In this document: positions 1 to 64,000 of the stretch, in pieces
Position numbering within the stretch: position 1 is the stretch's first letter
Layout of the letters: every line of letters starts with the position of its first letter
Assembly (NCBI RefSeq): GCF_018271995.1
Contig: NZ_JAGUCO010000004.1
Location: forward strand, 1 to 64,000
Direction of reading: 5' to 3'
Source of the DNA: Carboxylicivirga linearis
GTDB taxonomy: Bacteria; Bacteroidota; Bacteroidia; Bacteroidales; Marinilabiliaceae
DNA: 64,000 nt
Program-made: the position numbers and the translations under genes
The notes under the pieces: generated by a model
What the model was told of the DNA's origin: nothing
The model's database searches: none
The model's input: only the letters and a program-made list of their open reading frames with translations

Positions 1-110
1 TTTGGAACGTCCAAATCAAAAACCAATCTTTTTGAAGGTAAGGTATGTTAATTTGTGTTTCGGGATTAAACACGAGGTGGTTAGGGGCAAAAATATTTCA
101 GAAGCATTTA

Positions 111-680
111 TCAATTTCTTTCAATTGCCAGAATCTTGACCGGATTTATCAAGTATTGTTCTTCATTTTTACGCTCGTGAATCTTTAAAAGAACATCCAT
201 CCCTGATACAACTTTCCCGAAGGCGGAAAAACCTTGCCCATCTGGATTACGCTTTCCACCAAAATCCAATTCCGGTTGATCGCCTATACAAAAGAAAAAA
301 TCAGCTTGTGCAGTTCCTGGTTCATTTCGAGCCATACTAAATACACCATCTTTATGTAGAATTCCTGTTTGCTTCGTTGTTTCATGCTCTATAGGAGGTA
401 AGTGGTTTGGATGCACATCATCATACAACCCTCCTTGCACCACTTCTATTTTAATATCATTATCCGGTTGATTATCCATTGTAACAACCCTATAAAAGGT
501 AGCCCCCTCAAAACGCCCCTCATCCACATACTTTAGAAAGTTGCCAGCAGTAATGGGAGCATCCTTAATATATATGTCGCATACAATTTCTCCTAACTCC
601 GTTTTTATAATAATTTGGGGATCACTCTTACACGACTGAAATAACAATACTATCAATAAACCGAATAAAACAGATTTCAT
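111..680 (-). CDS. Cyclophilin-type peptidyl-prolyl isomerase, lipoprotein
   Basis: Predicted to catalyse cis-trans isomerisation of prolyl bonds during folding of exported proteins. The protein (about 189 residues) starts with a lipoprotein signal (MKSVLFGLLIVLLFQSC), so it is probably anchored to a membrane on the periplasmic side. Cyclophilin blocks are visible: GNFLKYVDEGRF, TFYRVV, an ADFFFCIGDQPELDFGG segment and FSAFGKVVSGMDVL. The longer reading frame begins 13 codons upstream at 719, but starting at 680 puts the signal peptide at the N-terminus, so I chose that ATG. It is the last gene of the minus-strand sigma factor group and begins 5 bases after the stop of the upstream lipoprotein gene, so the two are probably co-transcribed. 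Family call is secure; any special link to the sigma factor is inference. Confidence 0.9.
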   Translation of the reverse strand: MKSVLFGLLIVLLFQSCKSDPQIIIKTELGEIVCDIYIKDAPITAGNFLKYVDEGRFEGATFYRVVTMDNQPDNDIKIEVVQGGLYDDVHPNHLPPIEHETTKQTGILHKDGVFSMARNEPGTAQADFFFCIGDQPELDFGGKRNPDGQGFSAFGKVVSGMDVLLKIHERKNEEQYLINPVKILAIERN

Positions 681-684
681 ATTC

Positions 685-1707
685 TTACTTTTTACGAATA
701 AATGCTTGCCATAAGACAATAACTACAACTGCAAAAGTAACAATAAATGCCCACCAATTGGTGGTTCGATAATAACCAAACACCGTTTTATCGCAATACT
801 GAAATTCACCTGCTCCCATTTCCCATTTCAAATTTTCATTATCAAGTTCGGCTGCATTGGTATCATAAACAAGTCCGGGTAACTCAAATTCTATTTTATA
901 ACTTCGAGAATGCAATAACAGCATTCTATCATTCACTTCTTCTTCAAACTGATCAAAGTATCCTTTCTTATAAAGCCTGTCCATTCGATCAATATTCAAT
1001 AAACTATCTGTTATTACTGTCAACTCATTCAACTCAGGCCCATCATCCAATACATGATAGAAAATCTCATCAAGAAACTTTGTCTGGTCTTTATTAATTA
1101 CATCAAACCCATTTAAAACAGCAGCAGAATCAACCAAACGAATATACTCTCTACACATTGATTTTGAAATAAACTCCCACAAATGAAGCTCTCCATTTTC
1201 AATCCAGTTATCTTTTTCTTTACCACTTAAATGGTTTATAACTGTCGTATCATCTTCCAGAAAATAAGTTCGTTCATCCTCACTTAAAAATTCACTTATA
1301 TCAAAATGTCGATAAGGGAATCGTTGCAGAAACGTTTCACTGTATTCATGAAAAGTGTAGAACCATCTATACTTCTTATGATAATCTATCTTTATATTTT
1401 CTCTTTGGCCTGAATCAATCTGGGAATAAAACACATTGAAAGAGGCGTCAACAGAAGGAAATGTTTTTTCAGCAATGGCAAAGAAAACAGTGTCTGATTC
1501 ATTTATTTCTTTTGAGTAACTTACATCCCAACCATCAGAAACATCAAAAGAGAAGGGATTTCGATGAACTTTTGCTGAGTCACCAACAGCTGTCACTCTT
1601 TTATAAACGGATCCATCATTATTAATCCGGGTAAAATATCTTAGTTCAGGCTCATCACAACTACTTAATAGAAGAAGTGCAAATAATATGTATTTGATTT
1701 TTTTCAT
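685..1707 (-). CDS. Lipoprotein with C-terminal membrane anchor, function unknown
   Basis: I do not recognise the family. The protein (340 residues from the chosen start) begins MKKIKYILFALLLLSSCDEP, a clear lipoprotein signal with the lipobox cysteine, and ends in one hydrophobic helix (WWAFIVTFAVVVIVLWQAF) followed by RKK. It would therefore be tethered at both ends, with about 290 charged residues facing the periplasm. An in-frame ATG at 1743 lies inside the preceding anti-sigma-like gene and would bury the signal peptide, so 1707 is preferred. Its place between an anti-sigma-like protein and a periplasmic isomerase suggests a role in envelope sensing under the ECF sigma factor, but that is only context. 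Confidence 0.75.
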   Translation of the reverse strand: MKKIKYILFALLLLSSCDEPELRYFTRINNDGSVYKRVTAVGDSAKVHRNPFSFDVSDGWDVSYSKEINESDTVFFAIAEKTFPSVDASFNVFYSQIDSGQRENIKIDYHKKYRWFYTFHEYSETFLQRFPYRHFDISEFLSEDERTYFLEDDTTVINHLSGKEKDNWIENGELHLWEFISKSMCREYIRLVDSAAVLNGFDVINKDQTKFLDEIFYHVLDDGPELNELTVITDSLLNIDRMDRLYKKGYFDQFEEEVNDRMLLLHSRSYKIEFELPGLVYDTNAAELDNENLKWEMGAGEFQYCDKTVFGYYRTTNWWAFIVTFAVVVIVLWQAFIRKK

Positions 1708-1724
1708 TTGTCTGATTTTAGTAG

Positions 1725-2252
1725 TTAGCGAATCCAATCGCATAAACGGCTATCTTTTTGCAAATGCCAGGCATTGAACTCAACCATTTCGCCCGCACTA
1801 AACTGCTCATATTTTGTAGGGTAAATTTCTTTGACTACAACTAAAAACTGTTTTATATCTGATATATACTCTGAGTTATTATCTTTTAGTTGTTCAACAT
1901 CCTGCCGCGAAAACTGAATGGCATTTTTACGACTATCTATAATAAATCCGGCTTTCTTAAGGCTTTCTATTAAGTCGTTTATCTGATATTGGCATTGCAT
2001 ATCAAGCTCAGGTGCTTTTTTACTATAATTATCTAATACTAAAATATTGGTTCGCAACGTATAAGTTTCGAATTCTAACCACGTAAACGATCCCACAGCC
2101 AACAAAACAATAACTGATGCCGCAATACGCCACCACACCATTTTTGAATGATTCTTTTCATCGGCCTCAATGGCTTTTAATACATTTTGCTGAAATCGAT
2201 TCACATCTCTTAAACGAGGTTGTTTTTTTATTTCTTCCCAATTATTCATCAT
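1725..2252 (-). CDS. Anti-sigma-like single-pass membrane protein
   Basis: A 175-residue protein with a charged cytoplasmic N-terminus (about 40 residues), one membrane segment near residues 42-60 (WWRIAASVIVLLAVGSFTW) and a periplasmic region of about 110 residues. This topology, and the start codon overlapping the stop of the ECF sigma gene (ATGATGA), are typical of anti-sigma factors. No zinc-binding HxxxCxxC motif of the ZAS type is present. A partner role for the sigma factor is inferred from context, not from a recognised domain. The C-terminal part contains SEYISDIKQFLVVVKEIYP and a DSRLCDWIR end, which I cannot assign. Confidence 0.7.
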   Translation of the reverse strand: MMNNWEEIKKQPRLRDVNRFQQNVLKAIEADEKNHSKMVWWRIAASVIVLLAVGSFTWLEFETYTLRTNILVLDNYSKKAPELDMQCQYQINDLIESLKKAGFIIDSRKNAIQFSRQDVEQLKDNNSEYISDIKQFLVVVKEIYPTKYEQFSAGEMVEFNAWHLQKDSRLCDWIR

Positions 2253-2782
2253 CCCACTTTTAATATTTTACTTAACACCTCTTTCACCTTTTTGCGTGCA
2301 ACATAAAGATTATCTTTAATCTTCTTCTCTGAGTACCCTGTAATTTGAACTACTTCATCTACATCCATCTCTTCCAAATCTCGCAATACAAATACTAACT
2401 TTTGTTGGGGCGACAAATGCCCGGTAGCAGTGTTTAGTAACTCTCCTAATAGTTTCAGATCAAGATCTTTTTCAATATCATCATCCGATTCGATTGTATT
2501 TGGCAAATTGATTTGTGCATGGTTTGTTTTTAAATGATCTAACGCTATTCGGGTGGCTATTGTATATAACCAGGTGCTAAACTTTCCTTTTGCCTCATTG
2601 TATTTGTTAATATTTTGCCATGCTTTTACAAATACATTTTGCGCAATATCTTCCGCTTCTAACTCATTGTTTACCAATCTAAAAACAACAGAAAACACAT
2701 AATCTCCCATCATCAACACTAACTTTCCAAAAGCATTTTGGTCACCTTTCTGGCTTTTATGTATTAACTGGTTTATTTCCAT
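2249..2782 (-). CDS. ECF-subfamily RNA polymerase sigma factor
   Basis: A sigma-70 family factor of the extracytoplasmic function type, about 177 residues, directing RNA polymerase to a specific promoter set. Region 2 is visible as AFGKLVLMMGDYVFSVVFRLV followed by EAEDIAQNVFVKAW and FSTWLYTIATRIALD; region 4 as LSPQQKLVFVLRDLEEMDVDEVVQITGYSEKKIKDNLYVARKK. The ATG at 2782 was chosen over a TTG one codon upstream. It is the first gene of a four-gene minus-strand group (sigma, anti-sigma-like, lipoprotein, isomerase) and is divergent from the ABC efflux operon. It may control its own operon; control of the efflux genes is possible, but the visible signals there fit sigma-54 better. Confidence 0.93.
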   Translation of the reverse strand: MEINQLIHKSQKGDQNAFGKLVLMMGDYVFSVVFRLVNNELEAEDIAQNVFVKAWQNINKYNEAKGKFSTWLYTIATRIALDHLKTNHAQINLPNTIESDDDIEKDLDLKLLGELLNTATGHLSPQQKLVFVLRDLEEMDVDEVVQITGYSEKKIKDNLYVARKKVKEVLSKILKVG

Positions 2783-2886
2783 CAATCGCTTTTCGGTTTA
2801 TTAATGATACGAATAAAGAGTCATTTGGTCGAAAATAAAATCTAAAAACGAATAAAAACCTATCATTTACCCAACACTTTGAAAAT

Positions 2887-2981
2887 GTCCGCATACGAAC
2901 AAGACGAACACTGTAACCTATTGAATACTACAAGTGTCCCATATAAAATAAGTAAAATAGGTAAAACGTCCGAATATGAAC
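2887..2981 (+). promoter_or_regulatory. Two palindromic upstream sites for a candidate activator
   Basis: Two related imperfect palindromes, GTCCGCATACGAAC at 2887-2900 and GTCCGAATATGAAC at 2968-2981, lie 81 bp apart in the 343-bp gap between the sigma factor and the ABC operon. Both fit the form GTCCG-N4-YGAAC. They sit about 90 and 170 bp upstream of a sigma-54-like promoter, where enhancer-binding activators usually bind. Activator identity is unknown; no such regulator gene is in the window. The rest of the gap must also hold the minus-strand sigma operon promoter, which I could not place. Confidence 0.55.
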
Positions 2982-3059
2982 ACTTTCGCCCTAATAAGCG
3001 ATAATGCACCACTACCTAAAAAGTATTTACACTCTGATTTAATGTTATTTAAACTATTC

Positions 3060-3074
3060 GGCACGAGAGTTGAT
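3060..3074 (+). promoter_or_regulatory. Candidate sigma-54 (-24/-12) promoter of the efflux operon
   Basis: GGCACGAGAGTTGAT has the -24 GG (3060-3061) exactly 12 bases from the G of the -12 element (3072), as sigma-54 promoters require. It matches the consensus GGCACGRNNNTTGCW except that the -12 dinucleotide is GA rather than GC. Predicted transcription start is near 3085, giving a leader of about 45 bases to the ATG at 3129. Confidence 0.5.
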
Positions 3075-3128
3075 AACGTATTTTAACAATAAATCCATTG
3101 AATTCTATTCATCTTTGAAAAAAATATT

Positions 3129-3863
3129 ATGAGTCAAAGCATCATTCGTGTTAATCAATTGCACAAATCTTACATAACCGGCAGCAACTCACTTCATGTG
3201 CTAAAAGGGTTAGACATTGATATTAAGCAAGGCGAGATGGTTTCCATTATGGGCTCATCAGGATCGGGCAAATCTACACTTCTGAACATTTTAGGCATCC
3301 TAGATAATTACGACAGAGGTGAATATCACTTAAATGATATTTTAATACGACAAATGAGTGAGCGCAAGGCAGCTGCATTTCGCAACCAGTACATTGGTTT
3401 TATCTTTCAGTCGTTTAACCTCATCTCTTTTAAGAATGCCATGGAAAATGTTGCTCTTCCTTTATACTATCAGGGAGTTAGTCGCAAGAAAAGAAATAGC
3501 ATGGCTCTTGATTTGCTCGAAAAGCTTGGACTAAGAGAATGGAGCGAACACCTACCAAGCGAACTTTCCGGTGGTCAGAAGCAACGAATAGCTATTGCAC
3601 GCTCACTGATATCTAATCCTAAAATTATATTAGCTGATGAGCCAACAGGTGCATTAGACACACAAACTTCATATGAAGTAATGGATATACTTAAAGAAGT
3701 TAACAACAGCGGTATCACCGTTATAATTGTTACTCACGAAAATGATATTGCAGACATGACTCAAAGAGTTATTCGATTGAAAGATGGCTTAATAGAAGCC
3801 AATCATACCAATGTTCATTTTGCAGAACAACAGGCAGGTAAATCCATTTTTGTAAACAATTAA
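3129..3863 (+). CDS. ABC transporter ATP-binding protein, MacB/LolD type
   Basis: ATPase subunit (244 residues) that would power the two permeases encoded next. It has the Walker A motif GSSGSGKST near residue 43, the Q-loop in FQSFNLI, the signature LSGGQKQR, Walker [11 protein letters not shown]-loop ALDT and the switch histidine in VTHEND. The sequence pattern is that of the MacB/LolD/FtsE branch, which drives mechanotransmission rather than substrate passage through a channel. First gene of an operon running to about 10.46 kb; the permease begins 11 bases after its stop. Substrate is unknown: a toxic compound, peptide or lipid is possible. Confidence 0.93.
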
Positions 3864-3874
3864 TTTTTTTTCTG

Positions 3875-5125
3875 ATGATTGATTATTTACAAGAGATATT
3901 CTCTACACTCAGACAGAACAAGCTTAGAGCGATCATGACCGGATTTAGTGTTGCATGGGGAATTTTCATGCTAATACTTTTATTGGGCTCAGGAAAAGGA
4001 TTGCAAAATGGCATGGAAAACAATTTCAGGGGCACTTCAAAAAATGCCTTGTGGATTTGGAGTCGCAGAACTCAGGTTGCTTATGATGGATTAAAAGCCG
4101 GACGTCGTATTCGTTTTACTGATCAGGATGCCACAACTATTCAACGTCAGTTTGCCGACGACATTGATAACTTCTCCGGTCGTTTCAGTATTTGGGGTAA
4201 TAACGATGTGACCTACAAAAATGAATATGGCGACTTTCGAGTTGAAGGTGTAATGCCTGAATTTAAAAAAATATCCATTGTGGATATGCTCGACGGACGT
4301 TACATAAACGAACTGGATATTAAAGAATACAGAAAATGCGTAATTATTTCTGAACCGGTTAAAACACATCTCTTCAAAGAAGAAGAACCAATGGGTAAAT
4401 ACATCCGCATTGGTGGAGTACCTTTTAAGGTCGTAGGTATTTTTAAGAATCCAGAGAATCGTGAAGAGAAAAAAGTATATATCCCATTATCCACCACGCA
4501 ACGTGTTTACAATGGCAACAACCGTTTAAGCGAAATGGCAATCGCCACCAATGCTTTAACCGTTGCTGAGAATAAACGAATTGAAGAAGCCGTACAAAAC
4601 ACGCTGATGGAACGACACAGAGTGGCTCCGGAAGACAAACAAGCTATTGGTATTTGGAATACGCTGGAATCATTTAAACAAGCGCAAGGCGTGTTTGCCG
4701 GCATCAGAATGTTTGTTTGGGTAATTGGTGTAATGACCATTATAGCAGGTATTGTTGGAGTCAGCAATATTATGATCATACTGGTAAAAGAGCGAACTAA
4801 AGAAATAGGAATCAGAAAGGCAATTGGTGCTTCACCGTTTTCCATTATCCGATTAGTACTATCCGAATCCGTTTTGATTACCGGACTCGCAGGATTTTTT
4901 GGACTGGTTGCCGGAATGGGGCTTTTATCTCTGGTATCTCTGATTCTTCAACAAGCCGCTCAAGGCAGTCAGGAGTTAGAGAGGGCATTTTTTAATCCAT
5001 CAGCAGATTTAGGCGTAGCCATTTGGGCATTGGTAATTCTGGTTTCAGCTGGAGTAATAGCCGGTTTTATACCTGCAAGAAAAGCCTCGGCTATCCGCCC
5101 TATTGAAGCTTTACATGATGAATAA
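3875..5125 (+). CDS. MacB/FtsX-type ABC permease, first copy
   Basis: A 416-residue membrane subunit. Helix 1 lies near residues 18-38 (IMTGFSVAWGIFMLILLLGSG), followed by a large periplasmic MacB_PCD-type domain of about 230 residues and three C-terminal helices within the FtsX domain, including the coupling segment ERTKEIGIRKAIGAS. The end (FIPARKASAIRPIEALHDE) is typical of the family. It is paralogous to the next gene: both share the layout, TAFGVFWAIFM/TGFSVAWGIFM in helix 1 and the same C-terminal motif. The pair probably forms a heterodimer over one ATPase, unlike classic MacB, where ATPase and permease are fused and homodimeric. Confidence 0.92.
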   Translation: MIDYLQEIFSTLRQNKLRAIMTGFSVAWGIFMLILLLGSGKGLQNGMENNFRGTSKNALWIWSRRTQVAYDGLKAGRRIRFTDQDATTIQRQFADDIDNFSGRFSIWGNNDVTYKNEYGDFRVEGVMPEFKKISIVDMLDGRYINELDIKEYRKCVIISEPVKTHLFKEEEPMGKYIRIGGVPFKVVGIFKNPENREEKKVYIPLSTTQRVYNGNNRLSEMAIATNALTVAENKRIEEAVQNTLMERHRVAPEDKQAIGIWNTLESFKQAQGVFAGIRMFVWVIGVMTIIAGIVGVSNIMIILVKERTKEIGIRKAIGASPFSIIRLVLSESVLITGLAGFFGLVAGMGLLSLVSLILQQAAQGSQELERAFFNPSADLGVAIWALVILVSAGVIAGFIPARKASAIRPIEALHDE

Positions 5126-5148
5126 TTGATAACCTTAGAACCTTATCT

Positions 5149-6429
5149 ATGTTTGATAGAGACAGATGGCAGGAGATTTTTAATGCCATAAAAAAGAATA
5201 AACTAAGAAGCGTACTAACAGCTTTCGGTGTTTTCTGGGCCATTTTTATGCTGATTGTAATGACTGGCTCCGGCAACGGATTAAAAAACGGCATTACCGA
5301 AGGTGTTAAAGATTTTGCCACCAACAGTGCTTTTATGTGGTCGGAAAATACTACAGTAGCTTTTGAAGGATTTAAAAGAGGCAGACACTGGATGATTACC
5401 AACGACGACATTGTTGCCATTAAAGACCAAGTGCCAGAAGTGGAAGTGATATCACCCCGCCTGAACGGTTGGAACCTCAGAAGTGGTGAAAATGTGGTGA
5501 GAGGCAAGCGCTCAGCAGCTTTTAACGTAATGGGCGACTACCCAACTTATAAGAAGATAGACCCATGTACGATGCCTTACGGACGTTATATTAATGATGA
5601 AGATATACGCTTAAAACGCAAGGTCTGCATCATTGGAGAAAAAGTATATGAGATCATGTTCGACGAAGGTGAAGATCCTGTTGGAGAATACATCAGAGTG
5701 AACGGGGTGTATTTTATGGTGGTTGGTGTATTTAAAAGCAACAACCCTCAAATAAACATTGGAAGTAATAAAAAGGAAACGGTTTATCTTCCTTTTACAT
5801 CTATGCAACAAACCTTTAACTATGGCGATCAGGTACATTACTTTGGAATAACTGCTAAAGAAGGAGTCAAGGTAAGTAAGGTGATAGATAAAATCACCCC
5901 TATTCTTCAGAAAAATCATAAAATTTCTCCTGAGGACCCCGATGCTGTTGGCAAGGTTGATATAGAAAATCAAATTCAAACCATGTTCTATATCTTTTTA
6001 GGAATTGATATTCTAATATGGGTAGTTGGAATTGGTACTTTAATTGCAGGCGCTGTTGGAATCAGTAATATTATGCTGGTTATTGTAAAAGAACGCACCA
6101 AAGAAATAGGAATACAAAGAGCCATTGGAGCGCGTCCGGCTGTAATAATTGGCCAGCTGTTAACCGAATCGGTATTTCTTACAACCATTGCCGGTTTTAT
6201 TGGTCTGGCTTTCGGAACCTTCGTCCTTTATCTGGTCGATGCCGGTATTGATGCCTCGCGAGCGGGAGCAACCGGAGAAGAAGAAACCTTCTTTTTAAAT
6301 CCTGAAATTGGATTACCTCTGGCTCTTTCTGCCCTGGCTATGCTAATATTTGTTGGGTTAATAGCCGGTTTAATACCAGCGATGAAAGCCATCAAAATTA
6401 AACCAATAGAAGCTTTACGTCACGAATAA
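5149..6429 (+). CDS. MacB/FtsX-type ABC permease, second copy
   Basis: A 426-residue paralogue of the preceding permease, starting 23 bases after it. It has one N-terminal helix (VLTAFGVFWAIFMLIVMTGSG), a periplasmic domain and three C-terminal helices with the FtsX motif ERTKEIGIQRAIGARP and the ending IPAMKAIKIKPIEALRHE. Its insert GATGEEETFFLN before the last helix matches the EERAFFN-type insert of the first copy. Both permeases seem intact, so they likely act as a heterodimer with the ATPase at 3129-3863. The downstream adaptor begins 35 bases later. Confidence 0.92.
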   Translation: MFDRDRWQEIFNAIKKNKLRSVLTAFGVFWAIFMLIVMTGSGNGLKNGITEGVKDFATNSAFMWSENTTVAFEGFKRGRHWMITNDDIVAIKDQVPEVEVISPRLNGWNLRSGENVVRGKRSAAFNVMGDYPTYKKIDPCTMPYGRYINDEDIRLKRKVCIIGEKVYEIMFDEGEDPVGEYIRVNGVYFMVVGVFKSNNPQINIGSNKKETVYLPFTSMQQTFNYGDQVHYFGITAKEGVKVSKVIDKITPILQKNHKISPEDPDAVGKVDIENQIQTMFYIFLGIDILIWVVGIGTLIAGAVGISNIMLVIVKERTKEIGIQRAIGARPAVIIGQLLTESVFLTTIAGFIGLAFGTFVLYLVDAGIDASRAGATGEEETFFLNPEIGLPLALSALAMLIFVGLIAGLIPAMKAIKIKPIEALRHE

Positions 6430-6464
6430 TAACAAAACGAACAAAATAACTTAAATCAATAATC

Positions 6465-7547
6465 ATGAAAAAGGTATTAAAAATATTAGGTCTAATCATA
6501 TTTGTAGGATTAGTAGGCTGGGTTGTATTTTACTTGTACGGCCAAACTAAAAAAGATCCGATTGTTTACGAAACAGAAAATGCCGAAGTCACTAATATCA
6601 TTAAAAAAACGGTGGCTACCGGATCGGTTGTTCCACGAAAAGAAATTGAAATAAAACCCCAGGAGTCTGGTATTATAACAGAATTATATGTTGAACCGGG
6701 TGATATGGTTGAAAAAGGCGATTTAATTGCAAAGATTCAGATTATTCCTGAAATGGTGCAGGTTAACAATGCCGAAACCCAATTACGAAAAGCAGAGATC
6801 AGCTTTAAAAATGCTGAGATTGAATTTAAACGTAAAAAGGAATTATTTGACACCGGAGTGATACCAGAATCGGAGTATCTTGAAGAGTCTTTAAGATTTG
6901 AAACGGCAAAAGCCGATCGCGATGCAGCTGAAAATAACCTACAGTTGATAAAAGAAGGAGTTACATCTAAAATGAAAAACCAAACCAATACTTTAATCCG
7001 CTCTACAATTAACGGAATGGTATTAGATGTACCTATCAAAGAAGGAAACTCGGTTATTAAGAGTAATACCTTTAATGATGGAACCACCGTAGCGACAGTG
7101 GCCGATATGGGCAAAATGGTATTTGAAGGTAAAGTGGACGAGACAGAGGTAGGTAAAATTCGTGAAGGAATGGATCTGTTATTATCTATTGGTGCCATTG
7201 AAGACGAAAAATACGATGCCCAGTTAGAATCTATTGCACCTAAAGGAGTGGAAGAAAACGGTGCCATTCAGTTTGAGATTAAAGCTGCCGTAAACCTTAA
7301 AGAAGGTCAGTTTATCAGAGCCGGTTATAGCGCTACTGCTGATATTGTATTAGATCGCAGAGATAGTGTAATTGCCATTAAAGAAAAACTGATCACTTTT
7401 GCAAATGATTCAGCTTTTATTGAAATTGAAACCGGAGAGCAAGCCTTTGAGAAACGCCTAATACAAACCGGATTATCTGATGGAATTAACATTGAAGTGA
7501 AAGAAGGACTTTCTACTGAAGAAAAGATTAAAGTTCCCAAAAGCTAA
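6465..7547 (+). CDS. Periplasmic adaptor (HlyD/MacA family), first copy
   Basis: A 360-residue membrane fusion protein linking the inner membrane permeases to the outer membrane channel. It has an N-terminal anchor helix (ILGLIIFVGLVGWVVFYLYG), a barrel-sandwich half with IKPQESGIITELYVEPGDMVEKGDLIAKI, a helical hairpin rich in A, E and K (about residues 105-170), the second barrel-sandwich half (STINGMVLDVPIKEGNSV) and a beta-barrel region. It lies directly downstream of the permeases and upstream of a TolC-like gene. A second adaptor occurs at 9194-10465, so the assembly may use two kinds of adaptor. Confidence 0.9.
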   Translation: MKKVLKILGLIIFVGLVGWVVFYLYGQTKKDPIVYETENAEVTNIIKKTVATGSVVPRKEIEIKPQESGIITELYVEPGDMVEKGDLIAKIQIIPEMVQVNNAETQLRKAEISFKNAEIEFKRKKELFDTGVIPESEYLEESLRFETAKADRDAAENNLQLIKEGVTSKMKNQTNTLIRSTINGMVLDVPIKEGNSVIKSNTFNDGTTVATVADMGKMVFEGKVDETEVGKIREGMDLLLSIGAIEDEKYDAQLESIAPKGVEENGAIQFEIKAAVNLKEGQFIRAGYSATADIVLDRRDSVIAIKEKLITFANDSAFIEIETGEQAFEKRLIQTGLSDGINIEVKEGLSTEEKIKVPKS

Positions 7548-7594
7548 TATTCAATTATAATTGATATTTTTAATAGTTTTTTCATAAAAACAGT

Positions 7595-7633
7595 CGGGGT
7601 TAACTACCCCGGCTATCTGCTACTAATTTTTTT
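7595..7633 (+). terminator. Weak terminator or attenuator hairpin
   Basis: CGGGGT (7595-7600) pairs with ACCCCG (7606-7611) across a five-base loop. The T7 run lies about 15 bases further on (7627-7633), so this is a poor intrinsic terminator and may only attenuate expression of the TolC gene. Confidence 0.4.
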
Positions 7634-7688
7634 AGTGCACACCTGAGAGAAATAAAAATAACGATCCTAACGGAAAAAAATCTTAGCA

Positions 7689-9029
7689 ATGATTCGAAAA
7701 GCTTTATTTGGGTTTGTAATTGCATTAGCATCCATTACCTCATCATCTGCACAAGAGGTAAAACAATGGTCGCTGCTTGAATGCATTAATTATGCCCACG
7801 AAAATAATATTACGGTAAAACGCCAATTACTAAATGCCGAATATCAGGCAAATGTATTAAAGCAAAGTAAACTTAACATGCTTCCAAACCTTAATGCCAG
7901 CGTAAGTGGCTCCTTTAATTTTGGTTATACATGGATTCAACAAGAGGCTCAAAACGTGGAAGTGAACACTCGCTCATTAAGCTCCGGCCTGTCGAGTAAT
8001 GTGGCACTGTTTGAAGGGCTAACCAGACAAAATACCATTAAGAAAAACCAGTATTTGTTAATGCAGGCTTTAGAAGACAATGAGAAAACCAAAAACGATA
8101 TTGCTCTTCAGATTACTGCACAATACATGCAAATTTTGTTTGACAAAGAGTTATTGGCTGTTGCCAAAGAACAATACGAAACCAGTAAACTTCAAGTGGA
8201 TCGAACTCAAAAATTAGTAGATGCAGGTAGTGTAGCAATGGGTAATCTTCTTGAAATTAAATCACAGGCTGCTAAAGAAGCTTTAAATGTAACTCAGCAA
8301 GAGAATAATTTAAATTTAAATATTCTGACTTTAGCCCAACTTTTAGATCTCGAAAACCCATTGGACTTTGCTATAGAAACACCTACTATACCAGAACTTG
8401 AAGCTTTTACTCCTGCCGGACCTGAAAACATTTATCAAACGGCATTAGAAATCATGCCAGAGATCAAAAGTTCGGAACATTATGTAACAAGCTCAGAATA
8501 TGATCTGAAAATTGCAAAGGGTAATTATTATCCTACCATAAGTTTAGGAGCAAATATTGGTGCTAATGCCAATTGGCTGGCTGATGATCCTGATGGTTAC
8601 AATCGTCCATTATGGGAACAATTTAAATCAACCAGAAACACTTACATTGGCGCATCTTTGTCCATTCCTATTTTTAACAGATTACAGGCTCGTAATGGTG
8701 TAGCCAATGCTAAACTTGGTTTACAAGATGCAAACTACCAATTACAATCGGCTAAACTTGCACTTCGTAAAGAAATTCAACAAGCTTATGCCGATGCAAC
8801 AGCTGCTTATAAGAATTTCTTATCAAGTGAAGAGGCTGTTGACTCTTACAAGGAATCATTCCGTTATACCGAGAAAAAGTTTAATGTTGGCTTAGTTAAT
8901 TCGGTTGATTACAATGTATCGAAAACAGATTTTACCAAGGCTCAATCTGATTTACTACAAGCCAAATACTCGTATATTTTACGAACTAAAATTTTAGATT
9001 TCTATAAAGGGATTCCTATTGAACTTTAA
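7689..9029 (+). CDS. TolC-family outer membrane efflux protein
   Basis: A 446-residue outer membrane channel component. The signal peptide (MIRKALFGFVIALASITSSSAQ) precedes WSLLECINYAHENNITVKRQ, the typical start of Bacteroidota TolC proteins. Two repeats of alpha-helical hairpins with QA-rich heptads and beta-barrel strands (GASLSIPIFN near the start of the second repeat) are visible. It completes a tripartite pump with the MacB-type permeases and the two adaptors that flank it. A clear terminator follows, so the second adaptor may have its own promoter or depend on read-through. Confidence 0.92.
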   Translation: MIRKALFGFVIALASITSSSAQEVKQWSLLECINYAHENNITVKRQLLNAEYQANVLKQSKLNMLPNLNASVSGSFNFGYTWIQQEAQNVEVNTRSLSSGLSSNVALFEGLTRQNTIKKNQYLLMQALEDNEKTKNDIALQITAQYMQILFDKELLAVAKEQYETSKLQVDRTQKLVDAGSVAMGNLLEIKSQAAKEALNVTQQENNLNLNILTLAQLLDLENPLDFAIETPTIPELEAFTPAGPENIYQTALEIMPEIKSSEHYVTSSEYDLKIAKGNYYPTISLGANIGANANWLADDPDGYNRPLWEQFKSTRNTYIGASLSIPIFNRLQARNGVANAKLGLQDANYQLQSAKLALRKEIQQAYADATAAYKNFLSSEEAVDSYKESFRYTEKKFNVGLVNSVDYNVSKTDFTKAQSDLLQAKYSYILRTKILDFYKGIPIEL

Positions 9030-9050
9030 TGTTCACCTTAACCCTAACTT

Positions 9051-9087
9051 AATACCAGTTGGTTTTTTACCAATTGGTATTTTTTTA
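9051..9087 (+). terminator. Intrinsic terminator after the TolC gene
   Basis: An AATACCAGTTGGT-type stem pairs with ACCAATTGGTATT over a T-rich loop and runs into T7. It separates the TolC gene from the second adaptor gene. Confidence 0.75.
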
Positions 9088-9193
9088 TTATTTACTTAGA
9101 TATGATAACGCTGCATAACAAATAAACAGCAGCCTACTACCTAAAAGTAGAGAACTATTATTAAATTAGCGCAAATCAAATATTACCCAGAGG

Positions 9194-10465
9194 ATGAAGA
9201 AACCGGTTCTTTTAGCTTTAATTGCTCTTGTTGTCATTATCGTGCTTTTACTTATTGGAAAAAAGCAAGGATGGATTGGTCAGGAATATAGAGAAAAAGT
9301 ATTGACTGAAAAGGTCACCAACAGAACAATCACCGAAACCATTACTGCCAATGGTAAGATAAAACCCGAGGTAGAAGTGAAGATAAGTTCTGATGTATCC
9401 GGCGAGATATTGGAACTTTTGATCAACGAAGGTGACGAAGTAACCAAAGGTCAGATCTTAGCTCGTATTCAACCCGATATTTATCAGCGAAACCTTGAAA
9501 AAATGCAGGCTGCTTTAAAATCAGCCGATGCAAATCTGGCACAAGCAAAAGCGCAATTGGTTCAAAAAGAGCTGAGCTTTAATCGGAACAAACAGCTTTG
9601 GGACGAAAAAACCATCTCTGAATCGGAATATGAACAGGCACTGTCGGAATACAACGTAGCTAAAGCCAATGTTGAATCGGCTCTGGCCAGTGTAGTTAAT
9701 TCAAAAGCTGGATTGAACGAAGCGCAGGATAACCTAAATAAAACAACCATCTATGCTCCTATGGACGGTACTATTTCAAGGCTAAATGTTGAAAAAGGAG
9801 AACGTGTTGTGGGGACAGCCCAGTTTGAAGGTACCGAAATGATGACGTTGGCCAACCTTAACCAAATGGAAGTTTTGGTTGATGTGAATGAAAATGACAT
9901 TATCCGGGTTAGCTTAAATGATACAGCTCTTATTGAGGTTGACGCGTATCTTAAAAAGAAATTTAAAGGTATAGTTACACAAATAGCTAATTCAGCTAAA
10001 GTGGAAGGAACCAGTGCCGATCAGATCACCAATTTTGAGGTACGAGTGTTGATCTTACCTGAATCATACGAAGATATGATTGATGAAACAAAATACAATA
10101 AATATCCTTTCCGTCCGGGTATGTCAGCTACTGTAGATATTCAAACCAATACCAAAACAAATATTCTAACCGTTCCGATTATTGCTGTTACAACACGAAA
10201 CGATACCATTTCAAGTGATTCAACTATGGTAAACAAAGCCGAAAATGAATCAAAAATTGAAGTAGTATTTGTGGCCAAAGATGGAGTTGTTGAACAACGA
10301 AAAGTTGAAACCGGTATTCAAGACTCTAAATACATTGAAGTAACCGAAGGTGTTGATGAGGATGAAGAAGTGGTTAGCGGACCTTACTCTGCTATTTCAA
10401 GAAAGTTGAATGATGGAGATTTAATTGAAATAGTTGACAAATTGAACTCAGGTAAAAAGGATTAG
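9194..10465 (+). CDS. Periplasmic adaptor (MacA/HlyD family), second copy
   Basis: A 423-residue membrane fusion protein, larger than the first adaptor of the same operon region. It has an N-terminal helix (VLLALIALVVIIVLLLIG), a biotinyl-lipoyl-like segment VSSDVSGEILELLINEGDEVTKGQILARI, a long helical hairpin (about residues 95-175), ATIYAPMDGTISRLNVEKGERV and a beta-barrel plus membrane-proximal region that ends near residue 420. The layout is close to MacA. A terminator separates it from the TolC gene, so it may be expressed separately from the other pump genes. Confidence 0.9.
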   Translation: MKKPVLLALIALVVIIVLLLIGKKQGWIGQEYREKVLTEKVTNRTITETITANGKIKPEVEVKISSDVSGEILELLINEGDEVTKGQILARIQPDIYQRNLEKMQAALKSADANLAQAKAQLVQKELSFNRNKQLWDEKTISESEYEQALSEYNVAKANVESALASVVNSKAGLNEAQDNLNKTTIYAPMDGTISRLNVEKGERVVGTAQFEGTEMMTLANLNQMEVLVDVNENDIIRVSLNDTALIEVDAYLKKKFKGIVTQIANSAKVEGTSADQITNFEVRVLILPESYEDMIDETKYNKYPFRPGMSATVDIQTNTKTNILTVPIIAVTTRNDTISSDSTMVNKAENESKIEVVFVAKDGVVEQRKVETGIQDSKYIEVTEGVDEDEEVVSGPYSAISRKLNDGDLIEIVDKLNSGKKD

Positions 10466-10480
10466 TAATTCTCTTTTTTA

Positions 10481-10488
10481 TATTTTTG
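10481..10488 (+). promoter_or_regulatory. Candidate -7 box of tsaB
   Basis: TATTTTTG matches the Bacteroidota -7 consensus TAnnTTTG and lies 20 bases before the tsaB start codon. No clear -33 TTTG was found at the usual distance. Confidence 0.45.
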
Positions 10489-10507
10489 TGCCATATTTTT
10501 AACTGAT

Positions 10508-11209
10508 ATGGCACGGATATTAAGCATTGAAACATCAACAGGCGTTTGTTCTGTTGCATATAGCATAGACGGGAAAGTAATTGATTCAAAAGAACTATTT
10601 GAAGCCAATTCTCATGCAGCACATTTAACCGTATTAATTGAGAAACTCTTCAAAGAAAATAATTTAACAGCCAAAAATGACCTTGATGCTATTGCTGTCA
10701 GCAGTGGTCCTGGATCATACACCGGACTGCGTATTGGTGTTTCAACAGCTAAAGGTATTTGTTATGCTGCAGACCTTCCTTTAATAGCCATTGATTCGAT
10801 GCATATTCTGAGTTACCCTGTTGTCAATCAAGATTGGAATAACTCAGAATTACCCTATTTGTTTTGCCCATTGATGGATGCCCGCCGTATGGAGGTTTAC
10901 ACCGCTTTTTTTGATTCAGAGATGAACCTTAAAGAAGAAATATCGGCTAAAATAGTAGATGAAAACACCTTTGCCTCAACACTCGAATCGAATAAAGTGG
11001 TTTTCTTTGGAAATGGTGCCGACAAATGCAAAGAGGTTATCCAACACGATAATGCCATTTTTGTGGATGACATATATCCGCTGGCAAAAAATCTTGCTCC
11101 TTTAGCTGAAAAATATTTCCAGGAAGAGAAATTTGTGGATGTGGCTTATTTTGAACCTTTTTACTTAAAAGATTTTGTTGCTACAACACCTAAAAAAAAG
11201 GTACTTTAA
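10508..11209 (+). CDS. tsaB: tRNA threonylcarbamoyladenosine biosynthesis protein TsaB
   Basis: TsaB (233 residues) is the scaffold partner of TsaD in making t6A at position 37 of ANN-reading tRNAs in the cytoplasm. The N-terminus ARILSIETSTGVCSVAYSIDGKVI and the segment AVSSGPGSYTGLRIGVSTAKGICYA are diagnostic of the family; the nucleotide-binding site is degenerate in TsaB generally, in line with a non-catalytic role. It follows the efflux genes by 42 bases but has a -7-like box of its own, so it is probably an independent housekeeping gene. Confidence 0.94.
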   Translation: MARILSIETSTGVCSVAYSIDGKVIDSKELFEANSHAAHLTVLIEKLFKENNLTAKNDLDAIAVSSGPGSYTGLRIGVSTAKGICYAADLPLIAIDSMHILSYPVVNQDWNNSELPYLFCPLMDARRMEVYTAFFDSEMNLKEEISAKIVDENTFASTLESNKVVFFGNGADKCKEVIQHDNAIFVDDIYPLAKNLAPLAEKYFQEEKFVDVAYFEPFYLKDFVATTPKKKVL

Positions 11210-11279
11210 ACCTAACCAATAAGTGATTTCATACGTTTAATTGTCATAAGGTAACAGTACTAACCTTAAGACAACGTAT

Positions 11280-12089
11280 ATGAATAGATTTATTATTCTC
11301 TTTTCTGCTTTGATTACCTGTGCAACTATTTGGGCAGATGAACCGGAAAAGAACGATACTATTTTCATTCCCCCATATCCATTAACTAGCCATCAGGCTT
11401 ATCAAGACGGAGAGCTCCTGGCTTATACACTTGATTATGGATTTGTTACCGGCGGAAAGGCTTATCTTTCGGTAAACGACACTGTAATTAATGGTACAAA
11501 AACGCATCATATTATTGGCCGCGGCGAAACTGTTGGTCTTGCCGATGTTCTATATAAAATCAGAGATCGCTACGAAAGTTTTATTGATGTAGAAACACAA
11601 TGGCCGGTTAAAGCAGTAAGAAGTATTCGCGAAGGGAGATACAAATACTATAACGAAGTTTCATACAATCGTGATTCATCTCAGGTTATAAGCAAAAAAA
11701 CAGGAGTTCATAATGTGCAAGAAGGAATTCTAGATATTCTTTCGGCGTTTTATTTTGCTCGAAATCATAAGTTTAATAACAATCTTCAAAAGGGAGAAGT
11801 AATTGAATTTATGACCTACTTCTCTGATGAGAATTTCCCCCTTCGGATTAGATACAAAGGTATTGAAACAATAAAAACCGAATTTGGTAAAGTAGAGTGT
11901 TACAAGTTTTCTCCGGTAACAGAAGTGGGTAGAGCATTTAAAACAGAAGATGACATGCAGGTATGGATCTCAAAAGACGATAACCGAATACCCATCCGTG
12001 TTCGATTTAATTTAAAGGTTGGTGCATTTACCTGCGATCTTGAAAGTTTTAATGGCATCAAACATCCTTTCTCCAGTATTCAATTCTAA
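11280..12089 (+). CDS. DUF3108-domain exported protein
   Basis: A 269-residue protein with a signal peptide (MNRFIILFSALITCATIWA). The body has the DUF3108 pattern: YQDGELLAYTLDYGFVTGGKAYLSV, then IRDRYESFIDVETQWPVKAVRSIREGRY, and a C-terminal WISKDDNRIPIRVRFNLKVGAF. Members are periplasmic or outer-membrane-associated beta-rich proteins of unknown function. It sits between tsaB and efp with gaps of 70 and 173 bases, so it is probably a single gene. The domain call is from remembered sequence pattern. Confidence 0.85.
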   Translation: MNRFIILFSALITCATIWADEPEKNDTIFIPPYPLTSHQAYQDGELLAYTLDYGFVTGGKAYLSVNDTVINGTKTHHIIGRGETVGLADVLYKIRDRYESFIDVETQWPVKAVRSIREGRYKYYNEVSYNRDSSQVISKKTGVHNVQEGILDILSAFYFARNHKFNNNLQKGEVIEFMTYFSDENFPLRIRYKGIETIKTEFGKVECYKFSPVTEVGRAFKTEDDMQVWISKDDNRIPIRVRFNLKVGAFTCDLESFNGIKHPFSSIQF

Positions 12090-12210
12090 TTTTACCAAGA
12101 ATCAATAGAAACATTGGCTGGCAAAGCGTTTCAAGTATAGTTGAAGAATGCTTTTGACACTACATTAGGCAAATATTTATATATTATGCTGATTTATTAA
12201 GCTTTTACAC

Positions 12211-12218
12211 TATTTTTG
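12211..12218 (+). promoter_or_regulatory. Candidate -7 box of efp
   Basis: TATTTTTG matches TAnnTTTG 45 bases before the efp start. No convincing -33 element was seen. Confidence 0.45.
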
Positions 12219-12262
12219 CAGCGTTTTTTGAATTTTAATAGAATCAACACAATTTCAATATT

Positions 12263-12832
12263 ATGGCAACTACGGCTGATTTTAGAAACGGAATGTGTAT
12301 TGAGTACAATGGACAACTTTTTTTCATTGTTCAGTTTCAACACGTAAAACCTGGTAAGGGAGCTGCTTTTGTTAGAACTAAGCTTAAAAATGTTTCAACA
12401 GGTAAAGTAATAGAAAATACATTTAATGCAGGTGTTAAAGTAAACGAAGCACGCGTTGAACGCCGCCCACATCAGTTTTTATATAACGACGATATGGGAT
12501 ATCACTTTATGAATGCGGAAACCTTCGATCAGGTGCCTATCGAAAAAGACCTGATTGATAATACTGATTTATTAAGTGAGGGATTAGAAGTTGAAGTGGT
12601 TTATCATGCCGATACTGAAACACCTTTAATGGTGAATCTACCAGCAAACGTTTCTTATGAAGTTACCTATACCGAGCCTGGTGTAAGAGGAGATACTTCT
12701 TCAACCAACTCATTAAAACCGGCTACCGTTACAACGGGTGCACAAATTATGGTTCCGTTATTTATTAACGTAGGCGACAAAATTAAAATTAATACCGCCG
12801 ACAATTCATACGTTGAGCGAGTTAAAGAATAA
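12263..12832 (+). CDS. efp: Translation elongation factor P
   Basis: EF-P (189 residues, the usual length) relieves ribosome stalling at consecutive prolines. All three beta-barrel domains are present: the KOW-like N-terminus ([27 protein letters not shown]), the middle OB domain and the C-terminal OB domain ending [19 protein letters not shown]. The loop that reaches the P-site is PGKG with lysine at residue 32; no modifying enzyme gene is in this window, and whether the lysine is modified here is unknown. A single gene with its own -7-like box. Confidence 0.96.
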
Positions 12833-12850
12833 ATTAAGCTTTGGCTTAAT

Positions 12851-12914
12851 AAAAAACCTTTTCAAAAAAGTCCTGTTTCATTTTTAACCCGGATTATATT
12901 TGAAAGGGTTTTTT
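12851..12914 (+). terminator. Long-loop terminator candidate after efp
   Basis: AAAAAACCTTTTCAAA (12851-12866) pairs with TTTGAAAGGGTTTTTT (12899-12914), with a loop of about 30 bases and a terminal T run. A smaller stem TTAAGC/GCTTAA precedes it. Confidence 0.5.
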
Positions 12915-12985
12915 AGTTTTTCTCACTCCTTTACTGTTATTGCGACGAACTTTTTAATATCTTAGATGATATTTCATTCCAAAAT

Positions 12986-14218
12986 ATGGTAACGCAGATT
13001 AAAAAGAAAAGACTCAAGTTGTATAAGGATCGACTAAACATCATCCTTGACATTGCGCAAACCATCAATGAAGATCATAACATTGAAGATTTGTTATCTG
13101 AGTTTGAGATTTTACTGCGCGAAGAACTGGAAGTTGGTAAAGTGTTGGTTTTCACACTCACGAATGACATTTGGCACAATCTTTTAATTTCGGGTGTCAC
13201 CAAAGAAGAAGCCAATCAAATTAATGTGGAAGAAGACTTACTTTGTTATAAAAACATTGAAAGCATAACCATCTCTCACCCACCTAAGCTTAAAGGTTTT
13301 GATGCGGTTATTCCTCTTTTTCATCGATATGCACCTATTGGATACGTACTAATTGGTGATATTGAAGAAGAACAACAAGGGATAAGCCCAACGATCAAAC
13401 ACCTGAAGCTTATTCAAATTATTTCCAACCTTATTATTGTGTTTGTTGAAAATAAACGAATGCAAAATGCTTTGCTGGAACAGGAAGTGTTAAAGAAGGA
13501 GATGGAACTGGCATCAAAAATTCAAAACCAACTGGTGCCAAGTGAATTTCAAATGCCCAAAACACAAAAGCTTAACATTCAAACTTTTTATCAACCCCAT
13601 ATGGGTGTTGGTGGCGACTATTACGATATTTTTCGACTGTCGAGACAGAATATTGGGTTTTGTATGGCTGATGTATCAGGTAAGGGAATTGCAGCTGCTA
13701 TGGTAATGTCGAATTTTCAGGCGGTAATGCGATCATTATTCACTACCGGCACCAACTTTAAAAAGTTGATACACCTTTTAAACGAAAGGGTGAATGCCAG
13801 TGCTAATAACGAAAAGTTTATTACTCTGTTTATCGGTCGTTATAATGTGGTTACCCGAAGATTAACCTATGTTAATGCCGGTCACCTTCCGCCCCTTTTA
13901 TATGATGTTAAAAAGAAACATCTCAGCCATCTTGAAAAAGGATGTATTGGTTTAGGAATGCTCGATTTTGTTCCTTCTGTGGAAGTGGGTAAAGTTAAAA
14001 TCCCAAAAGGAGCTAAATTATTAGCTTTTACCGATGGTGTGGTTGAATTGGATAAAGGTAATCAGGTTGAATCCAACGCTCAGGAAATTGAAGATATCTT
14101 TAGTACCAATGAGAGTCTTGAAAACAACTTTAATGAACTGAGAGGTATCATTGATAAATTCGTGAGCAAGGGAGCTGTCTTCGACGATATCTCATTATTA
14201 GGATTAGAATTTAAATAA
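12986..14218 (+). CDS. GAF-linked SpoIIE/RsbU-type serine phosphatase
   Basis: A 410-residue cytoplasmic PP2C-like phosphatase. Residues 1-160 form a GAF-like sensor; a coiled linker around 165-185 (EQEVLKKEMELASKIQNQLVPSEF) leads into the SpoIIE domain, with metal-binding motifs GVGGDYYDIF, CMADVSGKGIAAAMVMSNFQA, NAGHLPPLL and LAFTDGVVELD. Family members dephosphorylate anti-anti-sigma proteins in partner-switching pathways, but no STAS or anti-sigma kinase gene lies in this window, so its partner is unknown. It converges with tyrS across a bidirectional terminator. Confidence 0.88.
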   Translation: MVTQIKKKRLKLYKDRLNIILDIAQTINEDHNIEDLLSEFEILLREELEVGKVLVFTLTNDIWHNLLISGVTKEEANQINVEEDLLCYKNIESITISHPPKLKGFDAVIPLFHRYAPIGYVLIGDIEEEQQGISPTIKHLKLIQIISNLIIVFVENKRMQNALLEQEVLKKEMELASKIQNQLVPSEFQMPKTQKLNIQTFYQPHMGVGGDYYDIFRLSRQNIGFCMADVSGKGIAAAMVMSNFQAVMRSLFTTGTNFKKLIHLLNERVNASANNEKFITLFIGRYNVVTRRLTYVNAGHLPPLLYDVKKKHLSHLEKGCIGLGMLDFVPSVEVGKVKIPKGAKLLAFTDGVVELDKGNQVESNAQEIEDIFSTNESLENNFNELRGIIDKFVSKGAVFDDISLLGLEFK

Positions 14219-14228
14219 TACAAAATAA

Positions 14229-14257
14229 AAAAAGCAGGCTCAAAAGGCCTGCTTTTC
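14229..14257. terminator. Bidirectional terminator between phosphatase gene and tyrS
   Basis: AAAGCAGGC pairs with GCCTGCTTT across a seven-base loop, with A-rich sequence on the left and T-rich on the right, so it can serve both convergent genes. Confidence 0.85.
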
Positions 14258-14275
14258 ATTTTATGTTTTATCCGT

Positions 14276-15568
14276 TTATTCGGCAATCACCAAAAAGTAA
14301 TTTTTCTTCCCCTTTTGAACCAACAGATATTTGTCGTTTAACAGCATAGATGCATCCATACTAATTTCAGCATCCGATACCTTCTCTTTATTAACACTAA
14401 CACCACCACCTTTAATAGTACGGCGCAACTCTCCTTTTGAAGGGAAAACTTCAGTCTTTTCAGCTAATAAATCAACAATATTAATTCCTTCAGCAAATAA
14501 AGCTTTATCAACCGTAAACTGAGGTACACCCTCAAAAACAGCTAGTAATGTTCTTTCATCAATTTTGCGCAATGCTTCGGTAGTTGATTTACCAAACAAA
14601 ATTTGTGATGCTTCCACTGCAGAATCATAAGCCTCCTGCCCATGTACCATAACAGTTACTTCCTCCGCCAAACGTTTTTGCAACGGTCGTAAATGAGGGG
14701 CATCATTTTGTTCATTTACTAACCCTTCCACTTCCTCTTTCGAAAGCATGGTAAATATCTTGATATACTTTTCGGCATCCGCATCAGATGTATTCATCCA
14801 AAATTGATAGAAATGATAAGGACTGGTTTTTTCAGGATCAAGCCAAACGTTTCCACTTTCAGTCTTTCCAAATTTACCTCCATCAGCTTTAGTAATCAAC
14901 GGACATGTTAGAGCAAAAGCCTCTCCTCTTTCAATACGACGAATCATTTCGGTACCGGTAGTGATGTTACCCCACTGATCCGATCCTCCCATCTGTAAAC
15001 GGCAATTTTTGTCTTTGTACAAATGTAAAAAGTCGTACCCCTGAACCAGCTGGTATGTAAATTCAGTAAACGACATTCCCGCTTTAGAGTCAGCTCCCAA
15101 ACGTTTCTTTACCGAATCTTTAGCCATCATATAATTAACAGTGATATGCTTACCTACATCACGAATAAAATCCAGAAATGAAAATTCCTTCATCCAATCG
15201 TAATTATTCACCATTTCTGCTCCATTATCAAGACTTGAATCAAAATCCAGAAAAAGAGCTAACTGCTTTTTAAGACCATCCTGGTTTTTGCGAAGTGTTG
15301 CTTCATCCAACAGGTTTCTTTCGGCACTCTTCCCTGATGGATCACCAATCATTCCTGTTGCTCCTCCTACTAAAACAATAGGCTTATGACCACAGGTTTG
15401 AAAATGTTTTAACATCATTACACTTACCAAATGGCCAATATGTAAAGAATCAGCTGTTGGATCAATCCCTACGTAAGCCGATGTCATTTCCTTTTGCAGT
15501 TGTTCTTCAGTTCCGGGCATTACGTCATGGATCATGCCCCTCCAGTTTAATTCCTCAACAAAGTTCAT
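14276..15568 (-). CDS. tyrS: Tyrosyl-tRNA synthetase
   Basis: Class I synthetase (430 residues) that charges tRNA-Tyr. The HIGH motif is present as LHIGHL (near residue 43), the tyrosine pocket as [17 protein letters not shown] and [20 protein letters not shown], and the KMSKS loop as GKFGKTESG, the variant used by bacterial TyrRS. An S4-like RNA-binding domain follows after residue 350 ([19 protein letters not shown]). Standard length and intact motifs; a housekeeping gene in single transcription. Confidence 0.97.
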
Positions 15569-15787
15569 TGTTAGCTATTTTATGCGTTTCGCTTGAAACG
15601 TTACTATTCAAAAATTAATTAAGCGACAAAGATAATAATTGAATGCTTATGATTCCTTTTTCAATGCTGGAAATTAGAATCTTTCAAACGAAGTGGCTTT
15701 AACCTGTAACTAACAGAATCACAAACACGTCCTACTTTAATAAAAATTAATTCATTAATTTAGCCTAAGCGCAACTCAATCCTAATT

Positions 15788-18205
15788 ATGACTAGATTAC
15801 TCCTTCCCATTATCCTGGTGTTTACGTTCATATCGTTACATGCCCAAAACAAAAAGACTGTTGAATGTTACGCTATCGATCAACCACTGAAGATTGATGG
15901 TATTTTAGATGAATCGTGCTATCAGAATGCATTTCCAGCGAAAGATTTTGTACAATTACAACCTTATAACGGTAAACCATCCTACCAACCTTCGGAAGTT
16001 TATTTTTTCTACGATCAGAATGCTATTTACCTGGGTGCCATGTTATATGACAGTTCTCCTGACAGCATCTATAATTTTCTCTCTGAAAGGGATAACATCG
16101 GTATGTCGGATTATTTTGGAGTATATTTTGACCCATATAACGAAGGTCAGTTAGCCTATGGATTTTTTATAACGCCCGCCGGTGTGCAAACCGACATTAA
16201 AGCCATCAAAACATCGTACGATTATGAAGACGGTAATTGGGATGCTGTTTGGCAAAGCGAAACAACTATTACTGATAAAGGCTGGACCATAGAAATGCGC
16301 ATTCCGTATTCGGCACTTCGCTTCCCGCTAACTGAAGTGCATACCTGGGGTTTAAACATGTTCCGAAATATCAGAAGATATAATTCCAATAACTCTTGGA
16401 ACTTTATCGATCGAAATGTAAATGGCTTTATTCATCAGCAGGGAAGTTTAACCGGAATTAAAAATATCAAACCTCCTGTTCGTCTTTCTTTCTCTCCCTA
16501 TTTGGCAACCTATGTTGAACACAATGAAAGTTCGGAAGAAACCAGTTTTATTTACAGAGGTGGACTCGATTTAAAGTATGGCATCAACGAAAGTTATACA
16601 TTGGACATGATGCTCATACCGGATTTTGGGCAAATTCAATCGGATGACAAACAGCTAAATCTAAGTCCATATGAATTATATTACCAGGAGCGCCGACAGT
16701 TTTTTACCGAAGGTGTGGAACTATTTAATAGAGGTGATGTATTTTATTCGCGGCGCATTGGCGGATACCCCAAATTCTCGTCTGAAGCCAATGATAACCT
16801 TAAAGAAAATGAGATTATTGATGAGATGCCATCAGAAACTCAATTGGTAAATGCAACTAAAATTTCAGGAAGGAACAAGAAAGGCTTTGCAATAGGCTTT
16901 TTAAATGCTATGAGCCTAAATTCTTATGCAACAGTTAAAGATACCAACACTAATTCAACCCGTGATATATTAGTTCAGCCCTTTACAAATTATAATGTTT
17001 CGGTTATTGATCAGTCGTTAAAGAACAATTCATACATTAGTTTAATCAATACTAATATGACGGTTGCTAACCATCCATTTATGGCTAATGTAACAGCAAC
17101 TGAGTTCCAATTCAGAGATAAAAGTCTTACCTATGCCTTAAGCGGACAGGCCGGTATTAGTCACAGAGGTGAAGAGGATAAGGAAACCGGATGGTTTACG
17201 TCGTGGGAGCTTTCAAAAAACAGAGGAAAATGGCAATACGGCATTGAGCAAGACATCTACTCTGATGACTACAATCCTAACGATATGGGTTACCTTCAGC
17301 GTAATAACCGCTTTGACTCCGAGGCCTATTTATTATTTCAACAGGTGGAACCTTTTAGTATTTTCCGCCAGATGTTTACCCGAACATGGTACGAACAAAA
17401 CAGGGTGATAGAGCCCTGGGATCTGAACAATCACGAAGCAGGAATTTATACCGAATGGCAGTTTATGAATAATTATGGTTTCGAAGCTCGTTTCACCTAT
17501 GTTAGTAATGACAGAAATTATAACGAACCTCGTGTAGATGGCAGATACTTTTTCAAACCCGAAACCATCAACTATAACTTTTTTGCACATACCGATTGGA
17601 CTAAAAAGATAAGTGGCTATGCCTATTATGGAGAATACAAACGACCGGTAAGAGATCAGAAAGGCAATTGGTTTGGTATAGGGCTGGGATGCCAGTTGGG
17701 GCAAAAATTAAATTGCGATTTTGAAATGAATTACGAAGGTGAGGATAATGACTATGGCTTTGTAAGTAAGAATGAGTCGGAAGACAGCATTCATTTTGCT
17801 CGCCGTAATGTTGGAACTATCGAGAACGTAATACAATTATCGTATACTTTTAATAATGAGTTAAGTCTGCGTTTACGAGGTCGTCATTACTGGTCGGGGG
17901 TTGAAAACAAAGAGTTTTATTTGCTGCAAAATGATGGAACACTTCAACCCGATGCTGAATACGATGAAAGTCACGACTTTAATTTTAATGCATTTAACAT
18001 CGACATGGTGCTTCGATGGGTTTTTGCTCCTGGTTCTGAGATGACTTTAGGATGGAAAAATGCCATATTTAATCAGGGTGATATATCTGAAGAACATTAC
18101 GGTAAGAATATTGATATACTCTGGAAAAGTCCGCAAACAAATACCATTTCGCTGCGGGTATTATATTATATCGACTACAACAATTTATTTAATAAACACA
18201 TTTAG
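15788..18205 (+). CDS. DUF5916 outer membrane protein with family 9 carbohydrate-binding-like domain
   Basis: An 805-residue exported protein. The signal peptide (MTRLLLPIILVFTFISLHAQ) is followed by a CBM9-like domain in residues 30-230 (KIDGILDESCYQ ... FYDQNAIYLGAMLYDSSPD ... SDYFGVYFDPYNEGQLAYGFFITPAG) and a long DUF5916 region rich in beta strands that probably forms an outer membrane barrel (YELYYQERRQFFTEGVELFN is the typical junction). Function of the family is unknown; a link with carbohydrate or peptide handling is only suggested by the N-terminal domain. No close operon partner; the next gene begins about 100 bases later. Confidence 0.85.
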   Translation: MTRLLLPIILVFTFISLHAQNKKTVECYAIDQPLKIDGILDESCYQNAFPAKDFVQLQPYNGKPSYQPSEVYFFYDQNAIYLGAMLYDSSPDSIYNFLSERDNIGMSDYFGVYFDPYNEGQLAYGFFITPAGVQTDIKAIKTSYDYEDGNWDAVWQSETTITDKGWTIEMRIPYSALRFPLTEVHTWGLNMFRNIRRYNSNNSWNFIDRNVNGFIHQQGSLTGIKNIKPPVRLSFSPYLATYVEHNESSEETSFIYRGGLDLKYGINESYTLDMMLIPDFGQIQSDDKQLNLSPYELYYQERRQFFTEGVELFNRGDVFYSRRIGGYPKFSSEANDNLKENEIIDEMPSETQLVNATKISGRNKKGFAIGFLNAMSLNSYATVKDTNTNSTRDILVQPFTNYNVSVIDQSLKNNSYISLINTNMTVANHPFMANVTATEFQFRDKSLTYALSGQAGISHRGEEDKETGWFTSWELSKNRGKWQYGIEQDIYSDDYNPNDMGYLQRNNRFDSEAYLLFQQVEPFSIFRQMFTRTWYEQNRVIEPWDLNNHEAGIYTEWQFMNNYGFEARFTYVSNDRNYNEPRVDGRYFFKPETINYNFFAHTDWTKKISGYAYYGEYKRPVRDQKGNWFGIGLGCQLGQKLNCDFEMNYEGEDNDYGFVSKNESEDSIHFARRNVGTIENVIQLSYTFNNELSLRLRGRHYWSGVENKEFYLLQNDGTLQPDAEYDESHDFNFNAFNIDMVLRWVFAPGSEMTLGWKNAIFNQGDISEEHYGKNIDILWKSPQTNTISLRVLYYIDYNNLFNKHI

Positions 18206-18227
18206 TTTACTGAGACAGAATATTGAT

Positions 18228-18235
18228 TAACTTTG
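18228..18235 (+). promoter_or_regulatory. Candidate -7 box of the His-rich protein gene
   Basis: TAACTTTG fits TAnnTTTG 66 bases before the start at 18302, with a TTTA about 18 bases upstream as a weak -33 element. Confidence 0.45.
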
Positions 18236-18301
18236 CGCCAGTTTTATTTGATACCCCTCCCCTCTCTTTATTATTAATTTAAAACCTAGGCAAATTTTAT
18301 C

Positions 18302-18883
18302 ATGAAAAAAATTTTAATTCTGGCATTAGCTTTAATGTCAATTAACGCATGGGCTCAACACTCAGAGCATCATTCGGAAACAACACATGAAACGCATCAG
18401 GCAGAGGAAGCTCACCATGGGAAACACAAATTAGCCTTTTACTATGGCTTTACTCATGTACCGTCGGCCTTTTACGAACACGAAACACATGTTGAAAGTA
18501 CTGGAAAGTGGGTGCCAACTATTGGTATTGATTACTACTATGCATTAAATAAAAGATGGGATTTGGGTTTGATTGGCGATGCCGAGCTTGACCAATATTA
18601 TATCCGAACATCTGAAGAAGATGAATTGGAACGTGCCAACGTAGTTGTAGTATCTGCAGTTGCTAAATACAAAGCCACCAAACGGATTGGTATTTTTGCC
18701 GGTCCAGGATTCGAAACAGAATTTAAAAAAGAAGAAGCTAAATCATTCTTTGTTTTTAAAGCAGGAATTGAATATGAAGTTGAAATAGAAAAAGGTTGGG
18801 AATTAGCGCCTATTCTATCATACGACTTTAAAGAAGAATATAGCTCGTATGCATTTGGTATTTCCATTGGCAAACGTTTCTAA
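18302..18883 (+). CDS. Small exported beta-barrel-like protein with His-rich N-terminus
   Basis: A 193-residue protein with a signal peptide (MKKILILALALMSINAWAQ) and then a strikingly histidine-rich stretch (residues 20-42: HSEHHSETTHETHQ and AHHGKHK). The rest alternates hydrophobic and polar residues with FAGPGFETEF and a C-terminal YAFGISIGKRF, as expected for a small outer membrane barrel. I do not recognise a named family. The histidines could bind Zn, Cu or Ni, which would suggest metal handling, but no metal transporter lies nearby. A terminator follows directly. Confidence 0.75.
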   Translation: MKKILILALALMSINAWAQHSEHHSETTHETHQAEEAHHGKHKLAFYYGFTHVPSAFYEHETHVESTGKWVPTIGIDYYYALNKRWDLGLIGDAELDQYYIRTSEEDELERANVVVVSAVAKYKATKRIGIFAGPGFETEFKKEEAKSFFVFKAGIEYEVEIEKGWELAPILSYDFKEEYSSYAFGISIGKRF

Positions 18884-18892
18884 AACACAGAT

Positions 18893-18930
18893 AAGCCAGT
18901 TGCTTCAAAAAACGAGTAACTGGCTTTTTT
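18893..18930 (+). terminator. Intrinsic terminator
   Basis: AAGCCAGTT (18893-18901) pairs with AACTGGCTT (18918-18926) followed by T run to 18930. Confidence 0.85.
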
Positions 18931-19011
18931 CTACCCTCTTCCACTACCTCATTAGCTGCAAGTATTGCTGAGTCTTATTTTTTTCTATCTTTAAAATAAA
19001 ATCAACACCAC

Positions 19012-20442
19012 ATGCGCACCTTTTATCTTCTTCTGTTTTCTCTGTTTTTTTTAGGCTCTGCTGCACAAAATTCAGAATTAAAAAATGTTTCTGCTACCAT
19101 TAATATTAAAACGCTAAAAAAACACATTTCTGTTTTAGCTGCCGATAGCCTTAATGGTCGATACACCACATCTGAGGGTCAAAAAAAAGCAGCGAATTAC
19201 ATCCGAAATGAGTTTAATAAAGCTGGTTTACATCCATACAACGACACCAGTTTTTACCAAACCTTCTCTTTATGGTCGTGGAGATGGGGAAAATGTGAAT
19301 TAAAAGTTGGAGATATTTTATTACAAAGTTATAAAGATTTTATCTATAGATGTAATTCTCCTCTTGACAGTATCAATACCGATTGTGTATTTGTTGGATA
19401 CGGTGAGGATGACATCATCAACAATATTGACTTACAGGATAAAGTGGCTTTTGCATTTACCAAAAGTTATTCGAATTATTATCATTTAGCATATCGTTTA
19501 AAAAGCAAAGGAGTAAAAGCCATTATTCTGACTAATCCAAAAGATAAAAACAGCTTTACAAGATTAGTTAAAAGTGAAGACCCTGATCATGTAAATGTAT
19601 CTAAAGCAAAACCATTCTTCTCAAAAACGGCTACTCGTATTTATATTGTAAATCCATCATTGACTAAGACATTTTTTAATAAGAACTCAAATGTTCTGAG
19701 TCAAATAAATACGTTAGAGGAAGCTAAAAAGATAAAATCACAAATTATTTCTGCTAATTGCCCAGCTATTGTTGAAAAAGTGAAGACTGAAAATGTTATT
19801 GGTTACCTAAAAGGGAAAAGTGACGAAACAATTGTAATTAGTGCCCATTACGATCATATTGGCAAAAAAGGTTCACTTATTTGTAACGGTGCTGATGACA
19901 ATGCAAGTGGAACATCTGCACTAATAACTTTGGCAAATACCTATGCTCAACAAACAGAAATACCTGATAGAAGCATTCTATTTCTCGCCACTTCGGGTGA
20001 AGAATTAGGTTTATTAGGAGCTCTTCACTTTGCCGACCATCAGCAAGAATTGCCCTTTGATATAAAGGCGAACCTTAATATTGATATGATTGGCAGACGC
20101 GATTCTACTCATAAATCAAATTACATCTATATAATTGGTGGTAAAGAATACCCTGTACTAGACTCTCTTTGTAATGTTGCCAATAAAAAAGTTGGACTAA
20201 CTCTTGATTATGGATATGCCGGCCGAAGTAGTTTTGGTAACATTCTTAATTTATCAGATCATTATGCTTTTCATAAACAAGGTATACCCATCCTGGGTTT
20301 CTTTAACGGACTGCATCCTGATTATCACAAACCCACAGATACCATCGACAAGATTGAATTTGACGAGATGCTCAAACGGGTCCAATTAATTTACCTCACA
20401 GGCAATCTTTTGGTTAATAAACAAAGTTATTCCAACAACTGA
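19012..20442 (+). CDS. M28-family zinc aminopeptidase, exported
   Basis: A 476-residue metallopeptidase with a signal peptide (MRTFYLLLFSLFFLGSAAQ). Between residues 100 and 250 there is a PA-like insert (DKVAFAFTKSYSNYYHLAYRLKSKGVKAIILTN). The M28 ligands are visible: H and D in SAHYDHIGK, D in GADDNASG, the EE pair in TSGEELGLLGA, D in NIDMIGR and H in GLHPDYHKPTDT. Such enzymes trim N-terminal residues from peptides in the periplasm or outside the cell. The gene directly downstream encodes a peptide transporter-like protein, so the pair could serve peptide uptake; that link is inferred from adjacency. Confidence 0.9.
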   Translation: MRTFYLLLFSLFFLGSAAQNSELKNVSATINIKTLKKHISVLAADSLNGRYTTSEGQKKAANYIRNEFNKAGLHPYNDTSFYQTFSLWSWRWGKCELKVGDILLQSYKDFIYRCNSPLDSINTDCVFVGYGEDDIINNIDLQDKVAFAFTKSYSNYYHLAYRLKSKGVKAIILTNPKDKNSFTRLVKSEDPDHVNVSKAKPFFSKTATRIYIVNPSLTKTFFNKNSNVLSQINTLEEAKKIKSQIISANCPAIVEKVKTENVIGYLKGKSDETIVISAHYDHIGKKGSLICNGADDNASGTSALITLANTYAQQTEIPDRSILFLATSGEELGLLGALHFADHQQELPFDIKANLNIDMIGRRDSTHKSNYIYIIGGKEYPVLDSLCNVANKKVGLTLDYGYAGRSSFGNILNLSDHYAFHKQGIPILGFFNGLHPDYHKPTDTIDKIEFDEMLKRVQLIYLTGNLLVNKQSYSNN

Positions 20443-20445
20443 TTT

Positions 20446-20508
20446 TTTACATGTAAATTACCATGTAAAGATTATACATTTACATACCTGATAAAACTAA
20501 ATGTAAAT
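20446..20508 (+). promoter_or_regulatory. Cluster of TGTAAA/TTTACA sites before the POT-like gene
   Basis: The 12-bp perfect palindrome TTTACATGTAAA (20446-20457) is followed by ATGTAAA (20463-20469), ATTTACAT (20478-20485) and ATGTAAAT (20501-20508), all in the 70-base gap between the peptidase and transporter genes. This density of one hexamer suggests an operator for a dimeric regulator close to the start codon at 20512. The regulator is unknown. Confidence 0.5.
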
Positions 20509-20511
20509 ACT

Positions 20512-21951
20512 ATGTCTAACATTGGAAGAACATTAAAAAGCTTCCCCAAACTTTTTTGGGTTGCTAATACTATTGAACTACTGGAGCGTTTTGCCTGGTA
20601 TGGATTTTTTATGCTGTTTGCGAATTACTTAACTAGTTCGCTTGATGCAGGTGGTTTAGAGTTATCTCAAGCGCAAAAAGGAATCATCATGGGATTTGGA
20701 ACGGGCATTCTGTATTTTCTTCCCATTATAACCGGATCTATTGCAGATAAATTTGGCTATCGCAGGGTGCTTTTTGTTGCTTTTATTGTTTATACAACAG
20801 CCTTTATAGCCATGCCATTGTTTAAATCTTTTACAGGAGTATTTTTTATTTACCTGTATCTGGCTTTAGGAGCAGCGTTGTTTAAACCCATTATTTCGGC
20901 AACCGTTGCTAAAACAACCAATGACAGTAACGCTTCCATTGGATTTGGCATTTTTTATATGATGGTTAATCTGGGGGCATTCTTCGGACCTTTAGTTACT
21001 TTATTGTTTAAAAACTCATCGTATACCTTGGTGTTTTATATTTCGGCAGGTATTGTTGCATTAAATTTCATCCTTCTTTTGTTTTACAAAGAACCTGAAC
21101 TTGAAAAAAACGACGACACACTTGCTACAGCCATAAGTAAGGTGTTTAAAAATATATTGGTTGTATTAAAAGATTTTAAGTTTGTATTGTTCCTATTGAT
21201 TGTTGCTGGTTTTTGGACTATGTACAATCAGTTATTTTTTACTCTTCCGGTATTTATCAAACAGTGGGTTGATACCAGTTCGATGTTTGACTTTTTTGCC
21301 CAATATGCACCTTTCTTCAGCGAGAACTATGGTGCTGGAGACGGTCAGATGGAGGCAGAATTCATTACCAACCTTGACGCTTTATACATTATTATTTTTC
21401 AGATAATAGTATCTGCCATTGTTATGAAGTGGCGCCCATTGAAAACCATGATGACTGGCTTTTTGGTATGTTCAATTGGAATGGCACTTACTCTAACAAC
21501 TCAAAATGTACTTTATACATTAGTTGCAATTTATGTATTTGCCATTGGTGAGATGGCCGGGTCACCTAAAATTACTGAGTACATTGGACGTATTGCTCCG
21601 CCAGACAAAAAAGCCTTATATATGGGATATTCGTTTATTCCTGTATTTATAGGTAATGTTTTTGCGGGTATTATTTCCGGAAATGTTTATCAAATAATGT
21701 CTGACAAAACACAATTTGTTCAACAAGAAATGGCTTCAAGAGGCATTACCTTGTCAGAGGGGCTTACACAAGATGAATATTTTAGTACGGCTGCACAAAA
21801 ACTAGATATGTCAACATCCGAACTGACCAACTTTTTGTGGGATAAATACGATCCATCATCAATTTGGAAGGTTCTATTGTTTATTGGCTTATTTGCTGTT
21901 GTAGCCTTATTCTTCTACGATAAAAACCTAAGGAAATCTGAAGCAAAATAA
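20512..21951 (+). CDS. POT/PTR2-like MFS transporter
   Basis: A 479-residue inner membrane protein with about 12 helices. The N-terminal motif ELLERFAWYG is the ExxER proton-coupling motif of the POT family, and FYMMVNLGAFFGP matches the PTR2 signature, so a proton-coupled di/tripeptide importer is the best call. Between helices 7 and 8 there is an unusual hydrophilic insert (VDTSSMFDFFAQYAPFFSENYGAGDGQMEAEFIT), also seen in a later loop of about 60 residues before the last helix. It follows an exported peptidase gene and has a strong terminator after it. Peptide specificity is inferred. Confidence 0.85.
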   Translation: MSNIGRTLKSFPKLFWVANTIELLERFAWYGFFMLFANYLTSSLDAGGLELSQAQKGIIMGFGTGILYFLPIITGSIADKFGYRRVLFVAFIVYTTAFIAMPLFKSFTGVFFIYLYLALGAALFKPIISATVAKTTNDSNASIGFGIFYMMVNLGAFFGPLVTLLFKNSSYTLVFYISAGIVALNFILLLFYKEPELEKNDDTLATAISKVFKNILVVLKDFKFVLFLLIVAGFWTMYNQLFFTLPVFIKQWVDTSSMFDFFAQYAPFFSENYGAGDGQMEAEFITNLDALYIIIFQIIVSAIVMKWRPLKTMMTGFLVCSIGMALTLTTQNVLYTLVAIYVFAIGEMAGSPKITEYIGRIAPPDKKALYMGYSFIPVFIGNVFAGIISGNVYQIMSDKTQFVQQEMASRGITLSEGLTQDEYFSTAAQKLDMSTSELTNFLWDKYDPSSIWKVLLFIGLFAVVALFFYDKNLRKSEAK

Positions 21952-21956
21952 ATTTT

Positions 21957-21981
21957 AGGCGCTCATTAGAGCGCCTTTTTT
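21957..21981 (+). terminator. Strong intrinsic terminator
   Basis: GGCGCTC and GAGCGCC form a perfect stem around ATTA, followed by T6, directly after the POT-like gene. Confidence 0.92.
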
Positions 21982-22024
21982 GGCATACATATTGTTACAT
22001 AGTTTCAGAACTTAACCCTGAAAT

Positions 22025-23071
22025 ATGAGACAATATTTATTCTTGCTTTTTCTTATTGTAACCTCAACTTTCAAACTTTCGGCTCAAGGTAAAGGGAGTT
22101 TTAAAATATTTACGAATCCAACTTCTGCCAACATAACATTAGATGGCTTTCCCGATATTCAAAAAACATCACCTGCCGAGTACACTCTTTATCGACCTCT
22201 CACTTATAAGATCAAAATTAGCAAGTTTAATTACTATGATTTAGATACAGTGGTTACCTGTACTCCCGACTCAATCACTGAATATCATTTTAATTTAACT
22301 CCTAAAATGAGCACGCTCAACATTACAACTATTCCAACAGCAAGAATTTACCTTGATGATGAATTTATTGGAGTTTCACCCATCAAAGATTATCAAGTAA
22401 TATGCGGAACATACATGGTTAAGATAGTGTATGATAACAATGTTGAATTCAGCACCAGGCACTTTGTTTCGGAATACGGACCATGTGAAATTCACCACGA
22501 ATACTCATCTACAATTTCAGCTAACAAAAAAGAAACTAATCATTTACCCGCTACAGAAGACTCTCTTTATTTTGAAAAAGCATTTGTAGATCAAATTAAT
22601 CCATCTGCTTACAAAGAAGAAACTGAAACAGTAGAATCTTCTAAATCAGGTTTCGGACATATTGGTTTTTTTGCAATGACAGGAAGTAATGGGACGAAAG
22701 GTGCTTCCTGGAGATATGGTTTAGACATTTTGCATTACATTCGTTTTATTGGTGAGACTAATACTACTTTAGGAATTTCAGGAATTGGAGTGGAACTAAT
22801 AATACCAGGCGATTTCAACAACTTTGCAGCATATTGGAAACTTGGTTTTATTGACAGAAATTATCATGATATAAATATTAATATATCCAATACTTTTATA
22901 AACATGGGAGGTGGATTAATTTACAAACCAAGTCCACATTTTCAGATCTTTAGTGAATTTGAGTTTAACTTGAACAATGAAAAATCTTCAGATGAAATAA
23001 ATGAATGGACAGATCAGTTTCCAAATTACTCTTCTGTTGCTGGATGGGTGGGTTTAAGGGTTGCCTTCTAA
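22025..23071 (+). CDS. PEGA-domain exported protein with C-terminal barrel
   Basis: A 348-residue protein with a signal peptide (MRQYLFLLFLIVTSTFKLSAQ). Two PEGA-like beta domains follow: residues 24-90 (GSFKIFTNPTSANITLDGFPD) and 91-160 (STLNITTIPTARIYLDDEFIGVSPI). The C-terminal half (about residues 205-348) looks like an outer membrane beta-barrel fragment (GFGHIGFFAMTGSNG ... WVGLRVAF). PEGA proteins often sit at the cell surface; exact role unknown. It stands alone between a terminator and the CPBP gene. Confidence 0.8.
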   Translation: MRQYLFLLFLIVTSTFKLSAQGKGSFKIFTNPTSANITLDGFPDIQKTSPAEYTLYRPLTYKIKISKFNYYDLDTVVTCTPDSITEYHFNLTPKMSTLNITTIPTARIYLDDEFIGVSPIKDYQVICGTYMVKIVYDNNVEFSTRHFVSEYGPCEIHHEYSSTISANKKETNHLPATEDSLYFEKAFVDQINPSAYKEETETVESSKSGFGHIGFFAMTGSNGTKGASWRYGLDILHYIRFIGETNTTLGISGIGVELIIPGDFNNFAAYWKLGFIDRNYHDININISNTFINMGGGLIYKPSPHFQIFSEFEFNLNNEKSSDEINEWTDQFPNYSSVAGWVGLRVAF

Positions 23072-23109
23072 TAATTGAATTTTTACCCACATGGATGAAT
23101 CACTTTTGT

Positions 23110-23117
23110 TATTTTTG
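23110..23117 (+). promoter_or_regulatory. Candidate -7 box of the CPBP protease gene
   Basis: TATTTTTG fits TAnnTTTG 15 bases before the ATG at 23132, which would give a very short leader. No -33 element was recognised. Confidence 0.4.
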
Positions 23118-23131
23118 AAAAAAACGATTCA

Positions 23132-24034
23132 ATGACAAAAGGTTCTCTTAAATACCTTCCTCCGCTGGGTAAATTATTTACTGTTATAGTTTTAGTTTTA
23201 AGCGGGTCTGTACTCATCTCATTAATTAGTATACTAATTGCTAAACCTTTATTTGGTATTGATATTCAATCAGCAGAAGATGTTTATCACAATATTGATT
23301 TTTTAAGGGCGATACAGATTCTTCAGGGTATTTTGGTATTTATTGTGCCTTCCGCATTGGCCGTTTATCTTCTATATTCTTCAAAAGATAAAGTGATACC
23401 TGGTAAAGGACATTTTACTATTTCTTTTTTTCTGATAGCAGTTGTAGCCATCATATTAAGCCAATCATTTATTAGCTGGTCAGCTTATTTCAATCAACAA
23501 CTTCAACTACCCGAAGCAATGAGCGGACTGTCAGATTGGATAGCCAGTAAAGAAAAAGAAACATTGGAGTTAACTAGCTTAATGATCAACACATCTGACT
23601 GGAAACAGACGCTCATAACTGTTTTACTTATTGCTATTTTACCAGCCATAGGTGAAGAATGGCTGTTCAGAGGATTAATACAACGCGAGTTAATGAATAT
23701 CTTTAAAAGTGGTCATTGGGCTGTATTGGTAACTGCCATTATTTTTAGTGCCATACACATTCAGTTTCTTACCTTTTTACCACGTTTTATTCTTGGTATA
23801 ATCTTAGGATACATGATGTTATATTCTCAAAATATCTGGATGCCCATCACTGCTCATTTTACCAATAATTTCTTAGCTGTTGTGTTATACGCATTCTTTC
23901 AAAACAAGGAAATGCCTCAACCACAATCTCAATCGCCCGGTACTCTTAGCATCATTTTTAGTTTGGTAGTAATTATCACTCTCATCATAACCACGCAACA
24001 GCTGGGTAAAAAACAAGCAACCAGCTTTAGGTGA
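23132..24034 (+). CDS. CPBP-family intramembrane glutamic protease
   Basis: A 300-residue membrane protein with about eight helices. It carries the three CPBP (Abi/Rce1-like) motifs: EEWLFRG (EExxxR), FSAIHIQF (FxxxH) and HFTNNF (HxxxN) near residues 185-245. Family members are predicted intramembrane proteases acting on CAAX-like or membrane substrates; in bacteria their targets are mostly unknown and some protect against self-made bacteriocins. No bacteriocin gene is seen nearby, so a general envelope role is more likely. Confidence 0.88.
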   Translation: MTKGSLKYLPPLGKLFTVIVLVLSGSVLISLISILIAKPLFGIDIQSAEDVYHNIDFLRAIQILQGILVFIVPSALAVYLLYSSKDKVIPGKGHFTISFFLIAVVAIILSQSFISWSAYFNQQLQLPEAMSGLSDWIASKEKETLELTSLMINTSDWKQTLITVLLIAILPAIGEEWLFRGLIQRELMNIFKSGHWAVLVTAIIFSAIHIQFLTFLPRFILGIILGYMMLYSQNIWMPITAHFTNNFLAVVLYAFFQNKEMPQPQSQSPGTLSIIFSLVVIITLIITTQQLGKKQATSFR

Positions 24035-24178
24035 CTCTCAATTTCAAAATTTTAGCCTTCTAATCGCGTTAATAATTGCATAGCAATAAATTAAAATTGT
24101 TATCTTAATCATGATTTTATATTTGAGGTAGCTTACGCTTCTTCAATACAAACCTATTTCTATGCTAAGAGAGTGAAT

Positions 24179-24697
24179 ATGAATAACCACAACCAATCCA
24201 ATATCATTCTAGTAAAAAACTCCTTGGTCAAACCTGGCCAAACTACAGATTTAGAAAAACGTTTTTTAAAATCCATTAACCTATTTAGCGACAATGAATT
24301 AATTACTGCATTATGCATGCAATATTCTATGCTCTCTGACAAATACAGAAATGAACTCATTGAGCAAATACACAAAAGATCATTGTCGAAACGAAAGGTC
24401 AGGCGCCTTTACAATACAAAAAAGTTTTATAAAGATCTAAACTCTGAAGATTGTCCTTGTTGTGAATCATCACAGCATGTCATTATTCGAAAAAATAAAG
24501 TGTCTTTTTGTTTGGTTTGTGGATACAACATCAAATTAGATAACCCCAAATCATATCTTAACAGATTAAAATGGAAGATGGGTGTTTACAGACAAAGAAA
24601 ATTATCCTTAAACGAAGTGGAGAAATTATTATTTCAAACACCAAGTCATACATCCACCTTAAAGGATCTTGAATCTTCACACAAAGGTACATTTTAA
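24179..24697 (+). CDS. Zinc-ribbon-like protein of unknown function
   Basis: A small cytoplasmic protein (about 172 residues) with no signal peptide or membrane segment. A probable zinc ribbon is formed by CPCC near residue 98 and CLVCGYN about 20 residues later. The N-terminal half is helical and charged. I chose the ATG at 24179; a GTG two codons upstream is also possible. It lies in the gap before the carbohydrate cluster and its role cannot be guessed from context. C-terminal residues (KWKMGVYRQRKLSLNEVEKLLF) suggest a basic, possibly nucleic acid-binding protein. Confidence 0.65.
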   Translation: MNNHNQSNIILVKNSLVKPGQTTDLEKRFLKSINLFSDNELITALCMQYSMLSDKYRNELIEQIHKRSLSKRKVRRLYNTKKFYKDLNSEDCPCCESSQHVIIRKNKVSFCLVCGYNIKLDNPKSYLNRLKWKMGVYRQRKLSLNEVEKLLFQTPSHTSTLKDLESSHKGTF

Positions 24698-24751
24698 ACA
24701 TTTCAACTATAAATTGAAGAAAAAGTGCAGGTAAGTGTTTCTTTACAATTA

Positions 24752-24759
24752 TACATTTG
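24752..24759 (+). promoter_or_regulatory. -7 box of the first GH27 gene
   Basis: TACATTTG fits TAnnTTTG 32 bases before the ATG at 24792. The shared operator found before two other genes of this cluster is not present at the matching upstream position. Confidence 0.45.
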
Positions 24760-24791
24760 CGAAACTAAATAACAAATTCACTAGAATAATT

Positions 24792-26171
24792 ATGAATAGA
24801 AATTCAATTAAACTTCTTTTGACACTTACGGCTATGGTTCTGATAGCATCATGTAACACTCCTAAGAAGAAAGCAGAAAAAGTAGATTTCAAGCAATGGG
24901 CTCAAACCCCGCCTATGGGTTGGAATAGCTGGGACTGCTATGGCCCAACAGTAAAAGAGCATGAAATTAAAGCCAATGCCGATTATATGGCAGAGCATTT
25001 AAAAGATTTTGGCTGGGAATATATAGTAGTTGATATTCGCTGGTTTGTTGAAAACACTAAATCGCACGGTTATAATCAAGATGACCCGCGTTATGTAATG
25101 GATGAATATGGCAGATATTTACCTGCAGTTAATCGTTTCCCATCAGCTGCTGATGGTAATGGTTTTAAAGCTTTAGGCGAATACATCCATTCTAAAGGTT
25201 TAAAATTTGGTATTCATATTATGCGAGGTATACCAACACAAGCCGTTGAGCAAAAATTACCAATTAAAGGTACCGATGGAATTACGGCTGATCAGATTTA
25301 CTCAACCGAAAACCAATGTAAATGGCTTCGAGATAATTACACCATTGTTGCAGATAAACCAGGAGCGCAAGAGTATTACAACTCTATTTTTGAGTTATAT
25401 GCCGAATGGGGCGTTGACTTTATTAAAATTGATGATTTGTCAGCTCCTATCTACCATGCTGATGAAATTGAACTAATTCGTAAAGCAATTGATCAGTGTG
25501 GAAGAGAAATAGTTTTAAGTACCTCACCAGGTGAAACTCCGGTTGATGCAGGTCCTCATGTTAGCGAACATGCCAATATGTGGCGTATGGTTAATGACGT
25601 ATGGGACAGCTGGTGGCACATTCAACACTTAATGAATGTTAGTCAGGATTGGTACAAATACATTAAAGCCGGTACATGGCCTGATTGCGATATGATTCCT
25701 TTAGGACGTTTATCAATAAGAGGTGAAAGAGGTGATGATCGAATGGCCAACCTTACAAAAGATGAACAGTACACATTAATGACTTTCTTTACTATTTTCC
25801 GATCACCACTAATGTTTGGAGGTGATTTACCAAGTAACGATGAGTTTACAAATTCACTTCTGACAAACAAAGCTGTTTTGAAGATGCATTCCGAAAGTTC
25901 AGACGTTCGTCAATTGTATCAGAAAGATGATATGGCTGCCATTACTTCTAAAAATGAGAAAGAAGGATGGACTTACCTTGCACTATTTAACCTATCGGAT
26001 TCTGAAACGCAGAAAGTAGAAGTTTCATTGGCTGAACTAGGTTTGAAAGGTGATGTTAAACTTACTAACCTTTGGACAGGTGATGTTTTGGATGGAATAA
26101 AAGCTGATACATTCTCTAAGGAGCTAGCTTCGCATGCATCGGTTCTTTATAAAATTGAACCATCGAAATAA
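24792..26171 (+). CDS. GH27 family glycosidase, lipoprotein
   Basis: A 459-residue lipoprotein: the lipobox lies in LLLTLTAMVLIASCNT, so the enzyme is probably anchored to a membrane. An earlier GTG would start 19 codons upstream; 24792 puts the signal at the N-terminus. It opens with the GH27 signature PPMGWNSWDCYGP; the nucleophile is Asp214 in FIKIDD and the acid/base is in the MWRMVNDVWD segment. Family enzymes remove alpha-galactose or beta-L-arabinopyranose. It lacks the added NPCBM-like domains of the two GH27 paralogues further on. Convergent with the HTCS gene, sharing a terminator. Substrate undetermined. Confidence 0.92.
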   Translation: MNRNSIKLLLTLTAMVLIASCNTPKKKAEKVDFKQWAQTPPMGWNSWDCYGPTVKEHEIKANADYMAEHLKDFGWEYIVVDIRWFVENTKSHGYNQDDPRYVMDEYGRYLPAVNRFPSAADGNGFKALGEYIHSKGLKFGIHIMRGIPTQAVEQKLPIKGTDGITADQIYSTENQCKWLRDNYTIVADKPGAQEYYNSIFELYAEWGVDFIKIDDLSAPIYHADEIELIRKAIDQCGREIVLSTSPGETPVDAGPHVSEHANMWRMVNDVWDSWWHIQHLMNVSQDWYKYIKAGTWPDCDMIPLGRLSIRGERGDDRMANLTKDEQYTLMTFFTIFRSPLMFGGDLPSNDEFTNSLLTNKAVLKMHSESSDVRQLYQKDDMAAITSKNEKEGWTYLALFNLSDSETQKVEVSLAELGLKGDVKLTNLWTGDVLDGIKADTFSKELASHASVLYKIEPSK

Positions 26172-26190
26172 TTACTATTATTAAAAAATT

Positions 26191-26227
26191 AAAAGGTGTA
26201 CGAAATAGTTTTTGTACACCTTTTTTA
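26191..26227. terminator. Bidirectional terminator between GH27 and HTCS genes
   Basis: AAAAGGTGTAC pairs with GTACACCTTTT over a 12-base loop, flanked by A and T runs, serving both convergent genes. Confidence 0.88.
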
Positions 26228-26231
26228 TTTT

Positions 26232-29200
26232 TTACTCCTTCAGCTTTTTTAAATAATCTGAAGGACTGATGCCAAATTCATCTTTAAAACACTGCCTGAA
26301 ATAACCTGTACTGTTAATACCTATTCGGTACATCACCTCTGATATTGTATACTTACCGCTAAGAATTAATTGTTCTGCCACCCTCATTCGAATCTTACGA
26401 ATGTATTCATTCGCTGTCATATCAGTTAATGCCTTAATTTTACGATACAGCGTTGAATGGCTCATATTCATGTGCTGGGCTATTTGAGAGATATTCATTT
26501 CCTCGTCTTCGAGGTTTTCCTCAATAATCATATCCAGCTTCTCCAAAAAGTCTTTATCTAATTTATTGGTTGCCTCTTTAAACAGTTTTTGCTTATCTTC
26601 AATCTTATTAGTATACGAATCAGATAGTTTTTTGCGGGTTTCTAAAATATTTCGCAAACGACTCTTTAACAGACTACTGCTAAATGGCTTGGTAAGATAC
26701 GAATCAGCGCCGGCATCATACCCTTCACTTTTATCTTGTAAGGTATCTTTTGCTGTTAGTAAAATTACCGGTATATGACTGGTGCGAATATCCTGTTTCA
26801 TTTTTTTACACATCTCTATCCCATCCATAACCGGCATCATTATATCACTGATAATAATATCAGGTACTTTTTCGCAAGCCACTTCATATCCTTTAAGTCC
26901 GTTATTAGCCGTGTAAACCTGGTACACATCCGATAAACTATCATAGATATACTCTGTTATATCCTGATTGTCATCAACTACCAGAATCACATCTTTATTG
27001 CCCAATACCTCTTCGTCCTCCAACTGTTCCGTATGAGTCGTAAGAAGTTTTACCCCCGGATAACTATTGTTAGTTAAGAAACGAACCGTAAAAGTGGTTC
27101 CTTTATCTAACTCACTTTTCACATAAATTTCTGCCTGATGCAACTCAACCAGATTTTTTACTAAGGCTAAACCAATTCCTGTTCCACTTATCGCATGCTT
27201 AGTATCTTTTGCCTGATAGTAACGCTCAAAAATATTAGTAAGATTATCTTCTGAAATGCCATAACCCGTATCTGACACCTCTATTTCAGTATAAGCTATG
27301 TCATATTCTTCAAACTGTTTCATTTTCATGCAAACACATCCTTCTAATGTGTATTTAAATGCATTCGACAGAAGATTATCAAGTATGATTCCTACCACTT
27401 CCGGATCATACAATATTTCTTTATTTTCCTTAGGAAGTTCTATTTCAAACTCCACTCTCTTATTCTGATTAAGCTCTTTATATTTTAGTCCCGTTTCATA
27501 TATAAACTGACCTAAATCTCCTTTGACAACAGCTAATTCTCGTTTTTTTGATTCCGTTCTTCTAAACTCAAGAACCTGGTTTATAAGCTGAAGCAATCGA
27601 TTAGCCACCCGATGCATCGAGTTTATTTTTTTGGTTAAGGATTCAGAAAGAGATTGTTCAGCGACCAAATCTTCGAGCGGACCAATAAGCAAAGTCATTG
27701 GAGTGCGTAACTCATGTGCAATATTGGTGAAGAACTTGATTTTTTCTTCATTCAAATCATGTTCCCTCTGCCGAATACTCTTTTCTAATACCAATGCATT
27801 TTCTACATCTACTTTATTTTTATAAAATCTTAATATAAACCATGAGCCTAACACAAACAAAACAAGATAGAGTATTTTAGCCTGCCATGTCTGCCAGTAG
27901 GGCGGTTCAATACTTATAGACATCATCTTTATTTCATCCGTCCATTCTTTGTTATGAAGCCTAACCTTAAGATTAAACTGGTAACTTCCCGGATTGAGGT
28001 TTCGAAAAGTAACGGTATTTTCTTCCTTCATTAAGTACCAATTATTATCGAGTCCAACCATTTGAAACATATAATCGACCTTATCTGTCAAAGAAAAGTC
28101 TGCTACATTAAAACTGATCCTGAATGAGTTTTCATTGTAATTGAGATTAACATTATCATTAAAAGGAAAATCAACAAACTCAGTAAACGTTTCATTGGCT
28201 TTTGAAGGAACCTCAAAACTTGTAATCATCACGTTGGGCAAATCACTGTATCCTAAATCAAGATTTTGATTGAAGAAGGTTGCTCCATTTTGAGTACCAA
28301 AATAGATTGTTCCATCTTTTGATTTATAACAGACCCCATTAATATAGTCACCGGTAGAAATACCATCGCCCATATTGAAATTAACAATCTGATTGCTTTG
28401 AATATTATAATGACTAATTCCATTTAGGGTACTAAACCAAATTTCATGATCACTATTGCCCTCAGCTATAGCTCTTACATCGGTCTCGGCCATACCATCT
28501 TCAAGGCCTATTCGCTTGGTTAAGGTATAATCTTCGAAGTAGAATAAATCATTCTGACTACCTACCCAAATTCTATCTTTAGAGTCACGATATAAATGGT
28601 TGACATTATAAAAGTCATACTGCTGCCCGAAATTATATCGTAACTGAAAGTGAGCATCAAATACACACAGACCTCCTACTGCGGTGCCCACCCATAAATC
28701 ACCATTGGCATCTTCAACCACCGATCGAATGATATTATCGGTTAACGCCGAGTTTTGGGTGGTGTATACGAAATGTTTCTCCGTTTTAATATTGTATTTT
28801 AATAAACCGACATCAGTACTTATCCACAAATTCTTTTTTGAGTCTTCGTAGAAATTGTAAATAGGCACATTTTTAACCTGCGGGAAACTATTTAAGATTG
28901 AAAAACGATTGTGATCCGGCTCAAACTTATAAATAATACCATTTACCGTTCCAATCCAAAAGTCATTGTTGCTATCTTTAAAGATACTTTGCGCTAATAA
29001 TGGTTTATTATTAACAGAGGTTATATCTCTGACTTTCTCTTTTCCGTTATATACGCAAACACCGCCGTCACCATTAGCAATCCAAATATTTGACTGACTC
29101 CCCTCTGCAAAACCAAATACGATTTGATTATTCAAACTATTAGTATTGCCAATAATGGGTAAAAAGCTCAATTTTTTAAAGAAGGATTCTTTAACCGGAA

Positions 29201-30248
29201 TTAGATTAATGCCTCCGACAAAACCACCCAACCACATGTTTCCATGTGCATCCTGAAATATAGTTTGAACCGATAAGCTTGATAAACCATCTTCTGTATC
29301 GGAAGATCCGATGCTTTCAAATTGAATATCCTTAGGATCTTCGAATTGCTTTAAATCAACAATATTAACTCCTCCTCCTTCTGTACCAACCCATAAAACT
29401 GAGTCTTTGGTTTCGATAATGCTCTGAATAAAATTATGGGAGATAGAACCTTTTCTTTGGGCATCATGCTTAAAAACAGTCATTGAATTGGTCAAAGGAT
29501 CAAAAAGTACCAGCCCACTGCGTGTGCCTACCCAAATATTGCCTTGAGAATCCTTAAATATATTTGTGACCGTATTATCTGGTAAAGAATTAGGATTATC
29601 AGCATCATGTTTAAAATTGACAGCCGATTGGGTTTTCAGGTTAATAATACTCATTCCATCATTAACATGTCCCACATAAACACTTTCATCACTTTCATAC
29701 ATTACACACCAATTGTAATTGGATGGCAAACCTTTTATATTCGACTGATTATAATGAGTAAACACCCCTGTTTTTTTGTCAAAATAATCTAAACCGTACT
29801 GATAGGTTGCTAACCACAAATTACCAATGCTATCACATGTTATATCTGTAATACCATCAGCTGCTAAACTATTCTTCTGACCACTGTAGTCATGGGTATA
29901 ATGGGTAAATTCATGAGTTCGGTAATTATAGGCATCCAATCCATTTTTTTCGGTTGCTATCCAAATTACATCATCCTTTTTATCGGCAAACACAACGTTA
30001 AAGATGTTACTTGCTGGTGAATTATCCCCATTTTTTCGGAACACCTTAAATGAATGTCCGTCATAACGATTTAATCCATCTTTGGTAGCGATCCACAATA
30101 TCCCATCATTATCCTGAGTAATGCTCATTACATTATTGTTCGACAGCCCGTCCTTAATACCAATCTTTTTGATATCGTATGCTTTTGCTGAGCCATAAAA
30201 AAGACTCATTCCTACAATCAACAAACAAATTTTTATTGGAATCCTCAT
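26232..30248 (-). CDS. Hybrid two-component system sensor/regulator (HTCS)
   Basis: A 1338-residue single-protein two-component system, the usual controller of polysaccharide use in Bacteroidota. Order: signal peptide (1-23), a long periplasmic sensor of many Reg_prop blades (IWIATEKNGLDAY, NLWISTDVGLLKYN and similar, about 30-700), a Y_Y_Y domain (about 705-785), one membrane helix (ILYLVLFVLGSWFILRF), HisKA with the phosphorylated His845 in NIAHELRTP, a kinase ATPase (NLLSNAFKYT, DTGYGIS, GTGIGLALV), a receiver with Asp1135 in IIISDIMMP, and a C-terminal AraC-type HTH. All key residues are intact. Its ligand would be an oligosaccharide from the target glycan. It probably controls the GH27/GH43 genes beside it through the motif at 30338 and 35648. 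Confidence 0.95.
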   Translation of the reverse strand: MRIPIKICLLIVGMSLFYGSAKAYDIKKIGIKDGLSNNNVMSITQDNDGILWIATKDGLNRYDGHSFKVFRKNGDNSPASNIFNVVFADKKDDVIWIATEKNGLDAYNYRTHEFTHYTHDYSGQKNSLAADGITDITCDSIGNLWLATYQYGLDYFDKKTGVFTHYNQSNIKGLPSNYNWCVMYESDESVYVGHVNDGMSIINLKTQSAVNFKHDADNPNSLPDNTVTNIFKDSQGNIWVGTRSGLVLFDPLTNSMTVFKHDAQRKGSISHNFIQSIIETKDSVLWVGTEGGGVNIVDLKQFEDPKDIQFESIGSSDTEDGLSSLSVQTIFQDAHGNMWLGGFVGGINLIPVKESFFKKLSFLPIIGNTNSLNNQIVFGFAEGSQSNIWIANGDGGVCVYNGKEKVRDITSVNNKPLLAQSIFKDSNNDFWIGTVNGIIYKFEPDHNRFSILNSFPQVKNVPIYNFYEDSKKNLWISTDVGLLKYNIKTEKHFVYTTQNSALTDNIIRSVVEDANGDLWVGTAVGGLCVFDAHFQLRYNFGQQYDFYNVNHLYRDSKDRIWVGSQNDLFYFEDYTLTKRIGLEDGMAETDVRAIAEGNSDHEIWFSTLNGISHYNIQSNQIVNFNMGDGISTGDYINGVCYKSKDGTIYFGTQNGATFFNQNLDLGYSDLPNVMITSFEVPSKANETFTEFVDFPFNDNVNLNYNENSFRISFNVADFSLTDKVDYMFQMVGLDNNWYLMKEENTVTFRNLNPGSYQFNLKVRLHNKEWTDEIKMMSISIEPPYWQTWQAKILYLVLFVLGSWFILRFYKNKVDVENALVLEKSIRQREHDLNEEKIKFFTNIAHELRTPMTLLIGPLEDLVAEQSLSESLTKKINSMHRVANRLLQLINQVLEFRRTESKKRELAVVKGDLGQFIYETGLKYKELNQNKRVEFEIELPKENKEILYDPEVVGIILDNLLSNAFKYTLEGCVCMKMKQFEEYDIAYTEIEVSDTGYGISEDNLTNIFERYYQAKDTKHAISGTGIGLALVKNLVELHQAEIYVKSELDKGTTFTVRFLTNNSYPGVKLLTTHTEQLEDEEVLGNKDVILVVDDNQDITEYIYDSLSDVYQVYTANNGLKGYEVACEKVPDIIISDIMMPVMDGIEMCKKMKQDIRTSHIPVILLTAKDTLQDKSEGYDAGADSYLTKPFSSSLLKSRLRNILETRKKLSDSYTNKIEDKQKLFKEATNKLDKDFLEKLDMIIEENLEDEEMNISQIAQHMNMSHSTLYRKIKALTDMTANEYIRKIRMRVAEQLILSGKYTISEVMYRIGINSTGYFRQCFKDEFGISPSDYLKKLKE

Positions 30249-30337
30249 TTCACCCTAATTCAATATTTACTTAAAAATAATATTAAAAAAAATGAATCTC
30301 GCATCTATAAATACTCTTGCTGAATTTCTGTTTATGT

Positions 30338-30384
30338 TTTGCCGAATAAATGAAAAAGTAATGACATTAATGAATATAAATTTG
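30338..30384 (+). promoter_or_regulatory. Candidate HTCS operator plus -7 box before GH43 gene
   Basis: TTTGCCGAATAAATGAAAAA (30338-30357) is followed 19 bases later by the -7 box TAAATTTG (30377-30384). The same arrangement, 18 of 20 bases identical and with the identical 39-base offset, occurs at 35648. The motif takes the place of the normal -33 element, as for an activator-dependent promoter. Leader to the ATG is about 80 bases. Confidence 0.65.
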
Positions 30385-30470
30385 TAATCGTTAATGAACC
30401 AATCATGTGTTAAAACCAGCTCAAACTTGTAATCATCAATCACTAATTAAAGCTAAAAACAATAATAAAA

Positions 30471-32126
30471 ATGAAACAAATCATTGCTTTTTTACTGGTA
30501 ATCTGCAGCATTACTGTACATGCGAAGGATAAAAACCTGGTACTTCGTTATACTTTTTATTCTTCTAATGCTGATGAAATCATAAAAGATGATACCGGAA
30601 ATGGCTATAATGGCGAATTAAAAAATCATGCATACATCGATCAGATGGGTGATTTTTCCATACTTAATTTGGGTTACTCAAACGGCTATGTTGATATGGG
30701 TGAAAAAGTGGGTACTTTAATTAATTCGTTAAAAGATTTTTCAATATCGTCGTACGTATGTATTAATGCTGAGGCCAACCTTAATGACAATGGACATTTC
30801 ATCTGGTCGTTTTCAAATAGCAACGATATTATGAAAGACCAGAATGGTTGTATGTTTTTTTCTGCCCGAACACAGGGTTTTTCTATAAGCAAAACAGATT
30901 ACAGAGCTGAATCTGGAATCAGTGTTAATTCGCCGTTACAAAAAAAGATTTGGAAGCATGTGGTTTACACTCAAACCGGAAATACTGCCAAAATATATGT
31001 AGATGGAGCAGTGATAGCAGATGGAGAAATTACAATTAATCCGAAGGACCTGGGCAAAACCTTATTTAATTTTATTGGACGATCTCCTTATGGCGCTGAT
31101 GCCTATTTCAAAGGTCTGATTTCTGATTTTAGAATATACAAAAAAGCTCTTTCTGAAAATGAGATTGCTCCACTTCATGCTGATTTAGAAGTTATGAACA
31201 ATGCCTATGCCGATTATTTATTAAAACCGGTTCAGCATGTAACGAACGGTAATCCTTTATTTTCTCACAAGCACACTGCTGATCCGGCTGCTTTTGTTTA
31301 TGACGATACATTTTATATTTATGCAGGTCAGGATGTTGGTGACGGTTCGTACTATAATATGCCAAACTGGGTGGTTTTCTCATCCAAAGATTTAGAAACA
31401 TGGGAAGAACATGCTGTACCCTTATCGGTTAGTGATTTTTCCTGGGCAAAAGGAAATACTGCTTGGGCAGCACAGGTGATTGAACGCAACGGCAAATTTT
31501 ACTGGTATATCTCTACCGAACATGCTTCGATACATGGTAAATCAATTGGTGTTGCAGTATCCGATTCACCAACTGGTCCTTTTGTAGATGCCCGCGGGAG
31601 TGCATTAATCACAAATGATATGACTACCGAATATACAGGCATCTCGTGGGACGACATTGATCCAACAGTTTGGATTGATGATGATGGTCAGGCTTATATT
31701 TTCTGGGGTAATACACAATGTTACTATGCAAAATTAAAGGATAATATGATTGAATTGGATAGTGAGATTATGCCTGTTACATTACCTAATTTCACCGAAG
31801 CTCCATGGATTCACAAAAGAGGTGATTGGTATTACTTATCATACGCTTCATTGTGGCCTGAAAAAACATGCTATGCAATGAGTAAAGACATCAATGGTCC
31901 ATGGGAATACAAAGGTATTTTAAATGAATTGGCAGGAAACTGTAACACCAACCATCAAGCCATTGTTGAATTCAAAAACAATTGGTATTTTGTATACCAT
32001 AACGGTGGATTATACAACGGTGGTAGTTACCTTCGATCGGTTTGTATTGATTATTTGTTTTACAACACCGACCATACCATTAAAAAAATTCAAATGACGT
32101 CGGAAGGCGTTAGTAAAGTGGAATAA
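30471..32126 (+). CDS. LamG-GH43 family glycosidase
   Basis: A 551-residue exported enzyme (signal peptide MKQIIAFLLVICSITVHA). Residues 22-235 form a concanavalin A-like (LamG) domain (LRYTFYSSNADEIIKDDTGNGYNG), likely a sugar-binding module. The GH43 five-bladed propeller follows: general base Asp in HTADPAAFVYDD, pKa modulator Asp in DDIDPTVWIDDDG, and acid Glu in FTEAPWIHKRGDWYYLSYA. GH43 enzymes mostly release arabinofuranose, xylose or galactose. First gene after the divergent HTCS promoter, behind a candidate operator, so it is a likely HTCS target. Followed by a long hairpin. Confidence 0.93.
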   Translation: MKQIIAFLLVICSITVHAKDKNLVLRYTFYSSNADEIIKDDTGNGYNGELKNHAYIDQMGDFSILNLGYSNGYVDMGEKVGTLINSLKDFSISSYVCINAEANLNDNGHFIWSFSNSNDIMKDQNGCMFFSARTQGFSISKTDYRAESGISVNSPLQKKIWKHVVYTQTGNTAKIYVDGAVIADGEITINPKDLGKTLFNFIGRSPYGADAYFKGLISDFRIYKKALSENEIAPLHADLEVMNNAYADYLLKPVQHVTNGNPLFSHKHTADPAAFVYDDTFYIYAGQDVGDGSYYNMPNWVVFSSKDLETWEEHAVPLSVSDFSWAKGNTAWAAQVIERNGKFYWYISTEHASIHGKSIGVAVSDSPTGPFVDARGSALITNDMTTEYTGISWDDIDPTVWIDDDGQAYIFWGNTQCYYAKLKDNMIELDSEIMPVTLPNFTEAPWIHKRGDWYYLSYASLWPEKTCYAMSKDINGPWEYKGILNELAGNCNTNHQAIVEFKNNWYFVYHNGGLYNGGSYLRSVCIDYLFYNTDHTIKKIQMTSEGVSKVE

Positions 32127-32149
32127 CCACTATATTTAATATTATTTGA

Positions 32150-32190
32150 TTTACTGCACTTTTAATTAAATATTTTAAAAGTGCAGTAAA
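32150..32190 (+). terminator. Perfect 16-bp stem hairpin after the GH43 gene
   Basis: TTTACTGCACTTTTAA (32150-32165) and its exact complement at 32175-32190 enclose a nine-base loop. No T run follows, so it may be a processing site, a weak terminator or a mobile remnant. The remaining 460 bases up to 32651 are AT-rich with no gene and no clear TAnnTTTG box; a TTTTGACAAGTT occurs near 32230, also present before the third GH27 gene. Confidence 0.5.
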
Positions 32191-32651
32191 CAATCGAAAG
32201 AAGCTACCCTTGCCTTAAAACCTTTTGTTTTTGACAAGTTACAGCAGTTACTCATAGAACCTACTGCTTGAAATTGAGCTGATTCCGTTCAAATTAAGCT
32301 TGAGCATAAACAATTTCTCGAACATATTATTATATAACATACACATATGTTCAATATCTACCTCAACTCAAATACCTTATAAACCACATTAGCTATGCAT
32401 TGCATAGTATTTTCATACTATTAATAACATAATTACTTTCTCCAAAATACATTATTAATTTTATAATATTGTATTAATCAATCATCTACAACACACTAAA
32501 CCTGACTATATAAATAGAACCTATAGAATCAGCTTTTTAATCATGAGTCTGATAATTTCTTTTCAGCAAGCTTGAATTAAAATGGTATAACAAATCAAAA
32601 ATAAAATCTATTCAAACACTAGAATCTTTATAATTCAAAAAATCCAAGTCT

Positions 32652-35489
32652 ATGAAAACAAAATTATTATCATTTATCACTTTATTATTTGTCTGTCATG
32701 GGCTTTTGGCTCAAGATGGAAATGAATTACCCTTTCATAAATGGGCTCTTACGCCTCCAATGGGTTGGAATAGCTGGGACTGTTTTGGTCCATCTGTTGT
32801 TGAAGATGAAGTAAAAGCCAATGCCGACTATATGGCTGCTAATCTTAAAGAAACAGGTTGGGAATACATAGTGGTTGATATTCGCTGGTATGTTGATAAT
32901 CAAACAACCGGACATTACAATGCGTATGATCAATCAGACTTTATCATTGATGAATACGGGCGCTATATGCCTTCACCAACCCGATTCCCTTCAGCCGCAG
33001 ACGGTGCCGGGTTTAAACCTTTAGCTGATTATATACATAGCCTGGGATTAAAGTTCGGGATTCATATAATGCGGGGAGTTCCAAAAGAAGCCGTTTCCAA
33101 CAATATGCCCATTAAAGGAACATCATATAAGGCATCCGATATTTACTCAACAGCTTATGAGTGTACCTGGCTACAGGATAATTACACCATAGATGCAAGT
33201 AAACCAGGAGCCCAGGAATACTACAATTCAATCTTTGATTTGTATGCCGAGTGGGGTGTTGATTATATTAAAATTGATGACCTCTCACGCCCCTATCACA
33301 GCAATGAAATAGAAATGATACGCAAAGGTATTGATCAAACAGGCCGTGCAATGGTATTAAGCATGTCGCCCGGAGCTACTCCGCTCACAGAACATGACCA
33401 TGCCCGTACACATGCCAACCTTTGGCGCACTATAGATGATTTTTGGGATAACTGGGCACAGTTGAACTACTCATTTGGTGTTTGTGCCGATTGGGCTCCT
33501 TACATCACACCGGGTGCCTACCCCGATGCCGACATGCTTCCATTAGGTAAATTTATTAGAGGTGAAAGAGCCAGCAACCGATATACGAACTTCACCGAAG
33601 ATGAACAATACACCTTAATGAGTTTATGGGCCATGTTTAAATCACCATTGATGTTTGGCGGCAATATGCCTGATAACGATCAATTCACATTAGACTTGAT
33701 CACCAACGAAGAAATGCTGTATATCAATCAGCATTCGCGTAATAATCAGGAATGGTCAAACGAAAATGGTATTATCACCTGGACAGCGGAAGATCCTGCT
33801 AATGGTGATTTATTTGTTTCTTTGTTCAACAACGGTGGCGATGGATTTGTAAGAACCCAAAATCTTTTATACCGAAGTGGCACTGTTTCACGATTAACAG
33901 ATGGCTTTGGGGTTGATATTGACATTAGTATACCTGAAGGGTCGGACCAACTCTATTTAATTGTCAACGATGGCGGTGATGGATACGCCTGTGATCATGC
34001 TGATTGGATAGATCCTATTGTTGAGTTATCTGATGGTAGCATTGTTGCCTTAACCGATTTGGATTGGGAATTTGCATCTGCAGGATGGGGAACTATAACT
34101 AAAAACAAAAGTATTTCTGGTGGCAATTTAAATATAAAAGGCACAGAGTACGATACCGGAATTGGAACTCATGCTCAATCAATTATATTATTCGGCATCC
34201 CGGAAAATACAGTTCGTTTTCAGGCTTTTGCAGGTCTTGACATTGGCGGAACCAGTCAAACAGGAGGAGCCACTGTAGAATTTATGATTGCCAATGAAGA
34301 TCCCACACCTCGCGAAGTAGAAGTTAATAATGCCATTGCCAATACCGGTCGCATGAGTCGCACATTAACTCCTGAAGGAAAAAACATTGAAGCCGATATA
34401 ACAGGTGCTGAAAAATTGTACCTTGTGGTGACCGATGCCGGGGACAATTTTAATTACGACCACGCCGATTGGATTAATCCAACCATCATAAAAGAAAATG
34501 GCGAAACTCTGTTATTAACTGATCTCGATTGGGTAAGTGCAACAAGCGGTTGGGCCAGTGTGGCAAAAAACACCAGTCTGGATGGAAATCCTTTAACTGT
34601 TAATGGTGTAACATATGATAAAGGATTTGGTGTAAACGCTTATTCAATAATAGAATTTAATCTGCCGGAGGGATATGTAAGCTTTGAAGCTTTTTGCGGA
34701 GTTGATGACGAGGTTAAGAATGCACCCGAGGGAGTAACTGTTGAATTTATGGTATTTACGCAAGATCCGTCCATCCTTTCATCCATTCCTGTTACTCTCG
34801 ATTTAAATGAATTTGGTTATTCAGGGGCTTGTATAGTTAGAGATATTTGGGGGAAATCAGATGTTGGTGCGTTTTCCGGTGATGAATTTATTCCTGAAAT
34901 CAGAACGCATGGAGTTGGCTTGTACCGCATCTCGGCAACTGACAGAAGTAACGATATAAGTGTTAGTTTATCAGCAACTGAAAGTGAGATTCAATCTGGA
35001 AGTTCGATCACTTTTACTGGTAGCATTTCAAATACCGGCCAGACAAATGACATTCCTACTGGTTGGGTACAAATTTATCAAGGTGATTCAATTGCCGCTT
35101 GCATCGAACTATCAGAAAACGGAGTGGTTCAATTTGAGACATCAGATTTAAAACCCGGCAACTATACTTTTAAAGCCAGCTATAGTGGCGATGCCGTTTT
35201 TAACACTAAAGAATCGAATCAAATAACGGTAACTGTAGTTGATAATTCAACTGCCATTGATGATAACACCAATGACGAGGATACAATTTATATAAGTAAT
35301 GAAGGTGGAGCCAGATATCTTTGTGGAACAAGTAGTGGAGATGCTGTTTCAATTTATAGCTTAAACGGAAAACTAATCCAATCCTTTATTGCCAGTTCAG
35401 ACAAAGAGCAGGTTCTCCTAAAAAATGGTATTTACCTATTTCGTGTCACGACTGATTTAAGAGTTTATGTTCTTAAAACTGCTATATAA
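32652..35489 (+). CDS. GH27 glycosidase with two NPCBM-like domains, Ig-like domain and secretion tail
   Basis: A 945-residue exported enzyme (signal peptide MKTKLLSFITLLFVCHGLLAQ). The GH27 domain covers about residues 25-400: PPMGWNSWDCFG, catalytic nucleophile Asp209 in YIKIDD, and Arg259/Asp263 (LWRTIDD) as the acid/base site. Two NPCBM-like domains follow (about 425-570 and 580-765, with VEFMIANEDPTPREVEV and VEFMVFTQDPS at their ends), then an Ig-like domain (about 770-865, GSSITFTGSISNTGQ) and a C-terminal domain of about 75 residues ending VYVLKTAI that resembles a type IX sorting tail. It is nearly identical in the first 765 residues to the following gene, from which it differs by the Ig and tail. 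Confidence 0.92.
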   Translation: MKTKLLSFITLLFVCHGLLAQDGNELPFHKWALTPPMGWNSWDCFGPSVVEDEVKANADYMAANLKETGWEYIVVDIRWYVDNQTTGHYNAYDQSDFIIDEYGRYMPSPTRFPSAADGAGFKPLADYIHSLGLKFGIHIMRGVPKEAVSNNMPIKGTSYKASDIYSTAYECTWLQDNYTIDASKPGAQEYYNSIFDLYAEWGVDYIKIDDLSRPYHSNEIEMIRKGIDQTGRAMVLSMSPGATPLTEHDHARTHANLWRTIDDFWDNWAQLNYSFGVCADWAPYITPGAYPDADMLPLGKFIRGERASNRYTNFTEDEQYTLMSLWAMFKSPLMFGGNMPDNDQFTLDLITNEEMLYINQHSRNNQEWSNENGIITWTAEDPANGDLFVSLFNNGGDGFVRTQNLLYRSGTVSRLTDGFGVDIDISIPEGSDQLYLIVNDGGDGYACDHADWIDPIVELSDGSIVALTDLDWEFASAGWGTITKNKSISGGNLNIKGTEYDTGIGTHAQSIILFGIPENTVRFQAFAGLDIGGTSQTGGATVEFMIANEDPTPREVEVNNAIANTGRMSRTLTPEGKNIEADITGAEKLYLVVTDAGDNFNYDHADWINPTIIKENGETLLLTDLDWVSATSGWASVAKNTSLDGNPLTVNGVTYDKGFGVNAYSIIEFNLPEGYVSFEAFCGVDDEVKNAPEGVTVEFMVFTQDPSILSSIPVTLDLNEFGYSGACIVRDIWGKSDVGAFSGDEFIPEIRTHGVGLYRISATDRSNDISVSLSATESEIQSGSSITFTGSISNTGQTNDIPTGWVQIYQGDSIAACIELSENGVVQFETSDLKPGNYTFKASYSGDAVFNTKESNQITVTVVDNSTAIDDNTNDEDTIYISNEGGARYLCGTSSGDAVSIYSLNGKLIQSFIASSDKEQVLLKNGIYLFRVTTDLRVYVLKTAI

Positions 35490-35511
35490 TCGGCTTTAAA
35501 TAGTAAATTTT

Positions 35512-35545
35512 AAGGTTGTGCCATGTTTCTGGCACAACCTTTTTT
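35512..35545 (+). terminator. Strong intrinsic terminator after the second GH27 gene
   Basis: AAGGTTGTGCC and GGCACAACCTT form a perfect stem around an eight-base loop, followed by a T run to 35545. Confidence 0.92.
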
Positions 35546-35647
35546 CATTATTAAAACCTCATCCACAACCCATTAACCACATATCACCATAAACTTTTAC
35601 AAAACGAACACAATCAACGTATAATTTTGACAAGTTTCAAATCACTA

Positions 35648-35694
35648 TTTGCCGAATTATTGAAAAAATATAAATCTATTTCACCGTAGCTTTG
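35648..35694 (+). promoter_or_regulatory. Candidate HTCS operator plus -7 box before third GH27 gene
   Basis: TTTGCCGAATTATTGAAAAA (35648-35667) lies 19 bases before the -7 box TAGCTTTG (35687-35694), exactly the spacing seen at 30338. Leader to the ATG at 35840 is about 140 bases. Part of the 350-base gap also holds the terminator at 35512 and a TTTTGACAAGTT near 35625. Confidence 0.65.
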
Positions 35695-35839
35695 CTATCA
35701 TGTGCTAAAGAAAAATCAGTAATTTGATTTAGTTATTAAATATAGAAGAAAAGCTCATATTAATTCTTTGTCACAAAACTTATGAGCTGCCCTGAGAAAT
35801 TTCAGTATAACAACTATTTAAAAAGAAAATATCAAGGTC

Positions 35840-38140
35840 ATGAAATCCAGATTTGTAATTTTTGTTTCCCTTTTAGCATTGCTACAGGGAGTAATAGCTC
35901 AAACCACAAATGAATTACCTTTTCATAAATGGGCGCTCACACCTCCAATGGGATGGAATAGCTGGGACTGTTTTGGTCCTTCGGTAGTTGAAGATGAAGT
36001 AAAAGCCAATGCCGATTACATGGCTGCTAACCTGAAAGAATCAGGTTGGGAATATATTGTGGTTGACATTCGCTGGTACGTCGATAATCAAACAACCGGT
36101 CATTATAATGCATACGATAAATCAGACTTTATCATTGATGAATACGGGCGCTATATGCCATCACCTACTCGATTTCCTTCGGCTGCGAATGGTGCAGGTT
36201 TTAAACCATTAGCTGATTATGTGCATAGCCTGGGATTAAAGTTCGGAATTCATATTATGCGTGGCGTACCAAAGGAGGCTGTTTTCAACAACATGCCCAT
36301 AAAAGGAAGTTCTTACAAAGCATCTGATATTTATTCAACTGCCTATGAATGCACCTGGTTACAGGATAATTACACTATTGAATCAGATAAACCCGGAGCT
36401 CAGTACTATTACAATTCAATCTTTGATTTATATGCTGAGTGGGGAGTTGATTACATTAAAATTGATGACCTTTCCCGCCCTTATCATGACAAAGAAATTG
36501 AAATGATACGCAAAGGAATTGATCAAACAGGTCGTCCGATGGTACTAAGCATGTCGCCGGGTGCAACTCCTTTGTCAGAGCACGACCATGCCCGAACACA
36601 TGCCAACCTTTGGCGTACCATTGATGACTTTTGGGATAACTGGGCACAGTTAAACTACTCTTTTGGTGTTTGTGCCGATTGGGCACCTTATATCACGCCC
36701 GGTGCTTTTCCAGATGCCGATATGCTACCTTTAGGTAAATTTATTCGTGGAGAAAGGGCTCACGATCGCTACACCAATTTTACCAAAGATGAACAATATA
36801 CCTTAATGAGTTTATGGGCCATGTTTAAATCTCCGTTAATGTTTGGAGGCAACATGCCTGATAATGATCAATTCACCTTAGACTTAATAACCAATGATGA
36901 GATGTTATACATCAATCAGCACTCTCACAAAAATCAAGAATGGTCGAACGAAGGTGGTATTATCACATGGACAGCGGAAGATCCTGCTAATGGTGATTTA
37001 TTTGTTGCTTTGTTTAATAATGGTGGCGATGGCTTTGTTAAAACCCAGAACCTATTATATCGAAGTGGTACCGTTTCGCGCTTAACCGATGGCTTTGGTG
37101 AAGATATTGACATTGAACTTCCTGAAGGAGCAGATCAATTATTTCTAATTGTCAACGATGGTGGTGATGGTCATGCCTGCGACCACGCTAACTGGATTAA
37201 CCCAACGGTTGAATTAGCTGATGGGAGCACCGTTGAACTAACCGATTTAAACTGGGAATATGCAACTTCAGGCTGGGGTAATGTAAGCAAAAATAAAAGT
37301 ATCTCCGGTGGTAAACTTAATGTCAAAGGTACCGAATACGAGAAAGGAATTGGTACGCATTCTCAATCAATTGTTTTATTTAAACTACCTGAAAACAGTG
37401 TTCGGTTTAAAACATTTGCCGGCCTGGATTTAGGTGGAACTAATCAAACTGGTGGTGCAACTGTAGAGTTTATGATTGCCACGGAAGATCCAACACCTCG
37501 CGAAGTGGAAGTAAATAACGCCATTGCCAACACAGGACGTATCAGCCGTACATTATTTCCTGAAGGTAAAAAAATTGAAGCTGATATTACAGGTGCTAAA
37601 AAATTATATTTAGTGTTGACCGATGCCGGTGATGATCTTACATTCGATCATGCCGACTGGATTAATCCAACCATCATCAATAAAAAAGGCAAATCATTAC
37701 CACTTACCAAGCTCGATTGGGCGAAAGCTACTTCAGGCTGGGGTAATGTTTCAAAAAATAAGAGTTTAGATGGAAATCCATTATCAGTTAATGGCAAGAC
37801 TTACAAAAATGGTTTTGGTGTAAACGCATATTCAATCATTGAATTTGATTTACCTAAAGGGTATACCAAATTTGAAGCTTTTTGCGGCATTGATGATGAA
37901 GTCTTAAACGTAGAAAAAGGAGCTACGGTTGAGTTTATGGTATTCACCGAAGATCCATCTGTGCTTTCATCTATTCCGGTGACATTGGATTTAAATAAAT
38001 TCGGATTTTCAGTACCTTGTACTATCAGAGATGTTTGGAAAAAATCAGACATTGGAACTTATAGAGGTGATGAGTTTACACCAGAAATCAGGACTCATGG
38101 AGTAGGATTATATAGAATTTCACCTGTTAAGAAAAAATAA
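35840..38140 (+). CDS. GH27 glycosidase with two NPCBM-like domains, paralogue
   Basis: A 766-residue exported enzyme, a tandem duplicate of the preceding gene: the catalytic domain and the two NPCBM-like domains are nearly the same in order and sequence, including PPMGWNSWDCFGPSVVEDEVKANADYM and the nucleophile Asp209. It stops at GLYRISPVKKK, just where the Ig-like domain and sorting tail begin in its neighbour, so it may stay in the periplasm while the neighbour is exported to the surface. It begins behind a candidate HTCS operator and is followed after 24 bases by the LamG-GH43 giant, with which it is probably co-transcribed. Confidence 0.92.
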   Translation: MKSRFVIFVSLLALLQGVIAQTTNELPFHKWALTPPMGWNSWDCFGPSVVEDEVKANADYMAANLKESGWEYIVVDIRWYVDNQTTGHYNAYDKSDFIIDEYGRYMPSPTRFPSAANGAGFKPLADYVHSLGLKFGIHIMRGVPKEAVFNNMPIKGSSYKASDIYSTAYECTWLQDNYTIESDKPGAQYYYNSIFDLYAEWGVDYIKIDDLSRPYHDKEIEMIRKGIDQTGRPMVLSMSPGATPLSEHDHARTHANLWRTIDDFWDNWAQLNYSFGVCADWAPYITPGAFPDADMLPLGKFIRGERAHDRYTNFTKDEQYTLMSLWAMFKSPLMFGGNMPDNDQFTLDLITNDEMLYINQHSHKNQEWSNEGGIITWTAEDPANGDLFVALFNNGGDGFVKTQNLLYRSGTVSRLTDGFGEDIDIELPEGADQLFLIVNDGGDGHACDHANWINPTVELADGSTVELTDLNWEYATSGWGNVSKNKSISGGKLNVKGTEYEKGIGTHSQSIVLFKLPENSVRFKTFAGLDLGGTNQTGGATVEFMIATEDPTPREVEVNNAIANTGRISRTLFPEGKKIEADITGAKKLYLVLTDAGDDLTFDHADWINPTIINKKGKSLPLTKLDWAKATSGWGNVSKNKSLDGNPLSVNGKTYKNGFGVNAYSIIEFDLPKGYTKFEAFCGIDDEVLNVEKGATVEFMVFTEDPSVLSSIPVTLDLNKFGFSVPCTIRDVWKKSDIGTYRGDEFTPEIRTHGVGLYRISPVKKK

Positions 38141-38164
38141 ATACAACAATAATTATATATACTT

Positions 38165-41100
38165 ATGAACCGTAAAATGGTAAATAACTTAAAGTGTATT
38201 TTTCTGGCCACTCTTTTTTGGAGTGTTGGAGCAAGTACATTGTTTAAGTTGAACGCACAAAACCTGAAAGTGCATTATGCACTTTCTCAAGATCCAAACG
38301 GCAGTACCACTGTTATTGATGAATCAGGAAACGGATTTAATGGAAGCCTGGTTAATGGAGCTGCTATTTCTAAATACGATGGTCTATCGGTTATTGATTT
38401 AAAAACATCAAACGGATATGTAAACTTGGGTTCTTCATTCGGTGAAGCAGTTGAATCGTTGAACGATTTTAGTATCGCAACCAAAATATTCATACCAAGC
38501 ACTACCAATATTAGTGGAAATGGAAATTTCGTTTGGTCTTTTGCTAACTCCAACGATATTGCAAACGATGCAAAAGGATGCCTTTTCTTTAGTGCCAAAA
38601 ACACTTACTATTCTATCACTCCAAGCAACTGGACCAGCGAATCGGGTGTTAATAATTCATCTGCCATAAGTAAAGGAAGCTGGCAAACCATTGTTTATGT
38701 TCAGCGCAATGGCATAGGCAAGATTTACATCAATGGTAATCTTGTAAAGAGTAATGAAGTTTCGATGACACCTTCAGAGTTGGGAGCTACTCCTTATAAC
38801 TATTTAGGTCGCTCGTGTTACAATGGTGATGCTTACTTGAATAATGCTAAAATTGCTGATTTCAGAGTGTATGATAGCCCGCTGAGTACTGATCAGGTTG
38901 AAGAGTTATCAGGTATCTCAAATGAATTTTATCCAACTACCACTCTGGCCAGATTCGATTTTAAGTCGACTCAGGATGCAGACGGTAATTATATCGGCAC
39001 TTTGCAGAACGGTGCTGAAATCATCAGCTATGGCGATGGATCTGTTTTGAGCCTTGGCGATAACGATGGTTATTTTAATTTAAGTAATGATTTTGGAAGT
39101 ATCGTATCAACTTTAGATAGTTTTACAATTTCAACAAACTTATTAATTCCATCTTCGGTTGAGATCTCGAGCAACGGTAACTTTGTGTGGTGCTTTGCTA
39201 ACTCAGATAATATGGCTTCTGATGCCAATGGAAACCTGTTTTTCAGAGCTTCACAAACACGATATTCTGCCTCTAAAACTCACTGGACATCAGAGTCCTC
39301 GATTTCAGCCAACAAAGAGCTTCCAAAGGGAGAGTGGATAAACATCACTTACACCCAGAGATATAACAGTGGCCGTATTTATATAAATGGCGAGTTAGTA
39401 ACATCTGGCAGCATGCCAATTAATCCTAAAGATTTAGGTGCAACAGCTTATAACTTTTTAGGCCGGTCGTGTTACGCTGGTGATGCCTACCTTAAAAGCA
39501 CATACTTTGATGATTTTACCATTTATCAGGGAGTATTAAAAGAATCAGACATATGGACCTTATGCGAGAGCTTAACTGCATTGAATGATGTTAACGATTT
39601 AATCACTTTAAATGCAGCTATCAAAAGCCTAACCATAGCTGATGCTGATCAGGTAAGATCGAGTCTTATTTTACCTACAACAGCTGGTAATGGAGTATCT
39701 GTTACCTGGTCATCAAACAATACAGATGTGGTTAGTAACACTGGTGTTGTAACCCGCCCTGCTGCAGGAGCTGATGCTGTTAAAGTAACGATGACAGCCA
39801 CATTGAGTTACAATAATGTTTCGGACACAAAAGAAATTGAAGTTACCATTTTGCCACAATACAGCAATGCTGAAAGTGTTGCTTTCGATATCGAGAACCT
39901 TAGCCTTTCTGGCAATATTGATAACATTAAAACAGCCATCAAACTACCAATCAAAACCAACGAAGGTTCAATGGTTGTTTGGGAGTCTGATTCACCGGAG
40001 TTCTTGAGCAATGTAGGTAAAGTAGTTCAACTATCACCTATTGGCGAAGGTAAAAAGAAAGTTACCTTAACGGCAACTGTTATTAAAGGTGATATATCTG
40101 TTTCTAAAACATTTGAAGTATATGTAGCTGAGAAAGAAGATCGTGCTGCTTACCTTTTCTCATATTTTACAGGTAACCATACTGATGGTGAACAAATTCG
40201 TTTTGCTGTAAGTAACAACGGAATTGATTACACACCGCTAAATAATGGCCAAAAAATTATTAGTTCCGATACCATTTCATTGAAAGGTGGGGTTCGTGAT
40301 CCACATATTTTAAGAGGTCCAAACGGATATTTCTATATGGTGGTTACCGACATGAAATCGGCTGAAGGCTGGAGCAGTAACCGCGGTATGGTACTATTAC
40401 GATCTGATGACCTGGTAAACTGGTCGCATTCAACCGTTCACTTCCCGGGTAAATGGCCTGAAAAGTGGGGTAATGTATTACGCGTTTGGGCTCCTCAGAC
40501 TATTTATGATGCCGAAGCGGACAAAATAATGGTTTACTTCTCTTTATATTCAGGACAGTCAAATGCGCCATACGATAGAATCTACTATTGCTATGCCAAC
40601 GAAGATTTTACTGATTTGGAAGGTGAACCCAAAATTCTTTTCGATCGCGGTACCGCTACTATTGATGGCGACATTGTATTTAATGATGCTGATGACTTAT
40701 ATTATATGTTCTTCAAGAACGAATCACTAGGTGGAATCAGCCAGGTAACAACTAAATCGTTAACTGAAGCCGAAGGCAAAGCACCCAGTTCACAGTGGAG
40801 CGAACCAACGCCTCCTAAGCAACAAACTGATAAAGCTGTTGAAGGTTCTGGTGTTTTCCAGCTAATCAATTCGGATGAATGGGTTTTGATGTACGATTGT
40901 TATGCCAATGGTCATTATCAGTTCTGTACTTCAACCGATTTGCAAAACTTTACATTTAAACAAGATAACTACAATATGAATGCTCGTCATGGAACAACCA
41001 TCTCACTTACTCAGGAAGAGTTGGAAAGATTGGTTGCTAAATGGCCAAGTGAAGCATTATCCAACGAACCAGAGGGAGCACGCAGCATTAAGGTTAAAAA

Positions 41101-42418
41101 CAACGGATGTAAAATCAACACAACTGATAAAACCATAGATATTGCGGTTTACTATGGAACAAATATCAGTAGTTTCAACCCAGAGTTGTATGCTTCACCA
41201 GGTTCGGTGGTTAGTCCCGAAGGACCTCAGGATTTCAGTCATGGAGGCGTTTCTTATTCATTCACTCAAAATGGGAACACAGTAACATACACAGTTAATG
41301 TAGCTGTTGAAGGCAACCCTGTATTACCCGATTTTCATGCCGATCCGGATGTTTTGTATTCCGAAAAAACGGGTCGATTCTACATCTATCCTACTACTGA
41401 TGGATATCCTGGATGGGGAGGTTACAGCTTTGATGTATTCTCATCTCCAGACCTGGTACAATGGACCAACGAAGGAACTATCATTGATATGAGTACCGAT
41501 CAGGTGAGCTGGGCAACAGGTAATGCATGGGCTCCCTGTATCGAAGAAAAGAAAATGGCCGATGGTTCATATAAGTATTTCTTCTATTACAGTGGCCATG
41601 CTGGTAGTAAAAAAGAGATTGGTGTAGCGGTTGCCAACGATCCTTCCGGTCCGTTTATTGATTCAGGTTCACCAATGCTATCGAATCTTCCTGCTGGCAT
41701 CGGCGGTCAGTTGATCGATGGTGATGTATTTACCGATCCTGTTTCGGGTAAAAGTTATTTCTATTATGGAAATGGATTTGCGGCAGTGGCCGAACTAAAC
41801 GATGATATGACATCGATTGATGAAAGCACGGTTACTGTTATCACTCCACAAGGAGGTTCTTTAAGTGACTATGCATTCCGTGAAGCTATTTATGTATTTT
41901 ATCGCGATGGATTGTATTATTTCCTATGGTCGGTGGATGATACCGGATCGCCCAATTACCATGTGGCCTATGGCACTTCCACATCACCAATGGGCCCGAT
42001 TGAAGTAGCTGACGAACCTATTGTAATTATCCAGGATGCCGATAAAGAACTATATGGAACCGCTCATAATTCAGTGCTTCAGATACCAGGCAGAGACGAA
42101 TGGTACATTGTGTACCACCGTATTAATGCCAATTATTTGAATAACGACCCGGGTGTACACCGTGAAGTATGTATTGATAAGTTGGAATTTAACGAAGATG
42201 GAACCATCAAACAAGTCGTTCCTACTCGTGAAGGAATTGAACCTGTTATATTGGATCACCTTTCTACGGGTATGACTGACACTGTAAAACCGGGTAAACG
42301 CAAAGCTAAAGGCAAAGTGGTTTCGCAGGAAACATATGATCTTTCAGGTAAAAAGTTCAGAAAAAAAAAAGAAAGAAAGACATCTACATCATCAAAGAAA
42401 CATATGAAAACGGAGTAG
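38165..42418 (+). CDS. Multidomain LamG2-GH43-GH43 glycosidase (frameshifted C-terminus)
   Basis: A 1417-residue exported protein. Order: signal peptide (1-32), LamG domain 1 (about 35-240), LamG domain 2 (about 255-460), two atrophied Ig-like domains (about 475-665), GH43 module 1 (about 665-960; Asp in GGVRDPHIL, Asp in IDGDIVFND, Glu in AVEGSGVFQ), a linker (about 990-1060), GH43 module 2 (about 1065-1370; Asp in HADPDVLY, Asp in IDGDVFTD, Glu in FREAIYVFYRDG). Both GH43 sites are complete. The frame ends after an A10 tract (42361-42370) with a basic, atypical tail. One extra A would read on to 42447 and give a tail with DIYIIKETYENGVVKTY, like a type IX sorting domain. Annotated to the visible stop. 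Confidence 0.88.
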   Translation: MNRKMVNNLKCIFLATLFWSVGASTLFKLNAQNLKVHYALSQDPNGSTTVIDESGNGFNGSLVNGAAISKYDGLSVIDLKTSNGYVNLGSSFGEAVESLNDFSIATKIFIPSTTNISGNGNFVWSFANSNDIANDAKGCLFFSAKNTYYSITPSNWTSESGVNNSSAISKGSWQTIVYVQRNGIGKIYINGNLVKSNEVSMTPSELGATPYNYLGRSCYNGDAYLNNAKIADFRVYDSPLSTDQVEELSGISNEFYPTTTLARFDFKSTQDADGNYIGTLQNGAEIISYGDGSVLSLGDNDGYFNLSNDFGSIVSTLDSFTISTNLLIPSSVEISSNGNFVWCFANSDNMASDANGNLFFRASQTRYSASKTHWTSESSISANKELPKGEWINITYTQRYNSGRIYINGELVTSGSMPINPKDLGATAYNFLGRSCYAGDAYLKSTYFDDFTIYQGVLKESDIWTLCESLTALNDVNDLITLNAAIKSLTIADADQVRSSLILPTTAGNGVSVTWSSNNTDVVSNTGVVTRPAAGADAVKVTMTATLSYNNVSDTKEIEVTILPQYSNAESVAFDIENLSLSGNIDNIKTAIKLPIKTNEGSMVVWESDSPEFLSNVGKVVQLSPIGEGKKKVTLTATVIKGDISVSKTFEVYVAEKEDRAAYLFSYFTGNHTDGEQIRFAVSNNGIDYTPLNNGQKIISSDTISLKGGVRDPHILRGPNGYFYMVVTDMKSAEGWSSNRGMVLLRSDDLVNWSHSTVHFPGKWPEKWGNVLRVWAPQTIYDAEADKIMVYFSLYSGQSNAPYDRIYYCYANEDFTDLEGEPKILFDRGTATIDGDIVFNDADDLYYMFFKNESLGGISQVTTKSLTEAEGKAPSSQWSEPTPPKQQTDKAVEGSGVFQLINSDEWVLMYDCYANGHYQFCTSTDLQNFTFKQDNYNMNARHGTTISLTQEELERLVAKWPSEALSNEPEGARSIKVKNNGCKINTTDKTIDIAVYYGTNISSFNPELYASPGSVVSPEGPQDFSHGGVSYSFTQNGNTVTYTVNVAVEGNPVLPDFHADPDVLYSEKTGRFYIYPTTDGYPGWGGYSFDVFSSPDLVQWTNEGTIIDMSTDQVSWATGNAWAPCIEEKKMADGSYKYFFYYSGHAGSKKEIGVAVANDPSGPFIDSGSPMLSNLPAGIGGQLIDGDVFTDPVSGKSYFYYGNGFAAVAELNDDMTSIDESTVTVITPQGGSLSDYAFREAIYVFYRDGLYYFLWSVDDTGSPNYHVAYGTSTSPMGPIEVADEPIVIIQDADKELYGTAHNSVLQIPGRDEWYIVYHRINANYLNNDPGVHREVCIDKLEFNEDGTIKQVVPTREGIEPVILDHLSTGMTDTVKPGKRKAKGKVVSQETYDLSGKKFRKKKERKTSTSSKKHMKTE

Positions 42419-42451
42419 TTAAAACCTATAAACACTTCGAAGAATAATATT

Positions 42452-42482
42452 AAAAGCGGTTTCGATTCGGAACCGCTTTTTT
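42452..42482 (+). terminator. Intrinsic terminator after the giant GH43 gene
   Basis: AAAAGCGGTT pairs with AACCGCTTTT over a nine-base loop, followed by a T run. It ends the carbohydrate cluster and lies right after the alternative-frame stop at 42447. Confidence 0.88.
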
Positions 42483-42505
42483 AATGCTTCAACAGACTTC
42501 TTTCC

Positions 42506-42877
42506 CTATTCTTCCTTCTTTTCAACACGCAAGCTTAAAACAAACCAAAGAATTAAAGAGATGATGTAAATGATCATTCCATAAAGTGTTGTTATCATCG
42601 ATACTTTAATACCTGCAAAAACCATGGCTGGAGAAACAGATCCCATTTTTTCAATGGCCGAAAAAGCATCGTAAAAACCAATTAATTGTCCCAGTATTCC
42701 GGTTATTAAAGCATACAATCCTATCGATTTCCCATATTTAAGGTAACGCAACTTTTTTTCTACAGTTGAATGTTTCGCTACTGTGTAATGATAAATCATC
42801 CAGGCCACAATACCTAATAATAATAAGGTTAGGACACTCATAAAAAGGGGTCCACCCATAAAAAATAAATCTTTCAT
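42506..42877 (-). CDS. Short MotA/TolQ/ExbB-type proton channel protein
   Basis: A 123-residue inner membrane protein with about three helices (residues 8-28, 55-75 and 95-115). The segment LYALITGILGQLIGFYDAFSAIEKMGSVSPAMVFAGIKVSMITTLYGMIIY matches the MotA/TolQ/ExbB core. It is much shorter than typical ExbB (about 230 residues) and there is no ExbD or TonB gene beside it, so its partner is unknown. It is divergent from the LytTR regulator at 43032 with 154 bases between. The family call rests on pattern memory. Confidence 0.7.
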   Translation of the reverse strand: MKDLFFMGGPLFMSVLTLLLLGIVAWMIYHYTVAKHSTVEKKLRYLKYGKSIGLYALITGILGQLIGFYDAFSAIEKMGSVSPAMVFAGIKVSMITTLYGMIIYIISLILWFVLSLRVEKKEE

Positions 42878-43031
42878 TTCTCTTCTTTTTTAAGTGATTA
42901 ATACTACCACCAAATAAAAAGGACAGACAGAAATATACCAAGGTCGTATCCGATTCTAAAGCCGTTGTTTATCGACAGACACTGGGAATATCTGAAGTTT
43001 TACCGAAATTAGCACAAATTTTACTATCAAT

Positions 43032-43799
43032 ATGTTTAAAAAATCATCTAATCCATACTACCATATTTTATATTGGATATTTGTAATTTTTATTCTCACC
43101 CTATTTTTTGGACGCTCGTGGGGTAACAATATAGCATCGTTCTTTTTTGTAAGCATGTTGCTTCCCATCACACTGGGCACTTCCTATTTTTTCAATTATG
43201 TACTGGTAAGCCTTTTTTACCTGAAAAAAAGTTATTGGAGGTTTGGCCTGTACAGTTTTTATCTAATGGTGGTTTCGTTATATCTCCAGTCGATTGTTAT
43301 CATGTTTGCGTTTATTTACCTGGGAAATTTCAATTATCAAAATCTTCCACCCAATGCTTCAGACACCTTGCTTTTAGCTGTAGTAATGTATCTATTGGTA
43401 TTTCTGGGTTCATTTTTATTGATGACGCGCCAGATTAAAGAACGAGAAAACTTAATTCAAAAATTATTAATCGATCAGGAAAAAAATAAGGTTGCCAGCC
43501 TTCAACTAAGGTCGAACCGAAAAACAATCCAGATCCCATACAATAGTATTATTTTCATCGAAAGCATGGCTGATTACATTAAGGTACACACAATAGCAGA
43601 TACCGTTACCAGCAAAGAAAAAATAAGCAAATTAGCCGAGAGACTTCCTGAGCAGTTCATGCGTATTCATCGGTCGTTTATTGTGAATAAATCGCGCATC
43701 AAAGAAGTTTCGTACAACGAACTAACCGTTGATAACGTCACTTTAAATATTGGACGTAGTTATCAAAAAACAGTTCGCGAAGAACTAAAAGACAATTAA
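43032..43799 (+). CDS. Membrane-bound LytTR DNA-binding regulator
   Basis: A 255-residue protein with four N-terminal helices (about residues 10-140) and a C-terminal LytTR domain (about 160-255) with IQIPYNSIIFIESMADYIKVHT and FMRIHRSFIVNKSRIKEVS. It lacks a receiver domain, so it is probably controlled through its membrane part rather than by phosphorylation. Typical targets of LytTR regulators are direct repeats in promoters; the divergent ExbB-like gene or marC downstream are possible targets, but none was identified. Confidence 0.85.
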   Translation: MFKKSSNPYYHILYWIFVIFILTLFFGRSWGNNIASFFFVSMLLPITLGTSYFFNYVLVSLFYLKKSYWRFGLYSFYLMVVSLYLQSIVIMFAFIYLGNFNYQNLPPNASDTLLLAVVMYLLVFLGSFLLMTRQIKERENLIQKLLIDQEKNKVASLQLRSNRKTIQIPYNSIIFIESMADYIKVHTIADTVTSKEKISKLAERLPEQFMRIHRSFIVNKSRIKEVSYNELTVDNVTLNIGRSYQKTVREELKDN

Positions 43800-43817
43800 G
43801 CTATGGAGTGGAGATCG

Positions 43818-43847
43818 TTGTACAAATAATTTTAAAATTTACCTTTG
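43818..43847 (+). promoter_or_regulatory. Promoter of marC
   Basis: A TTG (43818-43820) lies 19 bases before TACCTTTG (43840-43847), matching the -33/-7 layout of Bacteroidota housekeeping promoters. Leader is about 10 bases. Confidence 0.6.
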
Positions 43848-43865
43848 CAGCAAACTGATAATGCT

Positions 43866-44465
43866 ATGGAAATTAAGTTTGTTGAAATCATTTCAGCCTT
43901 TATTGTGCTTTTTGCCGTTATTGATATTTTAGGGTCTATTCCTATTATTCTTGATCTACAAAAAAAGAGTGGTCCGGTTAAAGCTTTTCAGGCAACTTCA
44001 GTAGCTTTTGCTATTCTTATTGCCTTTTTATTTGTTGGCGAAGCGCTGCTCGGGCTTTTTGGCGTTGATATTTCATCATTTGCCATAGCGGGTTCCATTG
44101 TCCTTTTTATTATGGCCTTCGAAATGATTTTTGGTGTTGAAATTTTCAGGCACGATTCTCCTTCCGGTGCCTCTATTGTACCCATTGCTTTTCCTTTAAT
44201 TGCCGGTGCAGGTTCGTTTACAACGCTATTATCGTTACGAGCTGAATTTGAAACCATCAATATTATTATTGCTCTCTTTCTGAATATTATTGTGGTTTAT
44301 ATTGTATTGAAATCATCAAAACTCATCGAACGCATCATTAGTGAAGGCGGTATTTATATACTGAAAAAATTCTTCGGCATTATTTTATTAGCTATGGCAG
44401 TAAAGCTGTTTCTAACTAATTTTGGCAACATTGTGATGCAGTTTATTCAAACCATCCAATTTTAA
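43866..44465 (+). CDS. MarC-family integral membrane protein
   Basis: A 199-residue inner membrane protein with about six helices. EIISAFIVLFAVIDILGSIPIILDL and the repeated IAGSIVLFIMAFEMIFGVE segment, with DSPSGASIVPIAFPLIAGAGS, are hallmarks of the MarC (UPF0056) family. Once linked to multiple antibiotic resistance by name, its real substrate is unknown. The first seven in-frame codons upstream begin with TTG at 43845; the ATG at 43866 is preferred because it follows the promoter directly. Next gene begins 46 bases downstream. Confidence 0.9.
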   Translation: MEIKFVEIISAFIVLFAVIDILGSIPIILDLQKKSGPVKAFQATSVAFAILIAFLFVGEALLGLFGVDISSFAIAGSIVLFIMAFEMIFGVEIFRHDSPSGASIVPIAFPLIAGAGSFTTLLSLRAEFETINIIIALFLNIIVVYIVLKSSKLIERIISEGGIYILKKFFGIILLAMAVKLFLTNFGNIVMQFIQTIQF

Positions 44466-44510
44466 ATACGCTACGCAAAATCCATACATTCAACTGTTAA
44501 TAAATTAATT

Positions 44511-46292
44511 GTGAAGAAGAACACCAAATTCAAAATAATTGCGATTTTACTGCCTTTTTTCTTTTTATTACTTTTTGAAATTGGACTGAGGTTATCCGGC
44601 TACGGGGTTACTTATAATGTTTTTAGCACAATTCCAGACGAAGAACAATCCGATTACTTAGTTATTAATCAGGATATCACCAAGAAGTATTTCAGAAATA
44701 ATGTTGTTTCCTCGGATAATCCACAAGATGTATTTTTAGCTTCAAAAACGGATAGTACCTTTCGTATATTTGTTCAAGGAGCTTCAACCGTGGTTGGATT
44801 TCCTTTTTATCATGGAGGTTCCTTCCCAAACATTCTTAGACAAAGGCTATCTCAAACATTTCCTGATAAAAATATTGAGGTAATCAATACCGGTATTACT
44901 GCGGTTAACACATACACCTTATTGGATTTTACGGATGAAATTATTGAACAAAAACCCGATGTGGTTATAATTTATGCCGGTCACAACGAATATTACGGAG
45001 CGCTGGGGGTAGGTTCAAGTAGTAATTTTGGAAGTCACCCGGCAATTGTTCGAACCTATCTGGCCGCTAAAGATCTTCGCATTTTTCAGCTAGTAGAAAA
45101 TACGCTAGTAAAACTTACAGGTAAAAAGAAGCAGCCAAAGGTTGATGATTCCACTGTGATGGAAAAGATGGTAAAACATCAGCGCATACCTTTCAATTCC
45201 AATTTGTATAAAAAAGGTCTAAATCAATTCGAAGATAATCTTGAAAAAATTCTTAGAAAGTATGCCAAAAACAATATCCCAGTCATTCTTTCAACGCTAG
45301 TTAGTAACGAGAAAGATCTTAAACCATTTATCAGCGATAGCCTTTCCAATGCAAATCTTTTTGCAAATGAGATCATAAAAGATACACCAGAAACAGTTAA
45401 GCTAGCTCAAAAAAATGCAAAAGCAGCTTATTTACTTGGTCGAGAATATCTCAAATCGAATACGGATTCGGCTAAGAAATACCTTCACCTTGCTAAGGAA
45501 TTAGATTTACTCCGCTTTCGGGCTCCTGAAAAAATTAATGATATCATTCTTTCATTAGGAAAGAAATACAATTGCCATATGGTTGATATGGAAAAAATGT
45601 TTCTCAATCACACAGAACAAGATGTTGTTGGTAATGAATTATTAACAGAGCATGTTCATCCAAATGTTGAAGGTTATTTTGTAATGGCCGATGCTTTTTA
45701 TAACAAGTTGAGAGACCTACAACTTATTGGATCGTGGAATCATTATATCTCATCTGATGAAGCGTTCAATAATATTCCTATTACTGCTATTGACTCATTA
45801 CGAGGTGCCATTATGGTTGAGAACCTGAAAAAATCATGGCCATTTGATTTAAGCAGTGCGGGATCTAGGTTTAAGGACGCTGATTTATCCACTGAAAATA
45901 GAGACTTTGAACATGTAAAAGCAAGAGAACTTTTCAGGAAAGAAAGCCCCAGGAAGGATATCATGTTGCAGGCTTACAAATGGTATAAATCACAAGGTAA
46001 TAGCGAACAGTGTCTACGAATTATTCAATCCGACATACTGGAAACTCCAGACTGGACGAATTTATATTTATATGCAGGAGATTTATGCATTGAACAGGAT
46101 AATCTTAAACAGGCCATTTATTACTACACAAAATACCATCAGTTTGAAGACAATAGCCTTTCAGCACAAAGGTTATCATCAGCCTACATTAAAAATAATC
46201 AAACAGAGCTAGCCAGAAAAGTTATTACAGAAGCTTTAAGTAAAAACATCAATGATACAAAGCTGAACAAATTATTGAACGAGATTAATTAG
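44511..46292 (+). CDS. SGNH/GDSL-type hydrolase with TPR region
   Basis: A 593-residue protein anchored by an N-terminal helix (IIAILLPFFFLLLFEIGLRL), with a GTG start. Residues 80-400 form an SGNH-hydrolase-like domain: GASTVVG as the serine block, YAGHNEYYG in place of GxND, and EHVHPNVEGYFVMADAF carrying the catalytic His. Residues 480-593 hold TPR-like helical repeats. This family is often found beside carbamoyltransferase-DUF5989-SxtJ genes, and here it converges with exactly that set. A role as a sugar or polysaccharide esterase is inferred, not shown. Confidence 0.8.
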   Translation: MKKNTKFKIIAILLPFFFLLLFEIGLRLSGYGVTYNVFSTIPDEEQSDYLVINQDITKKYFRNNVVSSDNPQDVFLASKTDSTFRIFVQGASTVVGFPFYHGGSFPNILRQRLSQTFPDKNIEVINTGITAVNTYTLLDFTDEIIEQKPDVVIIYAGHNEYYGALGVGSSSNFGSHPAIVRTYLAAKDLRIFQLVENTLVKLTGKKKQPKVDDSTVMEKMVKHQRIPFNSNLYKKGLNQFEDNLEKILRKYAKNNIPVILSTLVSNEKDLKPFISDSLSNANLFANEIIKDTPETVKLAQKNAKAAYLLGREYLKSNTDSAKKYLHLAKELDLLRFRAPEKINDIILSLGKKYNCHMVDMEKMFLNHTEQDVVGNELLTEHVHPNVEGYFVMADAFYNKLRDLQLIGSWNHYISSDEAFNNIPITAIDSLRGAIMVENLKKSWPFDLSSAGSRFKDADLSTENRDFEHVKARELFRKESPRKDIMLQAYKWYKSQGNSEQCLRIIQSDILETPDWTNLYLYAGDLCIEQDNLKQAIYYYTKYHQFEDNSLSAQRLSSAYIKNNQTELARKVITEALSKNINDTKLNKLLNEIN

Positions 46293-46304
46293 CCTTTATA
46301 AGAC

Positions 46305-46655
46305 CTACCAAGGATGTTCAATATCCTTTACAGAAAACCAATGATTACGTTTTTGGAAATAGGAGGTATCTTTTTTGCTTTGCTTTTTACGCATCAGTTT
46401 TTGAAGCAGAGACAAGGGTAGTAAAAACAAAAAGAAGATAATAAAGAGTATAATATGATTCATTACTATTCCAAAGTAATGCGAGAAACCAAACCAACTT
46501 TTACCAATTAGGTTAGTTATTTTTTTTGATGCTAAAGCAACAACCAAAAATCCAATAGATACATAGATTAACCAATGAATATCGCGCCATAAACTAATAA
46601 TCAGCGATACCAATGCTAACACAATGATGGTTTCAAGTGATTTCTCCCTACTCAT
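46305..46655 (-). CDS. SxtJ-family small membrane protein
   Basis: A 116-residue membrane protein with four helices, starting MSREKSLETIIVLALVSLI. The ATG at 46655 is favoured over an upstream in-frame start because it overlaps the stop of the DUF5989 gene (TAATG). The pattern and position match the SxtJ family, named after a gene of saxitoxin clusters but widespread beside carbamoyltransferases. It is the last gene of a three-gene minus-strand set (carbamoyltransferase, DUF5989, SxtJ). No biochemical role is known; a structural or transport partner of the transferase is plausible. Confidence 0.7.
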   Translation of the reverse strand: MSREKSLETIIVLALVSLIISLWRDIHWLIYVSIGFLVVALASKKITNLIGKSWFGFSHYFGIVMNHIILFIIFFLFLLPLSLLQKLMRKKQSKKDTSYFQKRNHWFSVKDIEHPW

Positions 46656-46804
46656 TAAAATAAAGTATAAATAAAAGGTGCTAATGCTGAACCACTTGTA
46701 AAAAAGATTAATGCTCCAAAAATCAGAAAAATGATAATTAATGGCATTAACCACCACTTCTTACGTTCCTTCAAAAACAAGAATAACTCTTTTAAAAACT
46801 CCAT
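46655..46804 (-). CDS. DUF5989-type short membrane protein (49 residues)
   Basis: A tiny gene, reading MEFLKELFLFLKERKKWWLM, one helix and then GSALAPFIYTLF. That layout (basic KERKKWW start, single membrane segment, SALAPFIYTLF end) is what I recall of the DUF5989 family, always found next to carbamoyltransferase genes. Its start overlaps the carbamoyltransferase stop and its stop overlaps the SxtJ start (TAATG at both junctions), so translational coupling is likely. Function unknown; a small membrane anchor or assembly factor for the transferase is possible. Confidence 0.75.
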   Translation of the reverse strand: MEFLKELFLFLKERKKWWLMPLIIIFLIFGALIFFTSGSALAPFIYTLF

Positions 46805-48597
46805 TATTTCTCCACTATATAATTCTCCAAAACTAATGCATCCATACCAGATTTCATAAAACAGGCGTATGCCTCCTCGGGCGTATTTACAATGGGTTCA
46901 TCTTTAACGTTAAAACTGGTATTGATTACCACACCAATTCCGGTTTGTTTCTGATACGACTTTATTAAACTCCAAAAAACAGGATTAATATCTTTTTTTA
47001 CTACCTGAACTCTGGCTGAATAATCGATATGTGTAATGGCCGGTAAATCAGACTTGATGAAATTACGTTTTTCGTCTAAGCCAAAACTGTGAAAACCCTC
47101 TGGCAATTCTTTTTTAATCGATTGCTTAACATTATTAGTAAACAACATATAATAAGAATGCTTACCCGCCTCAAAATATGTATCAAAATCTTCTTCACAA
47201 ACAGCAGGTGCAAAAGGCCTGAAACCTTCCCGGAACTTGATTTTCATATTTAATTTATACTGCATTTCCGGATCCGAAGCATCTGCTAGTATGCTTCTGT
47301 TACCTAAAGCACGTGGACCAAACTCTGTTCTTCCCCTAAACCACCCTACTACTTTTTTTGATGCAATTAACTGCGCCGTAGCCTCAGTTAATTCTTCATT
47401 ACTACTATAATATCGATAGTTGCATTTGTGTTTTTGTAGTAATCTTTCTATATCATTATCTGAACATCTCGACCCTAAATAAGGATTGAACGGCTTATGC
47501 AATCCATCGAAAATTCTATCCTCCTTAATATGAGCTACCGCCAATGCAGCCCCTAAAGCACCTCCCGCATCTCCTGCTGCCGGTTGTACAAATATATCTT
47601 CAAACAAATCCTGATTAAATAATACAGAGTTGGCTACGCAATTCAGGGCCACACCTCCTGAAAGACACAAATACTGTTCGTTTGTTTCTTGTTTTATAAA
47701 TCGAATGATTTTAACCAGTATTTCTTCTAAAACAGACTGGGCAGCAAATGCGAGATCGGCATGTACCTGCTCCAATTTTTCTTCTGGTAGACGTTGTTTT
47801 ATTCCAAACAGTTTTGCCCACTTTTGGGGATCAACCATCCTTAACCCAACCGGATATTCGAAATATTTTCGATTTAGCTGTATAGATCCATCCGATTCTA
47901 TATCAACCAAATTATCTTTAATGGTTTTAATAAATTGCTGAGCCCTCTCTGATGATGAATTACTATAGGGAGCCAATCCCATCATTTTATATTCCCCTTT
48001 ATTTACTTCAAAACCCAGAAAATAGGTAAATGAAGAATAAAATAGCCCCAGCGAATCTGGAAAATGCAGCTCTCCCATTATTTCAATTCCCTTCTCTCCA
48101 CACGCAATGCCATATGAGGTGGTTGTCCACTCTCCTACTCCGTCGATTGATAAAAATGCACTTTTCTTAAATGGCGAAGTATAAAAAGAACTGGCAGCAT
48201 GCGATAAATGATGTTCGGGAAATGAAATTGGAATATTATCAACATTGCCAATGGACTTTAAGCTCTTTCTGATATTCTGTTTGATAAACAACTTTTCTTT
48301 TAGCCACACCGGAATAGCCTTGGCAAAAGATTTAAAACCTAAAGGTGCATAGGCATAGTAGGTTTCTAACAAGCGCTCGAACTTTAAAAAAGGCTTTTCA
48401 TAAAAAGAGATGATGTCAATATCTCCAAGGTCAATCCCCGACTCTGAAAGGCAGAATTTGATCGCATTCTCAGGAAAACTGGCATCATTCTTTACTCGGG
48501 TAAATCTTTCTTCCTGAGCTGCAAATAACACATTCCCATTTTCAATGATAGCTGCCGCTGAATCGTGATAGTATGCTGATATTCCTAGAATTTTCAT
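46804..48597 (-). CDS. NodU/CmcH-family carbamoyltransferase
   Basis: A 597-residue cytoplasmic enzyme of the NodU/TobZ type that transfers a carbamoyl group from carbamoyl phosphate, through a carbamoyl adenylate, to a hydroxyl of a sugar or similar acceptor. The N-terminal Kae1-like domain (ILGISAYYHDSAAAI, FPEHHLSHAASSFY, SGGVALNCVAN) and the C-terminal domain (VGWFRGRTEFGPRALGNRSILAD, VINTSFNVKDEPIV) are complete. It heads the set with DUF5989 and SxtJ and faces the SGNH-TPR gene. The product may be a modified surface glycan, lipid or small secondary metabolite; the acceptor is unknown. Confidence 0.92.
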   Translation of the reverse strand: MKILGISAYYHDSAAAIIENGNVLFAAQEERFTRVKNDASFPENAIKFCLSESGIDLGDIDIISFYEKPFLKFERLLETYYAYAPLGFKSFAKAIPVWLKEKLFIKQNIRKSLKSIGNVDNIPISFPEHHLSHAASSFYTSPFKKSAFLSIDGVGEWTTTSYGIACGEKGIEIMGELHFPDSLGLFYSSFTYFLGFEVNKGEYKMMGLAPYSNSSSERAQQFIKTIKDNLVDIESDGSIQLNRKYFEYPVGLRMVDPQKWAKLFGIKQRLPEEKLEQVHADLAFAAQSVLEEILVKIIRFIKQETNEQYLCLSGGVALNCVANSVLFNQDLFEDIFVQPAAGDAGGALGAALAVAHIKEDRIFDGLHKPFNPYLGSRCSDNDIERLLQKHKCNYRYYSSNEELTEATAQLIASKKVVGWFRGRTEFGPRALGNRSILADASDPEMQYKLNMKIKFREGFRPFAPAVCEEDFDTYFEAGKHSYYMLFTNNVKQSIKKELPEGFHSFGLDEKRNFIKSDLPAITHIDYSARVQVVKKDINPVFWSLIKSYQKQTGIGVVINTSFNVKDEPIVNTPEEAYACFMKSGMDALVLENYIVEK

Positions 48598-48639
48598 TGT
48601 GCTAAATATATAAATATTCCGCTAAAGGATACTATCTTC

Positions 48640-48678
48640 AAAAAACAAAGAGCCGCTCCAAATGAGTTGAAGCGACTC
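48640..48678 (-). terminator. Terminator after the methyltransferase gene
   Basis: On the minus strand GAGTCGCTTC pairs with GAGCGGCTC over a ten-base loop and is followed by TTTGTTTTTT, just before the carbamoyltransferase gene. Confidence 0.75.
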
Positions 48679-48705
48679 CTTTAAGATTGCTTGCGTGAAT
48701 AAAAG

Positions 48706-49479
48706 TTATAACTTTTTGCCTATATAAAAAGCATAGCCATAAAACTGCTTGTACTTGTAATACAAGTCTGTTTCGTGCTGTTGATTTTTTATAAAATCTT
48801 CGGCTGCGTTATTACCTGCATGTTTCTTTAGATAATCTTCCTGAGCCTGAACCTGTGGTTCATAAAAATGCTCAATCCAACAGTTTTCAGGTAACATAAA
48901 GGCAGCTATTGGAAGATAACCGGCACTTTGCATTTGTGCCATCTTATTTGGCAGGGTATCAATTTCCGGATATGCATCCATCCAGAAATCCTGAATTTCA
49001 GCAGGACGTTCATCCGTAAACCATGTAGCTTCAGAAACAGCCACATACCCTCCCGGCTTTAAAAACCTTTGCCAATACTTCAGGCCTTTTTCAAAACCAA
49101 TATTATAAATAGCTCCTTCACACCAGATCAAATCCAATGATTCTTCTTGAAAATGCAAATCATCCATCGAACCTTGTTCTCCTTTCACTCTATCCTGAAG
49201 ATTCAAATCGTTGGCATTGGCATTGAATAAATCAACAAATTGAGGAAACAGATCAATGCCCGTTACCTTACCGGGTGCATTTTGTGCCAATACCATTGTC
49301 TGTACACCCGCACCGCAACCAAAATCAACAATGTGCGATGACTCTGTAAGTCCATCAACAAAGCTAAGTGCCTTCTTAGTTATTTCTGGGCTTCCGGGCC
49401 CCTGACGCTTTACTGTAGTATAATATTCAACGATAAGGTTAACATCAAATTCGTGAATAGATTTTATGTTGTCGCTCAT
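48706..49479 (-). CDS. Class I SAM-dependent methyltransferase
   Basis: A 257-residue cytoplasmic methyltransferase. The SAM-binding motif I is [11 protein letters not shown], the motif II acidic residue lies in [11 protein letters not shown], and motif IV is [19 protein letters not shown], followed by [12 protein letters not shown]. The C-terminal part (about residues 165-257), with WTFYEPQ-like and [22 protein letters not shown] segments, does not name a substrate. It is transcribed alone from a -7 box near 49666 through a long structured leader and ends at a terminator. The substrate is unknown; small-molecule methylation is the general guess. Confidence 0.85.
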
Positions 49480-49554
49480 GACAATTAATTTTTATGATAA
49501 CATAGAAATCCTATGCATCAAGTTATTTGTAATAAAGTATGGATATAAAAATTC

Positions 49555-49614
49555 CTCCTGGCAGATTTTGCCGGAGTTTAACGAAAGGATAACCAAGGTC
49601 GAAACCTAGGTTAT
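49555..49614 (-). promoter_or_regulatory. Structured leader RNA with two hairpins before the methyltransferase gene
   Basis: Read on the minus strand, an 11-base stem (ATAACCTAGGT / ACCTTGGTTAT, one mismatch) closes on a UUCG loop at 49589-49614, and a second hairpin (CTCCGGCA / TGCCAGGAG, 49555-49576) is followed by GAATTTTT, like a terminator. Transcription probably begins near 49658, from a TATATTTG -7 box at 49666-49673, so the leader is about 180 bases. It could be an attenuator, a riboswitch or a small RNA; I could not match a known class. Confidence 0.5.
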
Positions 49615-49665
49615 TTACTTTACCAGATCCTTATTAGTTATAGTCATAAAGCGTTTTAAGCGATG

Positions 49666-49673
49666 CAAATATA
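49666..49673 (-). promoter_or_regulatory. -7 box for the methyltransferase leader
   Basis: On the minus strand, TATATTTG fits TAnnTTTG; TTTG elements lie 16 and 21 bases upstream (49690-49693 and 49695-49698), neither at the ideal distance. Confidence 0.45.
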
Positions 49674-49748
49674 CAGATATTGAAGCAATCAAACCAAAGT
49701 TATGTGTAATTTTCTATATTAGTATCAACTTAATCAACCTCTAACATA

Positions 49749-50546
49749 ATGACGATCTCAAATTCCAACTTCTTTTCACAATCTCTCTTATTAATTGGTG
49801 GATTTGCAATTGCATATAATACCTCCGTTGCCTTACATGAACTGGGCCATACTGTAGCAGTATTAATTGATGGCGGACAAATACAGGAATTTGTGTTAAA
49901 TCCTTTCTCGTGGAGTTGGAATCTTGGTCAGAATGTTAGCAACATTACTTTCACTGCCTGGGGAGGCGTTACCTTTGGATTATTCTTTTCCATGCTACCT
50001 TTCCTATTAAATTTTATCATCCACTCTGGCACCTATCAATTTTTAAGCAAGATAACAGCCGCTTATGCTTTACTTTTTAATGGTGTTTATCTGGTTGCAG
50101 GAACCCTATTTGATTTTGGTGATGGAGGAGAACTGGCTGATTTGGGTATTAGCAAGGAATTGCTTCTTATACTTGGATCTATCTACTTAATCAGCTCCTT
50201 TATAATTTGGATCAATCTGCAATATCATTTGGGGATGAATAAACAAACCTCCTTTCTTCAACGTTTGGGAGTGATTACCATTGGATTTGCTCCCTATCTG
50301 TTTCTTATCTATTTGTACAATCAAATACACAATGCTCATCAAATATTGATTTGGGGTGGATTTGCTTTGGTAGGAATCCTCTTAGCATTTTTGATAGCCA
50401 TTGCAGGTTATTGGGGAGTAAGAGGAATGATACAAAAACAACCAAAAGTAATCCCTCTCAACAAAGACTGGCTTATACTGGTAATAGCATTACTAATTAT
50501 TATAGCTGAATTTGTTGTATTCGGAACACCTGATAATCCGTTTTAA
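49749..50546 (+). CDS. M50-like membrane metalloprotease
   Basis: A 265-residue membrane protein with about seven helices. The HEXXH zinc motif is in ALHELGHTVAVLIDGG near residue 28, within the first helix, as in M50-type or site-2 protease-like membrane proteases. A second ligand motif is not clear, though FNGVYLVAGTLFDFGDGGE offers an aspartate. It may cleave membrane proteins or be an inactive relative. It is divergent from the methyltransferase gene and followed after 15 bases by a small exported protein gene, so the two may form an operon with the gene at 51090. Confidence 0.7.
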   Translation: MTISNSNFFSQSLLLIGGFAIAYNTSVALHELGHTVAVLIDGGQIQEFVLNPFSWSWNLGQNVSNITFTAWGGVTFGLFFSMLPFLLNFIIHSGTYQFLSKITAAYALLFNGVYLVAGTLFDFGDGGELADLGISKELLLILGSIYLISSFIIWINLQYHLGMNKQTSFLQRLGVITIGFAPYLFLIYLYNQIHNAHQILIWGGFALVGILLAFLIAIAGYWGVRGMIQKQPKVIPLNKDWLILVIALLIIIAEFVVFGTPDNPF

Positions 50547-50561
50547 CCATAAACAGTACCA

Positions 50562-51044
50562 ATGAAAAAGTTGAAAATACACTATTCGTTATTATTTGTG
50601 TTTATCTTCTTGATAAACATCTCAACAAATGCACAACAAAAAGATGTTAATCAAATAAAATCGTTGACCACTAAATCATGGCGACTTCTTGAAGAAAAAC
50701 AATATAAAAAAAGCCGCGACACAGCCGAATTATTATTAAAAGTAAATAGCTGTTCAAGTTCTACCTATGCTTTATTGGGCACTATCTATGCAAAATATGC
50801 GGCAGAAGGCAATACCGAAGATGATCTTATAAACAGAAGCCTTATCTACTGCCTGGTTATAGATATGTACGAAAAGGCCAAACAAGTAGATCCGGGTTAT
50901 ACTCAACAAGCTGATACTTGGATAGAGGTTTATTCCAGCTACCTACCTGATCATCAATCAACATTTATTAATATACAAGAAAGAGATGAAGTTATTTTAG
51001 AGGGATGGATTAACCGCAAAACAAAATTTCGTTATAAACCTTAG
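50562..51044 (+). CDS. Small exported helical protein
   Basis: A 160-residue protein with a signal peptide (MKKLKIHYSLLFVFIFLINISTNAQ). The body has helical TPR-like stretches (KSWRLLEEKQYKKSRDTAELLLKV and SSTYALLGTIYAKYA), so it may be a TPR-type interaction protein, but I could not define full repeats. It lies between a membrane protease gene and a small membrane protein gene, with gaps of 15 and 45 bases. No function is offered. Confidence 0.65.
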   Translation: MKKLKIHYSLLFVFIFLINISTNAQQKDVNQIKSLTTKSWRLLEEKQYKKSRDTAELLLKVNSCSSSTYALLGTIYAKYAAEGNTEDDLINRSLIYCLVIDMYEKAKQVDPGYTQQADTWIEVYSSYLPDHQSTFINIQERDEVILEGWINRKTKFRYKP

Positions 51045-51089
51045 CTTTTATACCATCAATTCTATAATTTTAATCTCAAAACCTATTAC

Positions 51090-51563
51090 ATGAAAACAGA
51101 TATAAAACTTTTTAATATCTCTCTCACTGATACCTTCCTTTTGTTTGTTTTCATGAGTCTGGCAATAACCATTCTGCTATTTTTTATTAGTGCATTTCAA
51201 GGTACACCCACTTTGCTTTATGGCAAAACACCCTGGTTTTACCAGTTATTATTTCCGTTACTATTTGCATTTTCCAATAACCTGGCAAATCGCAAAGGGA
51301 AGCTAACTTTTTCTGATGTTAATAATTCACAAGCTCTTTTTGAACAGATCGATTCCTTTCTTCAACATAAATACAATCGAATCAATGTATCAGACAATGA
51401 GTTCAGATATACAAAAAGAAATGTATTAGCTCGATTTTTTGATTTCTTTCTTAGAGAAAACATACGTATTTCAACCACCAACAACCAAATAGTTATTTAT
51501 AGCAAGAAACATCAGTTTAACCGGATTGAAGTACAATTACAAAGAACTGAGGCTTACTCATAA
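51090..51563 (+). CDS. Small membrane protein of unknown function
   Basis: A 157-residue protein with two hydrophobic segments near the N-terminus (residues 14-36, TFLLFVFMSLAITILLFFISAF, and 45-65) and a basic cytoplasmic C-terminal part of about 90 residues rich in N, K and R. I do not recognise the family. It follows the small exported protein gene closely and ends about 150 bases before the S9 peptidase gene, so it may close the operon that begins with the M50-like gene. Confidence 0.6.
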   Translation: MKTDIKLFNISLTDTFLLFVFMSLAITILLFFISAFQGTPTLLYGKTPWFYQLLFPLLFAFSNNLANRKGKLTFSDVNNSQALFEQIDSFLQHKYNRINVSDNEFRYTKRNVLARFFDFFLRENIRISTTNNQIVIYSKKHQFNRIEVQLQRTEAYS

Positions 51564-51716
51564 CAATCATCAATTTTTATCGTTTTCTACCATATTTATT
51601 CGATTTTGCACAAGAATAATACACATTTGTATAAGTCTTTCTTTTAAAAACAATGTAATTTTGGTTTTACCCTTACTTAATTAAGGGCTTCTTTAGAAAA
51701 TCATAAAACCAAATTG

Positions 51717-53999
<2,283 letters not shown>

Positions 54000-54110
54000 T
54001 TTTTCAGGCATGCCATCTTCATAGCTCTACAGCTATTAAGATGGTTCTTTACTTGCCTAAAGCCTCCATTACTTCGTACCTTTATATATAGTATAGATGG
54101 AGGATCCGTC

Positions 54111-54530
54111 ATGAAAGACAAACTGATCTATTATCGTTTACTTTACGCTGCTATCGGCTTTATTATTACAACGGCACTTATATTAGCAGTTATCGCTCTG
54201 CCTACAACCAAGCTACCCGATCAGGCTATTACTCCGGTTTGGGTCAATGTTTTTATTCATTTGTTATTTATCCTATCAATTGTATATGTAATTAAAGTAG
54301 AACAAAGGGGCGGACAGCAAAAGAAGGAATTACTAGTTGTTACCGGTGCAATGATTATATTCTTAGGACTTATTGTATCTGATGGAGGCTTTGCATACTC
54401 TAACGATCCGGAAAGAATCACATTATGCGTATCGTTGTTTGTATGCGCCGGAACAGATTTAATAGCAGGTATTTTAACAATTAGTGCAAGATATTCTAGA
54501 AAATGGGGATCTACTAAAACTATCATATGA
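54111..54530 (+). CDS. Small four-helix membrane protein, unknown
   Basis: A 139-residue protein with four hydrophobic segments (residues 8-30, 48-65, 75-95 and 102-125) separated by short charged loops (KVEQRGGQQKKE). I do not recognise the family. The stop overlaps the start of the next small gene (ATGA at 54527-54530), so they are probably translated together. No function can be offered. Confidence 0.6.
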   Translation: MKDKLIYYRLLYAAIGFIITTALILAVIALPTTKLPDQAITPVWVNVFIHLLFILSIVYVIKVEQRGGQQKKELLVVTGAMIIFLGLIVSDGGFAYSNDPERITLCVSLFVCAGTDLIAGILTISARYSRKWGSTKTII

Positions 54531-54733
54531 GATATTGCTTTCCGCTACTTATTTTATTTATCCTAAGCCAACTTTGTGTTGGACAAGAAAATAAATTCTC
54601 TGAAAAGTGGGGAATAAATCTCGATTACTCATTATCAAACCAAACAAATTCAGTTGTAGCAGGCCCGTCTTTATTCTTTGAAAAAGGTTACGATCTAAAT
54701 AGCGGTTTTTGTACACGCTTTGTTCCCCTATAA
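54527..54733 (+). pseudogene. Truncated exported protein (probable gene remnant)
   Basis: A 68-residue frame with a signal peptide (MRYCFPLLILFILSQLCVGQ) and then KWGINLDYSLSNQTNSVVAGP and SLFFEKGYDLNSGF, which looks like the first beta hairpins of an outer membrane barrel or PorT-type protein. It ends abruptly at GFCTRFVPL, exactly where the 21-bp repeat array begins. The rest of a normal barrel is missing, so the repeat expansion or a deletion probably destroyed the gene. A real short protein is less likely. Confidence 0.55.
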
Positions 54734-54950
54734 ACTTGTCTATTTCCCTCGTGTACTTAACACCATCCCCTGTGTACTTGCCGTAAGTACATAAGGGATA
54801 ATCATTATCCCCCTTGTACCCGACATTTTCCCCCTTGTACTTATAACAAGTACATTGGGGATAAGCATCATCCCCTGTGCACCAGACATCATCACCCGTT
54901 TACTCATGAGTTTCCCTCGTGTACTTGAGGTTATCCCCCTTGTTTTTTAT
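54719..54950. repeat. 21-bp tandem repeat array with inverted units
   Basis: At least 11 units with a period of 21 bp (one unit of 22), consensus CATYATCCCCCTTGTACTTRN. Units start at 54719, 54740, 54761, 54782, 54803, 54824, 54845, 54866, 54887, 54909 and 54930. Units at 54782 and 54845 are in the opposite orientation (for example AAGTACATAAGGGATAAT), so the order of the first units is + + - + + -. The array has no open frame through it. The rest of the 365-base gap to 55098 shows only a promoter-like box for mgtC. Confidence 0.8.
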
Positions 54951-55068
54951 TCAGCTTTTGTGTGGATATTTTATTAGCAACACACCTGACTGTTTGACTA
55001 ATGCACTAAAATCAAACGAATCTCCGATTAATCATGGCCATACATCTTCACTTTTTCTCGTATAGCTG

Positions 55069-55076
55069 TATCTTTG
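55069..55076 (+). promoter_or_regulatory. -7 box of mgtC-like gene
   Basis: TATCTTTG fits TAnnTTTG 23 bases before the ATG at 55099. No -33 TTTG at the usual distance was seen. Confidence 0.45.
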
Positions 55077-55098
55077 TATAAAACTGAATTATCAAACC

Positions 55099-55536
55099 AT
55101 GAGCATTCAAGATTTTATAATTCGATTAGCTTTTGCTTTGGTAGGTGGCTTTATTATAGGCTTCGAAAGAGGCTGGCATCATAAATCAGCTGGATTACGT
55201 ACCAACACTTTAGTTGCAGTTGGTTCGGCACTTTTTGTGATGCTTTCAATTAATCTTACTCAGGAAAAAGGTGATGTTACCCGAATTGTAGCTCAGGTTG
55301 TAAGTGGCATCGGTTTTTTAGGAGCTGGAATTATTTTTAAAGAAGGATTAACAGTACATGGACTCACAACAGCAGCCACTGTTTGGTGCAGTTCTGCTAT
55401 TGGTTGTTTAGCAGCGGCCGGTTATTATATCGAGACATTAATTGGAACCATTTTCGTCTTAATCATCAACAATCTGCTTCTTCCTTTGGATAAAAAATTA
55501 TCGGAACGAGATAAGGAGGATGAAGAAGAAAAATAA
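55099..55536 (+). CDS. MgtC/SapB-family membrane protein
   Basis: A 145-residue membrane protein with about four helices. The MgtC signature is clear: RLAFALVGGFIIGFERGWHHKSAGLRTNTLVAVGSALFVMLS and then GIGFLGAGIIFKEGLTVHGLTTAATVWCSSAIGCLAAAGY. Only the N-terminal MgtC domain is present; the C-terminal ACT-like domain of virulence-type MgtC is absent. Family members help cells cope with low magnesium or acid in pathogens, but this short form is widespread in free-living bacteria with unknown role. Convergent with the PBP gene; the stops are 15 bases apart. Confidence 0.9.
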   Translation: MSIQDFIIRLAFALVGGFIIGFERGWHHKSAGLRTNTLVAVGSALFVMLSINLTQEKGDVTRIVAQVVSGIGFLGAGIIFKEGLTVHGLTTAATVWCSSAIGCLAAAGYYIETLIGTIFVLIINNLLLPLDKKLSERDKEDEEEK

Positions 55537-55550
55537 ACTGTTTATTATCT

Positions 55551-57929
55551 TTAATTCTTTTTAAACAAATCCTTCATCCGATCCAAAACACTTTTATGAT
55601 CTCGTTTTTCTTTTCTTTCTTCGCGTTTGGATTTACGTTCTTCTTTGCGTTTAATTTTAGTTGAATCCGGTCGGCCAAAGCTATCAAACAAGCGATTGAA
55701 TATATCCTTATCCGGATCATCCAAAGAATAATCATCACACGTCAAGCGGCTTTGCAAATCATATGGGATAGAATAAAAGGAACTGGAAGAGTACTTTTTC
55801 ATTGAGCCATCACGCTCTACGCGTTGCATAAAACGGGCAAAGATCGGTAACGCCATATGCCCTCCGCTTCCGAGTGCAGTAGAGCGAAAATGTATTGATG
55901 GCTGATCGTTTCCTACCCATGCCCCGGCAACTAAAGTAGGTGTATAACCTATAAACCAACCATCGGAATTATCCTGAGTAGTACCTGTTTTACCTGCCAA
56001 TTCACTTTTAAGGTGATATAAATCTCTCAGGTTATGTCCTGTTCCTCGTTCAACCACCCCTTTCATCATTTCAATAATATAATATGCCACCTGGTCATCA
56101 TATGCCTGCCTACTTTCCTGCTCATCTTCATTAACATACAATGGGTTTCCATATCTATCTTCAATTCTAAGCAACATTATAGGTTCCACCGGACGACCAT
56201 AATTGGGAAAGGTAGTATATGCAGAAACCATTTCAAGCAAGGATAATTCAGCTGTTCCCAAGGCAATAGAAGGCACTTTAGGGATATCGCCCTCTATACC
56301 CATATCATGGGCCATATCAATGGTTTTACCAATGCCTACACGGGTAATCACTTTGGCACTAATAGTATTGACCGATTTTGCCAGGCCACCTTTTAAAGTA
56401 TAATATCCTTCATGATTACCGTCACTGTTTGATGGCTTCCAATCATCATAGTCTTCGTATACTTGTTGTTCGTTCGAGATCCATTCGCATGGTTCCATAC
56501 CGTCTGCCAGTGCTGTAGTGTATACAATTGGCTTAAAGGTAGAGCCTACCATACGCCGGGAAGTAACATGATCGTATTGCGATGTTTTATGATCTACTCC
56601 TCCAACCCAGGCCAGTACGTGACCATTCTTCGGATTCATTGCCAAAAAGCCGGTATTCAGTAATTTTAGATAATGCTTTACCGAATCAACTGGACTCATG
56701 GTAACTTTCTTCTCTCCAGAAGCCGTATAGATAGTCATCGACACTGGGACCTCCATGTGTTTAAAAATCTTCTCTTCCTTCCAACCGGCATCATCCAGCA
56801 ATTTATATCGCTTTGAGTAGCGTAGTGCATTCAGGTATATATTGGGATTCTTTTCCCAGGGATCACGCCCTTTCCAATGCCGATCGAACTCTCCCTGCAA
56901 GCGTTGCATTTGTTGATCAACAGCCTGTTCGGCATACTTTTGAAGCGAAGCATCTATGGTAGTAAAAATGCGCAACCCATCAGAGTAAATATCATATTCA
57001 TCACCGTATTTCTCTTCCAGTATTTTTTGAGCCTGCACCCTTATCTTTTCCCTGAAATAAGGTGCAATACCAGAGTTATGATCTATTCTATGATAGTCTA
57101 AAACTAACTTACTCTGCCTCCATTTCTGATATTCTGTTTCTGATAGAAATTCTTGCTCCTTCATCCTGCGAAGTACAATATTCCTTCTTTTTACACTTCG
57201 TTCCGGGTGAAGTCTGGGATTATAAGCGGTATTGGCAGCCAACATCCCTACCAAAGTAGCTGCCTCAGCAGGATTTAATTCTTTAGAATGCTTACCAAAA
57301 AAACGGCGCGATGCCATTTCTATACCATAAATATCCTCACCAAAAGGTACTGTATTTAAATATAAGGTAAGAATATCGTCTTTGCTGTAAATATCTTCGA
57401 GACGTGCGGCTGTAAATATCTCTTTTGTTTTACCAACAGGCAATGTAAGAAAACCTAAACGCATACGAGGATAGAGGTTCTTAGCCAACTGCTGACTAAT
57501 AGTACTTCCACCTCCCTGAGCTCTGTCTCCTAAAAAAACACTTCGGAACAAAACCCTGCCAAGACTTATAAAATCCAAGCCATTGTGTTCAAAAAAGCGA
57601 CTATCTTCAGTGGCGATCAAAGCATCTTTCACAAAAGATGACACCTGGTTATTATCGACAGTCAGGCGTTGTTCCACAAAAAAACGCCCCATCAATTCAT
57701 GATCGCTTGAAAATATTTCAGAAGCGGTATTATTTTGAATTTTTGCTAGTTGTTCTTCTGAGGGTAAGCGTCCGAACAGTCCGAGGTATACGAATAAAAC
57801 AAATATTGCTCCGACAGCAAAAGCCATTGCAGCTAATTTCAAACCCCAGATTATAATTTTCTTTTTACGGCTTGATTGTTTTGGTTTTCGGTTAGTACGC
57901 TTTGAAGGTGTCTTTTTCTTTGCCGGCAT
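55551..57929 (-). CDS. Class A penicillin-binding protein (PBP1A type)
   Basis: A 792-residue bifunctional peptidoglycan synthase with one N-terminal helix (about residues 30-50) after a basic tail. The glycosyltransferase domain has the catalytic Glu in ATEDSRFFEHNGLD and the GGSTISQQLAKNLYP motif; the transpeptidase domain has SxxK in GSTFKPIVY, SxN in KSVNTIS and KTGTTQDNSDGWF. The last 40 residues are low-complexity and very charged (KEERKSKREERKEKRDHKS), an unusual cytoplasmic-like tail on the outside. A housekeeping gene standing alone on the minus strand. Confidence 0.95.
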   Translation of the reverse strand: MPAKKKTPSKRTNRKPKQSSRKKKIIIWGLKLAAMAFAVGAIFVLFVYLGLFGRLPSEEQLAKIQNNTASEIFSSDHELMGRFFVEQRLTVDNNQVSSFVKDALIATEDSRFFEHNGLDFISLGRVLFRSVFLGDRAQGGGSTISQQLAKNLYPRMRLGFLTLPVGKTKEIFTAARLEDIYSKDDILTLYLNTVPFGEDIYGIEMASRRFFGKHSKELNPAEAATLVGMLAANTAYNPRLHPERSVKRRNIVLRRMKEQEFLSETEYQKWRQSKLVLDYHRIDHNSGIAPYFREKIRVQAQKILEEKYGDEYDIYSDGLRIFTTIDASLQKYAEQAVDQQMQRLQGEFDRHWKGRDPWEKNPNIYLNALRYSKRYKLLDDAGWKEEKIFKHMEVPVSMTIYTASGEKKVTMSPVDSVKHYLKLLNTGFLAMNPKNGHVLAWVGGVDHKTSQYDHVTSRRMVGSTFKPIVYTTALADGMEPCEWISNEQQVYEDYDDWKPSNSDGNHEGYYTLKGGLAKSVNTISAKVITRVGIGKTIDMAHDMGIEGDIPKVPSIALGTAELSLLEMVSAYTTFPNYGRPVEPIMLLRIEDRYGNPLYVNEDEQESRQAYDDQVAYYIIEMMKGVVERGTGHNLRDLYHLKSELAGKTGTTQDNSDGWFIGYTPTLVAGAWVGNDQPSIHFRSTALGSGGHMALPIFARFMQRVERDGSMKKYSSSSFYSIPYDLQSRLTCDDYSLDDPDKDIFNRLFDSFGRPDSTKIKRKEERKSKREERKEKRDHKSVLDRMKDLFKKN

Positions 57930-58029
57930 TGATTCTATTTTGAGTGCCGATAAAAATAGTAAAGAAATTGGGGATATAGAAAAATACCTATTGGAGTAGA
58001 TACTAATTTATCGTTTTTTTCATCCTATC

Positions 58030-58674
58030 CTAGAACGATTCGCCTATCTCATTATAAAACTGCTTTAGAAACTCTAGCATGTACAGATGCCTTTGCTGAG
58101 CTAGTTCTTTACCTGTTTTAGTCTTCATCTGACTGTGTAACAGCAATAACTTTTCGTAAAAATGGTTGATGGTTGTACTTTTACTGTTCCTATACTCTTC
58201 GGCATTGCTATAATTCTGAGGTTTTACTTCCGGATTATAGAAATCCCTTCCTTTATATCCGCCATAACTAAAGGCTCTGGCTATTCCGATAGCTCCTATA
58301 GCATCTAAACGGTCAGCATCCTGCACAATTCTAAATTCGGGAGAGTCAAATTGCATATCCGACCAATTTTTGGAGAATGATAAATGTCGGATAATATCTA
58401 ATACATGTTGAATGACAGAGTCTGGCAATTGTACATCAAGTAAAACCTGCTCAATCTCTATCATCATTTTTTCTTCATCAAAGAATTTTGGATCGGGCAC
58501 ATCGTGCAATAACACGGCCAATTCAATAACAGACCAATCACCGCCTTCTATCTCATGAATCTTTTTGGCATTAACCAATACACGTTTAATATGCCACCAA
58601 TCATGTCCGGCATCAACTGCCTTCAGCTTTTCTTTTGCCCATTCCTCAATAACATCTCTCAAGTGCTCTTTCAT
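58030..58674 (-). CDS. HD-domain hydrolase
   Basis: A 214-residue cytoplasmic phosphohydrolase of the HD superfamily. Metal ligands are visible as the H in AGHDWWHIKRVLVNA, HD in AVLLHDVPDP, H in IRHLSFSKNW and D in VQDADRLDAIGAIGIARAF, the pattern of YedJ/YpgQ-type HD hydrolases. The substrate could be a nucleotide, such as dGTP or another phosphoester, but the sequence does not say which. It is a single gene with no terminator recognised. Confidence 0.88.
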   Translation of the reverse strand: MKEHLRDVIEEWAKEKLKAVDAGHDWWHIKRVLVNAKKIHEIEGGDWSVIELAVLLHDVPDPKFFDEEKMMIEIEQVLLDVQLPDSVIQHVLDIIRHLSFSKNWSDMQFDSPEFRIVQDADRLDAIGAIGIARAFSYGGYKGRDFYNPEVKPQNYSNAEEYRNSKSTTINHFYEKLLLLHSQMKTKTGKELAQQRHLYMLEFLKQFYNEIGESF

Positions 58675-58721
58675 ATATACAAATATGGCACACCCAATAA
58701 AAAACTACTAACAATTAGACA

Positions 58722-58760
58722 CAAAAAAAAACGGTGTTTCAAGAAATTTCTGAAACACCG
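58722..58760 (-). terminator. Terminator after the exported DUF gene
   Basis: On the minus strand, CGGTGTTTCA and TGAAACACCG form a ten-base stem and are followed by T9, downstream of the gene at 58815-59435. Confidence 0.88.
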
Positions 58761-58814
58761 CTTATTCGTTCTTTAAAAGTGATTACTTGGTCACTTTGGT
58801 CACATTCATCATTA

Positions 58815-59435
58815 TTATTTGTTGAATTCATAGTAGTACTTTTGTTTTCCTGAAGTTAACATTACTTTATAACCACCTGCAGGTAGCTTACTAATATCGA
58901 ACATTCCTGAGTATGATGTTTCGCGAGGTAAGCTTGAACTATAGATTTCATTACCTGAAATATCATCAATACTCATTGAGAAAGCAGATTTCGCGAAGTT
59001 AATGTGACTTACATACAAGTTATTTCCATCTTTTCTTACAAATGGCTTCACTGTATTTAAATCTGATTCACTTTTAGCTAATTTAGCCTTTGGTAAAACC
59101 AATTTACTGTTGCTCACATAAAAAACTTCTGAAACACGAGCATCATCACTTTCAAAAACTACTTTATATCTTCCATCAACAAAAGATTTCAAGTCAAATA
59201 ATTTTTGGAAAGAAGAAGCATCTTTAACGTAAGGGCTGGTATATAATACATAACCTTCGTCGTCAAACACTTTAACTTTAAAACCATTGCTCATATCGCT
59301 CAACGCTGATACTACTGCATAATCTGTATCCAGATATTTGCTAATAACTAATTTGCCTTTTCCGAAGGCGCTGGTGGATAAAAACGCTATCGCTGCGATA
59401 GCAAAAACCCCTTTTAATACATTTACCTTTTTCAT
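58815..59435 (-). CDS. Small exported protein with two beta domains, unknown
   Basis: A 206-residue protein with a signal peptide (MKKVNVLKGVFAIAAIAFLSTSAFGKG). Two similar beta-rich halves follow (residues 28-115 and 125-206); the second (SMSIDDISGNEIYSSSLP ... GGYKVMLTSGKQKYYYEFNK) looks like the fold found in many Bacteroidota cell-surface proteins. I do not recognise a named family. It has a well-formed promoter, a terminator and repeated CACCCCCTAAAAA sites upstream, so it appears to be a separately regulated, possibly abundant protein. Confidence 0.7.
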   Translation of the reverse strand: MKKVNVLKGVFAIAAIAFLSTSAFGKGKLVISKYLDTDYAVVSALSDMSNGFKVKVFDDEGYVLYTSPYVKDASSFQKLFDLKSFVDGRYKVVFESDDARVSEVFYVSNSKLVLPKAKLAKSESDLNTVKPFVRKDGNNLYVSHINFAKSAFSMSIDDISGNEIYSSSLPRETSYSGMFDISKLPAGGYKVMLTSGKQKYYYEFNK

Positions 59436-59499
59436 AGTAATAAATTTTTAAATAGTTAATAATTTTTAGGTGCCCCCTACTTTGAATAGGATCACGTTA

Positions 59500-59530
59500 C
59501 AAAAGTAGAGGGTTTTTTAATACTGGCAAA
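59500..59530 (-). promoter_or_regulatory. Promoter of the exported protein gene
   Basis: On the minus strand TTTG (59527-59530) lies exactly 19 bases before TACTTTTG (59500-59507), a full match to the Bacteroidota -33/-7 promoter. Leader about 57 bases. Confidence 0.75.
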
Positions 59531-59584
59531 CACAAACAAGGGGGTTAAGTGTTAAAAAAACATTAAAGTTACTTTTCAGTGTTG

Positions 59585-59649
59585 TTTTTAGGGGGTGTCG
59601 TTAATAAATATTGTTTTTTAGATGGTTTTTGGTCATTTTTTAGGGGGTG
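59585..59649 (-). repeat. Two CACCCCCTAAAAA direct repeats upstream of the exported protein gene
   Basis: The 13-base motif (plus strand TTTTTAGGGGGTG) occurs at 59585-59597 and 59637-59649, 52 bases apart, about 55-120 bases upstream of the promoter. The rest of the 457-base gap (59436-59892) is AT-rich with no gene seen. May be an operator pair. Confidence 0.4.
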
Positions 59650-59892
59650 AAGAATTTTTTTTTGATTTTTAGCCCCTTTAGAGAAGATAAATAAGACCTA
59701 AATGTCGTTTTAATAAAAAACAGTGTTTTGAAACCCTCATTTTAGATGTTAAAATACATTTAGAATGCAAAGCTTGTCTTAACAAATGTGAAGTTTTTCA
59801 AGAAATGTAAACTAATCTATAAGTAAATATTATCTGCGAAATGATAATTCGAAAGTCAAATTGTAAATACCAAAAGAAAAAACCAGAAGTTA

Positions 59893-61800
59893 TTATTCCA
59901 GCATTTCTGAAATAGAATTTTCTATCCCTATTTTATCGAATCCACACAAACCATACAATTCTGTTTGTGTACCATGTTCAATAAACTCATCAGGCACTCC
60001 TAGGCGTTTCACCTTGGCCTGATAACCATTATCAACCATAAATTCAAGGATAGCACTACCCATTCCCCCCACAATAGTACCGTCTTCAATGGTTATAACT
60101 TTATTATGCTTCTCAAATACCTCATGCAATAATGTTTCATCCAATGGTTTTACAAATCGCATATCGTAATGAGCAATACTAACATTGTTCTTTTCAAACT
60201 TATCAATAACCTGACTCGCCTTTATTCCAACCGGCCCAATTGTTAATATCGCCAGATGATCACCATCTTTTAATTTACGTCCGGTACCAATTTTAATCTC
60301 CTCCATAGGTTGTTGCCAATCAATATTAGAACCAATACCACGAGGATATCTGATAGAAAACGGCCCCTGATTGGGCAATTGAGCAGTATACATTAAATTA
60401 CGCAACTCAATTTCATCCATTGGCGACGACACTATTAAATTAGGAACTCCTCTGAAGAAAGATAAATCATAGACACCATGATGAGTTGCTCCATCAGCTC
60501 CTACCAGCCCTCCTCTATCAAGGCAAAATACGACATTAAGCTTTTGCAATGCAACATCATGAATTACCTGATCGAAAGATCTCTGCATAAAAGAAGAGTA
60601 TATATTACAGAACGGAGTATAACCAGCTACAGCTAACCCGGCAGAGAAAGTAACAGCGTGTTGTTCAGCAATACCAACATCAAAAGCCCTGTCCGGCATC
60701 TTCTCCATCATAATATTTAAACTACAACCCGATGGCATAGCAGGTGTAATTCCAACAATCTTATCATTCTTTTCGGCAAGCTCAACAATAGTATTGCCAA
60801 ATACATTCTGAAATTTTGGTGGCTTTGGCACAGATGAAGTAGCAGATTTCAACATCTCACCGGTAATCTTATCAAACTTATCGCCAACAGCATGCCAGGC
60901 TGTTTGATTTTCTTCTGCAAACCTAAAGCCTTTCCCTTTCTTAGTAATTACATGTAGTACTTTGGGGCCTTTGATATTTTTTAAATCACTCAGCACCTTT
61001 GTCAGATGCTGAACATCATGCCCATCAACCGGACCAAAGTACCTTATATTTAAACCTTCGAAAATATTGGTCTGCTTTGTCAATAAATTCTTGAGTGAAT
61101 TATTGAGCTTTGTAATCATCTCTTTTGAACGTGGCCCGGCCAGCTTCATTTTTTCTAAAGCTTTAAAAGCCTCTGATCGTACTTTATTATAAGTATGAGA
61201 AGTGGCAATATCAACCAAATATTCGCTAAAGCCACCCACGTTGGGGTCGATAGCCATATTATTATCATTCAATATAACCGTCATATTCGATTTTAATGAC
61301 GACATATTATTCAACCCTTCAAAAGCCATTCCGGCCGACATCGCACCATCTCCAATAACAGCCACCACCTGCTGATCATCATCTCCACGCAAAGCTGCTG
61401 CTGCGGCGATACCTAATCCTGCTGAAATAGAAGTTGAGGAATGACCAACCCCGAAAGCATCGTATTCACTTTCGAATATATTAGGAAAACCACTTATCCC
61501 TTTAAATTTTCTATTGGTATGAAATTGATCTCTGCGACCGGTAAGTATTTTATGACCATAGGCCTGATGCCCCACATCCCATATTAACTTATCGTTAGGA
61601 GTATTAAATACATAATGTAGAGCAACCGTTAGCTCAACCACACCTAAGCTAGCCCCAAAATGCCCGGGATTACACGAAAGAGCATCAATTATAAACTCTC
61701 TAAGTTCATCACAAACCTGAGGAAGAAGCTCTGGATCGATTTTCTTCAAATCATCGGGCGAATCAATTGTTTCCAGCAAACGGCTTGAGCCTTCGTTCAT
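59893..61800 (-). CDS. dxs: 1-deoxy-D-xylulose-5-phosphate synthase
   Basis: Thiamine diphosphate enzyme (635 residues, normal length) that joins pyruvate and glyceraldehyde 3-phosphate in the first step of the MEP isoprenoid pathway. The TPP-binding motif is [33 protein letters not shown], and the catalytic His in [15 protein letters not shown] and the transketolase pyrimidine domain ([16 protein letters not shown]) are intact, with the C-terminal transketolase domain ending in [14 protein letters not shown]. Divergent from the OmpA-type gene across 98 bases that hold promoter-like elements. Confidence 0.96.
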
Positions 61801-61857
61801 ATTCTTATATCTATACTATAGTTGCGTTGACAAATGTCAAAAGTGCATTTTGCCCGA

Positions 61858-61865
61858 CAAAGATA
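61858..61865 (-). promoter_or_regulatory. -7 box of dxs
   Basis: On the minus strand TATCTTTG fits TAnnTTTG, 58 bases before the dxs start. No clear -33 TTTG. Confidence 0.45.
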
Positions 61866-61898
61866 ATTTATAATCTTTGAGTTGAAAAATTACATATT

Positions 61899-62894
61899 AT
61901 GAAGAAGTGGATTTTAGCAGGTTTTATTGTAGTTGTTTATTCTACATCTTGTATTCCTTTGAAACAATATCAGGAAAGTACAGACAGAGCCAATCAATTA
62001 GAAGAAGAGGCAGCTATGCTTCGTTCGGAAAATGAAGAATTGAAAGTAGAACACAACGAACTTTCATCTGAAGTAGCTCGACTTAAAAAGCAAGTTGAAC
62101 AGTTATTAAAAGACACTACCAGTTTAAGCAGACGCCTTCAGAAAGAGCAATATAAATACGCCGATTTAAACAAAAGCTATACGGACGCATTAAAGAAATT
62201 CAGAAATTCATCCGGCAACGACGTTGACAATAAAGAGTTATTATCTTTTTTACAAAAACTTCAGGAAGAGTTACAGGCCAGAGAAGATGCCTTACATCAG
62301 GCAGAAGACGAATTATTTAAGCAGCAAAAAGAATTGGCAGCATCTAAAGATAAAATGGATGCTCAGAATGCCAGACTACTGGAATTAGAAGAAGCATTGC
62401 AAAAAAAGGACAAAGCATTATTGGCTCTTCGCAAAAGCATCAATGACGCTCTTACAGGTTTTTCAAGTGATGAGTTAAGCGTACATATGAAAGACGGAAA
62501 AGTATATGTATCGCTTGAAGAAAAACTACTTTTTCGCTCTGGAAGTTATGAGGTCAATACCCAGGGTGCTGATGCACTAAAAAAGATAGCACGCGTATTA
62601 GAAGACAATAATAATATTGAAATAATTGTTGAAGGACATACTGATAAAATTCCTTTTAAAAGCGGAGTTTTACTAGATAATTGGGATCTGAGCGTCAAAC
62701 GTGCCACTTCTGTAGTGCGTATAATGCTTGAGAATAGTCAAATTAATCCATCTTTAATATCTGCATCAGGCAGAAGCGACAATCTACCTTTAAAAGAAGG
62801 TTCAGATGCAGCTTCATTACAAGCAAACCGAAGAACCGAAATTATTTTGACTCCAAAAATAGATCAAATACTTAACTTACTCGAAAGCAACTAA
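61899..62894 (+). CDS. OmpA-family lipoprotein with long coiled coil
   Basis: A 331-residue lipoprotein (signal with lipobox near VYSTSC, residues 1-18). Residues 25-190 form a long coiled coil rich in E, K and L (EEEAAMLRSENEELKVEHNELSSEVARLKKQV and QEELQAREDALHQAEDELFK). The C-terminal OmpA domain (about 215-331) includes VEGHTDKIPFKSGVLLDNWDLSVKRATSVVRIML, with the peptidoglycan-binding Asp and Arg positions. It would tie the outer membrane to the cell wall. Next gene begins two bases after the stop, probably co-transcribed. Confidence 0.9.
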   Translation: MKKWILAGFIVVVYSTSCIPLKQYQESTDRANQLEEEAAMLRSENEELKVEHNELSSEVARLKKQVEQLLKDTTSLSRRLQKEQYKYADLNKSYTDALKKFRNSSGNDVDNKELLSFLQKLQEELQAREDALHQAEDELFKQQKELAASKDKMDAQNARLLELEEALQKKDKALLALRKSINDALTGFSSDELSVHMKDGKVYVSLEEKLLFRSGSYEVNTQGADALKKIARVLEDNNNIEIIVEGHTDKIPFKSGVLLDNWDLSVKRATSVVRIMLENSQINPSLISASGRSDNLPLKEGSDAASLQANRRTEIILTPKIDQILNLLESN

Positions 62895-62896
62895 AA

Positions 62897-63916
62897 ATGC
62901 TTATGACCTTAACACTTGAGACATGGGCCATTCTGAGAGTTCTATCCTTTAATAGAATGGCCAATGCCTTTAAGGCTGTTTTCTTTTATACATTGTCGCG
63001 CATTTTAAAAAAAGCGATACTAAAACATCAACCATTTGCCATCTCCATTGAACCAACTAGTATATGCAACCTCAAATGTCCTGAATGCCCTACAGGAACA
63101 AATACATTAAAAAGGCCAAGAGGTAAAATTTCCTTGAGTGAATATCAAAACATTCTCAATCAGCTTCCAAAGGAACTTACCTATCTTAATTTATATATAC
63201 AAGGCGAACCAACTATGCACCCCGACTTTCCGGAAATGATTAAATTGGCCAATCAAAAAAAGTTATATACATCCACCTCTACCAATGGGCACTTTATCAC
63301 TCCTACTTTAGCACGTAAAATTGTGCAAGCAGGACTAACTCGAATTATTTTTTCCATTGATGGAACAACCCAGGATAGTTACGAAAAATATCGTTCCGGA
63401 GGTCAACTTTCAAAAGCCATTAGCGGACTCAAAAACATAACAGAAGCCAAGGCTGATTTACAAAATCATTATCCTATTGTAATTTTCCAATTTTTAGTTT
63501 TTAAACATAACGAACATCAAATAAAAGCGGCAAGAAAAATGGCCTCCGAACTGTCTGCTAACAAGATAGAATTTAAAACAGCCCAATTTAACAATTATAC
63601 ATACACAAACGTAGCAGCACCAACTTTAAACAAATACAAACGTTACGAAGACATTCATAAACTAAAGTTAAAAGGCAAACAACACAACGCTTGTTGGCGG
63701 CAATGGCATTCAACAGTTATTACATGGGACGGCAAAGTAGCTCCATGCTGTTTCGATAAAGATGCCGATTACGAATTAGGAAACATCCAATCAAAGACAT
63801 TTTCTAAAATATGGAAATCAGATAACAACCAAAGATTTAAATCGACCATTTTCTCCCATAAAAAAACGATTGACATTTGCCAGAATTGCCCCGAAGGACG
63901 CAGATTTTGGTCATAA
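62897..63916 (+). CDS. Radical SAM enzyme with SPASM domain
   Basis: A 339-residue cytoplasmic radical SAM protein. The iron-sulphur motif CNLKCPEC lies near residue 57, and a SPASM-type C-terminal cysteine cluster (ACWRQWHSTVITWDGKVAPCCFDKDADYELGN and CQNCPEG) holds auxiliary clusters. These enzymes modify peptides or small molecules, but no precursor peptide gene was seen here. It follows the OmpA lipoprotein gene by two bases, so they are probably co-transcribed. A helper role in cofactor or peptide maturation is possible. Nothing was seen in the last 84 bases of the window. Confidence 0.88.
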   Translation: MLMTLTLETWAILRVLSFNRMANAFKAVFFYTLSRILKKAILKHQPFAISIEPTSICNLKCPECPTGTNTLKRPRGKISLSEYQNILNQLPKELTYLNLYIQGEPTMHPDFPEMIKLANQKKLYTSTSTNGHFITPTLARKIVQAGLTRIIFSIDGTTQDSYEKYRSGGQLSKAISGLKNITEAKADLQNHYPIVIFQFLVFKHNEHQIKAARKMASELSANKIEFKTAQFNNYTYTNVAAPTLNKYKRYEDIHKLKLKGKQHNACWRQWHSTVITWDGKVAPCCFDKDADYELGNIQSKTFSKIWKSDNNQRFKSTIFSHKKTIDICQNCPEGRRFWS

Positions 63917-64000
63917 TATTTAATGTAAAAACACAACATCATTTAACAATAACCTACACACCTAAATATGTTAATAAGTTGTTACCTACTTTTTCACTTT

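Follow-up and report, generated by a model that had tools for sequence, protein, structure and literature searches.

The window analysed here is a stretch of 64,000 nucleotides from Carboxylicivirga linearis. It contains a gene for a hybrid two-component system (HTCS) protein, divergent from a GH43 gene and close to several GH27 genes. The protein has the domains of an HTCS regulator, each scoring above its Pfam cut-off and all in one chain. The sensor part (residues 20-787) matches the solved structure 3v9f, and residues 1087-1337 match the solved HTCS chain 12aw_A. The features discussed below are listed in order along the window; G007 is a second genome of the family, used for comparison.

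26232..30248, minus strand: HTCS gene, 1338 aa, the proposed binder, with Reg_prop propeller, Y_Y_Y, HisKA, HATPase, receiver and AraC-type HTH
30316..30337, plus strand: predicted operator 1, distal half-site CTTGCTGAATTTCTGTTTATGT, 22 bases upstream of the proximal half
30338..30357, plus strand: predicted operator 1, proximal half-site TTTGCCGAATAAATGAAAAA, the first 20-mer of the initial annotation
30377..30384, plus strand: -7 promoter box TAAATTTG of the GH43 gene, 19 bases past operator 1
30471..32126, plus strand: target 1, a LamG and GH43 enzyme, 551 aa; closest solved chain Gly43N beta-xylosidase/alpha-L-arabinofuranosidase
35512..35541, plus strand: terminator-like hairpin, 12 bp perfect stem followed by TTTT, before operator 2
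35626..35647, plus strand: predicted operator 2, distal half-site TTTGACAAGTTTCAAATCACTA, 22 bases upstream of the proximal half
35648..35667, plus strand: predicted operator 2, proximal half-site TTTGCCGAATTATTGAAAAA, the second 20-mer of the initial annotation
35687..35694, plus strand: -7 promoter box TAGCTTTG of the third GH27 gene
35840..38140, plus strand: target 2, a GH27 and NPCBM enzyme (third GH27), 766 aa; closest solved chain Abp beta-L-arabinopyranosidase
38165..42418, plus strand: target 2 unit, continued, a GH43 enzyme, 1417 aa; G007 orthologue 80% identical

The two 20-mers, TTTGCCGAATAAATGAAAAA and TTTGCCGAATTATTGAAAAA, are present where the initial annotation placed them, the first between the HTCS and GH43 genes and the second before the GH27-GH43 pair. 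They agree at 18 of 20 bases, and each is followed by a gap of 19 bases (N19) and a TAnnTTTG box, again as described. The consensus for the primary sigma factor of Bacteroidetes has TAnnTTTG at -7 and TTTG near -33 (PMC7366714). On the plus strand of 30249-30470, TAAATTTG is the sole TAnnTTTG. The box TAGCTTTG is probably also the -7 box for the GH43 gene that follows the third GH27 gene after an intergenic gap of 24 bases. The hairpin at 35512-35541 stands between operator 2 and the preceding gene, and from this hairpin and the short gap 35840-42418 is probably one unit. In G007, the same operator is found directly before the orthologue (80%) of the 1417-residue GH43 protein.

Some other repeats were seen in these regions. 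A second TAnnTTTG, TAATTTTG, at 35622-35629 overlaps the start of the operator 2 distal half-site and may be an extra promoter or a chance match. The GH43 leader has an 18-base direct repeat (83%; 30378-30395 and 30423-30440) that consists of the box and the bases following it. After the GH43 gene, at 32150-32190, there is a perfect inverted repeat with 16-base arms, TTTACTGCACTTTTAA and TTAAAAGTGCAGTAAA, and 9 bases between them; it has no T run behind it on the plus strand and one match in the window.

The enzymes give some indication of the substrate. Of the two GH43 proteins, one is nearest to 3qz4, named endo-1,4-beta-xylanase D, and the other to Gly43N, and for the third GH27 protein the putative alpha-N-acetylgalactosaminidase 3cc1 is a close second behind Abp. 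By analogy with these chains, an arabinose-bearing plant glycan is a fair guess as the substrate, and no more than that. The second and third GH27 genes (32652-35489 and 35840-38140) are tandem paralogues, 84% identical, and the operator is present only at the second of the pair; G007 has one match at this level. No susC/susD-type match was found among the 16 window proteins scanned, of 51 ORFs listed.

Architecture and rarity of the predicted operators

The 20-mer proposed as the operator in the initial annotation is a real site, but it is only the promoter-proximal half of a 42-base direct repeat. When the two window sites are aligned with two G007 sites, a conserved block, TTGnynAnTTTC, lies directly upstream of the proximal half, and this block is a degenerate copy of TTGCCGAATWAWTGAA in the proximal half, 22 bases off. 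Summed over the four sites, self-match is best at offset -22 out of 90 offsets (34 of 64; mean 18.1, sd 5.6), with offsets +11 and +8 as runners-up at 31 each. Taken singly, operator 1 has its best offset at -22 (10 of 16), and operator 2 matches itself at 9 of 16 positions at 22, with offsets 11 and 32 tying; at the site G7_2, offset -22 is outside the five best. The half-sites within each operator are only moderately alike. The 22-base period agrees with the tandem direct repeat expected of an HTCS operator, in which the half-sites are about 21 bp apart.

The better conserved half is the promoter-proximal one. Any two of the four sites agree at 17-19 of 20 bases in the proximal half and at 10-20 of 22 in the distal half, compared with 4-9 of 23 in the flank above the element and 2-11 of 19 in the spacer. 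The distal halves of operators 1 and 2 are identical to each other at 10 of 22 positions. Against a G007 site, operator 1 agrees at 16/22 in the distal half and 19/20 in the proximal half (flank 9/23, spacer 2/19), and operator 2 at 20/22 and 18/20, respectively (flank 8/23, spacer 9/19). With a leave-one-out matrix made from the other three sites, the distal halves in the window rank 64 (operator 1) and 2 (operator 2) of 127956 positions, and those in locus L054 rank 2 and 2 of 39956. This pattern of conservation, together with the ranks, suggests that selection acts on the 42-base direct repeat as a whole and on its fixed distance from the box.

The proximal half begins 39 bases before TAnnTTTG and so covers the place of the -33 TTTG. 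The location of the site at the -33 position therefore stands: the stretch from 16 to 26 bases upstream of the box starts TGAAAAA or TGAATAA in the four closest sites and has no TTTG. The half-sites, 22 bases or about two helix turns apart, are on the same face of the DNA.

The site is rare. The 20-mer, with W at the two differing places, occurs at two places in the window with up to three mismatches, and these are the two operators; 100 shuffles of the window gave a mean of 0.14 and none reached two, and the mean fell to 0.01 once N19 and box were added to the 20-mer. In the 6.05 Mb genome, the pattern TTTGCCGAATnnnTGAAAAA is found with 0-1 mismatch only at the two operators, with no third exact copy, and with two mismatches at 6 further places. 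At up to three mismatches there are 94 matches to TTTGCCGAATnnnTGAAAAA in all, against 62 for a reversed control pattern, implying that the loose matches are background. When the motif was searched for in the genome together with N19 and TAnnTTTG, a single extra match was obtained, at three mismatches.

A matrix for the 42-base element, built from the four close sites, gave scores of 52 and 54 for the two operators and a best other score in the window of 16.5 (14268, minus strand). The initial annotation had reported no match before the other GH27 genes, and the matrix agrees: the best score before the second GH27 gene (32120-32660) is -4.5, and the best before the first are -8.2 and -11.6 in the two intervals scanned. 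There is also no TAnnTTnG box on the plus strand of 32127-32651, before the second GH27 gene; with neither site nor box, the control of this gene (32652) is not accounted for by the HTCS operator. The HTCS strand of the divergent region has no TAnnTTnG box, and thus autoregulation of the HTCS is without support.

Occurrence with the HTCS in related genomes

The half-site, N19 and box were found as perfect matches in 2 of 71 genomes of the family, the window genome (G000) and G007, with two in each. An HTCS at least 75% identical is present in the same two genomes only, the next being 59% (71 genomes, with 8 candidates per genome scored). The other 43 of the 47 pattern matches have 2-3 mismatches; matches occur in 29 genomes in all, and the reversed control gave 17. 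Five loci carry GH27 relatives (59-70%) without a close HTCS orthologue, these being in G019, G048, G039 and G050 (two loci). None of the five has the site in the fetched flanks scanned from these 4 genomes, the best matrix score being 5.8 against 52-56 at the operators. For the 75% orthologue, the operator is conserved with the HTCS and absent without it.

G007 is the closest of the relatives that keep the HTCS, and at its locus the HTCS gene is divergent from a GH2 gene, which is followed by a GH27 gene. The same 42-base element precedes two enzyme units in G007, with one copy ahead of the GH2 gene and one ahead of the large GH43 gene; both are followed by N19 and TAGTTTTG, and the bases around the element have drifted.

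More distant orthologues of the HTCS are found in G030 (59%), Maribellus sediminis (55%) and Maribellus sp. CM-23 (56%), compared with 75% in G007. The HTH stretch NMSHSTLYRKIKA is shared unaltered by the window, G007, G030 and M. sediminis, and CM-23 differs from it by one change. A second stretch, ISEVMYRIGINSTGYFRQCFKDE, is identical in the window and G007 and altered in the other orthologues, in step with the drift of the half-sites. In G030, where the divergent gene encodes a LamG/CBM protein, the region has TTTGATTATTTT and TTTGACTGATTT at offset 22, then N19 and TATTTTTG. The CM-23 candidate pairs ATTGACTGATTT with AATGACGAATCA at offset 22, ahead of N19 and the box TAGTTTTA. In M. sediminis there is a similar repeat, with the box-like TAGATTTA one base further off. 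Matrix scores of these candidates are low (M. sediminis -3.3, CM-23 1.3, G030 1.9), and each is the best of its divergent interval, not of the whole locus. The expectation that the motif stands before the orthologues' genes wherever the HTCS is kept thus holds in G007, with N19 and box, and in part for these three, whose diverged candidates keep the form with other letters. Two more M. sediminis candidates, before other genes of the cluster, have the top matrix scores of the locus (7.0 and 6.2); the product of one of these genes matches the window GH43 at 76% across 293 residues.

The matrix favours like halves, being built from the four close sites. A motif-blind scan of the divergent regions of 5 orthologues, working from their boxes, removes this bias. 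With TAnnTTTG, to which the two Maribellus sites contribute nothing, the top of 3075 cells is distance 38, offset 22 (34; mean 18.8, sd 3.4), and this cell is still top when G007 is left out (26; mean 14.7, sd 2.7). With the relaxed box TAnnTTT[GA], chosen after the M. sediminis and CM-23 boxes were seen, the top is distance 39-40, offset 22 (45; mean 24.1, sd 3.8). The form of the site stays beside the HTCS even as the neighbouring gene differs, this being GH43 in the window, GH2 in G007 and LamG/CBM in G030. Relatives of the HTCS at about 35-41% identity (L056-L061) have no recognisable copy of the operator letters and are not counted as support.

Identity of the binding protein

We consider it very likely, from comparison of the sequences, that both elements are operators of the neighbouring HTCS. 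The perfect sites and a close HTCS orthologue coincide, in 2 of 71 genomes for both, which favours the HTCS as the binder. The proposal of the initial annotation that the HTCS binds here gains from the comparative tests, the co-occurrence, the position beside the HTCS gene and the direct-repeat form.

A LytTR-type membrane regulator is encoded nearby (43032-43799), and because this class binds tandem direct repeats upstream of promoters, the operators might belong to it. Its gene lies 0.6 kb past the target unit, and in G007 the ORF that follows the HTCS gene is its counterpart (76% identical); the LytTR protein AgrA binds a pair of direct repeats (PMC4227749). The proximal repeats of AgrA are, however, centred near -60 (PMC4227749), whereas the proximal half in the window overlaps -33. 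In addition, the G030 genome, whose HTCS is accompanied by a candidate repeat (22-base period, N19, box), gave no LytTR match at E 1e-30, so there the site does not go together with a LytTR regulator, and the flanks fetched for the two Maribellus loci showed no LytTR either. Ownership by the LytTR regulator is therefore very unlikely. The N-terminal part of the LytTR protein, as of that at 2677-3453 of L054, looks membrane-bound, and the window genome has a second match (56%) elsewhere.

It is even harder to regard the 20-mer as the upstream element of a promoter for an alternative (ECF-type) sigma factor, with N19 as the -35/-10 spacing. The spacing is indeed exactly equal in the four closest sites, but the downstream element in all four is TAnnTTTG, the ordinary element of the primary sigma factor (PMC7366714) and not a non-housekeeping one. 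Conservation also extends to the distal half, 22 bases further upstream, for which a sigma factor has no need, and the perfect element is found only with a close HTCS orthologue. Least probable of all, and in our view scarcely credible, is that the promoters are alike because one was recently copied from the other, with no common regulator. The 84% identity of the second and third GH27 genes, which are paralogues, would suit such a copy, but the promoters that match belong to the GH43 gene and to only one of this pair. Beyond the element, the window promoters match at only 8/23 and 6/19, and the pairing of promoters recurs in G007 with similar drift; this pattern of drift largely contradicts a recent copy.

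Operators of this kind are already known as HTCS operators from a 2013 prediction (PMC3878776), and it is well supported at the level of sequence that those in the window are a new example. For 16 HTCSs of Bacteroides thetaiotaomicron, the predicted operators were direct repeats in tandem, of 21 bp on average (Ravcheev et al. 2013, PMC3878776). As in that organism, the half-sites are in tandem and separated by about two helix turns (a mean of 21 bp in that study, 22 in the window), stand before glycan-enzyme genes adjoining the HTCS gene, and are conserved in orthologues (PMC3878776). This is however a different HTCS in another genome, and the likeness described here is one of architecture. 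The earlier study chose HTCSs beside susC/susD (PMC3878776), whereas the window has none among the 16 proteins scanned; its text, as excerpted here, gives no fixed distance to the -7 box. EMSAs have been published for HTCS receiver-AraC proteins on promoters with predicted sites (PMC11253607). The proteins BT4124-RR and BT4663-RR, on the bt4114 and bt4662 promoters (PMC11253607), are of the same domain class as the window HTCS; their sites are backed by EMSA, whereas the window operators are predicted from sequence. Compared with a primary-sigma promoter (PMC7366714), the window promoters keep the -7 box and have the proximal half-site in place of the -33 TTTG.

This position of the proximal half would suit an activator that stands in for the -33 contact. 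In the mechanism we propose, a plant-glycan oligosaccharide, perhaps with L-arabinose, judged from the enzymes, would bind the HTCS propeller, and His-Asp phosphotransfer would then free the AraC-type domain. Two AraC domains would occupy the tandem half-sites, with the proximal one touching RNA polymerase in place of the -33 contact, and the GH43 gene (30471) and the GH27-GH43 unit (35840-42418) would be switched on together.

Spacing in HTCS promoters

HTCS promoters may share one grammar whatever the letters of their half-sites, with a phasing of 21-22 bases, the last half-site about 38-40 bases before TAnnTTTG in place of -33, and sometimes arrays of 3-4 half-sites upstream. We put the chances of this at about even. 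The upstream regions of 92 HTCS genes (90 from the family and 2 from Maribellus; 64 after merging alike regions) were used with coding sequence masked, and for each TAnnTTTG the 14-mer similarity was summed at every distance and repeat offset. Among the 14 top cells for the 64 regions, 11 are at offset 21 and distance 34-44, and three are at offset 9. In the 34-45 band, offset 21 has z 4.8, with 0 of 200 local shuffles (box positions fixed) as high, and z 4.7 when the window locus is left out. In 34 control promoters the same offset and band gave z 0.0; these controls were taken from HTCS loci and may include true HTCS targets. For other families of the order (33 HTCS regions fetched, 32 long enough), offset 21 ranks 3 of 41 with z 1.6, and 8 of 200 shuffles were as high.

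Strong repeats (at least 10/14, distance 36-45, offsets 21/22) occur in 5 of the 32 regions from other families, compared with 0-2 for other offset pairs, in 5 of 64 in the family, compared with at most 3, and in 2 of 34 controls, tied for the highest pair there. In a masked test, offset 21 gave repeats scoring at least 11 in 14 of 64 HTCS regions, where the next offset gave 7, and in 3 of 34 controls, where another offset reached 5. The spacing rule therefore has good support within the family, and there is only a hint of it beyond, both judged from sequence. The family mode is 21, compared with the 22-base period of the window operators.

Two earlier forms of the analysis were set aside. An unmasked repeat-offset test was confounded, since offset 21 was raised in the controls as well (8.54, the other offsets averaging 7.01), probably from codon periodicity. 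A first shuffle test gave no excess in any of the three sets; its shuffling created new boxes, and it was judged faulty post hoc. A sigma-70 scan is unsuited to Bacteroidota and was used for terminators only. By eye, the HTCS upstream regions of L075 (G050) and L048 (G044) have 3-4 half-sites phased at about 20-22 bases, the last again 37-39 bases before the box.

Among the regulators of glycan use in Bacteroides, HTCSs form a major class (PMC11253607). The outcome here is a precise predicted operator of 42 bases and a predicted regulon of two promoters, for an HTCS near which none of the 16 proteins scanned is of the susC/susD type. To our knowledge, laboratory tests of the operator exist for few HTCSs. 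The constant distance between the proximal half-site and the -7 box is possibly a more general feature, and our literature search found no paper that states such a distance for HTCS sites. Should the spacing rule hold, the operators of many uncharacterised HTCSs would become predictable, and if the wider grammar is true, they could be read from each HTCS's own promoter, with no need for an alignment of orthologues.
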